The notes under the pieces: generated by a model
The model's database searches: none
Told to the model about the DNA's origin: nothing
Seen by the model: the letters and a program-made list of their open reading frames with translations, nothing else
Assembly: GCF_900100695.1 (NCBI RefSeq)
Contig: NZ_FNCF01000001.1
Location: forward strand, 650,060 to 714,059
Length of the DNA: 64,000 nt
Reading direction: 5' to 3'
Source: Klenkia brasiliensis
Lineage (GTDB): Bacteria; Actinomycetota; Actinomycetes; Mycobacteriales; Geodermatophilaceae
Shown here: positions 1 through 64,000 of the stretch, in pieces
Position numbering within the stretch: position 1 is the stretch's first letter
Layout: the number at the start of each line of letters is the position of its first letter
Made by a program: the position numbers and the translations under genes

Positions 1-1
1 C

Positions 2-970
2 GGCGCGCTGTCCACCGCGGTGCTCACCGTCGTCGCCGCCGTCCTGGTGGGCGCGCTGCTCGGCGGCGTCCTGGCCCCGGTGGTCTCCTCGCTGCGCGGC
101 CGGGTCCGCGACGCCCACGACGTCACCGGGCTCGGCGTCCCCGTGCTCACCCCCGACCTGCCCGTCGCCGCCCGCGGCCGGCGCGCGAGCGACCTGCGCC
201 GGGTGGTGCAGCTGCAGGCCCTGCAGCTGCCCGACGGCCCGGTCAACGGCGGCAGCCTCGCCGTGGTCGGCCCCGCCCCCGCGGTCGGCACGACGTTCAC
301 CGCGATCGCCCACGCCCGGCACGCCGCCGTCCGCCGGCCCACCCTGCTCGTCACCTACGACCTGGACGAGGCCGCCGAGCTGGTCGGCGGGCTGCGCGAG
401 CCGTCCATGCTGCTGCTCGGCGGGCGCATCGACACCTCCGGCCACGGCGTGCCCGACGACCGCCCCACCGAGCTGCCGGTCCGCCGCGCGAGCTCGGTGC
501 CCGGGCTGGCCGTGCTCGAGGTGCCCGCCGGCGGCAGCGTCGCCGACCTCGTGCCCACCGGCCTGGCCGACGCCGCGGCCGCGGCCGGCTGGGCGGTGGT
601 CGTCGACGCCCCGCCGCTGGACCGCTCCGACGAGGCCCTGCGCGCCGCGCTGCAGTGCCGCGAGACCGTCGTCGTGACCGCCGTCGGCGCCAGCCGGGTG
701 GCCGACGTCGACCGCGCCGTGCAGATCCTGCACGGCGCGGGCGCCACCCCCGCGGGCATCGTGGTCAACCACGCCCCGCGCAGCGGCCGGCGCACCCGCA
801 AGACGGCCCGGCCCGAGGCAGCAGCGCCCGCCCCCGCCGCCGCGCCGAACGCGGTCGAGGAGGCACCCGCGGACGCCCCCGTCGACGCACCCGACCCGTC
901 GGAGCAGACCGGACGCATGCCGGTGGTCCCCGCCGAGGAGCGGGCCGGCCTGCCCACCAGCCGTGGGTGA
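2..970 (+). CDS. Wzz/CpsD-like polysaccharide biosynthesis protein, 5' end outside window
   Basis: The frame is open to the window edge, so this is the C-terminal part of a longer protein. It begins in a hydrophobic segment (VLTVVAAVLVGALLGGVL), as expected for the second membrane helix of a Wzz chain-length regulator. A BY-kinase-like nucleotide-binding domain follows. The Walker A position reads GPAPAVGTTF, without the usual Lys, and there is no C-terminal Tyr cluster, so kinase activity is doubtful. The tail is Ala/Pro-rich. It overlaps the next glycosyltransferase by 8 bp. A role in polysaccharide length control is inferred from the domains and the neighbours. Confidence 0.75.
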   Translation, partial: GALSTAVLTVVAAVLVGALLGGVLAPVVSSLRGRVRDAHDVTGLGVPVLTPDLPVAARGRRASDLRRVVQLQALQLPDGPVNGGSLAVVGPAPAVGTTFTAIAHARHAAVRRPTLLVTYDLDEAAELVGGLREPSMLLLGGRIDTSGHGVPDDRPTELPVRRASSVPGLAVLEVPAGGSVADLVPTGLADAAAAAGWAVVVDAPPLDRSDEALRAALQCRETVVVTAVGASRVADVDRAVQILHGAGATPAGIVVNHAPRSGRRTRKTARPEAAAPAPAAAPNAVEEAPADAPVDAPDPSEQTGRMPVVPAEERAGLPTSRG

Positions 971-1852
971 GCCGACCGCACCGGTGCTCTCCCTGGTGGT
1001 GAGCACCGTCGGCCGGCCCGAGGAGTTCGCCCGGCTCGTGGACTCCCTGGTGCGCACCGCCCCGGCCGGCCAGGTCGAGCTGGTGGTGTGCGACCAGAGC
1101 AGCGACCAGTCCTGCGCCCGGCTGCTCGCCGAGCTCGACCCCCCGCTGCCGTGGGCGGCCACCACGTCGGGGCGCGGCGCCTCGGTGGGCCGCAACGCCG
1201 GCCTGGAACTGGCCCGGGGCAGCGTGCTCGGCTTCCCCGACGACAACTGCTGGTTCCCGCCGGGGGCGCTGGAGCGGGTGCTGGCGACCTTCGCGGCGGA
1301 GCCGTCGCTGGACGGGCTGTCCGGTCAGCAGCAGACCGTGGACGGCCGGCCGTCGATGCTGCGCTGGCCCGACCGGGGCGGTCCGGTGACCCGGACCAAC
1401 TTCATGAAGACCTCGATCATGAGCACGATGTTCTTCCGGCGGTCCCGGCTGGACCGGGTGGGCCGCTTCGACGAGGGCATGGGCGTCGGCTCGGCCGGCT
1501 GGTACGGCGCCGGCGAGGAGTCCGACCTGCTCCTGCGGGTGCTCGACGACGGCGGCGCGGTGCGGTACGACCCCGCCGTCGTGGTGCTGCAGGACGAGCC
1601 GCGGGACGAGGCCGACGACCGGTTCGTGGCCAAGATGCTGCGCTACGGCTGCGGCAACGGGCACCTGTGGCGGCTGCACCGCCTCCCCCGCTGGCTGCTG
1701 GCCTGGTACTCGGCCCGCAAGGCGGTGGGCGCCGGCGTCCGGCTCGCCCGCGGGCAGCGCGCGCTGGCCCGGGCCGACATCGCCTACCTGCGCGGCACCT
1801 GGGCCGGCTGGGTGGACCGGCGCCCCCGCGACTGGCCGGCCGGGACCGGCTC

Positions 1853-1856
<4 letters not shown>
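963..1856 (+). CDS. Family 2 glycosyltransferase
   Basis: This is a 297-aa GT-A fold glycosyltransferase of the GT2 type. The N-terminus has the nucleotide-sugar pattern (LSLVVSTVGR, then VVCDQSSDQS), followed by GASVGRNAGLELARG. The metal-binding DxD position is FPDDN. The GTG start lies inside the end of the preceding gene, and the TGA overlaps the start of the Wzy-like gene by 4 bp, so translation is probably coupled. It most likely adds one sugar of the repeat unit at the cytoplasmic membrane face. Donor and acceptor cannot be read from sequence. Confidence 0.85.
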
Positions 1857-3198
<1,342 letters not shown>

Positions 3199-3202
<4 letters not shown>

Positions 3203-4317
3203 CCCGTCCGCTGCGCTGGCTGCTCATGGCCGGCCACGTCCCCGGCAGCACCCGCGGCGGCGGCATCGTGCGCTACACCGTCGAGCTGGCCCGCGCGCTG
3301 CACCGCCGTCCCGACGTCGAGCTGCACCTGCTGGCCGACCGCGCCGCCGTCGACGGGCTCACCGACCTGGTCGGCTCCCGCGACCGGGTGCACGTGCTGC
3401 CCGCCCTGCCCGGGCCCGCGCTGCCCGCCTACGAGCGGACCGCCCTGGGTGCGCGGCTGCGCGGCCGGTACGACGTCGTGCAGGGCGTCAAGCACCTGCT
3501 CCCCCGCGGCCTCGGGCGCACGCACGGCGTGCTCACCGTGCACGACATGCTGCTCATGGACCGCCCGCAGGACTTCGGCGCCGCCAAGCGCACGCTCCTG
3601 CAGCTGCCCTACGCCGGGTCCATCCGCGGCGCGGACACCCTGGTCTGCGTCAGCGAGGCGACCCGGTCCCGGCTGACCGCCTTCGACCCGCGGACCGCCG
3701 CCCGCAGCACCGCGGTGCCGCTGGCCACCAGCCCGACCCTGCTCACCTCGGCGCCGGTGCCGGTGCCGGGCCTGGCGGGCCGGCCCTTCGCGCTGGTCGT
3801 GGGCGACACCCAGCCCCGCAAGAACCTGCCCACGATCATCACCGCGTGGCGGCGGGTGGTGACCCAGCGGCCCGACGCCGTCCTGGTCCAGGTGGGCCCG
3901 CCGCCGTGGGGCGAGGAGTCCTACGGCCCGGACTTCGAGCCCCTGGTCGCCGCGGGCCGCCTGCAGCAGCTGCAGGGCATCGACGACGGCACCCTGCGGT
4001 GGTTGTACGAGAACGCGGCCGTGGTGCTGGCCCCCAGCCTCGCCGAGGGGTTCGGGCTGCCGGCCGCCGAGGCGCTGGACCTGGGCACCCCGCTGATCAC
4101 CTCGACCGACGCCGCGCTGGTCGAGGTCAGCGGTGACCGCGCGCTGCACCTGCCGGCCGAGGACGTCGCGGCCTGGGCGGCCGCCGTCCTGGACCAGCTG
4201 GGCCGGCCACGGACCGGGCGGACGGCGCCGCCGTCCCCGCGGACCTGGGACGACGTGGCCGCCGGGACGGTCGACGCCGTCCGGCGGGGTCAGGCCGGCC
4301 GGACGCCCTCGACGTAG
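3199..4317 (+). CDS. Family 4 (GT-B) glycosyltransferase
   Basis: 372 aa from the GTG of a GTGA overlap. The N-terminal domain opens with WLLMAGHVPGSTRGGGIVRY, the glycine-rich acceptor-domain loop. The C-terminal domain has the GT4 donor signature: VVGDTQPRKNLPTII, then EGFGLPAAEALDLGTPLI with the Glu that contacts the nucleotide sugar. It ends with TAG, one of several in-use UAG stops in this window, and its last 28 bp overlap the convergent methyltransferase. Probable role: sugar transfer during surface polysaccharide assembly. Sugar specificity is unknown. Confidence 0.87.
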
Positions 4318-5099
4318 AGGCTCTCGGCCGCCCGGTGCGGGGCGTCGGGCACCGGGCTGACCCGCCCCTGCCCGTACGCCGAGGCGGCCACGTCGACGAA
4401 ACCGGCCGTGCGCAGCAGCGCCACCATCGTGTCGGTGTCCCAGACCGAGACGTGCCCGTGGTCGTAGACCACCTCGGCCAGCGCCAGCAGGTCGGTGGGC
4501 CGGCCGGGCCGGACCAGGTCGAGCAGGTCGGGCGAGGACGCCCGGCCGGCCCGGCGGTCGGCGTAGTCGGCGGCCCAGCGGCCGAAGTCGGGCACGCTGA
4601 CCCGGACCACCCCGCCCGGGCGCAGCAGCCGGAAGGCCTGGTCCATCGCCGCCAGGCCGACGGCGGCCGGCAGGTGCTCCAGCACGTGCTCGCTGAAGAC
4701 CGCGTCGACGGAGCCGTCGGGCAGCGGGAGCGGGCGCCGCAGGTCCCAGACCACGTCCGGGTGCACGCCCCACAGCGCGTGCAGGCCCCACAGGTCGACG
4801 TTCACCCAGCCCGGCGCGTTGTAGGTCCCGCTGCCCAGGTTGAGCAGCAGCGGCTGCCCGGAGGCGTGCAGGTCGCGCAGCCGGCGGGTCGACCGGCCGG
4901 CCAGCAGCCGGGTGCCCAGGTGCTTGGCCGCGGCGCGCTGCCGGGGGCCGACCAGCGACCGCGCCGCGCCCAGCAGGGTGCCCACGCCGGCCGTCGGCAC
5001 CGTCGCCGAGCGGTCGGTGAGGTAGCTGCGCAGCCCGTCCTGGCCGGCGGGCGCCGCCGGTCCTGCCGCGGCCGCGGCCTCGGCCAGGGTGTGCTCCAT
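4290..5099 (-). CDS. Class I SAM-dependent methyltransferase
   Basis: 269 aa, ATG at 5099-5097. The Rossmann core has a motif I variant (LLNLGSGTYNAPGWVNVDL, residues about 85-105). The post-motif VFSEHVLEHL and LLRPGGVVRVSVPDF are typical of Methyltransf_11/23 enzymes in polysaccharide clusters. The frame is open well upstream, but that region is antisense to the divergent end of the next gene. The 3' end overlaps the plus-strand glycosyltransferase by 28 bp. It could methylate a sugar or a terminal residue of the glycan, for example as a chain terminator. The acceptor is unknown. Confidence 0.8.
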   Translation of the reverse strand: MEHTLAEAAAAAGPAAPAGQDGLRSYLTDRSATVPTAGVGTLLGAARSLVGPRQRAAAKHLGTRLLAGRSTRRLRDLHASGQPLLLNLGSGTYNAPGWVNVDLWGLHALWGVHPDVVWDLRRPLPLPDGSVDAVFSEHVLEHLPAAVGLAAMDQAFRLLRPGGVVRVSVPDFGRWAADYADRRAGRASSPDLLDLVRPGRPTDLLALAEVVYDHGHVSVWDTDTMVALLRTAGFVDVAASAYGQGRVSPVPDAPHRAAESLYVEGVRPA

Positions 5100-5206
5100 C
5101 GACGTGCCTCCGTGGCGTGCTCCCCGACCGCGCGCCGGCACGGGTGCGGTGAACCTAGACCGGGCGCGCCGGGGCGCGCACCGGCCCGTGCCCCGGTGGG
5201 GTGAGC

Positions 5207-6316
5207 TCAGCCCTCGGCCAGGACCCCGGCCACCACGTCCCGCATCCGCTCGCGGAAGGCCGCGCGGGAGAACCCCTCGGCGTGCCGGCGGATGGTGGCG
5301 GGGTCGTACCGGGCCGGGTCGAAGTCGCGCAGCGCCGCGGCCCAGGTGGCCACCTCGTCCCGCGCGTCGACCGGGGGCACCAGCTCGCCGGTGACCCCGG
5401 GCCGCACGGTGTCCTGCGTGCCGCCGGCGTCCACGGCGATGACCGGGGTGCCGCAGGCCTGGGCCTCGACCGGCACGATGCCGAAGTCCTCCACGCCGGG
5501 CATGAGCAGCGCGGTGCAGCTGCGGAACAGCCGGCGCAGCTCGTCGTCGTCGACGCGGCCGACGAAGCGGGTGTGCGGGCCGGCCAGCGCCTCGAGCTCG
5601 GCGCGGGCCCGGCCCTCCCCGGCGACCACCAGCGGGACCCCGGCCGCCTCGGCCGCGCGGACGGCGAGGTCGGGCCGCTTGTAGGCGACCAGGCGGCCGG
5701 CCAGCAGGAAGAACTCCTCCCGGGGCACGTCCGGGTCGGGGCGGTAGCTCTCGGTGTCCACCGGCGGGTGCACGACGGTGGCCGGTCGCTGCCACCAGTC
5801 GCGGATGCGGCCCACGACCGCCGTGGAGTTGCCCAGCAGGGTGTGCACGCGTGCCGCCGCCCGGACGTCGACGGGGCGGTACAGGGCGGAGAACGCGGCC
5901 AGCCCGGCGCCGCCGACCCGGCCGCCGATCTCCCCGGCCCGCATCGAGGGGTCCCACGCCCAGCGCGCGGGCGAGTGCACGTAGGACACCACGGGGGCGT
6001 CGGTGGCGTGCACGACCTGGTTGGCGAAGGCGTGGTGGGAGGCGACGACGACGTCCGAGGGCGGCACCGGCAGCCGGCGCACCGCCACCGGCAGCGCGGG
6101 CAGCAGGTGGGCGTAGGTGCGGCCCCGCAGCAGCCGGCTCAGCGCCGTCGTCCGCACCCGGGGCTCGATGTCGGCGGGCATGACGCCGGGCAGGCCGACG
6201 GGGGCGAGCACCGGGGCGTCCGGCCACTCCCGGGCGAGCTGCTCGACGACTGCCTCGGACCCGGCGAACTCGGTGAAGCGTTCGTGCACCAGGGTCACGC
6301 GCGGAGGGCTGCTCAC
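5207..6316 (-). CDS. Family 4 glycosyltransferase (WbaZ/MtfB-like)
   Basis: 369 aa, GTG start chosen at 6316-6314 because homologous N-termini begin just before the VTLVHERFTEFAGSE segment. The upstream extension is antisense-like and compositionally odd. The N-terminal domain has the FAGSE acceptor loop, and the C-terminal domain has FFLLAGRLVAYKRPDLAV and GIVPVEAQACGTPVIAVDAG. These resemble the mannosyltransferase-like GT4 subgroup. It lies between the methyltransferase and the secreted beta-helix gene on the same strand, about 107 bp from the methyltransferase. The exact sugar is not known. Confidence 0.85.
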   Translation of the reverse strand: MSSPPRVTLVHERFTEFAGSEAVVEQLAREWPDAPVLAPVGLPGVMPADIEPRVRTTALSRLLRGRTYAHLLPALPVAVRRLPVPPSDVVVASHHAFANQVVHATDAPVVSYVHSPARWAWDPSMRAGEIGGRVGGAGLAAFSALYRPVDVRAAARVHTLLGNSTAVVGRIRDWWQRPATVVHPPVDTESYRPDPDVPREEFFLLAGRLVAYKRPDLAVRAAEAAGVPLVVAGEGRARAELEALAGPHTRFVGRVDDDELRRLFRSCTALLMPGVEDFGIVPVEAQACGTPVIAVDAGGTQDTVRPGVTGELVPPVDARDEVATWAAALRDFDPARYDPATIRRHAEGFSRAAFRERMRDVVAGVLAEG

Positions 6317-6338
6317 CGCACGAGCCTGCCACGGCCGA

Positions 6339-7844
6339 TCAGCGGAAGTACCCCCCGGTCCGCACCAGGGCGGCTCCGTTGCGCAGCACGGACGTGAGGC
6401 CGAAGGTCGTGGCGGTCTGGTTGCTGACCAGCGCGGCCGGCCGGGTGTCACCGGAGATGGCGATGCCCGAGAGCGTCGCGTTGCGGATCCCCGGCGAGGA
6501 CGCCGAGTCCACGATCAGGCCCAGCACCCGGCTGACGGTGGCCCGGTAGCCGGTCACGGTCAGCCCGGTGAGGGTGACGTCGGTGACCACCTGGTCGGGG
6601 GTGCCGTTGTAGATGAGCACGGACCCGTGGTCGATGGAGGGGTCGTCGTTGGCGTTGGTGATGGTGCCGCCGCTGACCCGGACCCGGGCCACCCCGGTGG
6701 TGCCCCAGCCGCCCTCGGCGGCCAGGTAGACACCGGCGCCGTAGGTGTTGCGCACGTCGATGCCGGTGATGTCCACGTCGGTGCCGCCCACGACGGACAC
6801 GCCGCGCCCGCCCGTGGAGCCGTCGACCGACGGCGAGGTGATGGTGATCCGGGCACTGGGGGCGCCGTCCTGGCGGTAGGAGACCACGGCGACGCCGTCG
6901 TCCCCCACGTTGCGGATGACCGGGGCGACGACCTGGCCGTCGCTGGACCCCTGGGTGATGTGGATGCCGTCGGCGCGGGTGTTCTTGACCGTCACCCGGT
7001 CCAGCAGGAAGCCGGTGGTGCCGCCGCCGACGTAGACGCCGGCCGCCGCGGACCCGTCCACGACCACGTCGCGCACGACCGCACCGGTGGCGCCGGCCAG
7101 CCGCAGACGCTGCTGCTCGTAGGCGTCCCAGCGCCGGGTCGTGCCGCTGATCGTGAGGGTGATGCCGCTGACGGTGACCCGCGGGGCGGAGACGGTGAGG
7201 GAGGACGACGCCTCGCGGGTGGCCCGCAGGGTGCCCCCGCCGGTCAGCGTGATGCCGGCGGACCGGATGGTCAGCACGCGGCTGTGCGCGAAGACCGTGC
7301 CGGCCGGGAGGATCACGACGTCGCCGTCCTCGGCGAGGTCGAAGGCGGCCTGCAGGGCGACCGAGTCGTCGGTGGTGCCGTCGCCGACCGCGCCGGTGTC
7401 GAAGGGCGAGATGGCCCGGACGGCGCCCTGCGCCGGCGGGTTGGCCGGGGGCACGACCGGTGCCGCCGGGAGGGCGGCCGGCCGGGAGGCGGTGGTCGGG
7501 ACGGCGGCGGGGGCCGTGGACGGCGCCGCGCTCGCGGAGGTGGCCGCACCGGTGGGGGCCGTGGCCGGGGCGGTTTGACCGGGGCGGGCGGTGCCCGCCG
7601 AGGACTGCGGCGCCCCGGACGACGAGGTGGCGGGGGCGTCGGTGGACGCCGGCGCGGACGGGGCGGCGCTGGTGGTCACCGCGGAGCCGTCGGCGGAGGT
7701 GGGGGCCGCCGCGATCGGCACGGCGGACCGGTCGCCGGAGCCGGAGGTCGCGATGGCGGCCACCGGCACGACCACGGCGGCGACGACGGCGACCGTGCCC
7801 GCGAGCACGGCGCGTCGCACCCGTGGTGCCTGGACCGAGCGCAT
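6339..7844 (-). CDS. Secreted right-handed parallel beta-helix protein
   Basis: 501 aa with a strong Shine-Dalgarno (AGGAGG about 7 nt before the ATG). An N-terminal signal peptide (RRAVLAGTVAVVAAVVVPVAA) is followed by a low-complexity Ala/Thr/Ser/Pro linker to about residue 145. A pectate-lyase-like repeat domain then begins with SPFDTGAVGDGTTDDSVALQ and continues with many short beta-strand turns (VTVSGITLTISG, VTVKNTRADGIHI). Such proteins are exported glycan lyases, epimerases or hydrolases. The locus suggests action on the polysaccharide made by its neighbours. I see no clear catalytic residues, so the reaction is left open. Confidence 0.82.
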   Translation of the reverse strand: MRSVQAPRVRRAVLAGTVAVVAAVVVPVAAIATSGSGDRSAVPIAAAPTSADGSAVTTSAAPSAPASTDAPATSSSGAPQSSAGTARPGQTAPATAPTGAATSASAAPSTAPAAVPTTASRPAALPAAPVVPPANPPAQGAVRAISPFDTGAVGDGTTDDSVALQAAFDLAEDGDVVILPAGTVFAHSRVLTIRSAGITLTGGGTLRATREASSSLTVSAPRVTVSGITLTISGTTRRWDAYEQQRLRLAGATGAVVRDVVVDGSAAAGVYVGGGTTGFLLDRVTVKNTRADGIHITQGSSDGQVVAPVIRNVGDDGVAVVSYRQDGAPSARITITSPSVDGSTGGRGVSVVGGTDVDITGIDVRNTYGAGVYLAAEGGWGTTGVARVRVSGGTITNANDDPSIDHGSVLIYNGTPDQVVTDVTLTGLTVTGYRATVSRVLGLIVDSASSPGIRNATLSGIAISGDTRPAALVSNQTATTFGLTSVLRNGAALVRTGGYFR

Positions 7845-7976
7845 GCTGTTCCTCCTCGTGGCAGACCTGCACGAGAAGGATCGGTCCGCTCCGAGGGTTC
7901 CTTGAGTGTGACTCGCCGAACATGTTCCGTCACGGTCAGGAACTGGGTCCCGGCTGCCCCACCCGACCCGCCCGGC

Positions 7977-9017
7977 TCAGGCCCCCGGACGGCTGCCGAA
8001 CTGCCGGTCGGCGACCACCTCGGTGTAGGCGCGGACCCACTGGTCGGTCGGGCGGACCGGGGTGCCCAGGGCCAGGGCCCGGGCGAAGAGCACGCAGGCC
8101 CGCAGCGCGCGCAGCAGGCCGGCCGGGTCGGGACGCCGCAGGTGCCCGACCGCGGCCTGCACCGCCCACAGCAGCCACCGCAGGGTCAGCCGCCGCCAGA
8201 CCCGCCGCGTCGTCCGCAGCTGCGCGGGGGTGTTCTCCGCGGCGTGCGCGGCCTTCCAGCGGGCCCACTGCGAGTACAGCGCCACCCGGCCGGACCGCTT
8301 GGTGACGTTGGCGGGGTGCTGCCGGTAGCCCGCGACCACCCGGTCGACCGGCACCATGTGGCCCTGCCTGGTCATGCGCAGGTAGAGGTCCCAGTCCTGG
8401 ATCTGCCGGAAGAAGGGGTCGAAGCCGCCCACGCCGGTGACCACCGACCGGCGGTGCAGCGCGACGCCCGCGGGCCACAGCGTCCCCGACACCAGCATCG
8501 CGTCGTGGGTGTAGGGCTCGTCGACCGGCAGGTCGACCAGGTCGAGGCGGCCCATCACCCGCCGGTCCCGCTGCGCGGCCGGGTGGCGGCCCCCGTCGAG
8601 GACCTCGTCGCGCTCGTCGATGTACTCGGCCAGGCCGTAGGAGCTGACCGCGGACCCGTCGCCCTGCAGGGAACCCACCAGCACGGCCAGGGCGTCGGGC
8701 GTCCACAGGTCGTCGGCGTCGAGGAACGCGAGGAACTCGCTGCCCGGCGACGCCGCCGCGATCCCGGCGTTGCGCGCCACGGGGGTGCCCCGGTTCTCCT
8801 GCTGCACCAGCCGGATGCGCGGGTCCTCGTCGGCGGCGGCGCGGACGAGGTCGGCGGTGGCGTCGGTCGAGCCGTCGTCGACCACCACGCACTCCCACCG
8901 GTCGTAGGTCTGCGCGCGGACGGAGTCCAGGGTGCGGCTGATGAAGGACTCGGCGTCCAGGGCGGCGACCACCACCGTCACCAGCGGGGGCCGGTCCAGC
9001 ACGGGCGGGGAGTGCAC
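7977..9017 (-). CDS. Family 2 glycosyltransferase
   Basis: 346 aa from the GTG at 9017-9015, which has GGAGG about 9 nt upstream. The GT2 features are complete: VTVVVAALDAESFISRTLDS, CVVVDDGSTDATADL, GTPVARNAGIAAA, and the metal site FLDADDLW at about residue 110. A later QIQDWDLYLRM matches the ED/QDWD acceptor-site motif. The C-terminal 90 residues are basic and partly hydrophobic, suggesting membrane association. It is the last polysaccharide gene before the formate dehydrogenase operon on the same strand, 74 bp downstream of nrfD. Confidence 0.87.
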   Translation of the reverse strand: MHSPPVLDRPPLVTVVVAALDAESFISRTLDSVRAQTYDRWECVVVDDGSTDATADLVRAAADEDPRIRLVQQENRGTPVARNAGIAAASPGSEFLAFLDADDLWTPDALAVLVGSLQGDGSAVSSYGLAEYIDERDEVLDGGRHPAAQRDRRVMGRLDLVDLPVDEPYTHDAMLVSGTLWPAGVALHRRSVVTGVGGFDPFFRQIQDWDLYLRMTRQGHMVPVDRVVAGYRQHPANVTKRSGRVALYSQWARWKAAHAAENTPAQLRTTRRVWRRLTLRWLLWAVQAAVGHLRRPDPAGLLRALRACVLFARALALGTPVRPTDQWVRAYTEVVADRQFGSRPGA

Positions 9018-9091
9018 GGGGACGGACCTCCGGTCGACGGGGGGCGTACCGGAAGCGTAGGTGCTCCCCGTCGGCGGCGGACAGCGGCAGG

Positions 9092-10306
9092 TCAGCCGGT
9101 GGACGCCTCCGCCGCCGCGCGGGCGGCCAGGCGCTCGCGCTGGGGGACGACGACGTACTTGGGGTCCTTGGACGACGCCATCCCCGCGTCGAACACCCCG
9201 AACCGGGTCAGCGCCGAGCCCGCCGCCAGCAGCGCGCCCGACGCCACCGCGCCCCAGCGCCGGCCGCCCAGCACCGCCGCACCCACCGCGCCGGCGGCCG
9301 TGCACGCCTTCGCGATGCGCAGCAGCTTCCCGGCCCGCCCGATGTGGAAGGGCTCGCTGACGATGCCGTGGTCGTGCTCGACCTTGTGCATCGCGGCCAG
9401 CTCGACCGCGGCGCCCACGACGGCGGCCTTGCGAGCCGGGGAGGCCTGGTCGACCGGGGTGAAGGCCATGCACAGCCCGCCGCCGGCGGCCAGGCCCGAC
9501 CCGGTGAACACGAAGGGCAGCTGGTTGCCGGGCTCGTGCCAGCTCGGCGTCGCGGTGTTGGCCAGCAGCACCGCGGTGTAGGCCGCCATCGGCCCGCCGA
9601 ACACCGCGCCGCCCACGCCCGCCGTCTTCCGCAGCCACGGCGCCTTCACCCAGCCCGGCACCCACGACAGGTTCTCCGCGATCGTCAGCGCGGCCGCGGC
9701 CCCGGTCAGCGCGCTGAACGGCGACAGGATGTAGGAGCCCACGCTCAGCGGGCTGGTCGGCTTGAACACCCGCAGCATGTGCAGGAAGCGCTCGGGCCGG
9801 CCCAGGTCGTGGATGAGGAACCCCACGCTGGCGATCGCCCCGCCGCCGGCGATGAGGTGCGCGGTGCGGGCCAGCGCGGGCCGGTCGGTGAACTCCGCCG
9901 CCGCGCCCAGCACCGCCGAGGACCCGGCTGCGCCACCCAGGAACAGGTAGAGCGGCACGTCGGGGGTCTTCCACACCGCCGACTTCACGATCTGCCGGCC
10001 GTAGTAGCTCTGGAACTCGGCGTCCTCGACCGTCGGGTCGCCGTCCCGTCCGCGGCCGCCGCCCTTGCGCTTGCGGCGCTCGCGCTTCAGCGACGGGCCG
10101 TCGGCGCGGCGCCAGCCGCCGCCCGGCGTCGCCACGCCCGAGGTCCCCGGGCGGTGGTCCAGCGGGGCGTCGACCGCCTCGTGCGGCCGGCCGCTGGTGC
10201 CCATCTCCGGCGTCGCCCCGTGGTCCAGCTCGGGAGCGGGCAGCTGCTCGCCCCGGCCGTGCGGGTGGTCGACCGGTTCCGGGGTGCCGTCGGCGTGCCT
10301 GGCCAT
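9092..10306 (-). CDS. nrfD: NrfD/PsrC-type membrane subunit of formate dehydrogenase
   Basis: 404 aa. The ATG overlaps the TGA of fdhB by one base, so expression is coupled. The first 110 residues are hydrophilic and basic. About eight membrane segments follow, of the NrfD quinone-reactive type (PLYLFLGGAAGSSAVLGAA, HDLGRPERFLHMLRVFKPTS, which is the family's conserved loop). In this family the subunit anchors the Fe-S partner and exchanges electrons with menaquinone. It replaces the cytochrome b (FdnI) subunit of E. coli enzymes. It is the last gene of fdhA-fdhB-nrfD. Confidence 0.88.
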   Translation of the reverse strand: MARHADGTPEPVDHPHGRGEQLPAPELDHGATPEMGTSGRPHEAVDAPLDHRPGTSGVATPGGGWRRADGPSLKRERRKRKGGGRGRDGDPTVEDAEFQSYYGRQIVKSAVWKTPDVPLYLFLGGAAGSSAVLGAAAEFTDRPALARTAHLIAGGGAIASVGFLIHDLGRPERFLHMLRVFKPTSPLSVGSYILSPFSALTGAAAALTIAENLSWVPGWVKAPWLRKTAGVGGAVFGGPMAAYTAVLLANTATPSWHEPGNQLPFVFTGSGLAAGGGLCMAFTPVDQASPARKAAVVGAAVELAAMHKVEHDHGIVSEPFHIGRAGKLLRIAKACTAAGAVGAAVLGGRRWGAVASGALLAAGSALTRFGVFDAGMASSKDPKYVVVPQRERLAARAAAEASTG

Positions 10307-11397
10307 CAGCGTCGCCGTCCCAGGAAGCCGCTCAGCGCGACGCCGACCAGCATCGCCGCGGCACCGGCGGCGTGCCGCCACATCGAGGGCAGGTCGCGGG
10401 TGGTCACCACCGGGTCCGGCGGCAGGCCGTAGACCTCGGGCTCGTCGAGCAGCAGGAAGAACGCCCCCGCGCCGCCCACGCCGTCGTCGGTGTCCCGGCC
10501 GTACAGCCGCGCCGTCGTCACACCCTGCTCGGTGAGCGTGGCCAGCCGGGCGTCGGCGCGGGCCTGCAGCTCGTCGAGGTCGCCGAACTGGATGGACTGC
10601 GTCGGGCACGCCGTGGCGCACGCCGGCTGCAGACCGTCGGTGAGCCGGTCGTAGCACATCGTGCACTTGAAGACCCGGCCGTCGCCCTTGCGCTGGTCGA
10701 TCACGCCGTAGGGGCAGGCCGGCACGCAGTAGCCGCAGCCGTTGCAGATGTCGTCCTGCACCACCACGGTGCCGAACTCGGTGCGGAACAGCGCCCCGGT
10801 CGGGCAGACGTCCAGGCAGCCGGCGTGCGTGCAGTGCTTGCACACGTCCGAGGACATCAGCCAGCGGATCTCCCGGTCGGCCGACTGCGCGGTCTGCGGG
10901 TCGAAGGACGAGAGCGCCTGCGCGTTCAGCACGCTGTGCTGGTCGATCGTCGTGCCGTCGGCGTCCCCGTGCGCCGGCGTCTCGGCCGACCCGCGCGACC
11001 CACCGCAGCCACCACCGGAACCCGCACCCTGGCCGGGCGCGGCCGGCAGGCCGATCCCCGGCATCGGCAGGTCGACCGACCGCGACTGCTCCACGAACGC
11101 CACGTGCCGCCACGAGTTGGCGCCGAGCATGCCGGTGTTGTCGTAGGACATGCCCGACAGCCCGAGGGCGTCGCGGTTGCCGTCGGCGTCGTCCATCGGG
11201 AGCGTGTTCCACTCCTTGCAGGCCACCTCGCAGGCCTTGCACCCGATGCACACGCTGGTGTCGGTGAAGAAGCCCACCCGCGCCGGGTGGTCGGCCTCGT
11301 AGCCGGCCTCCCCGGTGACGTCGGGCAGCGGCCCGTAGAGCCGGTTCTCCGGGTCGTGCCCGGTGAACGCCGGGCTGGCGGAGCTGAACTGGCTCAC
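10306..11397 (-). CDS. fdhB: Formate dehydrogenase iron-sulfur (beta) subunit
   Basis: 363 aa, GTG start overlapping the fdhA stop by 4 bp. Four ferredoxin-type cysteine clusters are visible: CIGCKACEVACKEW, CKHCTHAGCLDVCP, CNGCGYCVPACPYG, and CTMCYDR with ACATACP. Together they can hold four [4Fe-4S] clusters that carry electrons from the molybdopterin subunit to NrfD. A Gly/Cys-rich insert (about residues 125-145) lies between clusters one and two. A single C-terminal hydrophobic segment (AAGAAAMLVGVALSGFLG) would anchor it to the membrane. No Tat signal is seen, so a cytoplasmic-side enzyme is likely. Confidence 0.92.
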   Translation of the reverse strand: MSQFSSASPAFTGHDPENRLYGPLPDVTGEAGYEADHPARVGFFTDTSVCIGCKACEVACKEWNTLPMDDADGNRDALGLSGMSYDNTGMLGANSWRHVAFVEQSRSVDLPMPGIGLPAAPGQGAGSGGGCGGSRGSAETPAHGDADGTTIDQHSVLNAQALSSFDPQTAQSADREIRWLMSSDVCKHCTHAGCLDVCPTGALFRTEFGTVVVQDDICNGCGYCVPACPYGVIDQRKGDGRVFKCTMCYDRLTDGLQPACATACPTQSIQFGDLDELQARADARLATLTEQGVTTARLYGRDTDDGVGGAGAFFLLLDEPEVYGLPPDPVVTTRDLPSMWRHAAGAAAMLVGVALSGFLGRRR

Positions 11398-14300
11398 GGC
11401 TGTGCCTCCGCGACGTGGTCGGGGGCGCTCTGCGTGGTGTGCGCCTGCCCCTTCTCCTCGCCGGTCATGTTGGTCTCCTCGACGGGCGCGCGGCCACCGA
11501 CGGGCACCCGCCCGCTCTTGACGCCGGCGCGCCGCCGGTAGGACTCCACCAGGTCGACCAGCGCGGGACCGCGCGGCCGCCGTCCGGGCTGGATGTCGCA
11601 GGTGGCGACCTTGGACTCCTGGATGTGCACGTTCGGGTCCATCACCACGCCGAACAGGTCGTTGCCGCTGTCGCCGGTGGAGATGCCCTGCTCACCCCAG
11701 TGGTACGGGATGCCGATCTGGTGCACGACCTTCCCGCGCCCCATCTTCAGCGGCCGCATCCGCTCGGTGACCAGCACCCGCGCCTCGATCGCCGTGCGGG
11801 CGCTGACCAGCGTCGCCCAGCCCGCGTTCTCCAGGCCGCGCTCGTCGGCGAGCTCCGGGGAGACCTCGACGAAGAACTCCGGCTGCAGCTCGCTCAGGTA
11901 GGGCAGCGTGCGGCTCATCCCGCCGGCGGTGTGGTGCTCGGTCAGCCGGTAGGTGGTGAACACGTACGGGTAGACGTCGCTGGTCGGCGGGTTGCTGCGG
12001 TTCCAGGCCGCCTCGATGACCTCGCGGCCGGGGTTGGCCTGCTGCCGGTAGAGCGCGTTGGGCACCGGCGACTCGTCGGGCTCGTAGTGCGTGGGCAGCG
12101 GTCCGTCGGCCAGGCCGGACGGTGCGAACAGCCAGGCCTTGCCGTCGTTCTGCATGATGAACGCGTCCGCGCCGCTGATGCCGTCGGGCCCCTTGGCGCC
12201 GGGCTCGGGCCGGTAGGACGGCGGCTTGGTCGCCTCGAAGTCGGGGACGTCGTGCCCCGTCCACCGCTGGGCGTCCTCGTCCCACCAGACGTAGGCCTTG
12301 CGCTCGCTCCACGGCTTGCCCTCGGGGTCGGCCGAGGCACGGTTGTAGAGCGTGCGGCGGTTGGCCGGCCACGCCCAGCCCCACTCCGGGGCCACCCAGT
12401 TCTGCTCCCGCCCGGGCTTGCGGCGGTCGGACTGGTTGACCTCGTCGGCGTACACCCCGGTGTAGATCCAGCAGCCGGCCGTCGTCGTCCCGTCGTCCTT
12501 GAGCTCGGTGTAGCTCGACAGCGCCGTGCCGTCCGGGCCGGTGCCGTTGATCTCGCGCAGCACGGCCTCGGCGCTGGGCTCCACGAGCGGGCCGTGCGTC
12601 GGGTAGTCCCACGTCAGCGCCTGCAGGGCGGCGTCGCGGGGGTCGGTGGAGTCCTTCAGCCGGTCGCGCAGGATGCGGCCCAGGTGGAAGTAGAACCACA
12701 GGTCGCTGCGGGCGTCGTCCGGCGGCTCGACCGCCTGCCGGTGCCACTGCAGCAGCCGCTGCGTGTTGGTGAAGGTGCCCTCCTTCTCCGTGTGCGTGGC
12801 CGCCGGCATGAAGAAGACCTCGGTGCCGATCTCCTCGGTGACCAGCTCGCCGGTCTCGATCTCCGGCGCGGTCCTCCAGAAGGTGGCCGATTCGATCATC
12901 TGCAGGTCGCGGACGACGAGCCAGTCGAGGTTGGCCAGACCCAGGCGCTGCATCTTCCCGTTGGCGTGGCCGACCGCCGGGTTCTCCCCGACCAGGAAGT
13001 AGCCGGGGATCTTGCCCTGGATCATGTCCGCGACCTGGCGGTAGGAGCCGTGGTCGCCGTTGATCTTGGGCAGCAGGTCGAAGCAGTAGTCGTTCTCGGC
13101 CGTCGCGGCGTCGCCGAACCAGGCCTTGAGGAGGCTGACCATGTAGGCCCGGGTGCCGCCCCAGAACCCGACCATCTCGTCGCCGACCGCGCAGTACTCG
13201 TCGAGGCTCATGTGCTCGGCGGCGTGCGGCATGGCCAGGTAGCCCGGCAGCAGGTTGTACAGCGTCGGGATGTCGGTCGAGCCCTGGATGGAGGCGTGCC
13301 CGCGCAGCGCGAGGATGCCGCCGCCGGGGCGGCCCATGTTGCCCAGCAGCGCCTGCAGGATGCCGGCGGTGCGGATGTACTGCACGCCCACGGTGTGGTG
13401 CGTCCAGCCCACCGAGTAGACCCACGCCGTCGTCCGGTCGCGGTTGCTGTTCGCCGTCACCGCACGGGCGACGTCGAGGAACACCTCCGGCTCGATGCCG
13501 CAGACGTCACCCACCATCTCCGGGGTGTAGCGGGCGAAGTGCCGCCTGAGCACCTGGTAGACGCTGCGCGGGTGCTGCAGGGTCGGGTCGGTGGCCGGCT
13601 GCCCGATGGCGTCGGAGTCGGGGGCCACCGGGTCGATCTCGTCGGTGCCGGTCGCCGAGGGCTCGTGCGCACCCTCGAACTGCCACGACGTCTTGTCGTA
13701 GGAGGACGACTCGGGGTCCCAGCCCGAGAACAGGCCGTCGAGGTCCTCGGTGTCCTGGAAGTCCTCACCGACGATCGAGGCGGCGTTGGTGTAGGCCAGC
13801 ACGTAGTCGCGGAAGTCGAGCTCGTTCTCCAGCACGTAGGAGATCAGCCCGCCGAGGAACGCGATGTCGGTGCCCGCCCGCAGCGGCACGTGGGTGTCCG
13901 CCACGGCCGACGTCCGGGTGAACCGGGGGTCGACGTGGATCACCTTCGCGCCGCGCGCCTTCGCCTCCATCACCCACTGGAACCCGACGGGATGGCACTC
14001 GGCCATGTTCGAGCCCTCGATGACGATGCAGTCCGCGTTGACCAGGTCCTGCTGGAACCCGGTGGCGCCGCCGCGCCCGTACGTGGCACCCAGACCGGGC
14101 ACCGTGGCGGAGTGCTATATGCGCGCCTGGTTCTCGATCTGGATCGCGCCCATGGCGCTGTACAGCTTCTTCATCAGGTAGTTCTCTTCGTTGTCCAGCG
14201 TCGCGCCACCGAGGCTGGCCAGCCCCATGGTGCGGTTCACCCGCTGGTCGCCGTCGAACTCCTGCCAGCCCTTCTCCCGCGCCGCGAGCACGCGGTCGGC

Positions 14301-14684
14301 GATCATCTCCATCGCCGTGTCGAGCGGGAGGTCCTCCCACTCCGTGCCGTGCGGACGGCGGTACTTCACCGTGGTCACCCGGGTGGGGCTGGTGACCAGC
14401 TGCTTGCTGGCACTGCCCTTGGGGCACAGCCGGCCCCGGCTGACCGGCGAGTCCGGGTCGCCCTCGATCTGCACGATCTGCTCGTCCTTGACGAACACCC
14501 GCTGCCCGCAGCCCACGGCGCAGTAGGGGCAGATGCTCTTCACCACGCGGTCGGCGGTGGCCGTCCGGCTCGTCACGGCCTCGGTCCGCTTGCTCCGCGC
14601 CGCGTGGCCCCGACCCAGCGGGTCGGGACCGGTCAGCTGGCGGAACACCGGCCAGGAGTCGAGCCACGTCTTCACTCCCGCCAC
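11394..14684 (-). CDS. fdhA: Selenocysteine-containing formate dehydrogenase alpha subunit, Sec encoded by in-frame UAG
   Basis: Read through the TAG at 14117-14115, this is one continuous frame of 1096 residues, the normal size for FdnG/FdoG-type enzymes. The N-terminal [4Fe-4S] motif CPYCAVGC...LCPKG is intact. The TAG is codon 190, in the context NQARI-U-HSATV, exactly where family members carry Sec or Cys that ligates Mo/W. Downstream follow GLGATYGRGG, AECHPVGFQW and VDPRFTRTSAVAD, as in the E. coli enzymes. I chose GTG 14684; GTGs at 14714 and 14675 are alternatives. No Tat signal is present. The product would oxidise formate to CO2. A standard gene caller would split this gene or lose its first 195 residues. 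Confidence 0.9.
14085..14103 (-). promoter_or_regulatory. Bacterial SECIS hairpin after the UAG codon
   Basis: In mRNA sense the element is GGUGCCC-GGUCU-GGGUGCC: a 7-bp stem (two central G-U wobbles) closing a GGUCU loop. It starts 11 nt after the UAG. The E. coli fdhF SECIS has the same 11-nt spacing from UGA and the same GGUCU in its apical loop, which SelB domain 4 recognises. The sequence is also coding (residues VPGLGA), so the fold is embedded in the gene. The structure was paired by eye. Confidence 0.8.
14115..14117 (-). other. In-frame UAG at the selenocysteine position of fdhA
   Basis: The plus strand reads cta, so the mRNA codon is UAG. Five codons downstream lies a GTG that opens the rest of the frame, so no frameshift is needed. 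UAG replaces the usual UGA Sec codon. From memory, Mukai and co-workers (Soll laboratory, 2016) reported UAG-programmed selenoprotein synthesis in Geodermatophilus and Blastococcus with a CUA-anticodon tRNA-Sec. The sequence here matches that description. Confidence 0.88.
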
Positions 14685-14996
14685 TGTGCCACCGCGCCCA
14701 GTGGCGCGCCTCACGGGGCCCGGGCTCGGTCGCGCCCGCTGCGCACCAGGACGACGAGCGCCGCCACCGCGGGTGCAGCAGCACGGTGGTCCCGGTCAGC
14801 ACGACCGCGACGACGAGGGCAGCCGCGGTGCGCATGCACGGACGCCAGGCGGTCGCCCCACGAGTCACACCGGGTCACTCCTGCCGCGTGTCCCGACGAC
14901 ACGCCCGGACAGGCTGTTGTCAGACACCTGCGGAGTGTCACCATCTCCGCCGATCGGGTGACCTCGGACAGGCACCCGCAACGGGGAAGGACCACG
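14685..14996. other. Divergent intergenic region between fdhA and a membrane protein gene
   Basis: This 312-bp gap must hold the fdh promoter (minus) and the promoter of the 14997 gene (plus). No convincing -35/-10 pair stands out. A short minus-strand frame from 14836 begins with a hydrophobic stretch (MRTAAALVVAVVLTGTTVLL). Another frame ends at 14711 with APAVAALVVLVRSGR. Joined by a frameshift they would form a two-helix peptide, but I do not call it a gene. Several short GTGTC/GACAC inverted repeats lie at 14880-14945. Confidence 0.4.
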
Positions 14997-16478
14997 GTGG
15001 ACGAACGCCCGACGCCCCGCCGCGCGCTGCCGCCGGTGCCGCCCCCGGCCCGACCGTCGGCCACCACGGTGCTCGCGCCGCCCGCGGACGAGACCGCCTG
15101 GTTCGACGCGCTCGACCCGATGGTCGACTCGATGCTGCACGGCACGCTCGGCCCGCTGGACGACGGCACCGCCGCCGGCGCCGCCCGCGACCTCATCCGC
15201 GACTCCGCCCGCCAGCCCGTGCTGGACGCCGCGCTGCTCGAGGCGCTGGACGCCGCCGCCAAGGCCGCCGCCGCCCGCCGCGCCGTCACCGTCGCCGTGC
15301 CCGCCCCGCCGACCGGCTCGCTGCCGGCCGCCCCCGTCGCCGCCACCCCGGCCGCCGCTGCGCCTGCCGCCGCCGCGCCTGCCGCCCCGGTTGCTCCCCC
15401 TGCCGTGGTCGCGCCGGCCGCCGTGCCGGTGCCGCCCGCGGTCCCGGTGCCGCCCGCCGCGGCTGCCGTCCCGGCCGCGGACGAGCTCGCGGTGCCCGAC
15501 GACCTCGCGGACGTCGACGACGAGCCGGTCGACGAGCTGGACGACGAGCCGGCCAGCACGGGGCCGGACGACGCTCCCCCGCCCGCGCCGGGTCTGCGCA
15601 CCGCGCACGCGGCGTCCCTGCGCATCGCCCCGCAGCCGGTCGTCGAGCCGGTCACCGAGGTCGACGTCGCCGCCGAGTTCGCCCGGCACGACGACCTGGT
15701 CGAGACCGGCCGGCACGCCGTCGACCAGGAGTGGCTGTCCGACACCGGCCGGCACCACGTCATCACCGACACCGGCCGGCACTACGCCGTCACCGACACC
15801 GGCCGGCACGAGCCCGTCGAGGACGTCGCCGTCGAGACCGGGGCCGCCCTGACCCACCGCACGGTGATCGCCCGGTCGTCCACGCTGCGCCGCTGGATCC
15901 CCGCCGGCGTCGGCGTCGGGGTGCTGTCGATCGTCGCGGCGGTCCTGCTGACCAGCGGGTTCGCCAGCAACGGCGCGCCCACCGGCACCGACGAGGCCGC
16001 CCGCACCGGCTCGGCCGGCACCGGGGCCCCGGCGACCACCGCACCGACGTCGACCGTGCCCGGGATGGGCACCATCGACCTCTCGGGCACCGTGGCACCC
16101 GGCAGCGCGGACGCCGTGCAGCCCACCGTCGAGGCGCCCGGCACCGACGCCCGGCCCCAGGTCGCCACCCCGCCCGCCGCGCCGCGCGGCAGCACCCAGG
16201 TCGTCGTCCCCGCTCCCGGCGCCGGCTCCGGGACCGGCGCGGGTACGGGTTCGGGCACGGGCAGCGGCTCCGCGGGCGGCGGCTCGACCGGCGGCGGGTC
16301 CACCACCGCTGGCACCACGACCGGCGGCACCACCACGGGCGGCACCACGACCGGCGGCGGCTCGGGCACCAGCACCGCGCCGACCAGCTCCAGCGAGGCC
16401 ACCGCCACGAACGAGACCGCCGCCCCGCCGTCCAGCGACACCCCGCCGGTGACCGACGGGTCCACCAGCACCCCCTGA
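14997..16478 (+). CDS. Low-complexity single-pass membrane protein with TGRH repeats
   Basis: 493 aa, GTG start with GGAAGG 7 nt upstream. I do not recognise the family. Residues 1-100 are soluble (DETAWFDALDPMVDSMLHG is the most ordered stretch). An Ala/Pro-rich region follows to about 160, then an acidic stretch. At about residues 235-272 the motif (E/D)TGRH occurs four times at 8-13-residue spacing. A transmembrane segment (IPAGVGVGVLSIVAAVLL) lies at about 300. The rest is an extracytoplasmic Thr/Gly/Ser/Pro-rich tail with GGTTT repeats. This suggests a cytoplasmic regulatory part linked to a wall-spanning stalk. Function is unknown. Confidence 0.72.
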   Translation: MDERPTPRRALPPVPPPARPSATTVLAPPADETAWFDALDPMVDSMLHGTLGPLDDGTAAGAARDLIRDSARQPVLDAALLEALDAAAKAAAARRAVTVAVPAPPTGSLPAAPVAATPAAAAPAAAAPAAPVAPPAVVAPAAVPVPPAVPVPPAAAAVPAADELAVPDDLADVDDEPVDELDDEPASTGPDDAPPPAPGLRTAHAASLRIAPQPVVEPVTEVDVAAEFARHDDLVETGRHAVDQEWLSDTGRHHVITDTGRHYAVTDTGRHEPVEDVAVETGAALTHRTVIARSSTLRRWIPAGVGVGVLSIVAAVLLTSGFASNGAPTGTDEAARTGSAGTGAPATTAPTSTVPGMGTIDLSGTVAPGSADAVQPTVEAPGTDARPQVATPPAAPRGSTQVVVPAPGAGSGTGAGTGSGTGSGSAGGGSTGGGSTTAGTTTGGTTTGGTTTGGGSGTSTAPTSSSEATATNETAAPPSSDTPPVTDGSTSTP

Positions 16479-16495
16479 CCCCGGCTCGGCACGCC

Positions 16496-16527
16496 TGCTG
16501 GGCATCCCCCGCGCGGGATGCCCAGCA
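16496..16527 (+). terminator. Terminator-type hairpin after the TGRH-repeat gene
   Basis: A perfect 13-bp stem (TGCTGGGCATCCC pairing with GGGATGCCCAGCA) closes a 6-nt CCGCGC loop, 17 bp after the stop codon. An outer GGCAC/GTGCC pair extends the stem across a small bulge. There is no U-tract, as is common in high-GC actinobacteria. Confidence 0.7.
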
Positions 16528-16815
16528 TCCGTGCCAGGTCGTCTCCGGCCCTCAGTTCGGGGACGCCCCCGGCTCGGCCCGGATGGGTCCGCGCCGCCCG
16601 CCGCGGGCACCTCCCCGGGCATCGGCGGGCGCACCCGGGCGCGACATCTGCGACAGGTGGGACAGCTGGTACCGGCCCGCCGGATGTGAGCGTGAACATC
16701 ACCCGGCGTGTCCTTGTCGACACGCCGATTGGGACTGGTTCGTCACTCAGAGCCCCGTTACCTTCCCTCTCCGTCAGCACTGAATGACATGCGTGCAATT
16801 CACCGGGGGACGAAC
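16528..16815. other. Intergenic region upstream of the second low-complexity membrane protein
   Basis: This stretch of 288 bp carries no gene I can support. The part from about 16680 is noticeably less GC-rich than its surroundings, which fits a promoter and leader for the plus-strand gene. I looked for a riboswitch fold and a clean -35/-10 pair and found neither. Motifs such as TTACCT (16758) lack a partner at the right distance. Confidence 0.35.
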
Positions 16816-17778
16816 GTGGGAAGTCGGCATCGCGCCGGGGGCGGACGGCACGCCCGGTCGGAGGGCTCCGTGCTGGAGGCCCCCTCCCTGCCCACCCCCG
16901 TCCCGCCGCTGCCCCCGCTGACCAGCCTGCGCGTCGTCGACGAGCCCGCCGGCGCCGCACGCGACGGGTCGCCGTTCCCCGCCTTCGGCCAGATCACCAC
17001 CGACGGCGTCGGCACCGGCGCCCGCCGCGCCGCGTCCACCGGCGCCACCGCGGCGCCCACCACGGGACCGACCGCCGCGCCCGCCACCGGCGGCACCGCC
17101 ACCGGGTCGTGCCGGACGACGGGCCCGGCCACCGGGTCGCGCGGGACGACCGGCCCGGCCACCGGCTCGCGCGGCACGACCGGCCCCGCCACCGGCACCC
17201 GCCGCGCCCCCGGCCGGGACGTGCGCTGGGTGCCCGTCGCGCTGGCCATCTGGATCGCCAGCTTCCTCGCCGTCCCCGCCGCCGTCCTGGTGCACCAGGC
17301 GGTCTCGGCCGGCGACACCACCGTGCGCAGCACCGCCGACACCTCCGAGGGCACCGCCCCCGCCGACGCACCCGCCGCGGGCACCTCCGCCGGCGCCGGG
17401 GTCCCGGGCGGTGCCCCGGCCGACGCCGGCCAGGCCGACGCCGGGCTCCCCGCGCAGGACGCCGCCGTGCAGCAGGCCGCCGACGGCCAGGTGGCGGGGG
17501 CCGTGGACGCCGCCGACCCCACCGCCGCCGCGGTCGTCGTCCCGGGTCAGGCCACCGCCGGCGCCGGCGGGGTCGTCGTCCCCTCGCCGGTGGGTGCTGC
17601 CGCGTCGGCCGCCGCCGCGGTGGTCAGCCGCGCCGCACAGGTGACCGCCGCCGTCCCCACGGTCGTGCCGACCACCCCGGTCGAGGTCGCGCTGCCCACC
17701 GAGGCCGCCGTCGTGACGCTGCCGCCCGTCGAGGTGCCCGTGCCCGACCCGGGCGTCGTCGAGGCCCTCGTCCCCTGA
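16816..17778 (+). CDS. Low-complexity single-pass membrane protein, Ala/Gly/Val-rich exported tail
   Basis: 320 aa from the GTG at 16816, preceded by GGGGGA; ATG 16789 and GTG 16708 are in-frame alternatives. A Pro-rich N-terminus is followed by a Thr/Gly/Ala region with three exact-length decapeptide repeats (TTGPATGSRG type, residues about 101-130). One transmembrane segment follows (WVPVALAIWIASFLAVPAA, about 136-155), then a long Ala/Val/Pro tail. The layout repeats that of the preceding gene: a cytoplasmic disordered part, one helix and an exported stalk. No enzymatic motif is visible and the function is unknown. Confidence 0.65.
   Translation: MGSRHRAGGGRHARSEGSVLEAPSLPTPVPPLPPLTSLRVVDEPAGAARDGSPFPAFGQITTDGVGTGARRAASTGATAAPTTGPTAAPATGGTATGSCRTTGPATGSRGTTGPATGSRGTTGPATGTRRAPGRDVRWVPVALAIWIASFLAVPAAVLVHQAVSAGDTTVRSTADTSEGTAPADAPAAGTSAGAGVPGGAPADAGQADAGLPAQDAAVQQAADGQVAGAVDAADPTAAAVVVPGQATAGAGGVVVPSPVGAAASAAAAVVSRAAQVTAAVPTVVPTTPVEVALPTEAAVVTLPPVEVPVPDPGVVEALVP
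17116..17205 (+). repeat. Three 30-bp tandem coding repeats
   Basis: Units begin at 17116, 17146 and 17176 with ACGAC(G/C)GGCCC and encode the decapeptide TTGPATGSRG with slight variation in the last copy. More diverged copies lie upstream to about 17056. In-frame tandem repeats of this kind can vary in number between strains. Confidence 0.85.
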
Positions 17779-17788
17779 CCCCCGGGGC

Positions 17789-17938
17789 TCAGAGGCCGGC
17801 GAGCTCCCGCTCGAGGGCGCGGTCGACGTCCAGGCGCACGTCCTCGTTGTCCTCGGCGGTGCGCAGCACCCGCCCGAGCCAGAGCCCGAGCGCGCAGGCG
17901 AGGGCCAACCACATCAGGGAGAGCCAGAGCCACATCAT
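17789..17938 (-). CDS. Small membrane protein, 49 aa
   Basis: The likely start is the first of two adjacent ATGs (17938), with GAGG just upstream. Longer in-frame starts at 18001 would add an unconserved-looking N-terminus. The product is one hydrophobic helix (MWLWLSLMWLALACALGLWL) followed by a charged, acidic tail ending DRALERELAGL. It resembles the small single-span proteins that often sit beside envelope genes. It is convergent with the preceding gene (10-bp gap). Function is unknown. Confidence 0.5.
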   Translation of the reverse strand: MMWLWLSLMWLALACALGLWLGRVLRTAEDNEDVRLDVDRALERELAGL

Positions 17939-18101
17939 CGGGACCTCGCGGGCTACTGCAGGGCTGGTGCCGGGAACGTACAGGTGAACGCCACATTCCA
18001 CGACTGCAACACCGCGAAACGCCGGTCACCGGTCAACCCCGAGGGGTGACGACCGGCGCGGGGCGCTCAACGCGGCCTCCGCCGGGGCCGACCACCACCC
18101 C

Positions 18102-20726
18102 GTGAACCCTGGCCCCCCGGCACTGCCCGGCGGCCCCCCGCTGGCCGCGACACCCCGTCGGGTGGCCACCGGGGCCGTCGTGCTGTCCGCGGGCATCGTC
18201 GTCTCGGCCACCCAGCCCGCGCCGCTCTCCGAGGTCGGCGTGGCGCTGTTCTCCGTGCTGGCCTTCCTCGGCGGCGCCGTGCTGGCCCGCGCCGCCGCCC
18301 GCCGCAGCTGCCACCCCGGCGTGTGGGGCTGGTACGCCGGCGCCCTCCTCGTCGCCGGGGCCGGGGCCGCGCTCGCCCTGCACACCCCCGGGTCGACCGT
18401 GCCGATGACCGTCGGCGCGCTGCCCGGGATGCTGCTCACCGTCCCGCCGCTGCTCCGGCTCATCCCGGTGGGCACCTGGCGGCGGCTCAGGGCCCAGCTG
18501 GTCACCTCGCTGCTGCTGTTCCTCGACGCCTGCCTGCTGTGCGCCCTGGCCACCTTCGAGCTGGTCAGCGGCCGGTCGCTGGGCCTGACCACCCTCTTCG
18601 ACGTCACCCTGGTGGCCCTGGGCGCCACCCTGGCGCTGCTCACCGCGATGGGCCTGCTCGTGGTCGCGAGCACCTCCGGTGCGCTGCGCCGGGTCGCCGT
18701 GCTCGCGCTCTCCGGCCAGGTCGCGATCACCGGCGCCCTGGTGCTGATGGCCTTCTCCGACGAGCAGGACGCCGCCACCCCGCCGCTGGTGGCCACCGCG
18801 GTCGCCGCCACCCTCGGCCTCGCCCTGCTGGTCGGCGCGGCCCTGCAGGACCACACCCCCGGCGAGCCGCTGGCCGAGGACGACCCGCTGTCCTTCGCCG
18901 CGGCCGTCCTCCCGCACCTGACCGCGCTGGCGGCCGGCTGCCTGCTGCTCAGCGGCGTGCTGGTCACCGGCGCCCTGGACGTCGCGCAGACCGTCCTCGG
19001 CGGCGTCGGGCTCGTCCTGCTCGCGGCCCACCAGACCGTCTCGTGGCGCGACAGCCGCGACCTGACCCGCACGCTGCAGCGCAGCCAGGCCTACTTCCGC
19101 GCGGTGGTCCGTTCCGCCGTCGACCCGGTGGTGATCCTGGACGGCGACCTCGCCATCACCTGGACCTCCCCCGGCTTCGGCGACATCATCGGCCGCTCCG
19201 CCGAGCGGCTGGTGGGCCGCGACGTGCGCACCGCCGTGCACCCCGACGACCGGCCGGCGCTCACCGCCGCCCTGCTGGCCCCCCAGGTCGGCGCCCCCCG
19301 CGAGGGCCGCACGGCCACCGCCCGGGTGCGGCACGACGACGGCCGCTGGCTGCTGCTGCAGGCCCGGGTCCGCGACCTGCGCCAGGACCCCGCCGTCGGC
19401 GCCCTGGTGCTGCACTGCCGCGACCTGACCCGCGCCACCCCGGCACGCCCCGCCGTCGCCGACGCCCTGCCCCTGGGCGGCAGCGACCCCGAGACCGGCC
19501 TGCCCGACCGCAGCGCCCTGGTCGCCCGGCTCGCCGAGCTCGCCCGCGGCGGCGCCGAGGTGGGCCTGGTCAAGATCGGCATCGGCGGGCTGCCCGACGA
19601 CCCGGCGGCCGACGTCGCCCGCGACCTGGCCGGCCGGCTGTCCCGGGTGCTGCGCACCGGCGACCGGCTGCTGCGCTCGGGCCCGGCCGAGTTCGCCGTC
19701 CTCGTCGACGGCGGGATCAGCGACGCCGAGACCCTCGCCGAGCGGCTGGTCGGCGCCGTCCCCGCCGACGCCCCCGTGCACGGCCTGCGGCTGACCGCCT
19801 GCGCCGGCATCACCGCACTGGAGGGCAGCGACCGGGAGCCGGTCGCGGTGCTCCGGCGCGCCTCGATGGCGCTGGACAGCGCCCGCGGCGCGGGCCCCGG
19901 CCGGGTCCGCCGGCACTCCGTCGCCCTGCTCATCGCGCAGAACCGCCGCGAGGCGCTGCGCACCGACCTCGCCCTGGCCCTCGCCCGCGACGAGCTGCGG
20001 CTGGTCTACCAACCCGTCGTCGACCTCGCGCTGCAGCGGGTCACCTCCGTCGAGGCGTTGCTGCGCTGGCAGCACCCCACCTGGGGCGCGGTCTCCCCGG
20101 CCGAGTTCGTGCCGCTGGCCGAGGAGTCGGCGCTGGTCACCACGCTGGGCCGCTGGGTCATGCGCACCGCCACGGCGGCGGTGGCCGGCCTGGACGCCGA
20201 CCTGTGCGTGGCGGTCAACGTCTCCGCCCGGCACGTGCGCAGCGGCGAGCTGCTGGGGGACGTCAGCGAGGCCCTCGCCGCCAGCGGCCTGCCGCCCGAG
20301 CGGCTGGTCCTCGAGCTCACCGAGTCGGTGCTGCTGGACGAGGCGCACGTGACCGACGAGCTGGCCGCCCTGCGCCGGCTCGGCGTGCGCATCGCCGTCG
20401 ACGACTTCGGCACCGGCTGGTCCTCGCTGGCCTACCTGGTCGGGCTGCCCGTCGACGTGCTGAAGATGGACCGCGCCTTCCTCGCCTCGGTCGAGACCGA
20501 CCCGCGGCACCAGGCGCTGTGCCGCTCGGTGCTGCACCTGGGCACCAGCCTGGGCCTGGACGTCGTCGTCGAGGGCGTGGAGACCCCGCGCGAGCTGCAG
20601 CTGCTGCGCGACATGGGCCACCGCTTCGTGCAGGGCTTCCTGCTCGCCCGGCCCACCGAGCTCCCCGCCCTGCCCGGCGCCGTGCAGGCCGTCCCGGCGG
20701 CGCTGGCCCAGGGGGCGGCGCGATGA
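18102..20726 (+). CDS. Membrane PAS-GGDEF-EAL protein with degenerate GGDEF and intact EAL
   Basis: 874 aa. The first 320 residues hold about nine membrane helices of an unnamed sensor type. A PAS domain follows (about 330-450). The GGDEF domain (about 461-600) has SGPAEF at its signature, so it cannot make c-di-GMP. The EAL domain (about 620-860) keeps all key residues: SVEALLRW, NVSARHV, LELTESVLL, DDFGTGWSSL, VLKMDRAF, EGVETPREL and QGFLLA. It is therefore predicted to degrade c-di-GMP, with the dead GGDEF perhaps binding GTP. Its stop overlaps the next gene by 4 bp. Confidence 0.87.
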   Translation: MNPGPPALPGGPPLAATPRRVATGAVVLSAGIVVSATQPAPLSEVGVALFSVLAFLGGAVLARAAARRSCHPGVWGWYAGALLVAGAGAALALHTPGSTVPMTVGALPGMLLTVPPLLRLIPVGTWRRLRAQLVTSLLLFLDACLLCALATFELVSGRSLGLTTLFDVTLVALGATLALLTAMGLLVVASTSGALRRVAVLALSGQVAITGALVLMAFSDEQDAATPPLVATAVAATLGLALLVGAALQDHTPGEPLAEDDPLSFAAAVLPHLTALAAGCLLLSGVLVTGALDVAQTVLGGVGLVLLAAHQTVSWRDSRDLTRTLQRSQAYFRAVVRSAVDPVVILDGDLAITWTSPGFGDIIGRSAERLVGRDVRTAVHPDDRPALTAALLAPQVGAPREGRTATARVRHDDGRWLLLQARVRDLRQDPAVGALVLHCRDLTRATPARPAVADALPLGGSDPETGLPDRSALVARLAELARGGAEVGLVKIGIGGLPDDPAADVARDLAGRLSRVLRTGDRLLRSGPAEFAVLVDGGISDAETLAERLVGAVPADAPVHGLRLTACAGITALEGSDREPVAVLRRASMALDSARGAGPGRVRRHSVALLIAQNRREALRTDLALALARDELRLVYQPVVDLALQRVTSVEALLRWQHPTWGAVSPAEFVPLAEESALVTTLGRWVMRTATAAVAGLDADLCVAVNVSARHVRSGELLGDVSEALAASGLPPERLVLELTESVLLDEAHVTDELAALRRLGVRIAVDDFGTGWSSLAYLVGLPVDVLKMDRAFLASVETDPRHQALCRSVLHLGTSLGLDVVVEGVETPRELQLLRDMGHRFVQGFLLARPTELPALPGAVQAVPAALAQGAAR

Positions 20727-23269
20727 GCGGGCAGCTGCGCCGCAGCGCGCTGGCCGTGCTGCTGGGCGCGGTCGTGCTGGCCGCCGCGCTCGCCGTCACC
20801 CCGGCGACCAGCGTCGGGTTCCAGGCCGACAACACCGCGCTCGGGCTGCTCACCGCGGTCAGCGCCGTCCGCGCGGCCCGGCTGGCCCGGGGCACCACCG
20901 GACGGCGGGGGACGTCGTGGCGGCTGCTCGCCGGGTCCGGTGCGCTGTTCTCCGTCGCGGCGCTGGTCACCGGCAGCGGGTTCGGCGACTCCTTCGGCGT
21001 GGCCGGCCTCGGCGACGTGCTGCTGCTGCCGGTCCTCGTCATCCCCCCGCTGGTCTGCGTCCGGCTGGCCACCGAGGTGCGCCGCGGCCGCAGCGCCGCG
21101 CTGCTGGTGGACGGCGCCGCCGTGGTGCTGGCGCTGGCCTTCGTGGTCGACGTGCTCGCGCTGTCGGCCCCCGACGCGGTCCGCACGCCCACCCCGCTGG
21201 TGCTGGCCTACGCCGGGTACGCGGTGCTCGCCGTCGGCCTGGCCGGCGCGGTCCTGACGGTGACCACCCGCGAGCTGCAGCGCCCGGCCACCGCGATGGT
21301 GGTCATGAGCTCGATGGTCGCCCTCGCCGCGGCCATGCTGGCCGTCGGGCTGGACCGGCCCGGCCTGCTCTGGCAGGGCATCGGGGACCTCGCCTGCCTG
21401 CTGGCGCTGGAGGCCGGCGTCGCCGCCGTCGCCACCGCCCCCCGCCGGCCCTCCTCCCCCGAGGACGTCGCCGCCCGCAGCCCGCGGGTCAACGTCGCCG
21501 GGCTGGCGATCACCCTGGTGGCGCTCGGTGGGGTGCCCGTCGCGCTGCTGGTCGCGCTGCTGCGCGGGCAGGCGGTCACCCCGTGGTCGATGACCGCGCT
21601 GGCCGCCGTCGTGGGGCTGCTGCTGGTCCGCAGCACGATCCGCATCCGCACCAGCACCGGCCTGGTGGCCGACCTGGTGCGCAACGAGGAGGACGTGCGC
21701 GCCTTGGTCGAGGGCAGCAGCGACGGCGTGGTCATCGTCGACGACGACCTGCGGCTGCGCTTCACCTCCCCCGCCGCCCGCACCCTGCTCGGGGTGGGCG
21801 AGGACGCCGCCGACCGCGACCTGCTCGACCTGCTGGTGCCCGCCGACCGCGAGGCCGCCGGCGCGGCGCTGACCGCCGGGGTCCCGACCCTGCACCTGCG
21901 GGTCCCCGGGGACGCCGGCCAGCCCGCCGAGCTCGAGGTCACCCAGCACCAGCGCGCCGGCCAGGGCCGCCGGGTGCTGCACCTGCGCGACGCCACCGTC
22001 CGGCTGCGCCGCGAGCGCGAGCTGGAGCGGATGGCCTACACCGACCACCTCACCCGGCTGCCCAACCGCGCGCTGCTGTTCGAGGAGCTGGCCGCCCCCG
22101 CCGGCGAGCGCTGCCTGCTGGTGCTCGACCTCGACGGGTTCAAGGCGGTCAACGACGTGGCCGGCCACGAGGCCGGGGACCAGCTGCTGGTCGAGGTCGC
22201 CCGCCGGCTGCGCACCGTCGTCCGCGACCAGGACGTCGTCTGCCGGCTCGGTGGCGACGAGTTCGCCGTGGTCGTCGACGGCACCGTCCCCGAGGCGGTC
22301 GAGGCCGCCCAGCGCGTCGTCGACGCGATGGCGCTGCCGCACCGCACCGCCGACCGCACCTTCGCCCTGGGCGCCAGCGTCGGGGTCGCCGAGCTGCGGC
22401 CCGGCAGCGGCCAGCTGGCCTTCCGCGAGGCCGACACCGCCCTGCGCGCGGCCAAGCGCGCCGGCAAGGGCTGCGTCCGGGTCTGGGACGGCGGCGCCCG
22501 CGGCGACGCGGCCGGCTCGGTCGCCGCGGCGCTGGCCGGCGGCGAGGTCGAGCTGCGCTACAGCGTCACCGGCCGCACCGGCCAGGAGCGCGCGATGCAC
22601 GGCGAACCGTCCTGGGCCCACCCGTCGGGCGCCCTGCTCCCCGCCGCCGAGCTGTGGGCCGCCGCCGGCCGGCAGGGCTGCGACGCCGAGCTGCAGACCT
22701 GGGTCCTCGCCGAGGCCACCCGGCACGCCGCCTCCCTGCCCGCGATCACCCTGCTCGCGCTGGACCTGCCCGCCGGGCACGTGCAGGCCGGGCGCCTGGT
22801 CGACGACGTCCACTCCGCCCTGGCCGCCTCGGGGCTGCCGCCGGGCCGGTTGTCGCTGGTCTTCACCGAGGAGGCCGTGCTCACCTCCACCGCCGACCTG
22901 GTGCCCGCGCTGCACGAGCTGCGCGCCGCCGGCGTCCGGCTGTGCCTCGACGACTTCGGCATGGGCCAGACCCTCTACGCCCACCTGTCGCGGGTGCCGC
23001 TGACCAGCGTCCGGATCGACGTCTCCGCGCTCGGCGCCCGGGACGAGCAGGACCTGCTGCTCCGGGTGCGGGCGATCGTGGCCAGCGCCGACATGTTCGG
23101 CCTGCGCACCGTCGCCCACGGCATCGGCCCGGGGCCGCTGCTCGACCGCGTCATGGAGTGCGGGGTGTCGATGGTGCGCACCCGCGAGGACCTGCGGAAC
23201 GTCCCCTTCGCCCGGGTGCAGCAGGAGCTCGCTGCAGGACCGGCGGGCACCCGGATACTGGCCGGGTGA
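20723..23269 (+). CDS. Membrane PAS-GGDEF-EAL protein with intact GGDEF and degenerate EAL
   Basis: 848 aa, ATG in an ATGA overlap. About eight N-terminal membrane helices, then a PAS-like domain (about 325-430). The GGDEF domain (about 437-590) has LGGDEF at about 509 and the allosteric I-site RDQD five residues before it, so it should be a product-inhibited diguanylate cyclase. The EAL-like domain (about 600-848) lacks the EAL tripeptide and has TEEAVL, LDDFGMGQ and HGIGPG where catalytic residues belong. It is the mirror image of its neighbour, suggesting that the two form a paired synthesis/degradation unit. Confidence 0.87.
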   Translation: MSGQLRRSALAVLLGAVVLAAALAVTPATSVGFQADNTALGLLTAVSAVRAARLARGTTGRRGTSWRLLAGSGALFSVAALVTGSGFGDSFGVAGLGDVLLLPVLVIPPLVCVRLATEVRRGRSAALLVDGAAVVLALAFVVDVLALSAPDAVRTPTPLVLAYAGYAVLAVGLAGAVLTVTTRELQRPATAMVVMSSMVALAAAMLAVGLDRPGLLWQGIGDLACLLALEAGVAAVATAPRRPSSPEDVAARSPRVNVAGLAITLVALGGVPVALLVALLRGQAVTPWSMTALAAVVGLLLVRSTIRIRTSTGLVADLVRNEEDVRALVEGSSDGVVIVDDDLRLRFTSPAARTLLGVGEDAADRDLLDLLVPADREAAGAALTAGVPTLHLRVPGDAGQPAELEVTQHQRAGQGRRVLHLRDATVRLRRERELERMAYTDHLTRLPNRALLFEELAAPAGERCLLVLDLDGFKAVNDVAGHEAGDQLLVEVARRLRTVVRDQDVVCRLGGDEFAVVVDGTVPEAVEAAQRVVDAMALPHRTADRTFALGASVGVAELRPGSGQLAFREADTALRAAKRAGKGCVRVWDGGARGDAAGSVAAALAGGEVELRYSVTGRTGQERAMHGEPSWAHPSGALLPAAELWAAAGRQGCDAELQTWVLAEATRHAASLPAITLLALDLPAGHVQAGRLVDDVHSALAASGLPPGRLSLVFTEEAVLTSTADLVPALHELRAAGVRLCLDDFGMGQTLYAHLSRVPLTSVRIDVSALGARDEQDLLLRVRAIVASADMFGLRTVAHGIGPGPLLDRVMECGVSMVRTREDLRNVPFARVQQELAAGPAGTRILAG

Positions 23270-24027
23270 GCCTGACGTTCCTCGGACACTCCACCGTCCG
23301 GGTCGAACTGGCCGGCCGCACCGTGCTCACCGACCCGCTGCTCACCGGCCGGGTCGGCCCGCTGCGCCGGGTGGCGCCGCCGCTGCCCGCCTCCGCGCGG
23401 GCCGGCGTCGACCTGGTGCTGCTCAGCCACCTGCACGGCGACCACACCCACCTGCCCTCGCTGCGGCTGCTCGGCCGCGGCACCCGGGTCGTCGTCCCGC
23501 CCGGCGGCGGGGACTGGCTGCGCGGCCACGGGTTCACCCGCGTCGAGGAGCTCGCGCCCGGGGAGTCGCTCACCGACGGCGGGCTGACCGTCACCGGGGT
23601 GCAGGCCGTGCACAGCGGCCACCGGTGGGGGCCGCGCTCGACCCGCGGGCCGGACGCCGTCGCCATGGGCCACCTGATCAGCGGCGGGGGCCGCACCGTC
23701 TACGCGGCCGGCGACACCGACGTCTTCCCGGCCATGACCGACCTGGCGCCCGTCGACGTCGCGCTGCTGCCCGTGTGGGGCTGGGGCCTCACCCTCGGCC
23801 CGGGCCACATGGACCCCGCCGGCGCGGCGCTGGCGTGCTCGCTGCTGCGGCCGGACGTCGCCGTCCCCGTGCACTGGGGCACCCTCGCGCTGCCCGGCGT
23901 GGCCGGCACGCGGCGGATGCGCTCGCTGCTGGTCGACCCGCCGCGCCGCTTCGCCGCCGACGTCGCCGCGGCGGGCCTGCCCACCCGGGTGCTGGTCACC
24001 GAGCCCGGCGCGGCGGTGGCGCTGTGA
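23266..24027 (+). CDS. UlaG-type metallo-beta-lactamase-fold hydrolase
   Basis: 253 aa, GTG in a GTGA overlap with the preceding GGDEF/EAL gene. The metal motif HxHxDH is present as SHLHGDHTH (about residue 50), with later ligands in VYAAGDTDVF and the histidine of VPVHWGTLAL. The N-terminal LTFLGHSTVRVEL is characteristic of the UlaG/YcfI-like subgroup, which includes phosphodiester and lactone hydrolases. Placement inside a c-di-GMP operon makes a nucleotide or phosphodiester substrate conceivable, but that is inference. Cytoplasmic, no signal peptide. Confidence 0.82.
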   Translation: MSLTFLGHSTVRVELAGRTVLTDPLLTGRVGPLRRVAPPLPASARAGVDLVLLSHLHGDHTHLPSLRLLGRGTRVVVPPGGGDWLRGHGFTRVEELAPGESLTDGGLTVTGVQAVHSGHRWGPRSTRGPDAVAMGHLISGGGRTVYAAGDTDVFPAMTDLAPVDVALLPVWGWGLTLGPGHMDPAGAALACSLLRPDVAVPVHWGTLALPGVAGTRRMRSLLVDPPRRFAADVAAAGLPTRVLVTEPGAAVAL

Positions 24028-24653
24028 GCGTGCAGGTGCTGGCCTCAGGCTGGACCGACAGCAGCTCGCTGGGCTACCCGGTGCTGTTCGGCGGCGTGCT
24101 GCTGGGCTCGATCGTGCCCGTGGTGCCCACCGGCCCGCTGCTGTCGGTGGCCGCCGCGGTGGCGATGACCACCGACCGGCTGGAGATCGCGCTGGTCCTG
24201 CTGCTGGCTACCCTCGCCGCGTTCACCGGCGACGTCGTCACCTTCGCGATCGCCCGGTTCGGCGGGCCCGCCGCGGTGCGCTGGGTCGCCCGCGGCCAGC
24301 ACGCCGACCGGCTGGAGGAGGTGCGCGGCCAGTTCGCCGCGCACGGCTGGCAGATCGTCGTCGTCGGCCGGCTGCTGCCCGCCGGCCGCATCCCGGTGCT
24401 GGTCGCGGCCGGCGCGCTGGCCTACCCGTGGCGGCGGCTGCTGCCGGCCTCGTTCGCCGCGGCCGCGCTGTGGGCGGTCGCCTACGCGCTGCTGGGCGTG
24501 GTCAGCGGCGGCATCTTCGACAACCCGCTGGTCGCCACCCTCGTCGCCACCGGCCTGGTGCTGCTGGTCGGGCTGGTCTCCAACCTGGTCGCCTCCCGAC
24601 GGCGCAGGGCCAAGGCCGCCCGGGCCGGGGCCGCGCAGGAGCACCCGTCGTGA
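24024..24653 (+). CDS. DedA/SNARE-associated family membrane protein
   Basis: 209 aa, GTG within a GTGA overlap. It shows the DedA pattern: hydrophobic hairpins with GSIVPVVPTGPLLSVAAAVA near the N-terminus and VVGRLLPAGRIPVLVAAGAL (family F/GRhxPxxR type) in the middle. Two further helices and a basic tail follow. Members move or flip lipids such as undecaprenyl phosphate or phosphatidylethanolamine and support membrane homeostasis. It sits between a metallo-hydrolase and a phosphodiesterase-like membrane protein, in keeping with envelope lipid handling. The substrate is not determinable. Confidence 0.8.
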   Translation: MSVQVLASGWTDSSSLGYPVLFGGVLLGSIVPVVPTGPLLSVAAAVAMTTDRLEIALVLLLATLAAFTGDVVTFAIARFGGPAAVRWVARGQHADRLEEVRGQFAAHGWQIVVVGRLLPAGRIPVLVAAGALAYPWRRLLPASFAAAALWAVAYALLGVVSGGIFDNPLVATLVATGLVLLVGLVSNLVASRRRRAKAARAGAAQEHPS

Positions 24654-26773
24654 TGCCCCCGCACCGGCCCCCGGGCCGGGTGCTCACCGGCGGGCGGATC
24701 GTCGCCCGCGTGCTGCTGGTCTGGGCGCTGACCACCGGCGCCCTGCTGCTGCTGGACCGCTGGCTCACCGGGTTCGCCATGACCGACTGGTGGCAGCCCC
24801 CGGTGGCCGCGCTGCTGCTGGGCGTGCTGGCCGGCGTCGTGTGGCCGCTGCTCATGCGCATCGCGCTGCCGATCGCCTTCTTCACCCTCGGCCTGGGTGG
24901 GTTCGTCGTGCTGGGCGCCGGGGTCCTCGGCATCTTCCTGGCCATCCCCGGGGTCGAGGTCACCTCGTTCAAGACCTCCGTCGTCGTCGCGGTCTCCATG
25001 GCCGGGGTGGCCGCGCTGATCAGCAGCCTGCTGGCGCTCGACGAGGACGAGCTGTTCTTCCGCCGGGCCGCCCGCAGGCGCACCGGGGGCGAGGCCACCC
25101 CGGTGCCCGGCGTGCTGTTCCTCCAGGTCGACGGCCTGGGCCACGCCACCGCGCAGCGCGCCGTCCGCGACGGCACGATGCCCACGCTGGCCGCCTGGCT
25201 GCGCGAGGGCAGCCACCGGCTCACCTCGTGGCACACCGACTGGAGCTCGCAGACCGGCGCCAGCGTGTGCGGCATCCTGCACGGCTCCAACCACGACGTC
25301 GTCGGCTTCCGCTGGTACGAGAAGGAGCGGGACAAGGTCGTCAGCGTCTCCCACCCCGAGGACGCCGCCCTGGTCGAGGCCCGGCACTCCGACGGCGGCG
25401 GGCTGCTGGCCCCCGACGGCGCCGGGCGGGGCAACCTGTTCACCGGCGACGCCCGCTACGTCTCGCTCACCATGAGCTCGCTGGCCGTCGTCGTCCCGAA
25501 GGGGTCCCGGCGCACGCGACGCGGCCGCGACCGGGTGGGCGCCGGCTACTACGCCTACTTCGCCAACCCGGTGAACGCGCTGCGCACCCTGGCGGTGTCG
25601 CTGGTGGACGTCGTCCGGGAGCTGGTGGCCGCCGGCCGGCAGCGGCGGGCCGACGTCCGGCCGCGGATCGACCGCGGGGGGCTCTACCCGCTGGCCCGCC
25701 CCGGGACGACGGTCATCGCCCGCGACGTCGTGGTGGCCGCCCTCATCGAGGACATGCTGGCCGGCCGGCCGGTGGCCTACGCGGACTTCCTCGGCTACGA
25801 CGAGGTCGCCCACCACTCCGGCATCGAGCGGTTCGACACCCTGCAGGTGCTGCGCTCGATCGACCAGCAGATCGGCCGGCTGTGGCGGGCCACCCAGCTC
25901 GCGCCCCGGCCCTACCACCTGGTCTGCCTGTCCGACCACGGCCAGACCCAGGGCCAGGCCTTCGCGCAGCGCTTCGGCGAGACCATCGAGGAGCTGGTCG
26001 GCCGGCTGTGCGGCGGCCCCACCGCGGAGGCCCACCGCCGCGGCCACCGGCAGCGGGCCACCGAGGGCTGGCAGGTCGGCGCCGCGATCGCCGAGGCGGC
26101 CAGCGGCCCGGGTCTGGTCGCCCGCCGGCTGCGCGACCGGGTGGAGCGGGCCGGGTCGGCCGAGCACACGCCCCGCGACACCGCCGGTGCCCCCGGCAAG
26201 GTCGCCCGCGTCGCCCCCGGCGTGGTCTGCGTGGTCAGCGGCCACACCGCGATGGTCTCCTTCACCGACCTGGCCGGGCGGGTGCCGATCGAGGAGATCG
26301 AGCGGCGCTGGCCGACCCTGCTCCCCACGCTGGTCGACCACCCCGGGGTGGGGTTCCTGCTGGTGCACTCCACCGAGTTCGGCCCGGTCGTGCTCGGCCG
26401 CGACGGCCTGCACCGGCTGGACTCCGGCACGGTGATCGGCGAGGACCCGCTGGCGCCCTACGGCGAGCACGCCGCCCGGCTGGTGGCTCGCACCTCCACC
26501 TTCCCGCACTGCGCCGACGTGATGATCAACAGCCGGTTCGACCCGACCACGGAGGAGGCCTCGGCCTTCGAGCCGCACGTGGGCTCGCACGGCGGCCTGG
26601 GCGGCCCGCAGCAGCGCGGTTTCCTGCTGCACCCCGCCGGGTTCGCCGAGCCCGGGGAGGTGGTCGGCGCCGAGCACCTGCACCGCGTGCTGCGCGGCTG
26701 GCTCACCGACCTGGGGCACCCCGACCCGCGGGCCTCAAGTGCACCGGCACAGGAGCCGATCACCACCGTGTGA
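24650..26773 (+). CDS. Membrane protein with holin-like N-terminus and alkaline-phosphatase-fold phosphodiesterase domain
   Basis: 707 aa; GTG 24650 overlaps the dedA-like stop, with ATG immediately next. Residues about 15-130 contain four membrane helices of the mycobacterial phage-holin type. The rest is a type I phosphodiesterase/nucleotide pyrophosphatase-like domain. It has LQVDGLGHATAQ (metal Asp), the nucleophile region SSQTGASVCGILHG, DFLGYDEVAHHSG, CLSDHGQTQG and HVGSHGGLGG, which together supply the expected Asp/His metal ligands. Such enzymes cleave phosphodiesters or transfer phospho-groups on lipids or glycans. The active site is probably extracytoplasmic. Confidence 0.82.
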   Translation: MMPPHRPPGRVLTGGRIVARVLLVWALTTGALLLLDRWLTGFAMTDWWQPPVAALLLGVLAGVVWPLLMRIALPIAFFTLGLGGFVVLGAGVLGIFLAIPGVEVTSFKTSVVVAVSMAGVAALISSLLALDEDELFFRRAARRRTGGEATPVPGVLFLQVDGLGHATAQRAVRDGTMPTLAAWLREGSHRLTSWHTDWSSQTGASVCGILHGSNHDVVGFRWYEKERDKVVSVSHPEDAALVEARHSDGGGLLAPDGAGRGNLFTGDARYVSLTMSSLAVVVPKGSRRTRRGRDRVGAGYYAYFANPVNALRTLAVSLVDVVRELVAAGRQRRADVRPRIDRGGLYPLARPGTTVIARDVVVAALIEDMLAGRPVAYADFLGYDEVAHHSGIERFDTLQVLRSIDQQIGRLWRATQLAPRPYHLVCLSDHGQTQGQAFAQRFGETIEELVGRLCGGPTAEAHRRGHRQRATEGWQVGAAIAEAASGPGLVARRLRDRVERAGSAEHTPRDTAGAPGKVARVAPGVVCVVSGHTAMVSFTDLAGRVPIEEIERRWPTLLPTLVDHPGVGFLLVHSTEFGPVVLGRDGLHRLDSGTVIGEDPLAPYGEHAARLVARTSTFPHCADVMINSRFDPTTEEASAFEPHVGSHGGLGGPQQRGFLLHPAGFAEPGEVVGAEHLHRVLRGWLTDLGHPDPRASSAPAQEPITTV

Positions 26774-27174
26774 CCCTGCTGGAGCACCCCGTGACCGCGC
26801 CGCCGAGCGCCGGTTCGCTGGCGGCTGCCCTGCTCGTCGCCGGCCCGCTGGCCTCGGTGCTGGTCGTCGCCGTCGAGGGTCCGGCCCAGACCGCCGCCGT
26901 CCGGTCGGCGCTGCGCCGGGAGTCGCGCACCGAGGACTGGGTGGGCACCGACGGCGACGACGTCGTCGTGGTGCTCGCCGTGCTGCCCGCCGACCTCGAC
27001 GCCGTGGCCGACCGGCTGCTGTCGGTGGCCGAGCGGGTCAGCGGCCGGCCGGCCGCCGGCGGGCTGACCGCGGCGTCGGCCGAGCGCTCCCCCGGCGACC
27101 TGCTCGACCGTGCCCGGGTGGGCCTGCGGGTGGCCTGGGCCTGCGGTGGGGGCCGCGTCGTCCGCCACCCCTGA
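26770..27174 (+). CDS. Small degenerate GGDEF-like protein
   Basis: 134 aa, GTG in a GTGA overlap with the phosphodiesterase-like gene. The C-terminal 80 residues follow the second half of a GGDEF fold: TDGDDVVVVLAV stands where the signature and its beta-hairpin would be, then GGLTAASAERSPGDLLDRAR and a terminal GGGRVVRH strand. The catalytic Glu and the substrate-binding half are missing, so it cannot be a cyclase. It may be a receptor or a remnant. Its position at the end of the c-di-GMP operon supports relatedness. Confidence in the fold is moderate. Confidence 0.6.
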   Translation: MTLLEHPVTAPPSAGSLAAALLVAGPLASVLVVAVEGPAQTAAVRSALRRESRTEDWVGTDGDDVVVVLAVLPADLDAVADRLLSVAERVSGRPAAGGLTAASAERSPGDLLDRARVGLRVAWACGGGRVVRHP

Positions 27175-27264
27175 TCACCGCTGCTGTTCCGCTCCTGTGA
27201 AGATCACGTGAACCCGGTCCCACCAGCGCGACACGACGCGCATGCGTGGCCGACAGTGGTGCCC

Positions 27265-28245
27265 ATGCGACCCGACGCCCGCGCCTGGTTCGAGCACCGC
27301 ACCACGTCGGCCACCTCGGTGGCCGAGATCGACGCCGACGCCCTGCTGACCGCCAAGCGTGCCGGCGGGCACCGGGTCAGCGTCGTGCTGCCCGCACGCA
27401 ACGAGGCCGCCACCGTCGGGGGCCTGGTCACCGACCTGGTCGCCCGCTGGGTGGACGACGTCCCGCTGGTCGACGAGCTGGTCGTCATGGACTCCGACTC
27501 CACCGACGACACCGCCGCGGTCGCGCGGGCCGCCGGCGCCACCGTGGTGGCCACCGCCGACGTGCTGCCCGCGCTCGGCTCGCGCCCCGGCAAGGGCGAG
27601 GCGCTGTGGAAGTCGCTGGCCGCCACCACCGGCGACCTGGTCGTGTTCATGGACTCCGACCTGCTCAACGACACCGCGCACTACGTCCCCGGCCTGCTCA
27701 CCCCGCTGCTCACCGAGCCCCGCGTGTCCTACGTCAAGGGCTGCTACACCCGCCCGCTCACCGTCGACGGCCAGGTCCGCCCGGCCGGCGGCGGACGGGT
27801 CACCGAGCTCACCGCCCGCCCGCTGCTCAACGCGCTGTGGCCCGAGCTGGCCGGCTTCGTGCAGCCCCTCGGCGGGGAGTACGCCGGACGGCGCTCGGCG
27901 CTGGAGCAGGTGCCCTTCGTGTCCGGCTACGGCGTGGAGGTGGGCCTGCTGGTCGACCTGCTGCAGGTGTGCGGGCTCCCCGGGCTGGCCCAGGTCGACC
28001 TCGGCACCCGCGTGCACTCGCACCAGACCGACGAGGCGCTGGGCGTGATGGCCGGGCAGATCGTGTCCACCGTGCTGTCCCGGGCCTCGCGCGGCAGCAG
28101 CGACCGGCACCGCAGCGCCCCCGGCGGGCTGCTCACCCAGTTCGCCCACGACGGCGAGGGCTTCGTCCCCACCAGCGTGCCGGTGGCGGTGGACCAGCGC
28201 CCGCCGATGGTCGCCGTCCGGGAGTACGTGGAGCGCGCCGCCTAG
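27265..28245 (+). CDS. gpgS: Glucosyl-3-phosphoglycerate synthase (GT81)
   Basis: 326 aa from ATG 27265; GTGs just upstream are possible. It matches mycobacterial GpgS along its length: VSVVLPARNEAATVGGLV, the donor loop MDSDSTDDT, RPGKGEALWKSLAATTGD, the metal motif VFMDSDL and the 3-PGA site region GGGRVTELTARPLLN. The enzyme joins glucose from NDP-glucose to 3-phosphoglycerate, the first step towards glucosylglycerate and methylglucose lipopolysaccharides. It ends in TAG and is followed by a 92-bp hairpin repeat shared with a distant site in this window. Confidence 0.92.
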   Translation: MRPDARAWFEHRTTSATSVAEIDADALLTAKRAGGHRVSVVLPARNEAATVGGLVTDLVARWVDDVPLVDELVVMDSDSTDDTAAVARAAGATVVATADVLPALGSRPGKGEALWKSLAATTGDLVVFMDSDLLNDTAHYVPGLLTPLLTEPRVSYVKGCYTRPLTVDGQVRPAGGGRVTELTARPLLNALWPELAGFVQPLGGEYAGRRSALEQVPFVSGYGVEVGLLVDLLQVCGLPGLAQVDLGTRVHSHQTDEALGVMAGQIVSTVLSRASRGSSDRHRSAPGGLLTQFAHDGEGFVPTSVPVAVDQRPPMVAVREYVERAA

Positions 28246-28273
28246 CTCCCCGCCGCTGCCCCCGCCCGTGCGC

Positions 28274-28365
28274 AGCGTTGATCAGGGGAGTTGATCGACG
28301 TCCGTCCTGGTTCACCGGATCTCGTGAGCCAGGACGGAGTTGGATCAACCTCCCTGATCAACGCT
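28274..28365. repeat. 92-bp long-hairpin repeat, copy 1
   Basis: Nearly the whole element is self-complementary: AGCGTTGATCAGGG at one end pairs with CCCTGATCAACGCT at the other, and an inner CCGTCCTGG pairs with CCAGGACGG. Each arm carries the TTGATC motif twice. A second ungapped copy (about 88% identical by eye) lies at 58175-58266. Both copies sit between convergent genes. Here the right arm contains the stop codon of the HAD gene. It could act as a two-way terminator or be a small non-autonomous mobile element. Confidence 0.88.
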
Positions 28366-29029
28366 GGCGGCCCAGCGGGGTGGAGTCGAGGGCGGCGGTG
28401 AGGTCGGCGGGGGTGTCGTAGAGCTCCACGGCGCCCGCCGCGCGCAGCTCGTCGTCCCCGAACCCGCCGGACCGGACGACGTAGGCGGGCATCCCCGCCC
28501 GCTTCGCCGCCTCCACGTCGTAGACCGAGTCGCCGACGACGACGGCCGGTGCGTCCTCGGGCTCGCCGAGCTTGGTCAGCGCGGTCCGCAGCAGGTCCGG
28601 CGCGGGCTTGGAGGCCTCGACGTCGTCGCTGGTGGTCCAGGCCTCGGCCAGGTTCCGGGCGTCCAGGAGGTCCAGGTAGTGGTCGACCTGGTCGGACTTG
28701 CCCGAGCTGGCCAGCACCAGGCGGTGCCCGGCCTCCCGGACGGCGACGAGCAGGTCCCGGGCGCCGGGCAGCGGGGACAGCTCGCCGAGCAGGGGCTGCA
28801 CCTCCTGCTCCCACCGGTCGCGGGCGGCGTCGCCGAGCCGCTCCTCCAGCTCGTCGCCCCCCACCGCGGCGACCAGCTGGTCCCCGCCCATGCCGATCAG
28901 CCGGTGCAGCCGCCACACCGGCACGGTCTCCCCGAGCGACCGGAAAGCCCGGTACCAGGCCAGGGCGTGGTGGTAGTTGGAGTCGACGAGGGTGCCGTCG
29001 ACGTCGAGGACGGCGATGCGCGGAGCCAT
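28358..29029 (-). CDS. HAD-family hydrolase (phosphoglycolate phosphatase-like)
   Basis: 223 aa, ATG at 29029-29027. HAD motif I is VLDVDGTLVDS (residues about 5-15), motif II is VLASSGKS, motif III is the Lys in EASKPAPDL, and motif IV is VVGDSVYDVEAA. A helical C1 cap lies between motifs I and II. This is the beta-phosphoglucomutase/phosphoglycolate phosphatase-like subfamily acting on small phosphorylated metabolites. It is convergent with gpgS. A link to phosphoglycerate metabolism is tempting but unproven. The stop codon falls inside the 92-bp palindromic repeat. Confidence 0.87.
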   Translation of the reverse strand: MAPRIAVLDVDGTLVDSNYHHALAWYRAFRSLGETVPVWRLHRLIGMGGDQLVAAVGGDELEERLGDAARDRWEQEVQPLLGELSPLPGARDLLVAVREAGHRLVLASSGKSDQVDHYLDLLDARNLAEAWTTSDDVEASKPAPDLLRTALTKLGEPEDAPAVVVGDSVYDVEAAKRAGMPAYVVRSGGFGDDELRAAGAVELYDTPADLTAALDSTPLGRQR

Positions 29030-29110
29030 CCGCACCCGGTGCCCGGACACCCCGGTGGCGTAACCCCCTGCCTCCAGCGCGGCACCGGTCCGTGCGGAAG
29101 GATGACCGAG

Positions 29111-29560
29111 GTGACCCCCGCCAGCCCCACCGACGGGTCCTCCACCCTCCCGCAGCCGCCCACCGTGGTGTCGCGGTGCCCCGGGTGCGGCGCCGTGCTG
29201 GCCGCCGTCCCCGGCCTGGAGGTCCGGCACGGGGGTGCCTCCCCCAGCTGCACCCGGCTGTTCGACGTCACGGTCCGGGGACTGCGCGACGAGGCGCCCA
29301 GCGACGTGCGCGCCGCCGGGCTGGTCGAGCTCGCGACGGCTGCCTACGACGCCCAGCACGGCGGCGGGCCGGACGCCCTCGCGCGGCTGCGGGCCCAGCT
29401 CGGGGAGGGCGCCCGCCGCCCCGTGCTCGACGCCCCGCCCACGCAGTGGCGCTCCACGGTGGCCGACATCGCCGCCGACCTGGACGTGGTCGACCTGCCG
29501 GTGCTGCTCCGCTCCTGGGCGCAGGCGGTGTCGGCGGACTGGGCCGGCGACCGGGCCTGA
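29111..29560 (+). CDS. DUF5946-like small protein with a CxxC motif
   Basis: 149 aa. GTG 29111 is preferred because AAGGA lies 8 nt upstream; the in-frame ATG at 29102 is only a few bases from it. The N-terminus has RCPGCGAVL and a later PSCTRLFDV, which could form a zinc site. The rest is helical (LVELATAAYDAQHGGG, then TVADIAADLDVVDLP). The layout recalls the uncharacterised DUF5946 family, which combines a Cys-pair N-terminus with a helical tail containing a YxxQH-like motif. The reaction is unknown. It is divergent from the HAD gene. Confidence 0.6.
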   Translation: MTPASPTDGSSTLPQPPTVVSRCPGCGAVLAAVPGLEVRHGGASPSCTRLFDVTVRGLRDEAPSDVRAAGLVELATAAYDAQHGGGPDALARLRAQLGEGARRPVLDAPPTQWRSTVADIAADLDVVDLPVLLRSWAQAVSADWAGDRA

Positions 29561-29587
29561 CGCCGCACCGTGTGACCGCTCCCACTT

Positions 29588-29593
29588 TAGGAT
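29588..29593 (+). promoter_or_regulatory. Candidate -10 element for a leaderless tetR-type mRNA
   Basis: TAGGAT matches the TANNNT consensus and ends 8 nt before the ATG at 29602. Transcription would therefore start at or next to the start codon, giving a leaderless message, which is common in actinobacteria. No strong -35 is visible. The same bases could instead serve as an AGGA ribosome binding site. Confidence 0.35.
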
Positions 29594-29601
29594 CACAAGC
29601 C

Positions 29602-30375
29602 ATGGGGGACGCACCCGTCGACCGCCGGGCACGGAAGAAGGCGCGCACGCACGACGAGCTGCGGGTCGTGGCCCAGCGGCTGTTCGCCGAGCGGGGCTTC
29701 GACGCGGTGACCGTGGCCGACGTGGCCGATGCCGCCGACGTGGCCGTGCAGACCGTCTTCAACCACTACCCGACCAAGGAGGACCTCTACTTCGCCGGCC
29801 GCGCGCCGTGGGTGGCCGGCCCCGCCCGGGCCGTGGCGCACCGCGCCCCCGGCACCGGGGCGGTGGCCACCGCGCACGCGTGGATCAGCCGGCACGTGCT
29901 CGCCGTCCCCGGGCTGCTGCGCCGTCCCGACGGCGGTGCGTTCGCCGCCGCCACCATCGCCACCCCGGCCCTCCGCGTGCACCAGCGCGAACTGCTGCGC
30001 GACGGCGAGGACCGGCTGGCCCGGGCGCTGCGGGAGACCTGGGTGGCCCAGCTCGGGGACCTGGCCGACCTGCGGCTGGTGGCCGCGCTGACCAGCGCCC
30101 TGCTGCTGACCAGCGGTCGGGTCGCCCTGGCCGAGCAGGTGGCGGTCATCCGCGAGGCCGACCAGGGGTTGCGCGGCACCCGCGCGGTGGCCGAGGAGGC
30201 CCGGCGGCGCAGCCGACCGGCCCTGGACGCGGTGGGCACCGGGTTCGCCCAGCTGACCGACCGGCCCGACACCCCGGCGGCGTTCCGGCGGGTGGCCGAG
30301 CTCGAGCGCGGTCTGCCCGCCGACCTGCGGGTGGCCCGCCGGACCGACCCGGGGACGGTCAGACGGGAGCCGTGA
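29602..30375 (+). CDS. TetR/AcrR family regulator
   Basis: 257 aa. The N-terminal helix-turn-helix is clear: ELRVVAQRLFAERGFDAVTV followed by VADAADVAVQTVFNHYPTKE (residues about 15-60). The ligand domain is Ala-rich and longer than usual, with a basic C-terminal extension. The gene converges on a second TetR gene and overlaps its end by 17 bp. No adjacent efflux or catabolic gene is divergently oriented, so the target is not obvious. Autoregulation is likely for the family. Confidence 0.85.
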   Translation: MGDAPVDRRARKKARTHDELRVVAQRLFAERGFDAVTVADVADAADVAVQTVFNHYPTKEDLYFAGRAPWVAGPARAVAHRAPGTGAVATAHAWISRHVLAVPGLLRRPDGGAFAAATIATPALRVHQRELLRDGEDRLARALRETWVAQLGDLADLRLVAALTSALLLTSGRVALAEQVAVIREADQGLRGTRAVAEEARRRSRPALDAVGTGFAQLTDRPDTPAAFRRVAELERGLPADLRVARRTDPGTVRREP

Positions 30376-30976
30376 CCGCCGGCAGCAGGACGGAGTCGAC
30401 CAGCGCGGCCACCTCGGCCTCGGGCAGCGGCGTGGAGAACGCGGTGTAGCGCTCCCACCACAGGGCCTGCACCAGGGTGCGCAGCAGGGCCAGCCGCTCG
30501 GGGTCGACCGGCTCGCCGCGGGCACCGGCGCGCCGGGCCAGCTCGTCCAGGACGGCGCCGAGCGGCTGCACCACCGCGGTGTCCAGCCCGGCCCGCAGCT
30601 CGTCGTCGTGCCGGGCCGCGCCGACCAGACCGGCAGCGGCGCGCTCCTCGCGGGACAGCTCCTGGGTCCACGGCTGCAGCAGCGCCACCAGGTCCCCGCG
30701 CAGCGAGCCGGTGTCCTCGGGGCAGACGACCAGGTCGAAGCCGCTGACCGCGTGCCGCACCAGCGCCGACATCGTGGGCCAGCGCCGGTAGATGCCGGCC
30801 TTGCCGGCCCGGGCGCGGGCGGCGACCCGGTCGCTGTTGAGCCGGCCCCAGCCCTCGTCGGCCAGGATGTCGACGGCGACCGCCACCAGCTGCTCGGACA
30901 GCTCGGGGCTCAGCGGCCGGCCCGGGGATCGGTGCGGGGCGCTGGCGGGCAGGTCGGTGCTCGTCACGGGGTCCAT
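30359..30976 (-). CDS. TetR/AcrR family regulator
   Basis: 205 aa from ATG 30976-30974; the frame continues to 31054 but lacks a better start. The DNA-binding domain is LVAVAVDILADEGWGRLNSD followed by RVAARARAGKAGIYRRWPTM (residues about 25-70), with the RRW signature of the TetR_C_16-like subgroup. The C-terminal domain has AVSGFDLVVCPEDTGSLRGD and a helical ligand pocket. Its upstream region (30977-31083) also faces menB and contains CGTGTTACGTGTG-like sequence that could be an operator. Targets are unknown. Confidence 0.85.
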   Translation of the reverse strand: MDPVTSTDLPASAPHRSPGRPLSPELSEQLVAVAVDILADEGWGRLNSDRVAARARAGKAGIYRRWPTMSALVRHAVSGFDLVVCPEDTGSLRGDLVALLQPWTQELSREERAAAGLVGAARHDDELRAGLDTAVVQPLGAVLDELARRAGARGEPVDPERLALLRTLVQALWWERYTAFSTPLPEAEVAALVDSVLLPAVTAPV

Positions 30977-31083
30977 CGTGCACGACTGAGTGGAGTCACC
31001 ACAACGACCGACACCGTCCAGCGTCTGCGCGTCACACGTAACACGGTAAGCCACTACGGCCCGTGAGCGTCCGGAAGATCAGG

Positions 31084-31974
31084 TCAGACGTGCCAGGGGA
31101 AACGCGAGAAGTCGGCGGGCCGCTTCTCCAGGAAGGAGTCGCGGCCCTCGACGGCCTCCTCGGCCATGTAGGCCAGCCGGGTGGTCTCGCCGGCGAACAG
31201 CTGCTGGCCGACCAGGCCGTCGTCGACCAGGTTGAAGGAGTACTTCAGCATCCGCTGCGCGGTGGGGCTCTTGGTCACGATCGTGCGCGCCCACTCCAGC
31301 GCCCGGGTCTCCAGCTCCGCGTGCGGGACGACGGCGTTGACCATGCCCATCCGGTGCGCGTCGGCCGCGGAGTACTCGCTGCCCAGGAAGAAGATCTCGC
31401 GGGCGAACTTCTGCCCCACCTGGCGGGCCAGGTAGGCCGAGCCGTAGCCCCCGTCGAAGCTGCCCACGTCGGCGTCGGTCTGCTTGAACCGGGCGTGCTC
31501 CTCGCTGGCCAGCGTCAGGTCGGCCACCACGTGCAGGCTGTGCCCGCCGCCGGCCGCCCACCCGGGGACGACGCACACCACGACCTTGGGCATGAAGCGG
31601 ATCAGCCGCTGCACCTCCAGGATGTGCAGCCGCCCGGCCACCCCGGCACCGGCCTCGTAGCCGTACCGGCCACGCACCCGCTGGTCACCGCCGGAGCAGA
31701 ACGCCCAGCCGCCGTCCCGCGGGCTGGGGCCGTTGCCGGTGAGCAGCACGCAGCCCACCGAGGTGTCCAGCCGGGCGTGCTCGAGGACCTGCAGCAGCTG
31801 GTCGACCGTCTGCGGCCGGAAGGCGTTGCGCACCTCGGGCCGGTCGAACGCGACGCGCACGACGCCGGCGTCGACGGCCCGGTGGTAGGTGAGGTCGGTC
31901 AGGCCCTCGAAGCCGGGCACCTGCTCCCACGCCGCGGGGTCGAAGGTCTCCGAGACGCCGTCCAGTGCACTCAC
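31084..31974 (-). CDS. menB: 1,4-dihydroxy-2-naphthoyl-CoA synthase (MenB)
   Basis: 296 aa, GTG start. It is a crotonase-fold enzyme with the MenB-specific segments: VAFDRPEVRNAFRPQTVDQL, AFCSGGDQRVRGRYGY, VVPGWAAGGGHSLHVVADLT and VGSFDGGYGSAYLARQVGQK, followed by a long C-terminal tail ending FSRFPWHV. It closes the naphthoate ring of menaquinone from o-succinylbenzoyl-CoA. No other men genes are in view. It lies 10 bp downstream of a pyruvate-oxidase-like TPP enzyme on the same strand, which could make an operon of quinone-linked functions. Confidence 0.93.
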   Translation of the reverse strand: MSALDGVSETFDPAAWEQVPGFEGLTDLTYHRAVDAGVVRVAFDRPEVRNAFRPQTVDQLLQVLEHARLDTSVGCVLLTGNGPSPRDGGWAFCSGGDQRVRGRYGYEAGAGVAGRLHILEVQRLIRFMPKVVVCVVPGWAAGGGHSLHVVADLTLASEEHARFKQTDADVGSFDGGYGSAYLARQVGQKFAREIFFLGSEYSAADAHRMGMVNAVVPHAELETRALEWARTIVTKSPTAQRMLKYSFNLVDDGLVGQQLFAGETTRLAYMAEEAVEGRDSFLEKRPADFSRFPWHV

Positions 31975-31984
31975 GGGCCGGACG

Positions 31985-33811
31985 CTACCCGCCGGTGATC
32001 GCGTCCTTGGCCCGGTGCCACAGGCCCTTCGCCGGTGCCCCCACCGCCTCGCGCAACCCGTCGGCGATGACCAGCGGGGCGCTCGGGTCGCCCTTCAGCT
32101 GGGACTTCGCGGTGTTCACCACCTGCTCCAGGGTCAGGTGCGGCGGGATGAGCGGCACGTTCGCGTCGACCACGGCGTCCACCACGAACGGTCGGTCGGC
32201 CGCCAGCGCCTCCTCCCACAGCCCGGCCACCTCGCCGGGCTCGCTGATCCGCCGTCCGCCCAGGCCGAGCAGGTGCGCCCAGTCCGCGTAGGGCACGTCG
32301 GGCAGGTCCTGGCTCTCCGCGAAGGGGACGTCGCCGACCATCGCCCGCATCTCCCAGGTCACGAACGACAGGTCGCGGTTGTTCAGCACCAGGACGACGA
32401 AGGTCGGGTCGGCCCAGGTGCGCCAGTACCGGCTGACCGTGATGAGCTCGTTGACGCCGTTCATCTGCATGGCGCCGTCGCCGACGAGGGCGAACACCGG
32501 CCGGTCGGGGTGGGCGTTCTTCGCGGCGATGGCGTAGGGCAGCGCCCCGCCCATCGACAGCAGCGTGCCGCTCAGGCTGGCCAGCATGCCGGGGCGCAGG
32601 TCGACGTCCCGGGCGAAGTGGCTGGTCGCCGTCCCGCAGTCGACGGCCAGCATCGCGTCGTCGGGCAACCGGTCCGACAGCTCCCGGACGACGAACTCCG
32701 GGTTCAGCTCGTGGGTCTTCGCGGCGACCCGGGCGGCGGACTGCTCCCGCCAGGCGTGCGTCCACTGCCCCACCTGCTCGCGCCAGCTGCCGTCGCGGTC
32801 GGTGCGCAGCAGGGGCAGCAGCGCGGCCAGCGTCTCCTGGGCGTCACCGACCAGGTTGACCTCGGTGTCGTAGCGCAGCCCGCAGTTGGCGCCGTCGATG
32901 TCGATCTGCACCGCCCGCGCCTGCCCGGGGGCGGGGTAGAAGTCCGAGTACGGCATGGTCGACCCGACGATCAGCAGGCCGTCGCACTCGCGCATGAGGT
33001 CCCAGCTGGCCCGGGTGCCCAGCAGGCCGATCGCGCCGGTCACCCAGGGCAGCCGGTCGTCCAGCACGGCCTTGCCCAGCAGCGCCTTGGCCACCCCGGC
33101 GTCGAGCCGGTCGGCCACCGCGGTCAGCTCGCTGGTCGCACCCAGGCAGCCGGCCCCGGCGAGGATCGCCACCTTCTCGCAGCCGTCGAGCAGGGCGGCC
33201 GCCTCGCGCAGCGCGGCCGCCGGCGGCACGGTCGCGGTCGTGCTGGGGACGGCGCTGGTGTGGGCGTAGCCGTGGGCGTCCGGCGGCTCCAGGACGGCGT
33301 CCTCGACGAGCACGTCGCTGGGCAGCACCACGGCGGTGACCGTGCGGTGGGCCAGCGCGATCCGGGCCGCGCGGTCGACGACGTGCCGCACCTGGCTGGG
33401 CTCGCTCACCTGGGCGACGTAGGCCCCGGCGACGTCCTTGACCAGGTTGAGCAGGTCGACCTCCTGGTAGTAGCCGCTGCCCTGGGCGTTGCGCGCGGTG
33501 TGCCCGAGCAGCGCCACCACCGGGACGTGGTCGAGCTTGGCGTCGTAGAGGCCGTTGAGCGCGTGCACCGCACCCGGGCCGCTGGTGACCACCGCGCAGC
33601 CGATCGGCGAGCCGCCGTACTTGACGTCGGCGCAGGCCGCGAAGGCCGCGGTCTCCTCGTGCCGGACCTGCACGAACTCCGCGTCGCCGGCGTCCACCGC
33701 CCTGCGGAGGGCGCTCATCACCCCGCCGATCCCGTCGCCGGGGTAGCCGTAGAAGCGCCGCACGCCCCACTCCCCCAGCCGTGCCACCACGTGCTCGCCG
33801 ACCGTCGTCAT
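31985..33811 (-). CDS. Thiamine-pyrophosphate-dependent enzyme, pyruvate oxidase (PoxB)-like
   Basis: 608 aa, three TPP-family domains in order. The N-terminal Pyr domain has the activating Glu in VRHEETAAFAA. A central Rossmann domain (about 190-330) follows, then the PP domain with VGDGAMQMNGVNEL and NN in VLVLNNRDLSFV. VTSGPGAVHALNGLYDAKLD is typical of the pyruvate oxidase/acetolactate synthase group. PoxB-type enzymes pass electrons from pyruvate to the quinone pool, which would suit a gene next to menB. The exact substrate is uncertain. The gene ends in TAG. Confidence 0.83.
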   Translation of the reverse strand: MTTVGEHVVARLGEWGVRRFYGYPGDGIGGVMSALRRAVDAGDAEFVQVRHEETAAFAACADVKYGGSPIGCAVVTSGPGAVHALNGLYDAKLDHVPVVALLGHTARNAQGSGYYQEVDLLNLVKDVAGAYVAQVSEPSQVRHVVDRAARIALAHRTVTAVVLPSDVLVEDAVLEPPDAHGYAHTSAVPSTTATVPPAAALREAAALLDGCEKVAILAGAGCLGATSELTAVADRLDAGVAKALLGKAVLDDRLPWVTGAIGLLGTRASWDLMRECDGLLIVGSTMPYSDFYPAPGQARAVQIDIDGANCGLRYDTEVNLVGDAQETLAALLPLLRTDRDGSWREQVGQWTHAWREQSAARVAAKTHELNPEFVVRELSDRLPDDAMLAVDCGTATSHFARDVDLRPGMLASLSGTLLSMGGALPYAIAAKNAHPDRPVFALVGDGAMQMNGVNELITVSRYWRTWADPTFVVLVLNNRDLSFVTWEMRAMVGDVPFAESQDLPDVPYADWAHLLGLGGRRISEPGEVAGLWEEALAADRPFVVDAVVDANVPLIPPHLTLEQVVNTAKSQLKGDPSAPLVIADGLREAVGAPAKGLWHRAKDAITGG

Positions 33812-33883
33812 GCCCGGGCCCTACCCCGCTCGCCGCCGCGCAGACGCGACCGGCGTGCCGGACCTGCGCGGAACCTGCACCCT

Positions 33884-34666
33884 GTGCCGGTGCGCGTCGG
33901 CTCCCTCAACCTGGCCTCGGGACGGGACGCGTCCGGCCGCTCGGTCGAGGCCGCGACGCTCACCTCCGTCGTCGCGGAGCTGGGCGTCGACGTCCTCGCG
34001 CTGCAGGAGGTCGACGTCGACCAGCCGCGCTCGCACGGGGTGCACCAGCCCGCGGTGGTCGCCGAGGCGCTGGGGGCGGCCGACTGGCGGTTCGCCCCCA
34101 CCCTGGCCGGCACGCCGGACCCCTTCGCGTCCTGGTCCCGGCTGCACCCGGTGCTCGACCAGGGCGCGCTGACCGGCCCGCACTACGGGATCGCGCTGGT
34201 CTCGCGGCTGCCGGTGCGCCGCTGGCACGTGCTGCACCTGGACCCGGGTCCGCTCAAGCTGCCGCTGGTCGCGCCCGACCCGCGCACCGGCGCCCGGAAG
34301 CTGTGGTGGTTCCCCGACGAGCCGCGGGCCGCCGTCGCCGCCGAGCTCGACGGGCTCACCGTCGTCGGCACCCACCTGTCCTTCTCCGCGCCCAGCGCGG
34401 CCCGGCAGCTGCGCCGGGTGCACCGCTGGGTCGCCGACCTGCCCGGGCCGGTCGTCGTCGCCGGGGACCTCAACCTGGGCGGGTCGCTGTCGGCGCTGGT
34501 CACCGGCGGCCGGCGGCTGGTCGCCGAGCGCACCTGGCCGGCGCCGGACCCCAAGGTGCAGTTCGACCACGTGCTGTCCCTGCACGGCGCCCGGGGCAGC
34601 GACCCGGAGGTCCGTCAGCTGCCGTTCGGGGACCACCGGCTGGTCGCGGTCACCGTCGGTCGGTGA
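33884..34666 (+). CDS. Endonuclease/exonuclease/phosphatase family protein
   Basis: 260 aa from GTG 33884; GTG 33890 is an equal alternative. EEP-fold motifs are in order: VGSLNLASG, LQEVDVDQPRS (metal Glu), GIALVSRLPV, VVGTHLSFSAPS, VVVAGDLNLGG and a final FGDHRLVAV with the catalytic His. Family members hydrolyse phosphodiesters in nucleic acids, phospholipids or inositol phosphates. The small size and lack of extra domains do not settle which. No signal peptide is seen. The end overlaps the convergent Pr6Pr gene by 17 bp. Confidence 0.85.
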   Translation: MPVRVGSLNLASGRDASGRSVEAATLTSVVAELGVDVLALQEVDVDQPRSHGVHQPAVVAEALGAADWRFAPTLAGTPDPFASWSRLHPVLDQGALTGPHYGIALVSRLPVRRWHVLHLDPGPLKLPLVAPDPRTGARKLWWFPDEPRAAVAAELDGLTVVGTHLSFSAPSAARQLRRVHRWVADLPGPVVVAGDLNLGGSLSALVTGGRRLVAERTWPAPDPKVQFDHVLSLHGARGSDPEVRQLPFGDHRLVAVTVGR

Positions 34667-35339
34667 CCGGTGCCCCCGGGTCGGTGACCGCCGGCCGCGG
34701 GTCGGTGGCCGGCAGCCGCCGGTCCAGCAGGCGGAACAGCGACAGCAGGACCAGCGCCAGGACGGCGACGAGCCCGGTGTTGCGCAGCGCGACCGCGTAG
34801 CCCAGCTCGCCGACGTCCAGGAACGGGTAGGGGTACCAGCCGCTGACCGCGCCGTGGACCAGGGTGTAGGCGATCCAGGCCAGCGGCCAGACCATCGCCC
34901 AGCCGACCGTCGCCCACGTGGCCCGCGGGCGCGGGCCGAGCACCAGCCAGCCGAGCAGGGCCAGCGGCGGGGCGACGTAGTGCAGGCCCGCGTTGGTGAC
35001 CGCGCCCAGGCCCGTGGGGTGCTGCAGCGGCGCCAGCACGACCGCGTAGACCAGCCCGGTGACGGTGATGCCCAGCAGCGCGGTCAGCCGCAGCGGCCGC
35101 CACCACCGCCCGTCGTGCTGCGGGTCGCGCACCAGCGGCAGCACCGACAACAGCACGAGCACGTTGCTCTGGATCGTGAAGTAGCTCCAGAACCGGACGA
35201 CCCGGGTGCCGGTGCCCGGGTCCTCGGTCGGCACCAGCAGGTTCGCCCCGCTCAGCGACCGGCCGAACTCGGTGAGCACCGAGAGGACGACGACGGCGGC
35301 GAGGACACCCCAGAGGACCCGGGCGGCACGGTTGGTCAC
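34650..35339 (-). CDS. Pr6Pr family integral membrane protein
   Basis: 229 aa, GTG start. Six membrane helices are visible, with the family's conserved RVVRFWSYFTIQSNVLV loop after helix one, LHYVAPPLALLGWLV in the middle, and GWYPYPFLDVGELGYA before the last helix. The tail has three short repeats (PATDPRPAVTDPGAPVTDR). The Pr6Pr group is common in actinobacteria and related to eukaryotic FAR-17a/AIG1 proteins, some of which are lipid hydrolases. Bacterial function is not established. Confidence 0.85.
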   Translation of the reverse strand: MTNRAARVLWGVLAAVVVLSVLTEFGRSLSGANLLVPTEDPGTGTRVVRFWSYFTIQSNVLVLLSVLPLVRDPQHDGRWWRPLRLTALLGITVTGLVYAVVLAPLQHPTGLGAVTNAGLHYVAPPLALLGWLVLGPRPRATWATVGWAMVWPLAWIAYTLVHGAVSGWYPYPFLDVGELGYAVALRNTGLVAVLALVLLSLFRLLDRRLPATDPRPAVTDPGAPVTDRR

Positions 35340-35451
35340 ACGGCGATCATGCCGGAACGGAACGCCCGCGTGTCGCCAGCGAACTGCCAGGTCGGGCCCC
35401 TACGGTCAGCCCGCCCGCCGGGTGCCCGGCAGGTCGTGGAGGGGGTTGACC

Positions 35452-36411
35452 ATGGCGCAGCAGGCGGACGGCGTGCGGAGGACCTCCGACTGGCCCGAGG
35501 ACGCCGCGGTGGAAGCCGCCGCCCAGTGGGCCTCGGCCGTGCACCGTGCACCCGGGTCCCTCGCGAAGGTGCGCACCGCGCTGGGCGACGCCGCGGCCCG
35601 GGCCGGCCTGGCCGCCACGCTGCGGGTGCTGCGCAGCCTGCCCGTCGTCGACCTGCCGCTGGGCCGGGGCGCGACCGGCACCGAGCTGCGCCGCTGGTTC
35701 GGCGGTGACGCCCGGGTCGCCGTCTGGGACCGCGGCCCGGTCGCGGTGCTGCAGCTGCCCGCCACCACGGCGGAGTACCTGTCCGGGCGGCCGCGCCAGG
35801 CGCTGCGCACCAACGTGACGCGGGCGAGGAAGGCCGGGCTGACCTGCACCCTGGTCACCACGGACGCCGAGCGCCGCGCCTCCGTCGACGTCGTGGCCCG
35901 GCTGCGCCACCAGGACCCGGCGGCGATGGTGCTGGAGCTCGGCCTGGACGGCGTGTGCACGCGGATCCTGGTGGCCCGCACGGCCGAGGGCGAGGCGGTG
36001 GGCCTGGCCGAGCTGGTGCTCGACGGGCAGGTCGGCGGTCTGGCCACCCTGGTGACCGCCCCGGGCAACCCGGCCGGCGCGGCGCTGCGCTCGCTGCTGC
36101 ACCTGGCCGTGGTCGAGCACCTGCTCGCCGAGGACGTGCGGACCCTGGTGGTCTCCGGCTCGATGCTGCTCACCGCGGCCGGCACCCGCTACCACCAGCG
36201 GCGCACCGGCTTCGTGCCCGCGCGGGTGCGGCTGGTGGAGACCGCTCAGCCGATCAGCGCCCGCAGCGAGGGCAGGCTGGCGGCCAGCCCGGGGTGGAGC
36301 ACCACGCCCGGGTCGGCCAGCGGCAGCCAGGCGACCTCGGTGCTCTCCCGGTTGAGCACCAGGCCCGAGGGGTCCAGGTCGCCGGTCGGGACCGCCAGCA
36401 CGGTGGTGTAG
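35452..36411 (+). CDS. GNAT-like acetyltransferase protein (BioF2/FemAB-like), end overlapping NUDIX gene
   Basis: 319 aa, ATG with GGAGGGGG 9 nt upstream. The middle resembles BioF2-type GNAT proteins: LPATTAEYLSGRPRQAL followed by RTNVTRARKAG, then VGLAELVLDGQVGGLATLV and a helical LLHLAVVEHLLAEDV. The natural-looking domain ends near residue 265 (FVPARVRLVE). The last 55 residues are read antisense to the NUDIX gene, an overlap of 166 bp, and stop at a TAG. Either the tail is real or a frameshift removed an earlier stop. The substrate is unknown. Confidence 0.65.
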   Translation: MAQQADGVRRTSDWPEDAAVEAAAQWASAVHRAPGSLAKVRTALGDAAARAGLAATLRVLRSLPVVDLPLGRGATGTELRRWFGGDARVAVWDRGPVAVLQLPATTAEYLSGRPRQALRTNVTRARKAGLTCTLVTTDAERRASVDVVARLRHQDPAAMVLELGLDGVCTRILVARTAEGEAVGLAELVLDGQVGGLATLVTAPGNPAGAALRSLLHLAVVEHLLAEDVRTLVVSGSMLLTAAGTRYHQRRTGFVPARVRLVETAQPISARSEGRLAASPGWSTTPGSASGSQATSVLSRLSTRPEGSRSPVGTASTVV

Positions 36412-36713
36412 CTCCAGCCGCCGTGGTCGTCGACCGACTGCGCCCCCAGGGCGAGCTGGCCCGGCAGCAGGCCGAGCTCCTCCCGCGCCTCGCGCAGCGC
36501 GCCGTCGGCGGGGGTCTCGCCGAGGTCCAGCGCGCCGCCCGGCGTGCCCCACGTGCCGCCGTGGTGGCTCCACTCCACCCGGTGCTGCAGCAGCGCCTCG
36601 GTGCCCCCCGGTCCGGGCCGGTGCACCAGCAGTCCCGCGGCGCCGACCAGCCCCCAGTGCCGGTGGCCCAGGGCGCAGGTGGTCCACCCGTCGGTCGGTG
36701 AGGTGTGCGGCAC
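36246..36713 (-). CDS. NUDIX hydrolase
   Basis: 155 aa, GTG 36713 with GGAGG 8-12 nt upstream. The NUDIX box is perfect: GGALDLGETPADGAL followed by REAREELGL (G-x5-E-x7-REUxEExGU), at about residues 58-81. The preceding HHGGTWGTPGGAL supplies the lead-in strand. Family members cleave nucleoside diphosphates linked to another moiety; this compact form resembles MutT/ADP-ribose types. The extensive antisense overlap with the acetyltransferase gene is unusual. Confidence 0.88.
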   Translation of the reverse strand: MPHTSPTDGWTTCALGHRHWGLVGAAGLLVHRPGPGGTEALLQHRVEWSHHGGTWGTPGGALDLGETPADGALREAREELGLLPGQLALGAQSVDDHGGWSYTTVLAVPTGDLDPSGLVLNRESTEVAWLPLADPGVVLHPGLAASLPSLRALIG

Positions 36714-36746
36714 GCCCCCATCCTCCCCCGCCCGGGGTCCCGCGGG

Positions 36747-36820
36747 GGTGGGAGGCGATCGTGCACGGTGGGAGGTGGTCGAGACGGCCTCCCACCGTCG
36801 GCGACGAACTCCCACCCCGC
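36747..36820 (+). repeat. 74-bp palindromic repeat, 5' flank of first AbiEi/DUF559 gene
   Basis: The repeat has an inner perfect 11-bp inverted repeat, ACGGTGGGAGG with CCTCCCACCGT, nested in an outer GGTGGGAG/CTCCCACC pair. An ungapped copy (about 78% identical by eye) lies at 37999-38072, so the gene is bracketed by both. The left arm repeats GGTGGGAGG twice. Confidence 0.85.
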
Positions 36821-36834
36821 TGGCCAGCCAGCCC

Positions 36835-36860
36835 TCCACAGCCGCGCCCGCTGTCCACAG
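36835..36860 (+). promoter_or_regulatory. Paired TCCACAG sites upstream of first AbiEi/DUF559 gene
   Basis: TCCACAG occurs at 36835 and 36854, a 19-bp period, with the second site 56 bp before the ATG. The paralogous gene at 46769 has the same two sites with the same period and distance (57 bp). The sites resemble half DnaA boxes but are more likely operators or promoter parts of this gene family. Confidence 0.6.
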
Positions 36861-36909
36861 ATCGCCCGGACAGGCCCCGCTGGCGCGTCCGGTCGGCGAC
36901 CGTGGCGGC

Positions 36910-38010
36910 ATGTCCCTCGTCCTGCCCCTCGAGACCCGCGAGGTCGCCCGCCAGCGGCTCGGCCTGCTGACCCGCCGGGGGCTCCTCGACCGCGGCATGA
37001 CCGATCGCGAGATCGCGGCCGCCGTCCGCCGGGGCGAACTGCGCCGGGTCCGTCCGGGCTCCTACGTCTCCGCGGCCGACTGGGCCGAGGTGGAGCGCAC
37101 CCGGCGCATCCCGGGCCTGCACGCGCTGGCGGTGTCCGAGTCCGTCGGCGCCGGGACGATGCCCCTCGCCGCCGACACCGCCGCCTGGGTGTGGGCGCTG
37201 CCGCGGCCACCGCGCGCACGGGACGGCGGCGACCCGGTGCACCTGGTCAACCCGTCGGGGCCGGGCGCGCGTGGCCGGGACTGGGTCCTCCACCGGGCCG
37301 CGGTCCCACCGGAGGACGTCACCACGCGCGGCGCCTACCTGCTCACCTCCGCTTCCCGGACCGTCGTCGACCTGGCACGACGATGGCGTGAGGTCGACGC
37401 CGTCGCCGCCGTGGACGCTGCGCTGCTGCGAGGCCTGACCACCACCGAGGACCTCCTGGCCGTGCTCGACCAGCACGCGACCGTGGCCGGGACGCCCGCC
37501 GTCCGGCGAGTCCTGGAGCTGGCCGACGGGCGGGCGGAGAGCTGGTTGGAGACGTGCGGCCGTCTCGCGTTCGCGGCCGGCGGGCTCCCACCCTTCCTGC
37601 CCCAGGTCGAGATCCTGCTGGACGGCGAGCTGCTCAAGGTCGTCGATGGCTGGTACCCGGAGGCAGCGCTGGCGGTCGAGTTCGACGGGCGCGCCAAGTA
37701 CCTCGCGGCCACCCCGACCGACGTGTGGGAGGAGAAGCGCGTCGAGGACCTGCTCCGGTCCTTCGGCATCCGGTTCATCCGGGTCACCTACGAGATGCTC
37801 ACCCGTGGGTGGTCGGCGCTGCGGGACCGCGTGCTGCGGGAGCTCGGCCGACCGGGTCCCTCCGCACGGGCGTTCGGCGAACGGCCGCGACGGGCCGGGA
37901 AGGTCCGGGGTGGGGTGGGTGCCGACGACGGGTGGCTGTGGCGGGCCTCCGACGCCGTCGGTGGTCCGGGCGGGCCCACGGGTCTCGTCGGCCCGGGGGG
38001 TGGGGGGTGA
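36910..38010 (+). CDS. AbiEi-antitoxin-like winged-helix protein with DUF559-type nuclease-like domain (paralog 1)
   Basis: 366 aa. The N-terminus (LGLLTRRGLLDRGMTDREI, then RRGELRRVRPGSYVS) is the AbiEi_4 winged-helix type found in type IV antitoxins. A central domain follows (DTAAWVWALP, TSASRTVVDLARRW). The C-terminal domain has the DUF559/PD-(D/E)xK pattern VVDGWYPEAALAVEFDGRAK, with Asp, Glu and Lys in place. No AbiEii-like nucleotidyltransferase toxin is nearby. The stop codon lies inside a 74-bp repeat that also occurs upstream. It may be an orphan regulator, a defence protein, or the protein of a small repeat-bounded element. Confidence 0.7.
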   Translation: MSLVLPLETREVARQRLGLLTRRGLLDRGMTDREIAAAVRRGELRRVRPGSYVSAADWAEVERTRRIPGLHALAVSESVGAGTMPLAADTAAWVWALPRPPRARDGGDPVHLVNPSGPGARGRDWVLHRAAVPPEDVTTRGAYLLTSASRTVVDLARRWREVDAVAAVDAALLRGLTTTEDLLAVLDQHATVAGTPAVRRVLELADGRAESWLETCGRLAFAAGGLPPFLPQVEILLDGELLKVVDGWYPEAALAVEFDGRAKYLAATPTDVWEEKRVEDLLRSFGIRFIRVTYEMLTRGWSALRDRVLRELGRPGPSARAFGERPRRAGKVRGGVGADDGWLWRASDAVGGPGGPTGLVGPGGGG

Positions 38011-38072
38011 TCGCCCACGGTGGGAGGCCGGTGCACCGACCTCCCACCGTCAGGGATGACCTCCCACCCCGC
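37999..38072 (+). repeat. 74-bp palindromic repeat, 3' flank of first AbiEi/DUF559 gene
   Basis: This copy matches 36747-36820 without gaps and keeps the inner ACGGTGGGAGG...CCTCCCACCGT hairpin arms perfectly. It begins 12 bp before the end of the AbiEi/DUF559-like gene, whose TGA (38008-38010) is inside it. Confidence 0.85.
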
Positions 38073-38096
38073 CTCGAGCCGCGGCCGCGGGCGGAG

Positions 38097-38579
38097 CTAG
38101 CGGCGCAGGGGGCGGCGGCGGGAGGTGATGACGCCGGTGTCGAAGCCGGCCAGGTGCAGGCCGCCGTGGAAGCGGGCGTGCTCGATCTTCAGGCAGCGGT
38201 CCATGACGACGTCCAGGCCCGCCGCCTCGCCCTTCACGGCCAGCGCGTCGTCGGACAGCCCCAGCTGCAGCCAGAAGGTGCGCGCCCCGACCGCGATGGT
38301 CTCGTCCAGCACCCCGGGCAGGTCGGCCGGCCGGCGGAAGACGTCGACCAGGTCGGGGACGCCGGGGCACTCCGCCAGCGAGGGGTACACCGGCCGGCCC
38401 AGGATCTCCGAGACCCGCGGGTTGACGAACCAGACCTCGAAGTCGGTGCTGGCCAGCAGGTAGGTGGCGACGAAGTAGGAGGCCCGGGACGGGTTGTCCG
38501 AGGCGCCCACCACCGCGACGGTGCGGGTGCGGTCGAGGATCTCCTGCCGCTGGCCCGCGGTGGGTCCGGGGCGGGTCAC
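38097..38579 (-). CDS. CoA-binding domain protein (YccU-like)
   Basis: 160 aa, GTG overlapping the metY stop by 4 bp. It is a stand-alone Rossmann CoA-binding domain as in succinyl-CoA synthetase alpha: TVAVVGASDNPSRASYFVA, FEVWFVNPRVSEILGRPVYP, VDLVDVFRRP (as PDLVDVFRRPADLPGV) and FWLQLGLSDD. Proteins of this type often sit beside O-acetylhomoserine sulfhydrylase, as here, but their role is not defined. A link to sulfur amino acid metabolism follows from the operon. It ends in TAG, 24 bp beyond the flanking 74-bp repeat. Confidence 0.87.
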   Translation of the reverse strand: MTRPGPTAGQRQEILDRTRTVAVVGASDNPSRASYFVATYLLASTDFEVWFVNPRVSEILGRPVYPSLAECPGVPDLVDVFRRPADLPGVLDETIAVGARTFWLQLGLSDDALAVKGEAAGLDVVMDRCLKIEHARFHGGLHLAGFDTGVITSRRRPLRR

Positions 38580-39862
38580 TTGGTCGCCGCCGTCAGCGCC
38601 TGGTCGAGGTCCCAGAGGATGTCCTCGACGTCCTCCAGGCCGACCGAGATGCGCACCAGGTCCGCCGACACCCCGCCGGTCTCCAGCTGCTCGGCCGACA
38701 GCTGCCCGTGGGTGGTCGACCCGGGGTGGATGACCAGGGTGCGGGCGTCGCCGATGTTGGCCAGGTGGCTGCACAGCTGCACGGCCTCGATGAACCGGCG
38801 CCCGCCCTCGCGGCCGCCGACCACGCCGAAGCTGAACACCGCACCCGGGCCCTCGGGCAGGTACCGCTCGGCCAGGGCGTGGGAGGGGTGCGAGGGCAGG
38901 CCGGAGTACCGCACCCAGGCCACCCGGTCGTCGGCCTCCAGCCACTCGGCGACCCGCCGGGCGTTGGCCACGTGCTCGCGCATCCGCTGCGGCAGCGTCT
39001 CCACCCCCTGCAGCAGCAGGAAGGCGCTGTGCGGGGACAGCGACGCCCCGATGTCGCGCAGCTGCTCGCTGCGCAGCTTGGTCAGGAAGCCGTACTCGGC
39101 GAAGTTGCCCCACCAGGACAGCCCGCCGTAGGAGGCCGTCGGCTCGGTCATCTGCGGGAACCGGCCGTTGGCCCACGGGAAGGTCCCGGCGTCGACCACC
39201 ACGCCGCCGATCGTCGTCCCGTGGCCGCCGATGAACTTGGTGGCCGAGTGGATGACGATGTCCGCGCCGTGCTCGATGGGCCGGCACAGGTAGGGCGTGG
39301 CGGTGGTCGCGTCGACCACCAGCGGGATGCCCGCGGCGTGCGCCACGTCGGCCAGGCCGCGGATGTCGCTGACCTCGCTGCCGGGGTTGGCCACCACCTC
39401 GGCGAACAGCAGCTTGGTGCGGTCGGTGATCGCCGCGGCGTAGTCGGCCGGGTCGGTCCCCCGCACGAAGGTGGTGGACACCCCGAAGCGGCGCAGGGTG
39501 ACGTCGAGCTGGGTGATGGTGCCGCCGTACAGGTTCGCCGACGCGACGATCTCGTCACCCGCCCCGGCCAGCGAGGCGAAGGTCAGGAACTCCGCCGACT
39601 GGCCCGACGACGTCGCGACCGCGCCCAGCCCGCCCTCCAGCGACGCCATCCGCTCCTCGAAGGCGGCCACGGTCGGGTTGCCGATCCGGGTGTAGACGTT
39701 ACCGTACTTCTGCAGCGCGAACAGGGCCGCGGCGTCGTCCGCGCTCTCGAAGACGTAGCTCGTGGTCTGGAAGATCGGCACCGCGCGGGCACCGGTCACC
39801 GGGTCGGGCTGCCCGCCGGCGTGCAGCGCACGCGTGCGGAAACCCCAGTTGCGGTCGGCCAT
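38576..39862 (-). CDS. metY: O-acetylhomoserine (thiol)-lyase
   Basis: 428 aa, ATG at 39862. It belongs to the Cys/Met metabolism PLP-dependent family. It has TRALHAGGQPDPVTGARAVP, IFQTTSYVFES, YTRIGNPTVAAFEERMASLE, and the PLP lysine in HSATKFIGGHGTTIGG (about residue 208). The length and the NxxTxx...GLSWWGNFAEYGF segment favour MetY over cystathionine gamma-synthase. It makes homocysteine from O-acetylhomoserine and sulfide. It is translationally coupled to a CoA-binding protein gene. Confidence 0.92.
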   Translation of the reverse strand: MADRNWGFRTRALHAGGQPDPVTGARAVPIFQTTSYVFESADDAAALFALQKYGNVYTRIGNPTVAAFEERMASLEGGLGAVATSSGQSAEFLTFASLAGAGDEIVASANLYGGTITQLDVTLRRFGVSTTFVRGTDPADYAAAITDRTKLLFAEVVANPGSEVSDIRGLADVAHAAGIPLVVDATTATPYLCRPIEHGADIVIHSATKFIGGHGTTIGGVVVDAGTFPWANGRFPQMTEPTASYGGLSWWGNFAEYGFLTKLRSEQLRDIGASLSPHSAFLLLQGVETLPQRMREHVANARRVAEWLEADDRVAWVRYSGLPSHPSHALAERYLPEGPGAVFSFGVVGGREGGRRFIEAVQLCSHLANIGDARTLVIHPGSTTHGQLSAEQLETGGVSADLVRISVGLEDVEDILWDLDQALTAATK

Positions 39863-39937
39863 GCACCCAGTGAACCCGACGGTTGCGACCCCCACCCGGC
39901 GGGGCAGGTGCACCGGACGCGACGAGAGGAGCAGGTC

Positions 39938-40291
39938 ATGGCCAGCGGAGTGGCGAGCGTGTGGGTGCCGGTCGACGACATGGAGCGCGCCCGCGCCTTC
40001 TACCGGGACACCCTCGGGCTCAGCGAGGGCAAGGTCACCGACGAGTGGAGCGAGTTCGACGCGGGCGGGCTGATGATCGGCCTCAACGCCCGCGAGGGGA
40101 CGGCGCGGCACGCCGACGGCGGCGCCGTCATCACCTTCCAGCCCGACGGCGGCATCGACGGGGAGGTCGAGCGGCTGCGCGGCGCCGGGGTGGAGTTCAC
40201 CGGCGGGATCAGCGACCACCCGTGGGGCCGGATCGCCCCATTCAAGGACTCCGAGGGCAACGACCTGCAGTTCTACGCACCGCCCGCCTGA
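39938..40291 (+). CDS. VOC (glyoxalase/bleomycin resistance) family protein
   Basis: 117 aa, ATG preceded by AGAGGAGC. One VOC module pair: VWVPVDDMERARAFYRDTLG at the N-terminus, then FDAGGLMIGLNA, and the C-terminal metal-site strand KDSEGNDLQFYAPP with the Glu/Gln/Tyr pattern. These metal-dependent proteins range from glyoxalases and dioxygenases to drug-binding proteins. Nothing in the context narrows the choice. It is divergent from metY, with 75 bp between starts. Confidence 0.85.
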   Translation: MASGVASVWVPVDDMERARAFYRDTLGLSEGKVTDEWSEFDAGGLMIGLNAREGTARHADGGAVITFQPDGGIDGEVERLRGAGVEFTGGISDHPWGRIAPFKDSEGNDLQFYAPPA

Positions 40292-40335
40292 CCTGGTCCG
40301 CCGGGGCCCGCCCGGGCCCCGGCAGACTCGGCGGC

Positions 40336-40635
40336 GTGACCACCACCGTGCAGCTGCGCCGCTACGCCGTCGAACCGGGCCGGATGGCCGACTTCGTGGC
40401 CTGGTTCCCCGCGATCGTGCCCGTCCGGGAGCAGTACGGGTTCCGGGTGCTCGAGGCCTGGGTCGACGAGGCCAACGACGCCTTCGTCTGGTCGGTCGCC
40501 CTGGACGGCGACGAGGACCGCTTCCGCGAGGTCGAGGCGGTCTACAACGCCTCCCCGGAGCGGGCCGCCGCGTTCGAGACCTTCCCCCGGGTCATCACCA
40601 GCCAGCTCAACGCGTTCGTGCGCCCGGCGCGCTGA
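40336..40635 (+). CDS. NIPSNAP-like small protein
   Basis: 99 aa, GTG start 44 bp after the VOC gene. The fold is a dimeric alpha-beta barrel type: VQLRRYAVEPGRMADFVAWF, IVPVREQYGFRVLEAWV, AFVWSVAL, and a terminal ITSQLNAFVRP. NIPSNAP-family members are small ligand-binding or enzyme-like proteins without a fixed role. It may be co-transcribed with the VOC gene. Its 3' end overlaps the convergent membrane protein gene by 29 bp. Confidence 0.7.
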   Translation: MTTTVQLRRYAVEPGRMADFVAWFPAIVPVREQYGFRVLEAWVDEANDAFVWSVALDGDEDRFREVEAVYNASPERAAAFETFPRVITSQLNAFVRPAR

Positions 40636-41755
40636 CCTCCCGCTCGCCGTCCGGGGCCTCGCCCAGGACGTCGCGGCGGAACCGCCAGAGCAGACCGAGG
40701 GCGACGAGCTCGGTCACCGCGGCCCCCGACGCCACCCACTGGTCGGTGTAGAACAGCAGCACGTCGACCAGGGTGAGCGCCACGAGCAGGGCACCCTGGC
40801 CGAGCTCGACGCCGCGGCGGTCCCGGCCGCGCACCAGCTGCGCCGCCGCGACCAGCAGCACCACCCCGACCCCCACGTCGAGCACCACCCGGGCCAGCAG
40901 CAGCGCCGTCCCCAGGCCGTCCTCGATGCCCACCCGGGCGTAGTCGTTCGCGGCGTCGGCCAGGCCGGTCGTGCTGCCGTCGAGCAGGTCCAGTCCGATG
41001 AGGACCACGACGGCGAGGTCGGCGACCGCGGCGGCGCCGAGCAGGGCGAGCGCCCCCGCGGTGACCCGGCGCAGCCGGGTGCCGGACAGGTGCCGGGTGG
41101 TCCAGCGGTCGGCCCGGGTGACCAGCCGCCGCACCCGGCCCGGCTCGGTCACCCCGCCGTCCAGGGCGCCGCTGCGGGTGAGCTCGAGCAGGTCGCCGGC
41201 CAGCCGGGCGATGCGTTCGTGGTCCGAGCGGGCGGCCGCGGCCAGCCGGCGGTCCAGCTCGTGCCGGTCGGCCCGCGACAGGTCGCGGTCCACCACGTCG
41301 CCGAGCAGCTCCAGCGCCGCGTGCATCTCCGAGGCCGGCGAGGGGTCCCGGCGCCCACGCACCCGCAGGTACAGCCACAGCGCGAGCACGAAGACGGCGT
41401 AGGCGACCGGCGCGGCGGCGGGGAAGAAGTAGTCGTTGTCGACGGTGATGAACTTGCCGACCTCGTCGACGAACAGCCCGGCGCCGATGCCGGTGGCCCA
41501 CGCCGCGACGAGCAGCGCCGAGCGGTGGGCCAGCGCGAGCGGGAGCAGGCCACCGACGAACAGCAGCAGCCCGCCCCACACCGCGTGCGCGATGTGCAGG
41601 GTGTCCCCGCCGACGGTCGGGTAGCCGGTCAGCTCCAGGTAGAGCCGGGTGAGCACCACCGAGCCGCCGAAGCCCAGCAGCACCACGAACAGGTAGCGGT
41701 CGGCGTCCAGCCGCCGCACCAGGTGGTCCAGGCGGCGGCGCAGTGCGGAGATCAC
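40607..41755 (-). CDS. Multi-pass membrane protein of unknown function
   Basis: 382 aa, GTG 41755. Four N-terminal helices (YLFVVLLGFGGSVVLTRLYL, IAHAVWGGLLLFVGGLLPLA, and two more) carry GDTLHIAHAVWG and FVDEVGKFITVDNDYFFP, which look like conserved functional loops. A charged cytoplasmic helical region follows (about 140-220). Three to four C-terminal helices complete it. I recognise the arrangement from actinobacterial hypothetical proteins but no function. It is divergent from a GGDEF gene (127 bp between starts), so the two may share regulation. Confidence 0.7.
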   Translation of the reverse strand: MISALRRRLDHLVRRLDADRYLFVVLLGFGGSVVLTRLYLELTGYPTVGGDTLHIAHAVWGGLLLFVGGLLPLALAHRSALLVAAWATGIGAGLFVDEVGKFITVDNDYFFPAAAPVAYAVFVLALWLYLRVRGRRDPSPASEMHAALELLGDVVDRDLSRADRHELDRRLAAAARSDHERIARLAGDLLELTRSGALDGGVTEPGRVRRLVTRADRWTTRHLSGTRLRRVTAGALALLGAAAVADLAVVVLIGLDLLDGSTTGLADAANDYARVGIEDGLGTALLLARVVLDVGVGVVLLVAAAQLVRGRDRRGVELGQGALLVALTLVDVLLFYTDQWVASGAAVTELVALGLLWRFRRDVLGEAPDGEREVSAPGARTR

Positions 41756-41881
41756 ACCGGCACCTGCCCGGCGGGTTCCCGGATCAACCCCGGACGGTGC
41801 AAGGTATCGACACCCACCCGTCCGGGTGGTGGCCGACGGCCCGGGCTCAACGCCCGGCCCCCTCCCGACGATGGTGACGAC

Positions 41882-43495
41882 GTGGACCCCGGGCCCCTGC
41901 GACCAGCGAACGGGTCGTCCCGTGCCGCCGTGCAGGCAGCCGTGGACGAGCTCGAGGCCCTGTCGCGCTTCGACACCGACCTGGACGGCGTCGCGGCCTC
42001 CGCCGAGGGCGCCGCGATCGCCGCCCGCACGCTGGACCTGACCGAGCTCGCGCTGCGCGCCGACCTGGTCGCTGCCGACGTGCGCCGCCGCCGCGGCCAC
42101 CTGGCCGACGCGGGGTCGACCGCCCAGGCCGTGCAGCGCTGGGCCACCGAGCACCAGGCCCGGTTCCTGCTCGCCCGCTCCCACCACCTGCTCGCCGCCG
42201 TCTTCCAGGAGCTGGGCGACCTGTCCCAGGCGCTGGAGCACGCCGTGCACTCGGTCGACCTGCTCGACGCCGACGTGCCGGTCGAGCTGCGGATCGACCA
42301 CCGCAAGCGGCTGGCCGACTGCCTGGGCCTGCAGGGCGACGCCGGCGCGCAGGACCGCTACGCCGAGGTCCTCGTCCTCGCCGAGCAGCTCGGCGACGTC
42401 GGCCGGCTCTCCCAGATCCTCAACAACAGCGCCTACACCGCCTCGCTGGCCGGGCTGCACGAGACCGCGCAGGCCGCCGTCGCCCGGCTGCAGGCCCTCA
42501 GCGCCGAGCACGGCCTGACCACCGACCTGGCCACCACCGACACCGTCGGCCGGGTGCTCATGGGGCTGGGCCGGCTCGACGACGCCGAGGAGGCACTGCG
42601 CCCCGGCCTGGACCCGGCCGTGCTCGACGGCTCGCGGGACGGCGACGCCGGCGCGGACTTCCTGCTCACCCACGCCGAGGTGCAGCGCGCCCGCGGCCGG
42701 CTGGACGAGGCCCGCGCCTCGCTGCAGGAGTGCATCCGCCGCTGCGAGGAGCACGGGCTGACCTCCATCCGCATCCGCGCCCGCCGCGAGGAAGCCGCGC
42801 TGCACGCCGACGCCGGCGACTTCGAGGCCGCCTACGCCGAGCACGTGCGCTACGCCGACGCGGCGCTGGCCCTGCAGTCCGAGCAGCGCGACGCGCGCGC
42901 CCGCACGCTGCAGGCCATGTACGAGGCCACCGAGGCCCGCCAGCAGAGCCGCCGCTACCGGGAGCTGTCCCTGCGCGACGCGCTCACCGGGCTGTACAAC
43001 CGCCGGCACCTGGACGAGCAGCTCCCCGGGCTGCTGGCCGCGGCCGCCGGCCGGCGCCCGGTGTCGGTCGGGCTGGTCGACCTCGACCACTTCAAGCGGA
43101 TCAACGACACCTGCTCCCACGAGGTCGGCGACGAGGTGCTGCGCCAGGTCGCCCGGGTGCTGGAGGCGGTGGCCTCCACCGTCGGCGAGGAGGCCTTCGC
43201 GGCCCGCATGGGCGGCGAGGAGTTCCTGCTGGTCATGCCCGGCACCGACATCGACCGCGCGACCGCGGTGCTGGAGCAGCTGCGGCACGGCATCGCGCAC
43301 AAGCAGTGGGACCACCTGGTCGGCGCGCTGCCGGTCACGGTCAGCATCGGCGCCGCGGTCAGCCCCGACCCGCTGCCGCTGGACACCCCCGAGCTGCTCG
43401 GCCGCGCCGACGCCCGCCTCTACGTCGCCAAGCGCACCGGCCGCGACCGGGTGATCGGGCCGCGCGACGCGCTCACTCCCCGAGCGACCGGCTGA
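41882..43495 (+). CDS. Cytoplasmic TPR-like diguanylate cyclase
   Basis: 537 aa, GTG 41882 with a weak upstream GGTG. Residues 1-340 are helical repeats of TPR character (ALSRFDTDLDGVAASAEGAA, LGLQGDAGAQDRYAEVLVLA, RLDDAEEALRPGL, GDFEAAYAEHVRYADA), with no membrane segments. The GGDEF domain (about 360-530) has DALTGLYNRRHL and MGGEEF at about 443, so it should be an active cyclase. There is no RxxD I-site before the signature, so feedback inhibition of the usual kind is not expected. The helical part probably senses a partner. Confidence 0.85.
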   Translation: MDPGPLRPANGSSRAAVQAAVDELEALSRFDTDLDGVAASAEGAAIAARTLDLTELALRADLVAADVRRRRGHLADAGSTAQAVQRWATEHQARFLLARSHHLLAAVFQELGDLSQALEHAVHSVDLLDADVPVELRIDHRKRLADCLGLQGDAGAQDRYAEVLVLAEQLGDVGRLSQILNNSAYTASLAGLHETAQAAVARLQALSAEHGLTTDLATTDTVGRVLMGLGRLDDAEEALRPGLDPAVLDGSRDGDAGADFLLTHAEVQRARGRLDEARASLQECIRRCEEHGLTSIRIRARREEAALHADAGDFEAAYAEHVRYADAALALQSEQRDARARTLQAMYEATEARQQSRRYRELSLRDALTGLYNRRHLDEQLPGLLAAAAGRRPVSVGLVDLDHFKRINDTCSHEVGDEVLRQVARVLEAVASTVGEEAFAARMGGEEFLLVMPGTDIDRATAVLEQLRHGIAHKQWDHLVGALPVTVSIGAAVSPDPLPLDTPELLGRADARLYVAKRTGRDRVIGPRDALTPRATG

Positions 43496-44204
43496 TCCCC
43501 CGCGCGGCGGCCATCACGCCGTTGGCGTAGGGCCGGACGACGGCCGCCGAGTCCCCGCGCACCACGATCGACAGGGCCGCCACCACCGCGCCCCCCTGCC
43601 GCACGGGCGCGGCCACCGACACCGCGTCGTCGGTGACCTGCCGGTCGCTGACCGCGTGCCCCGTCCGGCGCACCTCGGCCAGCACCCGGCGCAGCCGCAC
43701 CGGGTCGGTGACGGTGTGCGGGGTGTACCGCTCCAGCGGGCCGGCCAGCACGGCGTCCTGCACCTGCGCGGGGGCGTGCGCGAGCAGGACCAGGCCCACC
43801 CCGGTCGGGGGGAGGGCGAACCGGCCGCCGACCTGGGTGAGCACGGTGACCGCGCCGCGGGCGGCGAACCGCTCCACGAACAGCACCTCGTGCCCCTCGC
43901 GCACGGCCAGCTGCACGTTCTCGTGGGTGACCTCGTACAGGTCCTCCATGAACGGCAGCGCCGCCTCCCGCAGGCCCGGCCCGCGCGGGGCCAGCGCGCC
44001 CAGCTCCCAGATCCGCAGGCCGACGCGGTAGCCGCCGTCCCCGTCGCGCTCCAGCCCGCCCCACGACGCGAGCTCGGCGACCAGCCGGTGCGCGGTGGAC
44101 AGCGGGACGCCGGCCGCGCGGGCGATCTCGGACAGGGTCAGCCGCGGCCGCTCCCGGGTGAACGCGTTGAGGACGGCGAGCAGCTTGCCGTTCGCCGTCC
44201 GCAT
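43473..44204 (-). CDS. IclR family transcriptional regulator
   Basis: 243 aa, ATG 44204. The winged helix is KLLAVLNAFTRERPRLTLSE followed by IARAAGVPLSTAHRLVAEL. The effector domain runs through LPFMEDLYEVTHENVQLAV, FVERFAARGAVTVL and VTDDAVSVAAPVRQGGAVVA. It is the last gene of the Rieske-oxygenase module, two bases from the reductase stop. IclR proteins of aromatic-acid clusters often sense the substrate and control the adjacent oxygenase. The 3' end overlaps the convergent GGDEF gene by 23 bp. Confidence 0.88.
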   Translation of the reverse strand: MRTANGKLLAVLNAFTRERPRLTLSEIARAAGVPLSTAHRLVAELASWGGLERDGDGGYRVGLRIWELGALAPRGPGLREAALPFMEDLYEVTHENVQLAVREGHEVLFVERFAARGAVTVLTQVGGRFALPPTGVGLVLLAHAPAQVQDAVLAGPLERYTPHTVTDPVRLRRVLAEVRRTGHAVSDRQVTDDAVSVAAPVRQGGAVVAALSIVVRGDSAAVVRPYANGVMAAARGISRSLGE

Positions 44205-44206
44205 GC

Positions 44207-45133
44207 CTACAACTCCAGCACGAGCCTCGGGCAGGCCGCGCGGGAGACGCAGACGAACATGACGTCGTTGGCGGCCTGCTCGGCGGGGGTGAGCAGCGAG
44301 TCGCGGTGGTCGACCTCGCCCTCGAGCACCCCGGTCTCGCAGGTGCCGCAGGTGCCCTCCTCGCAGGAGCTGAGCATCTCCACGCCGTGGTCGCGCAGCA
44401 CCGCCATGATGCTGCGGTCCGGCGGCACGGTCAGGGTCGTGCCCGACAGCGACAGCTCGACCTCGAACGAGTCGCTGCGCACCGGGTCGCCGACGTCCTT
44501 GGGCGTGAACCGCTCCAGGTGCAGCACCTCGGGCGCGACCCGCTCCTCGACCGCGGCCAGCAGCGGCTCGGGGCCGCAGCAGTAGACCAGCGTGCCGGGG
44601 GCCAGGTCGCCGAGCACCGCGTCGAGGTCGATGAGGCCGACCTCGTCCTGCGGGTGCAGGGTGTGGCCCTCCAGCTCCTCCAGGAACGCCATCGACCGGC
44701 GGCTGCGCCCGCCGTAGTGCACCTCGGCGACCCCGCCGGCCGCCCGCACCGCGGCCACCATCGGCAGGATCGGGGTGATGCCGATGCCGCCGGCGACGAA
44801 CACGTACCGCGGCGCCCCGACCAGCTCGAAGTGGTTGCGGGGGCCCCGCACCCGCACCTCGTCGCCCTCGTGCAGCCGGTCGTGCACGTGCGCCGACCCG
44901 CCGCGGCCGGCCGGCTCGCGCAGTACGCCGATGCGGTACCGCGACCGGTCGCCCGGGTCCCCGCACAGCGAGTACTGCCGGACCAGGTCGTCGGTGAGCA
45001 CCAGGTCGACGTGCGCGCCCGGGGTCCACGCGGGCAGGTCGGCGCCGGCGGGGTCGGTCAGCTCCAGGACGACGACGCCCTCGGCCCCGTCGGTGCGGGA
45101 GGCGACGACGAGCTGCAGGTCCTGCTCGCTCAC
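44207..45133 (-). CDS. VanB/phthalate-dioxygenase-type reductase (FMN and 2Fe-2S)
   Basis: 308 aa, GTG overlapping the upstream small gene by 4 bp. The domains in order are an FMN-binding barrel (VRQYSLCGDPGDRSRYRIGV), an NAD-binding domain (VFVAGGIGITPILPM, LVYCCGPEPLL), and a C-terminal plant-type 2Fe-2S ferredoxin (SSCEEGTCGTCETGVLEGE, with a distal Cys in FVCVSRA). It would carry electrons from NAD(P)H to the Rieske oxygenase encoded two genes upstream. It is a paralog of the 49149 gene. It ends in TAG. Confidence 0.9.
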   Translation of the reverse strand: MSEQDLQLVVASRTDGAEGVVVLELTDPAGADLPAWTPGAHVDLVLTDDLVRQYSLCGDPGDRSRYRIGVLREPAGRGGSAHVHDRLHEGDEVRVRGPRNHFELVGAPRYVFVAGGIGITPILPMVAAVRAAGGVAEVHYGGRSRRSMAFLEELEGHTLHPQDEVGLIDLDAVLGDLAPGTLVYCCGPEPLLAAVEERVAPEVLHLERFTPKDVGDPVRSDSFEVELSLSGTTLTVPPDRSIMAVLRDHGVEMLSSCEEGTCGTCETGVLEGEVDHRDSLLTPAEQAANDVMFVCVSRAACPRLVLEL

Positions 45134-45420
45134 CGCAGCGGGGTCCGCGGACCGGCCGCCTGCTCGGGGCGCAGCACCCGGTGCGGCGGGGGCACGTGGT
45201 CGACCGGGGCACCGGAGTCGGGCTCGGCCACCCGGGCGGGGTGGTCGGGGTGGGCCAGCAGCCACTCCCACATGCCGATCGGGTCGCCCCCCTCGGCGCG
45301 GGCGCCGCACGAGCACTCCCCCAGCAGCCGGTCGCTGCCGGGCAGCCACGCCACCCGGGTGACGCGGTCGCCGTCCAGCACCCGGGTCGGGACGACGGTC
45401 TCCCGCACCGGGGGGCTCAC
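45130..45420 (-). CDS. Small conserved-looking protein between Rieske oxygenase and reductase
   Basis: 96 aa, coupled by 4-bp overlaps to both neighbours, so it is almost certainly expressed with them. The core is VTRVAWLPGSDRLLGECSCG followed by ARAEGGDPIGMWEWLLAHPD, with a CSC pair that could bind metal or zinc and a conserved-looking WEWLLAHPDHP helix. The tail is Pro/Arg-rich. It may be an accessory subunit or stability factor of the oxygenase. I do not recognise the family. Confidence 0.65.
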   Translation of the reverse strand: MSPPVRETVVPTRVLDGDRVTRVAWLPGSDRLLGECSCGARAEGGDPIGMWEWLLAHPDHPARVAEPDSGAPVDHVPPPHRVLRPEQAAGPRTPLR

Positions 45421-46493
45421 TGGGACGCCAGGGTCGCCGGGGAGTCGGGGACCTGCTCGGCGCCCGCGGCGGCCTGCGCGGCGATGATCCGGCGGGCGGC
45501 GAGGCCGCCGGTGTCGATGTTGATCGACAGCTCCTGGTAGCCGTCGGGCTCGCCGGCCAGCACCCGCTCCAGCGCGTCGAGGGCGACGACGTCCTGCAGC
45601 ACGACGGTGCGGTTGCTCTCCCGCAGGAAGTCGCTGACGCCCTCGTCCTCCAGCGCGAAGTCCCGGGCCACGGCCCAGAAGTCGTGCGTGGAGTGCTCGG
45701 TCTCCGGGGTGATGGCGTAGACGACCTCGACGTGGAAGCCGCCGGGGTCGCTGCCGTCCTCGTCCGGCAGCACGCCCACCGGGGCCACCCGGCTGTGCAG
45801 CAGGTACAGGCACGGCGGGTGGAACTCGATGTCCTGCCAGCGCACGATGCGGCCGTCGATGCCGGTGGACTTCGCGTAGAAGGGCGGGCAGTCGGCGTCG
45901 TCCATGTGCCGGGAGACGTAGACGACCTGCGCGGCCTCGTCGACCTCGGTGGTGATGGGGGTGTTCGCGACCTCGGGGGTCCCGATGTAGCCGCCGTGCA
46001 GGTAGGTCTCGTGGCTCAGGTCCATGAGGTTGTCCACCAGCAGGCTCGCCCGGGCGGCCAGCGGCTCCATGCCGCTCACCGTCGTGTAGCCCTCGGCGTC
46101 CAGCCACGGCGCGCGCGGGATGGTCACCGAGTCGCTGCGGTCGTCGTCGCCGATGAACACCCAGACGAAGCTGTCCTGCTCGACCACCGGGTAGCTCTTC
46201 AGCCGCGCGGTGCGGGGCACCCGGGTCTGGCCGGGGACGGCGACGCACTTCCCGTCCGCGTCGTAGGTGAAGCCGTGGTAGCCGCAGACCACGGTGTCGC
46301 CGACCAGGTGGGAGGGCTTCTCCGAGAGCGGGAACCGGCGGTGCACGCAGCGGTCGCTCATCGCGGTGACGGTGCCGTCCTCGCGCCGCCAGAACAGGAT
46401 CGACTCCCCGCAGATGGTCCGGCCGAAGACGTCCCGGCCGATCTCGCGCCCGTAGGCGGCGACGTACCACTGGTTGCGGACGATCGAGGTCAT
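45417..46493 (-). CDS. Rieske non-heme iron oxygenase, VanA-like O-demethylase type
   Basis: 358 aa, ATG 46493. The Rieske centre is CVHRRFPLSEKPSHLVGD with CGYHGFTYDADGKC (CxH...CxxH, residues about 49-72). The catalytic iron triad region is DNLMDLSHETYLHGG (about 155-170). Length and layout match the vanillate demethylase/dicamba monooxygenase subgroup rather than the two-subunit dioxygenases. With the VanB-like reductase two genes downstream it would oxidatively demethylate a methoxylated aromatic acid, releasing formaldehyde. Vanillate is the best guess but unproven. Confidence 0.87.
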   Translation of the reverse strand: MTSIVRNQWYVAAYGREIGRDVFGRTICGESILFWRREDGTVTAMSDRCVHRRFPLSEKPSHLVGDTVVCGYHGFTYDADGKCVAVPGQTRVPRTARLKSYPVVEQDSFVWVFIGDDDRSDSVTIPRAPWLDAEGYTTVSGMEPLAARASLLVDNLMDLSHETYLHGGYIGTPEVANTPITTEVDEAAQVVYVSRHMDDADCPPFYAKSTGIDGRIVRWQDIEFHPPCLYLLHSRVAPVGVLPDEDGSDPGGFHVEVVYAITPETEHSTHDFWAVARDFALEDEGVSDFLRESNRTVVLQDVVALDALERVLAGEPDGYQELSINIDTGGLAARRIIAAQAAAGAEQVPDSPATLASQ

Positions 46494-46602
46494 GCGGTCC
46501 CTCCCGGGGCGTCGGCGGTGACGTGGACCATGGTGAGCCGGGTCACCAGGTGGTGGAACACCGCTTCCACGATGCGGAAGGTCAGCGGCGCGTCGCCGCG
46601 GG

Positions 46603-46676
46603 GTGGGTCAACCCGGCGCGCCGCCCGTTGCGTCGTGCCGTGACCTGGGCGGAGGGACGCCGGGCCGGGTGGACCC
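46603..46676 (+). repeat. 74-bp repeat, 5' flank of second AbiEi/DUF559 gene
   Basis: It starts GTGGGTCAACCCG and matches the reverse complement of 47840-47913 without gaps (about 74% by eye), with a long identical core GTGCCGTGAC. The two copies are therefore in inverted orientation around the gene. It is a different family from the GGTGGGAGG repeat that flanks the first paralog, yet the same length. Confidence 0.75.
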
Positions 46677-46692
46677 GCAGCACGACCGGTCA

Positions 46693-46718
46693 TCCACAGC
46701 CGAAGCGGCCGTCCACAG
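46693..46718 (+). promoter_or_regulatory. Paired TCCACAG sites upstream of second AbiEi/DUF559 gene
   Basis: TCCACAG at 46693 and 46712 repeats with a 19-bp period, and the second site is 57 bp before the ATG. Spacing and flanks (CCACAGCCG, GTCCACAGATC, CCCGG) are shared with the first paralog, while the repeats further out differ. This marks the pair as functional for the gene itself. Confidence 0.6.
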
Positions 46719-46768
46719 ATCTCCCGGCGCCGGCCCGCTTCTCCGTCGTCCGGGCCACCCTCCCCCGC

Positions 46769-47866
46769 ATGAGCACGCTCATTCCCACCGCCGTCGACGG
46801 CGGAGCCCGGTCGCGCCTGGGCGTCATCACCACGGCGGACCTGCACGCCACCGGGGTGACCGCGAAGGAGGTGCGCACCGCCGTCCGATCCCGCGCGTGG
46901 GTCCGGCTGCGCACCGGGGTCTTCGTCTCGGTCATCGACCTCGCCGAGGTGGAGAGCACCGACCGCCGCCACGGGCTCGACGCGCTCGCCGTCCTCGCCT
47001 CCCTCGACCGACCCACCGCGGTGCTGGCCGGCGAGTCGGCCGCGTGGGTGTGGGGTCTACCCCAGCCGGTCGGGGCGACCGCGACGGTGCAGCTGGTCGA
47101 CCCCCACCGCTACCGCTCCGGTCGCGGCTGGCGGATGACCCGGGCGGCGCTCCCGCCGGGGGACGTCGTCCGGCGTGGCGCCTACCCGCTCACCTCCCCC
47201 GCCCGCACCGTGGTGGACCTGGCCCGCACGCGCCAGGAGGTCGACGGGGTCGCGGCCATCGACGCCGCCCTGCTCCGCGGGCTGGTCACGCCGGCCGAGC
47301 TGGCCGCGGTGCTGGCCGCGCAGGTGAACGTGCCGGGGATCCCGCGGGCGGTGCGGGCGGTCGCCCTCGCCGACGGCCGGGCGGAGTCGTGGCTGGAGAC
47401 CAGGACCCGGCTGGAATGGGATGCCGCCGGTCTCCGGCCGTTCGTCCCCCAGGTCGAGCTGTGGCAGGACGGCGAGTACGTCGTCGTCGACGGGTGGGAC
47501 GACCAGGCCGCGCTCGCCGTGATGGCCGACGGGCGGCTGAAGTACAGGGACGGCGCCTTCGGCCGCACCGCCGAGCAGGAGGTGTGGCGGGAGAAGCGGG
47601 CCGAGGACCGGCTGCGGGCGGCCGGCGTCCGGTTCGTCCGGCTGGCCCTGCCCGACTTCGCTCCGCGCCCGTGGCGGGACCACACCACGCGGATCCGGGC
47701 GGTGCAGGCAGTGCCCGGTCCGGCCGTGCGCACCTTCCGAGCGGTGCCGCGCTCGAGCGGGCGGGTCCGGGTCCCGGTCACGGTGGACGACGGCTGGCTG
47801 TTCCGTGCCGACGACCGGGTGGGCGGCTCACCCCGGGCCGGCTCGACCCACCGCGGCGCCCGTTGA
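46769..47866 (+). CDS. AbiEi-antitoxin-like winged-helix protein with DUF559-like domain (paralog 2, altered active site)
   Basis: 365 aa, similar throughout to the protein at 36910. It has LGVITTADLHATGVTAKEV (winged helix), SAAWVWGLPQPVG, LTSPARTVVDLARTRQEV, DAALLRGLVTPAELAAVL and DGRAESWLETRTRLEWDAAG. In the DUF559-like core the catalytic Glu is lost: LAVMADGRLKY stands where paralog 1 has LAVEFDGRAKY, so nuclease activity is doubtful. The last nine codons lie inside the 3' 74-bp repeat. No partner toxin is visible. It interrupts the oxygenase region. Confidence 0.68.
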   Translation: MSTLIPTAVDGGARSRLGVITTADLHATGVTAKEVRTAVRSRAWVRLRTGVFVSVIDLAEVESTDRRHGLDALAVLASLDRPTAVLAGESAAWVWGLPQPVGATATVQLVDPHRYRSGRGWRMTRAALPPGDVVRRGAYPLTSPARTVVDLARTRQEVDGVAAIDAALLRGLVTPAELAAVLAAQVNVPGIPRAVRAVALADGRAESWLETRTRLEWDAAGLRPFVPQVELWQDGEYVVVDGWDDQAALAVMADGRLKYRDGAFGRTAEQEVWREKRAEDRLRAAGVRFVRLALPDFAPRPWRDHTTRIRAVQAVPGPAVRTFRAVPRSSGRVRVPVTVDDGWLFRADDRVGGSPRAGSTHRGAR

Positions 47867-47913
47867 CCCACGTCACGGCACGGACCAGCGGGCGCCCGGA
47901 CGGGTTGACCCAC
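47840..47913 (-). repeat. 74-bp repeat, 3' flank of second AbiEi/DUF559 gene
   Basis: This is an inverted copy of 46603-46676. On the plus strand it contains CTCGACCCAC, GTTGACCCAC and GGGTTGACCCAC. It begins within the end of the gene, as in the first paralog. The following 28 bp reach the P450 stop codon. Confidence 0.75.
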
Positions 47914-47941
47914 GCTGCGGCACGGGCCGAGGTGCGGCGCC

Positions 47942-49138
47942 TCAGCAGGTCAGGCGCAGCGGCAGGGACTCCCACGAGCGCAGGGTGTTGTTCAGGTGCC
48001 GCACCGGCTCCCCGGCGAGCTCCAGCGACGTGACCCGGGCCAGCAGCGCGGTGAGCAGGGACTCCGCCTCCAGCCGGGCGACGTGCTGGCCCACGCACTG
48101 GTGGATGCCCATGCCGAACCCGACGTGGCCCGACGGGTCGCGGGTGAGGTCGAAGGCGTCCGGGTCGGCCCACCGCCTCGGGTCGCGGTTGGCCGCGGCG
48201 AAGAAGACCAGCACCTTCTCCCCCGCCGGCACGACGGCGTCGCCCACGGGCACGTCCCGCACGGTGGTCCGGAAGAACGCCTGGACCGGGGACTCCCAGC
48301 GCACCGCCTCGTCGAAGGCGACCCGCACCAGCTCGGGCCGCTCGCGCAGCAGCTGCCAGGCGCCGGGGGTGACCGCGAGGGCGTGCAGCACCGCGCCGAT
48401 GCCGTGCACGGTGGTGTCCACCCCGGCGGTGAGCAGCGAGCGCACCACCAGCGGGGCCTGGGCGGGGGTGAGCTCGCCGCGGTCGGCGGCGGCCCAGATG
48501 TCGGCGCCGAAGCCCACGGGCGCCAGGTTCTCCCGCTCACACTGCTGCGCGACCCAGCCGGCGTGCTCGGGCATCGCGGCGTTGCCGGCCAGCACCAGCG
48601 GGTTGTCGGTGGGCCCGAAGGCGTTGAACGCGTGGTCGCCGTAGGGCAGCAGGTGCTCCCGGCCCTCGCGCGCCAGGCCCACGGCGTCGGGGAACACCCG
48701 CAGCGGGAAGGCCGCGGCCAGCGCGGGGACGGCGTCCAGCTCGACCGTGCCCTGCCCGAGGACGTCGGAGACCAGCGCCTGCGCGTCGGCCAGCCAGTCG
48801 CCCCGCAGCGTGCGCAGCGCCCGGGGGCCCAGCACCTTCGCCAGCACGGCGCGCGGGGCGTCGTGGTGCGGCGGGTCGGCCTCCAGCAGCAGCGACGGCG
48901 GCCGCCAGGGCGTCTCCGTGCGGAAGTTGGTCAGCCCCACCCCGGCCGAGGACTCGAAGGACTGCCAGTCGCTGAGCGCGGCGTGCACCTCGGCGTAGCG
49001 GGCGATGGCCCAGGTGCCGTACCGCGGCAGCCGCACCAGCGGGCCCGCGTCGCGCAGCGCGGCCTGGGCGGGCAGCGGGTCGCGCAGCACCTCGGGGTCG
49101 AACGGGTCGAGGTCCAGGGTGGGCAGCACGGCGGTCAC
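47942..49138 (-). CDS. Cytochrome P450, CYP199-like (4-methoxybenzoate O-demethylase type)
   Basis: 398 aa, GTG start 10 bp after the reductase stop. The heme ligand is in GFGMGIHQCVGQ (about residue 345). The I-helix has LLTAGVDTTVHGIGA and the K-helix has FDEAVRWESP. Long stretches match what I recall of CYP199A4, a para-methoxybenzoate demethylase: SSAGVGLTNF, ETPWRPPSLLLEADPPHHD, FPDAVGL and NNTLRSWESLPLRL. It would convert 4-methoxybenzoate-like acids to 4-hydroxybenzoates. Its electron donor appears to be the adjacent VanB-like reductase rather than a ferredoxin plus ferredoxin reductase. Confidence 0.87.
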   Translation of the reverse strand: MTAVLPTLDLDPFDPEVLRDPLPAQAALRDAGPLVRLPRYGTWAIARYAEVHAALSDWQSFESSAGVGLTNFRTETPWRPPSLLLEADPPHHDAPRAVLAKVLGPRALRTLRGDWLADAQALVSDVLGQGTVELDAVPALAAAFPLRVFPDAVGLAREGREHLLPYGDHAFNAFGPTDNPLVLAGNAAMPEHAGWVAQQCERENLAPVGFGADIWAAADRGELTPAQAPLVVRSLLTAGVDTTVHGIGAVLHALAVTPGAWQLLRERPELVRVAFDEAVRWESPVQAFFRTTVRDVPVGDAVVPAGEKVLVFFAAANRDPRRWADPDAFDLTRDPSGHVGFGMGIHQCVGQHVARLEAESLLTALLARVTSLELAGEPVRHLNNTLRSWESLPLRLTC

Positions 49139-49148
49139 GGCGTTCCCC

Positions 49149-50084
49149 TCACAGGTCCAGCACCAGGCGGTCGCCGCGGGAGCGGGACACGCAGACGAGC
49201 AGGCAGTCCCCGGCGGCGCGTTCGGCCTCGTCGAGGACGGAGTCCCGGTGGTCGGGGTCGCCGGCCAGCACGGTGGTCTCGCAGGTGCCGCAGGTGCCCT
49301 GCCGGCACGAGGACAGGACGTCGGCCCCGGCGGCGCGCACCGCCTCCAGCACGCTGACCTCGGGGGCCACGACGACCTCGGCGCCGGTGCGGTCCAGCAC
49401 CACGGTGAACGGCTCGTCGCGCACCGGGGCGCCCTGCGCGCGGGGGGTGAACCGCTCGGTGCGCAGCAGCCCCGGCGGGCAGGTGGCCTCCACCGCGTCC
49501 AGCAGCGGGGCGGGGCCGCAGCAGTACACCCGGGTGCCGTCGTCCAGGCCGGTGAGCAGGTCGGCCAGCGGCAGCAGGCCGCGCTCGTCCTGCGGCCAGA
49601 CGGTGACCCTCGGGTCGTCCAGCTCGTCGAGGAACGCCATCGAGGCGCGGGACCGGCCGCCGTACACCAGCCGCCAGTCCGCGCCGAGGCGGCGGGCCGC
49701 GTCGACCATCGGCAGCAGCGGGGTGATGCCGATGCCGCCGGCGAGGAAGAGGTACCGGGGTGCGGGCACCAGGCGGAACTGGTTGCGCGGCCCGCCCAGG
49801 CCGACCAGGTCGCCGACCGCCAGCTCGTCGTGCACCCACGCCGACCCGCCCCGGCCGGCGGGCTCGCGCAGCACGGCGACCCGGTAGGCGAAGGGGTCCC
49901 AGCGGTCGCCGCACAGCGAGTACTGCCGGGTGTCGCCGGTGGGCAGCACCAGGTCCACGTGCGAGCCCGGCGTCCAGTCGGGCAGCCGGGCGCCGTCCGG
50001 GTCGACCAGGGTCAGCGCGACGACGCCGTCGGCGAGCCGCTCCTTGGCGGCGACGCGGACCGTCGAGCGGGTGGCGGTGGTCAT
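49149..50084 (-). CDS. VanB/phthalate-dioxygenase-type reductase paired with the P450
   Basis: 311 aa. The domain order is the same as in the 44207 gene: FMN part (TRQYSLCGDRWDPFAYRVAV), NAD part (LFLAGGIGITPLLPM, VYCCGPAPLLDAVE), and 2Fe-2S part (SSCRQGTCGTCETTVLAGD). Placement directly upstream of the P450, with a 10-bp gap, suggests it is the P450 reductase. This is the same domain set that is fused to the heme domain in CYP116B (P450RhF) enzymes, here as a separate protein. The promoter region holds a palindrome 42 bp upstream. Confidence 0.9.
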   Translation of the reverse strand: MTTATRSTVRVAAKERLADGVVALTLVDPDGARLPDWTPGSHVDLVLPTGDTRQYSLCGDRWDPFAYRVAVLREPAGRGGSAWVHDELAVGDLVGLGGPRNQFRLVPAPRYLFLAGGIGITPLLPMVDAARRLGADWRLVYGGRSRASMAFLDELDDPRVTVWPQDERGLLPLADLLTGLDDGTRVYCCGPAPLLDAVEATCPPGLLRTERFTPRAQGAPVRDEPFTVVLDRTGAEVVVAPEVSVLEAVRAAGADVLSSCRQGTCGTCETTVLAGDPDHRDSVLDEAERAAGDCLLVCVSRSRGDRLVLDL

Positions 50085-50125
50085 GCCGGGATCGTGGCGG
50101 CCGGGGAGTGACCCGGGCCATGCCG

Positions 50126-50142
50126 TTCTCGCTCAGCGAGAA
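50126..50142. promoter_or_regulatory. Perfect 17-bp palindrome, candidate IclR operator
   Basis: TTCTCGCTCAGCGAGAA is perfectly symmetric about one base and nearly extends to 23 bp (CCG/GGG flanks). It overlaps the stop codon of the iclR gene and ends 42 bp before the reductase ATG. It is well placed to control reductase-P450 expression. IclR proteins bind palindromes of this size and symmetry. A terminator role is less likely because the loop would be one base. Confidence 0.55.
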
Positions 50143-50873
50143 GGGAGCTGGCGCCCGATCCCCCGCGCGGCGGCCCGCAGGGCCGGCACCTGGGCGCGGG
50201 CGTCGGCGTCGTTGGGCACGATCACCGCCAGCGCGGCCACCACGGCACCGGCCGGGTCCCGCACCGGGACGGCGATCCCGCACGCGTCGGGGTGGATGTG
50301 GCCCGGGCAGAACGCCACGCCCTCGCGGCGCACCTGGTCCAGCGCCGACCGCAGCCGGGCGCCGTCGGCGATGGTGGCCGGGGTGAAGGTGCGCAGCGGC
50401 CCGGCCAGCGTGCGCCCCTGCAGGTCCCGGGAGGCGTGCGCGAGCAGCACCAGGCCCGAGGACGACGCGTGCAGCGGCAGCCGGCCGGCGATCCGGGTGT
50501 AGTTGACGACTGCGCCGGGTGCCGACAGCCGCTCCAGGAACAGCACCTCGTCGCCGTCGAGCACGCCGAGCTGGGTGTGCTGGCCGACCACCGCGTGCAG
50601 GTCCTCCATCAGCGGCATGGCCACCTCGCGCAGCGACAGCGCCGGCGAGGCCCGGGCGCCCAGCTCCCACAGCCGCAGGCCCAGGCCCACCCGGCGGTCG
50701 CTCTCCCGGCGCAGCAGGCCGAGCTCGACCAGCTCGGCGACCAGCCGGGACACCGTCGCCACGTGCAGGCCCGACCGCCGGGCGATCTCGGAGACCCCGA
50801 GCACGGTCTCCCCCGGCCGGAACGCGTCGACCACGGACACCGCCCGGGCGACGGTCGACCGGGCCCGGGTCAC
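50133..50873 (-). CDS. IclR family transcriptional regulator
   Basis: 246 aa, GTG overlapping the acyl-CoA ligase stop by 4 bp. The winged helix is VVDAFRPGETVLGVSEIARR followed by SGLHVATVSRLVAELVELG. The effector domain contains MPLMEDLHAVVGQHTQLGVL, FLERLSAPGAVVNYTRI and a Cys/His stretch FCPGHIHPDACGIAVPV, consistent with binding an aromatic acid or CoA derivative. It lies inside the transport-ligase-P450 operon and probably controls the reductase and P450 genes through the adjacent palindrome. Confidence 0.88.
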   Translation of the reverse strand: MTRARSTVARAVSVVDAFRPGETVLGVSEIARRSGLHVATVSRLVAELVELGLLRRESDRRVGLGLRLWELGARASPALSLREVAMPLMEDLHAVVGQHTQLGVLDGDEVLFLERLSAPGAVVNYTRIAGRLPLHASSSGLVLLAHASRDLQGRTLAGPLRTFTPATIADGARLRSALDQVRREGVAFCPGHIHPDACGIAVPVRDPAGAVVAALAVIVPNDADARAQVPALRAAARGIGRQLPSR

Positions 50874-52369
50874 CGCTCCGCGGCGGCGGTGCGCAGCAGG
50901 GCCCGCTGCACCTTCCCCGACGGCGTCATGGGCAGATCGTCCACCAGGTGCCACCGGCGCGGGACCTTGAACGGCGAGAGCCGCTCCCGGCACCAGGCCT
51001 CCAGCTCACGGGGGTCGACGTCGGCACCGGCCGGGACGACGAAGGCGACGACCAGCTCGCCCCAGCGCTCGTCGGGCCGGCCCACCACCGCGGCGCGGGC
51101 CACCCCGGGGTGCTCGACCAGGGTCTCCTCGACCTCCACCGGCGACACGTTCTCGCCGCCGGTCTTGACCATGTCCTTGAGCCGGCCGATCACCTGGCAG
51201 GCGCCGGCCGGGGAGGTGACGGCCAGGTCGCCGGTGTGCAGCCAGCCCTCGGCGTCGATCGCGGCGGCGGTGGCCACCGGGTCGTCGAGGTAGCCGTCGG
51301 TGATCCGGGCCCCGCGCACCCACAGCTCGCCGGCCTCGCCGACCGGCACCGGGGCGCCGTCGGGTGCCGCGATCCGGACCTCGGTGCCGGCCACCGGGCC
51401 GCCGACCGTGCCGCGGCGGACCTCGTCGGGGTCGTCGGGGCCGCTCATCAGCGCGCACCCGCAGGTCTCGGTCATGCCGAACGTGGTGGCCAGCCGCGCG
51501 CCGAACGCGGCCTCGACCCGGTCGACGAACGCGGGCGTCACGGTCATCCCGCCGGTGAACAGCACGGCGAGGTCGGGCAGGTCGGGCACGCCCTCGGCGA
51601 CCATGAGGTCCAGCAGCGTGGGTGCGGCCGACAGCATCGTGACCCGGTGCGCGGTGAGGACGTCGAGGACCGCGGCCGGGGTGAAGGGCAGCACCACGTG
51701 GTCGGCCCGGGCCTCCAGCGCGCCCACCACGCCGAGCACGTTGCCGGCGGTGTGGAACAGCGGCATCGGGTTGCACCACACCCGCCCGGCCGAGGGCCCG
51801 AGCCGGTCGGCGAACGCGGCCCCGGTGGCGACCATCCCGGCGTGGGTGATGCGCACACCCTTGGCCCGGCCGGTGGTGCCGGAGGTGAACTGCACCTGGG
51901 CCAGCGAGCCGGGGTCGACGACCGGCAGCTCGACGGGGTCGGCCAGCAGCGAGCGCCAGTCGGTGACCACGGGCAGCCCGGTCATCGCCGTCCCCGGGTC
52001 CGCGACGGCCAGCGTCGCCCCGGACAGGGTGAGCGCGTGCTCGACCTCGGCCGGGCGGGACCGCGGGTTGACCGGCACCAGGGTCTGGCCGGCCAGCGCC
52101 ACGCCGAGCTGCACCAGCACGGGCGCGGGGCCGTTGGCCAGGCAGGTGGCCACCCGCGCCCCGGGGCCGACCGCGGCGAGCAGGCCCGCGGCCAGCGACT
52201 CCGCGTCGGCGAGCAGCTGGGCCGCCGTCCAGCGCTCGCCGGTCGCGGGGGTGGACAGCAGCACGTCGTCCGGCCCCCGCTCGACGGCCCGGCGGAGGAC
52301 GTCACCGAGGACGCCGTCCGCCGGGCCGGTCGCCGGCGCCCGCAGCTCGCTGGTCACGAGTGCGGGCAC
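50870..52369 (-). CDS. AMP-forming acyl/aryl-CoA ligase
   Basis: 499 aa, GTG start 3 bp after the binding-protein stop. ANL superfamily motifs are complete: P-loop VQFTSGTTGRAKGVRITHAG (about residue 165), FGMTETCGCALM, GWLHTGDLAV, GRLKDMVKTGGENVSPVEVE, and the C-terminal catalytic Lys in TPSGKVQRALL. It converts a carboxylic acid to its CoA thioester. Between a Liv-type transporter and a methoxybenzoate-type P450, an imported aromatic acid or its demethylated product is the likely substrate. Confidence 0.9.
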   Translation of the reverse strand: MPALVTSELRAPATGPADGVLGDVLRRAVERGPDDVLLSTPATGERWTAAQLLADAESLAAGLLAAVGPGARVATCLANGPAPVLVQLGVALAGQTLVPVNPRSRPAEVEHALTLSGATLAVADPGTAMTGLPVVTDWRSLLADPVELPVVDPGSLAQVQFTSGTTGRAKGVRITHAGMVATGAAFADRLGPSAGRVWCNPMPLFHTAGNVLGVVGALEARADHVVLPFTPAAVLDVLTAHRVTMLSAAPTLLDLMVAEGVPDLPDLAVLFTGGMTVTPAFVDRVEAAFGARLATTFGMTETCGCALMSGPDDPDEVRRGTVGGPVAGTEVRIAAPDGAPVPVGEAGELWVRGARITDGYLDDPVATAAAIDAEGWLHTGDLAVTSPAGACQVIGRLKDMVKTGGENVSPVEVEETLVEHPGVARAAVVGRPDERWGELVVAFVVPAGADVDPRELEAWCRERLSPFKVPRRWHLVDDLPMTPSGKVQRALLRTAAAER

Positions 52370-52372
52370 CGG

Positions 52373-53626
52373 TCAGCCCCCGTAGGAGAAGGACTCGGCG
52401 CTGGGCCCGCTGACCTGGTCCAGCAGCTCCAGGCCGGCCTCGGCGTCCGCGCTCACCTTGGAGACGAAGACCGTGGTGGTCGGGGACTGCCCGACCTGCG
52501 AGTAGTCCAGGCCGTCGGGCAGCACGCCCTCGGTGTCGACCTCGCCGCCGTCGCGGAAGGCGGCGACGACGCCCTCCGGCGTGAGGTCACCGGACTCGCA
52601 GGCCCCCTCCAGCGCCTGGCGGAGCAGCTCGGCCTGCACGTAGGCCAGCGGCACCTCCCAGCCGGTCGCGCCGGTCGGGTCGGCCGAGGCGTAGAGCTCG
52701 TTGGCGGCCTGCACACCGGGCGAGTCGGGGTTGTCGTAGGGCGAGACGCTGGTCATCGAGTAGGCGTTCGCCAGCAGCGCGTCCGCGGCCGGGGTGGTCA
52801 GCAGCGAGGGGTTGAAGGTCGGGTTCATGCCGATGATCGGGACGTCGGCGCCCTGGGAGGACAGCACGCCGGCCAGCGAGGCGAGCTGGGTGGGCGCGGC
52901 GGCCAGCACGACGCCGGCGACGTCGGCCTGGGCCAGCGCGGAGGCCTGCGCGGACAGGTCGGTGGTGGCCGGGGTGATCTCCTGGGCCAGGATCTGCAGG
53001 CCGCGCTCCTCGGCGGCGTGCTCGGCACCGGCGAGGGCGTCGCCGCCGTAGTCGCCGGTGAAGTAGACGACGCCGACCGTCGAGCCCTCGGGGACGTCGA
53101 GCTCGTCGACCATGTAGTCGATGGCGTTGGCGGCCTGGATGGCGTTGGAGGCGCCGGGCAGCTGGTTGTTCTCGTACGCCAGCGCCGACCCGGCCCAGCC
53201 GACGCCGCCGACGTAGACCGAGTCCTGCTCGGCCAGCGGCAGCACCGCCGCGCTGGTCGGGCCGCCGAGCACCTGCTGCAGCGCGACGACGTCGGGGGCC
53301 ATGGAGCGGTAGAGGGTCACCGCGCGCTGGGGGTCGTAGCCGTGGTCCTGCACGTCGACGGTCACGTCGCGGTCGCAGATGCCGCCGTCGGCGTTCACCT
53401 GGTCCCAGTAGGCCTGGGTCTCGGTCACCTGCACCGCGGCGCCGGCGGCGAAGGGCCCGGAGAGGTCGGTGATCATCCCGATGGTGATGCCGTCCGCCGT
53501 CACCCCGTTGCCGGTCCGGACGTCGTCGCCGCCTCCTCCGCCGGAGGCGGTCGGGGCGGTGGTGCTGCAGGCCGCCAGCGCCAGGGCGGCGGCGGCGAGC
53601 GTGGCTGCGCGGACGCGGTGCTTCAT
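52373..53626 (-). CDS. Liv-type ABC transporter substrate-binding lipoprotein
   Basis: 417 aa, ATG with AAGGAG 8 nt upstream. A lipoprotein signal with lipobox LAAC (Cys20) is followed by a Gly/Ser-rich linker. The type I periplasmic binding fold has GITIGMITDLSGPFAAGAAV, DPQRAVTLYRSMAPDVVALQ, STVGVVYFTGDYGGDALAGA and IGMNPTFNPSLL. Members bind branched-chain amino acids, amides or aromatic acids. Here the aromatic catabolic context favours a benzoate-like ligand. It overlaps the LivM-like permease gene by 4 bp. Confidence 0.9.
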   Translation of the reverse strand: MKHRVRAATLAAAALALAACSTTAPTASGGGGGDDVRTGNGVTADGITIGMITDLSGPFAAGAAVQVTETQAYWDQVNADGGICDRDVTVDVQDHGYDPQRAVTLYRSMAPDVVALQQVLGGPTSAAVLPLAEQDSVYVGGVGWAGSALAYENNQLPGASNAIQAANAIDYMVDELDVPEGSTVGVVYFTGDYGGDALAGAEHAAEERGLQILAQEITPATTDLSAQASALAQADVAGVVLAAAPTQLASLAGVLSSQGADVPIIGMNPTFNPSLLTTPAADALLANAYSMTSVSPYDNPDSPGVQAANELYASADPTGATGWEVPLAYVQAELLRQALEGACESGDLTPEGVVAAFRDGGEVDTEGVLPDGLDYSQVGQSPTTTVFVSKVSADAEAGLELLDQVSGPSAESFSYGG

Positions 53627-54744
53627 CGGGTGGTCTCCTTCGACCGGGAGGGCTCCTCGGCGACCGGGCGGTCGACGGGGGGAACAGGGGTGGATCCGGT
53701 GAACCGCTCGCGGAGCCGGCGGGCACCGCCCGCGAGCCCGCCGCGGAGGAACACGAGGACGGCGATGATCGCCAGCCCGTAGACGATCCGGGACGCGGTG
53801 GAGGGGTCCAGGCCGCCCGAGCCGGGCGCGGCGAGGAAGGGCAGGGCCGAGCTGTACTGGGCCAGCACCAGCGGCAGCGAGGTGACGAAGACCGCCCCGA
53901 CGGCGGCGCCGGCCACCGAGCCGAGCCCGCCGAGCACGATCATCACCAGGTAGTCCACCGACGCGGTCAGGCTGAACACGTCGGGGGCGACCCGGCCGTA
54001 GGCCAGCGCCAGCATCGCGCCGGCCACCCCGGCGTAGGCCGAGGAGACGACGAACGCCGACCGCTTGGCCCCGGCGACGCCCACGCCCATCGCGGCCGCG
54101 GCGGTCTCGGAGTCCCGGACGTTGGCCCAGGCCCGGCCGGTGCGCCCGTTGCGCATGTTGGACGCCAGCCAGATGGCGACCACCGCGAGCAGCACGAACA
54201 GGTACCAGAGCCGGTGCAGGCCCTCGAACTCCACGCCCGCGACGGCCAGGTAGTCCGGGTCGCGGTTGCTGAAGCTGAACCCGGGGACGGCGAAGGGCTC
54301 CACCGAGCGGCCGACGAACCCACCGGTCCACTGGTCGAGGTTGACCAGCAGGTGCCGGACGACGAAGACCAGCCCCAGCGTCGCCAGGCCCAGGTAGATG
54401 CCGCGCAGCCGGCCGGCGATCGGGGAGAACGCCGCGCCCACCCCGGCGGCGACCAGCGCGGCCAGCACCAGGCCCAGCAGCGGCGGCAGACCGAGACCCT
54501 CGACGGTGGTCGTGGACTCGCCGGTGGTGAAGGCGTAGACGTAGGCGCCGATCGCGGCGAAGGCGGCGTGGCCCAGGGACAGCTGCCCGGCCACCCCGAC
54601 CAGCAGGGTCAGCCCGACCGCGCCGATGGCGGTGGCCATGACGAACAGGCCGGTCTGCAGCCAGAAGTCGGTGAGGACGAACGGCAGCGCCAGCGCCACC
54701 AGCAGCAGCACCAGACCGACGAGCTTCCTCGGGGCGTCAGACAC
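53623..54744 (-). CDS. livM: Liv-type ABC transporter permease (LivM-like)
   Basis: 373 aa, GTG start 8 bp inside the LivH-like gene end. The membrane region has the BPD_transp_2 signature: GLTLLVGVAGQLSLGHAAFA in the LivM position, then AFVVSSAYAGVAGAMLALAY and YLVMIVLGGLGSVAGAAVGA. A long basic C-terminal tail faces the cytoplasm. It forms the translocation pore with the LivH-like subunit. Confidence 0.9.
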   Translation of the reverse strand: MSDAPRKLVGLVLLLVALALPFVLTDFWLQTGLFVMATAIGAVGLTLLVGVAGQLSLGHAAFAAIGAYVYAFTTGESTTTVEGLGLPPLLGLVLAALVAAGVGAAFSPIAGRLRGIYLGLATLGLVFVVRHLLVNLDQWTGGFVGRSVEPFAVPGFSFSNRDPDYLAVAGVEFEGLHRLWYLFVLLAVVAIWLASNMRNGRTGRAWANVRDSETAAAAMGVGVAGAKRSAFVVSSAYAGVAGAMLALAYGRVAPDVFSLTASVDYLVMIVLGGLGSVAGAAVGAVFVTSLPLVLAQYSSALPFLAAPGSGGLDPSTASRIVYGLAIIAVLVFLRGGLAGGARRLRERFTGSTPVPPVDRPVAEEPSRSKETTR

Positions 54745-55630
54745 GGACGGCCTCCTTGCTGCCCAGCAGGCCCGAGGGCCGCACGAGCAGGACGACGATC
54801 ATCACGACGTAGGGCGCGACCTCGCCGAACCCCGAGCCCAGGAAGGGCTCCAGCTCGGCCTCGTAGCCGGTGACCAGCGCGCTGGTCAGCCCGATGAGCA
54901 GGCCGCCGACCACCGCGCCGGGCACCGAGTCGAACCCGCCCAGCACCCAGGCCGGGATGGCCGCGAACGCGCTCAGCGCCACGGTCGGTGCGACGCCGGG
55001 GGCGGGGAAGGAGGTGAGGAAGATGCCGGCGACCGCGGCGAGGATGCCGGCCAGCGCCCACCCGGTGGCCGCCGTCCGGGAGAGCCGGATGCCCATGAGG
55101 GAGGCGGTGGGGCCGTCGGCGGCCGCGGCCCGCATGCCCACGCCCAGGTCGGTGCGGGAGAACAGGTACCAGAGCGCGCCGAACGCGACGACGGTGACGC
55201 CGGCGGCGAGCACCCGGCCGGTGGGCAGCGTGACGTCGCCCAGCCGCACCACCGAGGCGCCCCACGGTGCGCCCAGGGTGAGCACCTGGTTGCCGATCCG
55301 GCGGGTGAGCTCGGTCAGCAGCACGATGTCCACGCCGAGCATGAGGATCGCCGCCGTGCCCGGGTTGGGGTCGGCGAGGTTGCGCACCAGCAGCGCGTTG
55401 ATCGCGACGCCGACGACGGCGGCACCGGCCAGGCCCACGAGCACCGCGGGCCAGAACCCGATGGTGTCGTGCAGGACGGCGACCAGGTAGGCGCCCAGCA
55501 GCACCACCGAGCCGTGCGCGAAGTTCAGCACGCCGGTGGAGGTGAAGACGATGGCGAAGCCGGCGGCGATGAGGCTGAGCACCAGGCCGTAGGACAGCCC
55601 GTTGAGCACCTGCTCGAGGAAGTAGCTCAT
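54737..55630 (-). CDS. livH: Liv-type ABC transporter permease (LivH-like)
   Basis: 297 aa, ATG in an ATGA overlap with the ATPase gene. It has the LivH start ATG-SYFLEQVLNGLSYGLVLSL, the conserved AIVFTSTGVLNFAHGSVVLL, TGWALAGILAAVAGIFL, and FAAIPAWVLGGFDSVPGAVV near the end, where LivH proteins keep this coupling loop. Eight or so membrane helices. It pairs with the LivM-like subunit. Confidence 0.9.
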   Translation of the reverse strand: MSYFLEQVLNGLSYGLVLSLIAAGFAIVFTSTGVLNFAHGSVVLLGAYLVAVLHDTIGFWPAVLVGLAGAAVVGVAINALLVRNLADPNPGTAAILMLGVDIVLLTELTRRIGNQVLTLGAPWGASVVRLGDVTLPTGRVLAAGVTVVAFGALWYLFSRTDLGVGMRAAAADGPTASLMGIRLSRTAATGWALAGILAAVAGIFLTSFPAPGVAPTVALSAFAAIPAWVLGGFDSVPGAVVGGLLIGLTSALVTGYEAELEPFLGSGFGEVAPYVVMIVVLLVRPSGLLGSKEAVRV

Positions 55631-57189
55631 GCCGCGGCCGCTCCCAGGTAGGCGCGGAGCACCTCGGGGTCACGCTGCACCTGCGCCGGCGTCCCCTCGG
55701 CGATCTTCTTGCCGAAGTCCAGGACCGTGACCTGCTCGGCCAGGCCCATGACGAAGGGCATGTCGTGCTCGACCAGCACGATCGACAGGCCGAGGTCGCG
55801 GCGGACCTGGCGGATGGTCTCGGCCATGTCCTGGCTCTCCCCGTGGGTCATGCCGGCGACCGGCTCGTCGAGCAGCAGCAACGAGGGCCGGGCGGCCAGC
55901 GCGCGGCCCATCTCGACCCGCTTGCGGTCGCCGTAGGCCAGCGTGTGCACCGGGGTGCGCAGCAGGTGCGCGATGCCCAGCAGCTCGGCGATGCCGGCGA
56001 CGGTCTCCCGGTGCTCGCGCTCCTCGCGGCGCGCGCCGGGCAGCCGGAGCGCGCCGGGCAGCAGGCCGCGGCGCATCAGCCGGTGCCGGCCGACCAGCAG
56101 GTTGTCCTCGACGGTGTCCTCGAGGGCGAGGGAGATGTTCTGGAAGGTGCGCGCCACGCCGAGGCCGGCCACCTTGTCCGAGCGCAGCGCGGTGAGCTCG
56201 GCGTCGCCGTAGTGCACGGCGCCCTCGGTGGCCCGGTAGGCCCCGCCCAGGACGTTGACCAGGGTGGACTTGCCGGCGCCGTTGGGGCCGATGAGGGCGT
56301 GCACGGTGCCCGGCTCGACGGTGAAGGAGACCTCGCTCAACGCGGTGATGCCGCCGAACCGGACGGTCAGGCCCTCGACCCGCAGCTGCTGCGGCGGCTC
56401 GGCGGTGGGGATCGCGGGCTCGGCCTCGACCACCGAGGTGGCCACCACCGGGACGGCGACGCCCAGGTAGCGCTCCTGCACCTCGTCGCTGGCGGCGAGC
56501 TCGGCCGCCGTCCCCGCCGCGGTGACCCGGCCGGTCTCCAGCACGTAGGCGGCGTCGGCGACCCGCAGGCCCATGACCGCGTTCTGCTCGATGAGCAGCA
56601 CCGCGGTGCCCTGCTGGTTGATCTCGGTGACGATCTCGCCGATCTGGTCGACCAGCAGCGGCGCCAGGCCGAGGGAGGGCTCGTCGAGCAGCAGCAGCTG
56701 CGGGCTGACCATCAGCGCGCGGCCCATGGCGAGCATCTGCTGCTGGCCACCGGAGAGCAGGCCGCCGGGCTGGTCGCGCCGCTCGGCCAGGATCGGGAAG
56801 AGGTCGAACACCCGGTCCCGGGCCTCGGCGCGGGCCTTCGCGTCCTTGACGGTGTAGCCGCCGGCGCGGAGGTTCTCGGCGACGGTCAGGTCGCGGAAGA
56901 TCCGCCGTCCCTCGGGCACCTGCACCAGGCCGCGGCGGACGACGTCGGCGGCGTCGGTGCCGGCCAGGTCCTCACCGGCGAAGCGGACGGTGCCGCCGGT
57001 GACGGTGCCGCCGTAGGGCTGCAGGGAGCGGGAGACCGCGCGCAGCAGGGAGGTCTTGCCGGCGCCGTTGGAGCCGAGCACGGCCACGACCTGGCCGGGC
57101 TCGACGACGAGGGAGACGTCCGACAGCGCGGTGATCGTGCCGTCGTAGACGACGTCGAGGTGCTCGACGGACAGCAGCGGGGGCGACAT
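55627..57189 (-). CDS. Fused LivF-LivG ABC transporter ATPase
   Basis: 520 aa, ATG with AGAGGA upstream. There are two complete ABC domains in one chain. Residues 1-245 are LivF-like (Walker A GSNGAGKTS, PEGRRIFRDLTVAENL, LSGGQQQMLAMGRAL, LLLLDEPSLGLAP). After a Pro/Ala-rich linker (about 245-265), residues 268-520 are LivG-like (GPNGAGKSTLVNVLGG, GVARTFQNISL, LAYGDRKRVEMGRAL, LLLDEPVAGM). Usually these are separate genes. The fusion fixes the heterodimer stoichiometry. It is the first gene of the operon, under the divergent promoter region shared with the PaaX-like gene. Confidence 0.92.
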   Translation of the reverse strand: MSPPLLSVEHLDVVYDGTITALSDVSLVVEPGQVVAVLGSNGAGKTSLLRAVSRSLQPYGGTVTGGTVRFAGEDLAGTDAADVVRRGLVQVPEGRRIFRDLTVAENLRAGGYTVKDAKARAEARDRVFDLFPILAERRDQPGGLLSGGQQQMLAMGRALMVSPQLLLLDEPSLGLAPLLVDQIGEIVTEINQQGTAVLLIEQNAVMGLRVADAAYVLETGRVTAAGTAAELAASDEVQERYLGVAVPVVATSVVEAEPAIPTAEPPQQLRVEGLTVRFGGITALSEVSFTVEPGTVHALIGPNGAGKSTLVNVLGGAYRATEGAVHYGDAELTALRSDKVAGLGVARTFQNISLALEDTVEDNLLVGRHRLMRRGLLPGALRLPGARREEREHRETVAGIAELLGIAHLLRTPVHTLAYGDRKRVEMGRALAARPSLLLLDEPVAGMTHGESQDMAETIRQVRRDLGLSIVLVEHDMPFVMGLAEQVTVLDFGKKIAEGTPAQVQRDPEVLRAYLGAAAA

Positions 57190-57241
57190 GGGCGTCCTCT
57201 GTGGGCGAGCCGTGGCGGGACCAGGTGGTCCAGGTCACGGG

Positions 57242-57287
57242 AAAGCTAGAGAAGTCGTAGACGTGCGTCAAGAACCTGTCTAGCTTT
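57242..57287. promoter_or_regulatory. Symmetric overlapping divergent promoters with a 9-bp inverted repeat
   Basis: For the minus strand: TTGACG (57271-57266), 17-bp spacer, TAGCTT (57248-57243). For the plus strand: TAGACG (57258-57263), 17-bp spacer, TAGCTT (57281-57286). Each -35 lies in the other's spacer and the axis is shared at about 57264.5. Both -10 boxes are inside the perfect inverted repeat AAAGCTAGA...TCTAGCTTT. A regulator bound to the repeat, probably the PaaX-like protein, would block both promoters. Confidence 0.65.
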
Positions 57288-57334
57288 TCGGTGCCCGGTG
57301 CGGGTGTGCTGGGATTCACCGACCGAGGAGGCGC

Positions 57335-58159
57335 ATGGACGGGCCCGAGGACGGCGCCCCGGCGCACCGTCCGCAGACGCTGCTGCTCAACTTCCTGGGC
57401 TCCCTGGTGCTCGACGCCGACCTGCCGCCGCTGCCGTCGTCGGTGCTGCTCGACGTCCTCGCCGACCTCGAGGTGGGCGAGGCGGCCGCCCGCGCGACGC
57501 TGCAGCGGATGACCCAGCGCGGCCTCCTCGAGCGGGGCCAGGTCGGCCGGACGGCGGAGTACTCCCTCACCCCGCGGGTGCTCGACGTGCTGCGCCGGGC
57601 CGACCGCCGGGTCAGCTCGCCCACGCCCTTCGAGCACCCCGCCGGGGAGTGGACGCTGCTGAGCTACTCGGTCCCCGAGACCCGGCGCGACCTGCGGCAC
57701 CGGGTGCGGGCGGCGCTGACCTGGGCCGGGTTCGGCGGCGTGCGCGACGGGCTGTGGCTGGCGCCCGGGACGGTCGACGTCGCCGCGGTGCTGGCGCCGC
57801 TGTCCGACGCCGCAGGGCTGGCCGACGCCTTCTCCGCCCGGCCGCTGCCCGGCACCGACGTCGCCGCCCTGGTGCACCGGGCGTGGGACGTGCCGGCCGT
57901 GCACGACGCGCACACCTGGTTCGTGCGCACCTGGCGGCGCCCGCCGCGGGTGGCCGGGTCGATGGCCCAGTTCACGCTGCTGGGCGCGGACTGGCTGCAC
58001 CTGCTGCAGACCGACCCCGGCCTGCCCGGCGAGCACCTGGGCCCGGACTGGCCCGCAGCCGCCAGCACCGCGGTCTACCGGCGCGCCCGCGAGGCCCTGG
58101 CCCCGGCCGCCCGCGCCGCCCTGGAGCGCTCCCTGCGCGCCGCCGGCCGCGTCGCCTGA
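57335..58159 (+). CDS. PaaX-family transcriptional repressor
   Basis: 274 aa, ATG with GAGGAGG just upstream. The PaaX N-terminal winged helix (LNFLGSLVLDADLPPLPSSV, then LLDVLADLEVGEAAARATL) is followed by the central domain EWTLLSYSVPETRRDLRHRV and the PaaX C-terminal domain with FTLLGADWLHLLQTDPGLP and an EALAPAARAALERSL helix. PaaX proteins repress aromatic acid genes and are released by aryl-CoA thioesters. Divergent placement against the liv-ligase-P450 operon fits control of that operon, with an aryl-CoA inducer inferred. Confidence 0.88.
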   Translation: MDGPEDGAPAHRPQTLLLNFLGSLVLDADLPPLPSSVLLDVLADLEVGEAAARATLQRMTQRGLLERGQVGRTAEYSLTPRVLDVLRRADRRVSSPTPFEHPAGEWTLLSYSVPETRRDLRHRVRAALTWAGFGGVRDGLWLAPGTVDVAAVLAPLSDAAGLADAFSARPLPGTDVAALVHRAWDVPAVHDAHTWFVRTWRRPPRVAGSMAQFTLLGADWLHLLQTDPGLPGEHLGPDWPAAASTAVYRRAREALAPAARAALERSLRAAGRVA

Positions 58160-58174
58160 GCCGCCCCCTCGGTC

Positions 58175-58266
58175 AGCGTTGATCAGGGAGGTTGATCCAA
58201 CCCCGTCCTGGTTCACCAGATCTCGTGCACCAGGACGGAGTTGGATCAACTCCCCTGATCAACGCT
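58175..58266. repeat. 92-bp long-hairpin repeat, copy 2
   Basis: It is the same length as 28274-28365 and aligns without gaps. The loop region (TTCACC, then GATCTCGTG) is in the same orientation, but the outer-arm variant bases are swapped: GGGAGG on the left with CTCCCC on the right, against GGGGAG and CCTCCC in copy 1. It fills the gap between the convergent PaaX-like and MarR-like genes. Confidence 0.88.
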
Positions 58267-58277
58267 GGGCCCGGGGG

Positions 58278-58706
58278 TTAGCCGGCGGCGGTCCAGATGC
58301 GGGTGAGGACGTCGCGCAACCGGTCGCGCTCGGCGTCGGCCAGCAGCCCCAGCGGCGCCTCCACCGCGGCGGTGGCATCGCGCTCGGCGTCCTCGCGCAG
58401 CGCCCGGCCGGTGTCGGTGGCCAGCACCAGCCGGGTGCGCCGGTCGGCCTCCGAGGGTCGGCGCTCCACCAGCCCGCGGCCGGCCAGCTCGTCGACCAGC
58501 AGCACCACCTGGGAGGGGTCCAGGCCCAGGACGTCGGCCAGCTCGCGCTGGGTGATGCCCTCGGCGGCGTCGCAGGCCAGCACCAGCACCGAGTACTGGC
58601 GCACCCGCAGCCCGTGCCCGGCGAGCGCGGCGTTGGTGGTGCGCACGACCGCACCGCTGGCCCGGGAGAGCAGGAATCCCAGGTCGTCGGTCAGCGGGTG
58701 ACCCAT
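58278..58706 (-). CDS. MarR family transcriptional regulator
   Basis: 142 aa, ATG 58706 with GGAGG five bases upstream; ATG 58718 is possible. The winged helix is ITQRELADVLGLDPSQVVLL followed by VDELAGRGLVERRPSEADRR, with the wing RRTRLVLATDTG. It is divergent from an SDR gene, and the 76-bp intergenic region has an imperfect 21-bp palindrome (58717-58737) covering the SDR promoter's -35. It likely represses the SDR-amidohydrolase-ligase-MaoC operon and itself. The ligand would be an aromatic acid or CoA ester by family habit. Confidence 0.87.
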   Translation of the reverse strand: MGHPLTDDLGFLLSRASGAVVRTTNAALAGHGLRVRQYSVLVLACDAAEGITQRELADVLGLDPSQVVLLVDELAGRGLVERRPSEADRRTRLVLATDTGRALREDAERDATAAVEAPLGLLADAERDRLRDVLTRIWTAAG

Positions 58707-58716
58707 GAGCACCTCC

Positions 58717-58750
58717 ATCGTTGACAACCTCCACGATACCGACCTACGGT
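58717..58750 (+). promoter_or_regulatory. SDR operon promoter with a MarR-type operator
   Basis: TTGACA (58721-58726), an 18-bp spacer and TACGGT (58745-58750) form a good sigma-70-type promoter about 26 bp before the expected leader and the GTG at 58783. The -35 lies within an imperfect palindrome with ends ATCGT and ACGAT at 58717-58737. A minus-strand -10 (TATCGT, 58738-58733) for the marR gene overlaps the same site. Confidence 0.55.
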
Positions 58751-58782
58751 CCGGCCACCACCCCCTGTCACGAGGAGAACCC

Positions 58783-59688
58783 GTGGACCTGACCGGCAAG
58801 GTCGCCGTCGTCACCGGATCGGGCCGAGGCCTCGGCCTGGCCTACGCCCAGGAACTGGCCCGCCGCGGCGCCGCCGTCGTCGTCAACGACGTGGACGCCG
58901 AGGTGGCGCAGGCCGCCGTCGACAGCATCGGCGGCTCGGGCGGGACGGCGGTCGCGGAGGTCGTCCCGGTCGGCACCAGCGAGGCCGCGCAGGCCCTGGT
59001 CGACCGCGCCGTGTCGGAGTTCGGCCGCCTCGACGTGCTGGTCAACAACGCCGGCATCCTGCGCGACACCACGCTGTGGAAGATGACCGACGAGCAGTTC
59101 GACGCCGTCGTCACCACCCACCTGCGCGGCACCTTCACCTGCACCCGCGCCGCGGCGATCCGGATGCGCGAGCAGGGCGAGGGCGGCCGCATCATCGCCA
59201 TCGGCTCCCCCACCGGGCAGGTCGGCAACTTCGGCCAGACCAACTACGCCGCGGCCAAGGCCGGCATCGTCGGCATGGTGCGCACGTGGGCGATGGAGCT
59301 GGCCCGCGCGCAGATCACCGTCAACGCCGTCGTCCCGGTCGCGGCCACCGCGATGACCGAGACCGTGCCCTTCCTGAAGCCGTACGTCGACGCGCTGGAG
59401 AACGGCGACCCGCTGCCGCCCTACGCCCGCAAGCAGCTGGGCTTCGGCTCGGCGGCCGACGTCGCCGGGCTCATCGCCTTCCTGGCCTCCGACGAGGCCG
59501 CCGCCATCACCGGCCAGGCCATCGGGGTGGGCGGTGACCGGCTGGCGCTGTGGACCCACCCCACCGAGACCGTGGTCGAGTTCGCCGACGGCACCGGCTG
59601 GTCGGCCGAGGCCATCGCCGAGATCTGGCCGAAGGCGTTCGAGGGGTCGAAGCAGACCGTCGGCCAGCAGTTCGAGCCGGAGAGCTGA
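58783..59688 (+). CDS. Short-chain dehydrogenase/reductase
   Basis: 301 aa, GTG with GAGGAG upstream; longer starts would remove the promoter. The cofactor motif is VTGSGRGLGLAYAQELA. NNAGILRDTTLWKMTDEQFD and the catalytic S-Y-K (IGSPTGQVGNFGQ, then TNYAAAKAG) are intact. The NAD(H)-type Asp in VVNDVD suggests NAD preference. The N-terminal part resembles the dehydrogenase domain of multifunctional beta-oxidation enzymes. As first gene of an operon with a CoA ligase and MaoC hydratase, it probably oxidises a beta-hydroxyacyl-CoA. Confidence 0.87.
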   Translation: MDLTGKVAVVTGSGRGLGLAYAQELARRGAAVVVNDVDAEVAQAAVDSIGGSGGTAVAEVVPVGTSEAAQALVDRAVSEFGRLDVLVNNAGILRDTTLWKMTDEQFDAVVTTHLRGTFTCTRAAAIRMREQGEGGRIIAIGSPTGQVGNFGQTNYAAAKAGIVGMVRTWAMELARAQITVNAVVPVAATAMTETVPFLKPYVDALENGDPLPPYARKQLGFGSAADVAGLIAFLASDEAAAITGQAIGVGGDRLALWTHPTETVVEFADGTGWSAEAIAEIWPKAFEGSKQTVGQQFEPES

Positions 59689-59689
59689 C

Positions 59690-60565
59690 ATGGCCCTGCA
59701 GCTGGACCTGGAGAACCTGGTCGCCATCGACGTGCACACCCACGTGCACGCCGACACCCACGGCCACAAGGCGCTCGACGACGAGCTCAACGCGGCCGCC
59801 GCGAGGTACTTCAAGGGCGACCCCTACGACCCGACCGTCCCCGACATCGCCGCGGACTACCGGGCCAGGAACATGGCCGCGGTCGTGTTCACCGTCGACA
59901 TCGAGCACGCCACCGGCCACCCGGCGCTGTCCAACGAGGAGATCGCCGACCTCGCGGCGCAGCACCCCGACGTGCTCATCCCGTTCGGCTCGGTCGACCC
60001 CGCCCGCGGCACGAAGGGCATCGCGCTGGCCCGCAAGCTCGTGCAGGAGCACGGCGTCCGGGGGTTCAAGTTCCACCCGTCGATCCAGGCGTTCGAGCCG
60101 AACGACCGGGCGGTCTACCCGCTGTACGAGGAGCTGCAGAGCCTCGGCGTCCCGGCGCTGTTCCACACCGGGCAGACCGGCATCGGCGCGGGCCTGCCGG
60201 GCGGGCGCGGCATCAAGCTGCGCTACTCCGACCCGATGCTGCTCGACGACGTCGCGGCCGACTTCCCGGACCTGACGATCATCATGGCCCACCCCTCGGT
60301 GCCCTGGCAGGACCAGGCGATCTCCATCGCCACGCACAAGGCCAACGTCTACATCGACCTCTCGGGCTGGTCGCCGAAGTACTTCCCGCCGCAGCTGGTC
60401 AAGGCGGCCAACGGCCTGCTCAAGCGCAAGGTGCTCTTCGGGTCGGACTACCCGCTGCTCAAGCCCGACCGCTGGATGGCCGACTTCGAGACCCTGGAGA
60501 TCAAGCCCGAGGTCAAGCCGCTGATCTTCAAGGAGAACGCGATCCGCGCCCTGGGGCTGCGGTGA
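59690..60565 (+). CDS. Amidohydrolase (ACMSD-like, amidohydrolase_2 family)
   Basis: 291 aa, ATG one base after the SDR stop. The metal-binding start is VAIDVHTHVHADTH (HxH). Later ligands are in VRGFKFHPSIQAF, ALFHTGQTG, IIMAHPSVPWQ and VLFGSDYPLLKPDRW (metal Asp). This group includes 2-amino-3-carboxymuconate semialdehyde decarboxylase and aromatic acid decarboxylases such as gamma-resorcylate decarboxylase. Neighbours suggest a decarboxylation or hydrolysis step in degradation of an aromatic or cyclic acid. The substrate is not determined. Confidence 0.87.
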   Translation: MALQLDLENLVAIDVHTHVHADTHGHKALDDELNAAAARYFKGDPYDPTVPDIAADYRARNMAAVVFTVDIEHATGHPALSNEEIADLAAQHPDVLIPFGSVDPARGTKGIALARKLVQEHGVRGFKFHPSIQAFEPNDRAVYPLYEELQSLGVPALFHTGQTGIGAGLPGGRGIKLRYSDPMLLDDVAADFPDLTIIMAHPSVPWQDQAISIATHKANVYIDLSGWSPKYFPPQLVKAANGLLKRKVLFGSDYPLLKPDRWMADFETLEIKPEVKPLIFKENAIRALGLR

Positions 60566-62106
60566 GGAACGCCGGGATCGGCTCCTGGCCCGAGCGCCGG
60601 CTGCGGATCTCCCCCGACAAGCCGGCCCTGTGGTTCGAGGGGAGGACGGCGACGCACGGCGAGTTCGCCCTCGACGTCCGGCGGGCGGCGTCGGTGCTGG
60701 CCGAGCTGGGTGTGGGCAAGGGCGACCGGGTCGCCTGGTTCGGCGCCAACCACCCCGTCGCGCTGCACACCCTCTACGCCTGCGGCCAGCTCGGCGCGGT
60801 CTGGGTGCCGGTCAACGCCCGGCTGTCGGCCGCCGAGGCGCGCTACGTGCTGGAGCACTCCGGGACGACGCTCGTCGTCCACGGCGCCGAGCACGCGGGG
60901 ACGGCGGAGGCGCTGCGCGCCGAGCTGCCCCAGGTCCGCGCGTGGCTGTCCGCCGAGCCGGCCGAGGGGGCCGACGACTGGCAGGCCCGGGTGGCCGCGG
61001 CGCAGCCGGTCGCCCGCGACGAGGAGGTCACCCACGACGACCCCTGCCTGATCATGTACACCTCCGGGACGACCGGCCGGCCCAAGGGCGCGCTGCTCAC
61101 CCACGGCAACATGACCTGGGCCTGCCTCAACCAGGTGCTCGGGTTCGACTTCACCCCCGACGAGCGCACCCTGGGCCTGGCGCCGCTGTTCCACATCGGC
61201 GGGCTGAACGGGACGCTCAACCCCACGCTGCTGCGCGGCGGCTGCGTCGTGCTGGTCCGCGGCTTCGACCCGGCCGGCACGCTGCAGGTCATCGCCGAGC
61301 AGCGGGTGACGTCGTTCTTCGCCGTCGCCACCATGCTCGACGCGATGAGCAAGCAGCCCGGGTTCACGACCCTGGACCTCTCCGCGCTGCGCACCATCGG
61401 CGCGGCCGGCGCCCCGCTGCCGCTGCCGGTGCTGCGCACCTGGCTGGACCGCGGCGTGACCGTGCAGCAGGCCTACGGCATGACCGAGTCCGCACCGGCC
61501 GGCACCGTGCTGGACAGCGCCGACGCGGTCGCCAAGGTCGGCTCGGCGGGCAAGCCGCAGTTCTTCGTCGACGTCCGGGTGGTGCGGCCCGACGGCACCG
61601 AGTGCGCGCCGGGCGAGGTCGGCGAGGTGGTGCTCTCGGGCGCCAACATCATGGCCGGCTACTGGCAGGCCCCGGAGGCGACCGCCGAGGTCGTCCGCGA
61701 CGGCTGGTACCACTCCGGCGACGCGGGCTCGGTCGACGAGGACGGCTACCTCACCATCCGCGACCGCTACAAGGACATGATCATCTCCGGCGGGGAGAAC
61801 GTGTACCCGGCCGAGGTGGAGTCGGCGCTGCGCGAGCTGCCGCAGGTGGGCGAGGCGGCCGTCATCGGCGTCCCGCACGAGCACTGGGGCGAGGTGGGCC
61901 TCGCCGTCCTGGTGCCCGCCCCGGGGTTCGACCCGGCCACCGACCCCGACGGCGAGGGCGTGCGCACCGCGCTGCGGGATCGCCTCGCCGGGTTCAAGGT
62001 GCCCAAGGAGGTGCGGTGGGCGGCCGAGCTGCCCAAGACCGCGACCGGCAAGATCCGCAAGCCAGACCTACGGCACACGTACGTGCTCACCGAGGAGGAC
62101 GCATGA
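60562..62106 (+). CDS. AMP-forming acyl-CoA synthetase (FadD-like)
   Basis: 514 aa, GTG in a GTGA overlap. ANL motifs: IMYTSGTTGRPKGALLTHGN (about residue 165), AYGMTESAPAGTV, GWYHSGDAGSVDEDGYL, RYKDMIISGGENVYPAEVES, and the catalytic Lys in TATGKIRKPDL near the end. It activates a carboxylic acid with ATP and CoA. It is distinct from the ligase at 50870 and belongs to a separate operon with SDR, amidohydrolase and MaoC, so it probably opens or continues a CoA-dependent degradation route. Confidence 0.9.
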   Translation: MRNAGIGSWPERRLRISPDKPALWFEGRTATHGEFALDVRRAASVLAELGVGKGDRVAWFGANHPVALHTLYACGQLGAVWVPVNARLSAAEARYVLEHSGTTLVVHGAEHAGTAEALRAELPQVRAWLSAEPAEGADDWQARVAAAQPVARDEEVTHDDPCLIMYTSGTTGRPKGALLTHGNMTWACLNQVLGFDFTPDERTLGLAPLFHIGGLNGTLNPTLLRGGCVVLVRGFDPAGTLQVIAEQRVTSFFAVATMLDAMSKQPGFTTLDLSALRTIGAAGAPLPLPVLRTWLDRGVTVQQAYGMTESAPAGTVLDSADAVAKVGSAGKPQFFVDVRVVRPDGTECAPGEVGEVVLSGANIMAGYWQAPEATAEVVRDGWYHSGDAGSVDEDGYLTIRDRYKDMIISGGENVYPAEVESALRELPQVGEAAVIGVPHEHWGEVGLAVLVPAPGFDPATDPDGEGVRTALRDRLAGFKVPKEVRWAAELPKTATGKIRKPDLRHTYVLTEEDA

Positions 62107-62570
62107 CCACCACCGCCACCATCGCCGAGATGCCCGGCCTCAAGGGCACCGAGCTCGGCACCAGCGACTGGTACGACATCACCCAGGAGGCGGTGAACCA
62201 GTTCGCCGAGGCCACCGGTGACGACCAGTGGATCCACGTCGACGTCGAGCGCGCCAAGGCCGAGAGCCCCTTCGGCGGGCCGATCGCGCACGGGTTCATG
62301 ACGCTGTCGCTGCTGGTGCCGCTGGCCACCGCGACGTACACGATCAGCGACGCGGTGATGGGCGTGAACTACGGCCTGAACAAGGTGCGCTTCCCCGCGC
62401 CGGTGCCGGTGGGTTCGCGGGTGCGCGCCACCACCACCCTCAAGGACGTCGAGGAGGTGCCCGGCGGCGTGCAGAACACCATCGCGGTGGTGGTCGAGCG
62501 CGAGGGCGGCGACAAGCCGGTCTGCATCGCCGAGTGGGTCACCCGCGCCTACGGCAAGCCCGCCGGCTGA
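62103..62570 (+). CDS. MaoC family (R)-enoyl-CoA hydratase-like protein
   Basis: 155 aa, ATG in an ATGA overlap with the ligase gene. It is a hot-dog fold with the hydratase 2 signature: VNQFAEATGDDQWIHVD (catalytic Asp and His), SPFGGPIAHGFMTLSLL and YGLNKVRFPAPVPVGSRVR. It matches NodN/MaoC-type hydratases of about 150 aa. It would hydrate an enoyl-CoA to a (R)-3-hydroxyacyl-CoA, a fitting partner for the ligase and the SDR. It is the last gene of the operon and is followed by a strong hairpin. Confidence 0.9.
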   Translation: MTTTATIAEMPGLKGTELGTSDWYDITQEAVNQFAEATGDDQWIHVDVERAKAESPFGGPIAHGFMTLSLLVPLATATYTISDAVMGVNYGLNKVRFPAPVPVGSRVRATTTLKDVEEVPGGVQNTIAVVVEREGGDKPVCIAEWVTRAYGKPAG

Positions 62571-62576
62571 TCCCCC

Positions 62577-62612
62577 TGCCACCCCGGCGGGTCGGTCCCC
62601 GCCGGGGTGGCA
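62577..62612 (+). terminator. Terminator-type hairpin after maoC-like gene
   Basis: A perfect 15-bp stem (TGCCACCCCGGCGGG with CCCGCCGGGGTGGCA) closes a 6-nt TCGGTC loop, starting 7 bp after the stop codon. It ends 12 bp before the next ATG. No U-tract is present. Confidence 0.75.
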
Positions 62613-62623
62613 ACCTCAGCGGC

Positions 62624-63187
62624 ATGCGCATCGCCGTCTTCACCGGGTCGCAGGCCGGTCCGCCCTCGCACCAGCACGCCGCCGCCACGTTCGCCGAGTC
62701 CCTGGCCCGGGCCGGCGTCGGCATCGTCTACGGCGGCGGGCACGTCGGGCTGATGGGCACCGTGGCCGACGCCGCGCTCGCGGCCGGCGGCGAGGTGGTC
62801 GGCGTCATCCCGCAGCACCTGGTCGACGACGAGCTGGCCCACCCCGGCCTCTCGGACCTGCGGGTCGTGCAGACGATGCACGAGCGCAAGGCCGCGATGG
62901 CCGACCTCGCCGACGCCTTCGTCGCGCTGCCCGGCGCCGCCGGCACCCTCGAGGAGCTCTTCGAGGCCTGGACCTGGGGCATGCTCGGCCTGCACGCCAA
63001 GCCCACCCTGCTGCTGGACGTCGACGGCTTCTGGCAGCCGATGCTCACCCAGCTGCGCCGGATGGTCGACGACGGCTACCTCGACGGCCGCCGGCTGGAC
63101 GCCCTGGGCGTGGTGCACACCGCCGACGCCCTGCTGGAGTTCGTCGCCGCCTACCGCCACCCCGAGCGGAAGTGGACGAAGGCCTGA
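62624..63187 (+). CDS. LOG-family protein (cytokinin riboside 5'-monophosphate phosphoribohydrolase-like)
   Basis: 187 aa, ATG start. A Rossmann-type fold with IAVFTGSQAGPPSHQ, VYGGGHVGLMGTVADAAL, VIPQHLVDDE and the catalytic-region MHERKAAMADLADAFVALP. The family's PGGxGTxxE motif reads PGAAGTLEE, so the second Gly is Ala while Thr and Glu remain. LOG proteins release nucleobases from nucleoside 5'-monophosphates. The substitution might affect activity. A strong hairpin separates it from the operon upstream. Confidence 0.87.
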   Translation: MRIAVFTGSQAGPPSHQHAAATFAESLARAGVGIVYGGGHVGLMGTVADAALAAGGEVVGVIPQHLVDDELAHPGLSDLRVVQTMHERKAAMADLADAFVALPGAAGTLEELFEAWTWGMLGLHAKPTLLLDVDGFWQPMLTQLRRMVDDGYLDGRRLDALGVVHTADALLEFVAAYRHPERKWTKA

Positions 63188-63223
63188 CACACGCCGGCAA
63201 CACCGCCCTGGTGCACTGGGGGC

Positions 63224-64000
63224 GTGGGCAGGCGGCTGGCCCGCCAGGTGCGGGTGGTGCACGGGCACACGCGCGCCTTCGTGACCGCCGGCTCCGGCCC
63301 CGCCGTCCTGCTGCTGCACGGCATCGGCAACAGCGCCCAGACCTGGGCCGGGGTGATCGACCGGCTCGCCGAGCACCACACCGTCATCGCCCCCGACCTG
63401 CTCGGCCACGGCGACTCGGACAAGCCGCGGGGTGACTACTCGGTGGCCGGCTACGCCAACGGCATGCGGGACCTGCTCAGCGTGCTGGACGTCGAGCAGG
63501 CCACCGTCGTGGGCCACTCGCTGGGCGGCGGCATCGCCCAGCAGTTCGCCTACCAGTTCCCCGAGCGCTGCCAGCGCCTCGTCCTCGTGTCCAGCGGCGG
63601 CCTGGGGCCGGAGCTGTCGCTGGGCCTGCGGCTGGCCACCCTGCCCGGCGCCGACCTCGTGCTCGACCTGCTCACCGACGCGCCCTGGCCGCTGCGCGCC
63701 GGGCTGGCCGCGCTGCGGCGGGCGGGGTCCGCGGTCGGCTGGCAGCAGGCGGAGGACCTCGCGGAGGCCGGCGAGGCCCTGCTCGACCTGCGCGACGCCG
63801 AGGCCCGGACGGCGTTCCTGCGGACGCTGCGCAGCGTCGCCGACGTGCACGGCCAGGCAGTGACCTCGCTGGACCGGCTGTACCTGGCCGCGGCCCTGCC
63901 CACCCTCGTCGTGTGGGGCACCCGCGACCGGATCATCCCGGTGGAGCACGCCTCCGCGGTCGCCCGGGTGGCCCCCGGCGCCCGGGTCGAGCTGGTGGAG
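63224..64000 (+). CDS. Alpha/beta hydrolase, 3' end outside window
   Basis: The frame from GTG 63224 (GGGGGC just upstream) is open to the window end, giving at least 259 residues. Hydrolase landmarks are VLLLHGIGNSAQTWAGVI (oxyanion loop), LLGHGDSDKPRGDYSVAGYA, the nucleophile elbow VVGHSLGGGIAQQFAYQFPE (Ser about residue 102) and VVWGTRDRIIPVEHA (acid Asp region). The catalytic His lies beyond the window. The substrate is unknown; lid residues 135-190 are helical. It lies 36 bp after the LOG gene, so co-transcription is possible. Confidence 0.85.
   Translation, partial: MGRRLARQVRVVHGHTRAFVTAGSGPAVLLLHGIGNSAQTWAGVIDRLAEHHTVIAPDLLGHGDSDKPRGDYSVAGYANGMRDLLSVLDVEQATVVGHSLGGGIAQQFAYQFPERCQRLVLVSSGGLGPELSLGLRLATLPGADLVLDLLTDAPWPLRAGLAALRRAGSAVGWQQAEDLAEAGEALLDLRDAEARTAFLRTLRSVADVHGQAVTSLDRLYLAAALPTLVVWGTRDRIIPVEHASAVARVAPGARVELVE

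Follow-up and report, generated by a model that had tools for sequence, protein, structure and literature searches.

A nuclease-like gene bracketed by its own palindromes in Klenkia brasiliensis: a candidate nuclease-repeat unit of Actinomycetota

Introduction

The stretch of Klenkia brasiliensis DNA analysed here, referred to as the window, comprises 64 kb of contig NZ_FNCF01000001.1. Within it, an AbiEi-type gene lies between two long palindromes. A first-pass annotation, made from the sequence alone, likened the arrangement to REP-associated transposase systems and named autoregulatory binding of an AbiEi protein to inverted repeats as an alternative. The question raised by the locus is what holds a nuclease-like gene and a pair of palindromes together. 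The explanation favoured here, judged slightly better than an even call, is that gene and element pair together constitute a nuclease-repeat unit, similar to RAYT-REP and built from unrelated parts. At the level of sequence comparison, the analysis demonstrates bracketing, elements specific to each gene lineage, a 20-bp spacing, dispersal, concerted change and an upstream motif.

The gene and its flanking elements

The open reading frame starts with an ATG at 36910 and is translated without an internal stop as far as the stop codon at 38008-38010. The gene and its elements are located as follows.

36910..38010, + strand: gene of 366 amino acids, with an AbiEi-like DNA-binding half and an EDxHD/Vsr-like nuclease half
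36744..36820, unstranded: 5′ element, a nested dyad-symmetric palindrome with boxes at about 36747, 36767, 36788 and 36808
37996..38072, unstranded: 3′ element, overlapping the last codons (repeat comparison and box spacing)

The two nested palindromes first described around the gene were confirmed at this place, with a measured length of 77 nt each (36744-36820 and 37996-38072) and an identity of 79%. Each copy contains four boxes, GGTGGGAGG twice and then its complement twice, at intervals of 20, 21 and 20 bp, with slight changes in the first box of the 3′ copy and in the last of the 5′ copy. The 3′ copy does begin within the coding end, as had been noted, its onset lying about 14 nt ahead of the end of the stop codon. 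Comparison of the upstream with the downstream flank gave an E-value of 7.8e-16, and none of 120 control genes reached 1e-6. Chance pairing of the flanks is ruled out by this result together with the matched near- and far-flank controls given below. The two adjoining genes are NUDIX and CoA_binding_2, and no AbiEii/DUF1814 toxin gene was found at these two adjacent positions.

Among the close inverted repeats listed for the window, this element pair accounts for two of the four longest, and solo copies of an element belonging to another gene account for the remaining two. The genome search proposed in the first-pass annotation returned six copies of the window-type element in the 4.45 Mb (14 contigs) of the own genome, two at the gene and four elsewhere. 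The window also holds a paralogue with elements of its own.

46769..47866, + strand: paralogue gene, 51% identical, with its own inverted element pair (homology and flank comparison)
46586..46677, unstranded: 5′ element of the paralogue, unlike that of the window gene in sequence (flank comparison of locus L019)
47839..47929, unstranded: 3′ element of the paralogue, overlapping its coding end (flank comparison)
28262..28371, unstranded: solo copy of the high-copy L021-type family, whose cognate gene lies on another contig (C12:274505; repeat listing and family search)
58163..58278, unstranded: second solo copy from the L021-type family; no close inverted repeat listed for the window is longer

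The solo copy at 28262-28371 also matches the type-B element (G000:C3:678360).

Predicted fold of the protein

The only family recognised above cut-off by Pfam was AbiEi_4, at residues 10-53 (E 4.2e-6); neither a DUF559 match nor an HUH/Y1 (Y1_Tnp) domain was found by Pfam in the window protein. A predicted model of the protein, with a mean pLDDT of 78.8, is divided into two halves.

36910..37527, + strand: residues 1-206, predicted AbiEi antitoxin fold (6y8q, Z 12.2)
37534..37860, + strand: residues 209-317, predicted nuclease fold (3r3p, I-Bth0305I, Z 10.4; 1cw0, Vsr, Z 8.5)

The first half of the model aligns with the S. agalactiae AbiEi antitoxin over 182 residues (rmsd 4.4) and with Rv2827c at Z 8.9. 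The second half of the model aligns with the homing endonuclease I-Bth0305I over 96 residues (rmsd 2.6), and its further matches include NGO0050 (Z 9.6) beside Vsr. TnsA, the nuclease subunit of Tn7, appears among the fold matches at Z 5.5, and the best matches are to non-transposases. The antitoxin-type DNA-binding domain claimed from the sequence is thus upheld by both the Pfam match and the predicted AbiEi fold. The AbiEi/DUF559 label survives in its AbiEi part; DUF559 was not recovered by Pfam, and the nuclease fold of the second half is visible in structure comparison only. Foldseek also returned rows for ribosomal proteins, and the structure comparison returned rows for ANT nucleotidyltransferases.

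The columns E214, D246, E257, D259 and K263 are conserved in 25-28 of 28 aligned homologues, with E214 present in 27, D246 in all 28 and D280 in 20. Where a catalytic His would normally stand, 26 of the 28 have Lys, on the authors' reading of how residues match the motif. An internal stop occurs in the matched frame of homologues L050, L056, L063 and L024, and L056 is also without a detectable element pair. These four genus loci are omitted from the alignment (A1) and included in the flank test.

AbiEi-type proteins bind paired inverted repeats, according to PMC7319586, and PMC3943268 describes I-Bth0305I as forming a dimer on a target almost 60 bp long. Together these suggest that a dimer could occupy the dyad element of about 75 bp.

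Bracketing across the family and the phylum

Homologues of the gene were present in all 30 Geodermatophilaceae genomes searched. Among the genus genomes, 30 of 32 homologous loci share an upstream and a downstream repeat at E<1e-4, and flank comparisons indicate that the element sequence is particular to each gene lineage. The wider-class loci of the family set were sampled from homologues without internal stops, in order of E-value, within the listed part of 200 matches. A flank pair was found in 77 of the 101 distinct loci in the set at E<=1e-6 and in 87 at 1e-4. The identical test on control genes of comparable size gave 0/120 and 7/120; these were taken with a simple ORF caller from the window and loci L072-L103, with the five orthologue loci L076-L080 excluded. 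After correction of some gene starts, the family counts became 81 and 91 of 103, which leaves 12 of 103 without a pair even at 1e-4. When near and far flanks of the same family loci were compared as a matched control, none of 100 was positive on either side at 1e-6, and five and three were positive at 1e-4.

Homologues at E<=1e-20 occur in 29 of 100 genomes spread over Actinomycetota, own genome included. With one locus tested per genome and L238 dropped because it lies at a contig edge, a pair was detected in 16/27 at 1e-6 and 19/27 at 1e-4; the remaining eight have none even at 1e-4. The matched phylum controls were positive in 0/27 and 1/27. In Tsukamurella tyrosinosolvens all three genes tested have the pair (E 3.6e-20, 2.9e-21 and 4.1e-13), and flank comparison of four neighbouring genes gave 0.002 or worse. 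Arthrobacter sp. StoSoilB13 has it at both of two loci (E 3.1e-8 and 2.7e-15), and the single Nonomuraea locus has none (0.002). Taken together, five of these six named loci are bracketed. For loci L291-L293, the ends of the genes are estimates based on the tblastn match.

Bracketing by its own palindromes is therefore a general pattern in the sequences compared, of which the window gene is one case. A cassette peculiar to the K. brasiliensis genome is ruled out by the bracketed homologues in genus, family and phylum. No homologue was found among 50,697 phage records; in viral contigs no homologue was confirmed, and the window element pattern had no exact match there.

Architecture and position of the elements

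In the family set, 6-mer direct repeats at exactly 20 bp occur in 35 of 77 upstream elements, against 2.7 in shuffles, and likewise in 35 of 77 downstream elements, against 2.9. These 35 elements are not all independent, since the set includes orthologous genes. Some flank pairs show a spacing of 19 or 21 bp in place of 20 in certain lineages. Inverted 6-mer pairs strongly favour even distances, as one dyad would give. The 19 phylum pairs, a weak test made without shuffles, show 19 bp upstream in three and 20 bp in one, with three and four downstream; owing to this weak signal the 20-bp rule is claimed for Geodermatophilaceae only.

The 3′ element starts at a median of 2 nt after the stop codon (interquartile range -12 to 9). 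It lies within 30 nt of the stop in 63/77 loci and overlaps the coding end in 28. The 5′ element ends at a median of 115 nt before the inferred start. Hairpin potential is marked, with z below -3, in 47 of 77 elements. On inspection of the aligned elements, no GTAG/GTGG tetranucleotide stands out beside the palindrome.

The locus in the genus Klenkia

The genomes compared include the own genome (G000), K. taihuensis (G007), K. soli (G002), K. terrae (G008), Klenkia sp. PcliD-1-E (G005) and Modestobacter sp. Leaf380 (G004). Orthologues of the window gene, at 74-80% identity, are present in five of the eight other genus genomes (G002, G003, G005, G007 and G008). At the DNA level, the repeat is first apparent only at the K. 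taihuensis orthologue. Diverged elements were found by profile search on both sides of the orthologues in G007, G008, G003 and G005, and flank comparison revealed that the G002 orthologue has its own element pair. The first-pass annotation had set against itself the case of a syntenic gene lacking the repeats in all relatives; the gene is indeed syntenic, but all five genus orthologues are bracketed.

Identity between the 5′ and 3′ elements of one genome ranges from 0.78 to 0.86 (mean 0.82) over the six genomes, whereas the same element position compared between genomes has a mean identity of 0.69 and a maximum of 0.85 (G000 with G007). The two flanking copies thus change together.

The search for empty sites proved productive. 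The cassette is missing from G004, where the NUDIX gene and the CoA-binding gene lie directly side by side, and from G001, where some 80 bp remain between them. G006, which is 73% complete, gave no match to the window locus. Flank identity to the window is 91% for G001, 89% for G002 and 86% for each of G003, G008 and G004. The flank of G001 is closer to the window than those of G002, G003 and G008, which have the gene, and loss of the cassette in G001 is therefore suggested. Comparison with the empty sites in relatives revealed no clean target duplication at the cassette site.

Dispersed copies and their coupling to the gene

Elements are dispersed in all five families searched, from a few to tens of copies. 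L021-type matches number at least 40 in G000, 75 in G007, 43 in G005, 38 in G002, 28 in G008, 19 in G004, 17 in G001 and 8 in G003, with none found in G006; a palindrome was often matched on both strands in these counts, and in several genomes the best 40 candidates were scored. The aligned copies, flanking ones included, number 18 in G000 and 23 in G007 and come in an asymmetric and a symmetric form. With the two solo copies of the window, the total is at least 20 in G000 and 23 in G007. Of 14 solo L021-type loci followed from the own genome, 12 are occupied at the corresponding position in K. taihuensis and one is empty there. Since so many are occupied in both species, spread is either slow or old. 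No new insertion was caught among the sites compared. Comparisons of five solo sites with other genomes listed no clean junction with a target duplication, so the proposed check for such duplications drew a blank at the solo sites compared as at the cassette.

Two distributions link the elements to the gene. The element of the K. terrae gene L061 occurs at eight sites in G008, two of these flanking the gene. Elsewhere it has two sites in G001 (flanking the relative L060), two in G003 and one each in G002 and G006; it has none in G000, G004, G005 and G007. The L021 locus has orthologues in seven genomes with flanks of either type A or type B. Distinct type-B sites number at least 27 in G001, 17 in G008 and 9 in G005, where the gene carries type B. 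They number 7 in G002, 4 in G000, 3 in G004 and 1 in G007, where the flanks are type-A-like, and 2 in G003 and 0 in G006, where the orthologue was not identified. The prediction, made before this search, that type-B copies would be most numerous in the three type-B-flanked genomes was borne out. Repeats scattered with no link to such genes, the other case that the first-pass annotation had set against itself, were not what was found: the dispersed repeats link to family genes. Repeats without a gene link are rejected as a full account because the L061-type distribution and the type-B counts follow the gene.

The coupling of gene and element, as far as the copies compared indicate, is not strict. 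Type-A copies fetched from G001 (6/6) and G008 (7/7) resemble the type-A flanks of other genomes, not their own type-B flanks, although a type-A query, by which they were found, favours this mismatch. Type-A matches are also many in G005. The best match fell within the own clade for six of seven copies of G002 and for all 16 of G000 and G007, a comparison that used eight of the 14 loci from the own genome and eight of the 20 fetched from G007. At one orthologous intergenic site the element is type B in G001 and G008 and a mixture of A and B in G000, and G005 has no element there. Window-type GGTGGGAGG copies persist at four sites of G005, while its own orthologue is flanked by another type.

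Some of the solo copies examined sit just after stop codons. Solo window-type elements were observed at the same intergenic site in L075, L084 and L086, and at another in L074, L081 and L085; neighbours named from their translations are an rpe-like gene (element before it) and a uvrB-like gene (element beside it). As the sites are shared by three species, these solo copies are inherited. At L192 (1001-2154) of the own genome a gene lies between two elements and is gone, along with one element, in K. taihuensis (L204), which looks like a deletion between elements. The inter-element segments of L192 and L186 were also considered as a moved cassette and rejected, as other genes lie inside and the L186 segment is merely shorter in G007 (L207).

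In Tsukamurella, element 1 occurs at 12 places in nine records and element 2 at 20 places in eight; all matches among 72,556 plasmid records were in this genus. Three of the Tsukamurella 'plasmids', NZ_LR134464.1, NZ_LR134454.1 and NZ_LR134451.1 (L288-L290), contain genes for purine biosynthesis and the cell wall as well as gatA, and look like chromosome fragments mislabelled as plasmids.

A DnaA-box-like motif upstream

A scan of the 250 bp ahead of the start codon found the motif TCCACAG, on either strand, in 83 of 101 homologues but in only 2 of 120 controls; none of the 101 downstream regions has it. Its context is mostly YYGTCCACAG and its position -107 to -49, with many near -86. Nine of ten same-strand pairs are spaced 19 bp apart. 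The window has eight TCCACAG sites, of which four precede the two homologous genes.

36835..36841, + strand: TCCACAG, first of a pair 19 bp apart (motif scan)
36854..36860, + strand: TCCACAG within CTGTCCACAGATC, second of the pair (motif scan)
46693..46718, + strand: TCCACAG pair 19 bp apart, upstream of the paralogue (motif scan)

The motif precedes these 83 family genes whatever type of element they carry. It is rare beyond Geodermatophilaceae (5 of 27 phylum loci), and neither of the two Tsukamurella genes checked has it upstream. PMC4285127 gives TTGTCCACA as the high-affinity DnaA box of M. tuberculosis and S. coelicolor. DnaA would, by this resemblance, bind at the putative TCCACAG boxes, and the motif may tie the genes to replication initiation.

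Proposed mechanism and alternative explanations

In the nuclease-repeat unit as proposed, the AbiEi-like half would bind the boxes. Each arm would take two subunits, about two turns apart on the same helix face, and the protein would span the dyad as a dimer or tetramer. Nicking or cutting by the EDxHD-like half could follow, either close to the dyad or on the element extruded as a hairpin. Repair templated by another copy would homogenise the flanking and dispersed copies and occasionally seed or replace one. Through the bracketing elements the gene would stay linked to its targets, and DnaA may couple expression or activity to replication. The binding, cutting and mobility of the unit are thus put forward conditionally. 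An enzyme that acts on its own element and drives copying between elements would be the simplest account, since it covers bracketing, lineage specificity, concerted change and dispersal.

A rather unlikely alternative is a regulator with a retained nuclease fold, whose flanks are autoregulatory operators or terminators and whose dispersed copies form a regulon or 3′-end signals. According to PMC7319586, AbiEi and Rv2827c autoregulate through inverted repeats in the promoter. The distance of the 5′ element from the start would suit such a role, as would the solo copies just behind stop codons, the possible hairpins and the slow turnover of solo copies, which fits sites kept for function. The 3′ element at the stop codon, however, is in no place for a promoter, the nuclease columns are conserved, and the nearest two neighbours encode no DUF1814 toxin. 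A shared terminator role would not need matching 5′ and 3′ sequences, given that each gene lineage has a different element. The autoregulation named at the outset may hold too; alone, it leaves the stop-codon element and the dispersed copies unexplained. Regulation alone accounts for less than the nuclease-repeat unit does, though it fits the stable solo sites.

Mobility of the whole cassette is possible and is unsupported by junctions, whether by homing or by transposition. In the homing form, which is improbable, an element-gene-element cassette copies itself into chromosomes with a single element or none by cutting the target, and solo elements are empty targets or what is left once the flanks have recombined. 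The nearest nuclease fold being a homing endonuclease and the absence of the cassette at the same site in G004 and G001 speak for it. Yet orthologous genes occupy the same locus across species, which suggests vertical descent, the G001 absence is best read as loss, and the phage records and viral contigs yielded no homologue and no confirmed homologue, respectively. Still far less probable is an ordinary insertion sequence, with the elements as terminal inverted repeats and the gene as transposase. It would be in keeping with a nuclease-like protein and with the inverted flanking pairs of L021 and L066. Against this, the nearest thing to a second copy in the own genome differs in its ends and shares only 51% identity, no target duplication was seen in the few sites compared, where flanks have diverged, the ends are themselves full palindromes, and the best fold matches are not transposases.

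The nuclease-repeat unit remains the preferred explanation. A broader version is quite conceivable, though short of probable: a phylum-wide class in Actinomycetota, independent of RAYTs, in which an AbiEi-EDxHD protein would recognise dyad elements with boxes two helical turns apart, maintain and remodel its own population of repeats by cut and copy, and be switched on by DnaA in step with replication.

Significance and comparison with known systems

What emerges looks like a widespread partnership of a soil-actinobacterial enzyme with its own repeat, so far undescribed. No palindromes bracketing AbiEi/DUF559 genes were found in the open-access literature, covered by titles and the openings of abstracts, with subscription papers largely outside. 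To our knowledge, the protein and element resemble no known repeat-protein pair. If the proposal is true, orphan AbiEi/DUF559 genes in these bacteria would be repeat-maintaining nucleases, not antitoxins, and the unit would be a second, independent solution to the RAYT/REP life style. The many genes annotated as no more than orphan AbiEi-type or DUF559 gain a testable role, and palindromic repeat families in Actinomycetota gain a candidate cognate protein. The constant 20-bp box spacing with changing box sequence also offers a natural series for the study of protein-DNA specificity.

Several known systems share part of this arrangement. The AbiE type IV toxin-antitoxin systems (AbiEi, Rv2827c) have the same N-terminal AbiEi fold and paired inverted repeats upstream; unlike these, the present gene is without an adjacent AbiEii/DUF1814 and has an extra nuclease domain, a 3′ element and dispersed copies. 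EDxHD homing endonucleases such as I-Bth0305I, and Vsr, resemble the protein in the predicted C-terminal fold, the acidic catalytic columns and a long dyad-like putative target. The protein differs in having mostly Lys for His, and it is encoded by a free-standing chromosomal gene that lies outside any intron and is flanked by two full putative targets. MITEs and terminal-inverted-repeat elements are likewise short dispersed palindromes related to the ends of a gene-bearing unit, whereas the elements here showed no target duplication in the few sites compared and have lineage-particular ends, concerted change and fixed 20-bp boxes.

The closest parallel is RAYT-REP, whose units are also called REPtrons or TnpA-REP, and the REP-associated comparison made at the outset stands for the bracketing and dispersal. 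It fails for the transposase, as the protein has no HUH/Y1 domain and its predicted folds are AbiEi and EDxHD/Vsr. According to PMC3686654 and PMC3733652, RAYT genes have palindromes on both sides, with mostly intergenic dispersed copies, some behind stops, and orthologous genes are flanked by differing repeats. The Klenkia-type gene similarly has on either side the palindrome whose further copies are scattered over its genome. In contrast to the HUH/Y1 tyrosine transposase of RAYT-REP, the protein here is AbiEi plus EDxHD-like; the elements are about 75 bp long with boxes 20 bp apart, the GTAG tag is not evident, and the hosts are Actinomycetota. For all the likeness in life style, the unit is not filed as a member of RAYT-REP, because its protein and DNA are different. 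If any protein with dispersed palindromes is counted as one kind, the nuclease-repeat unit falls within that kind.
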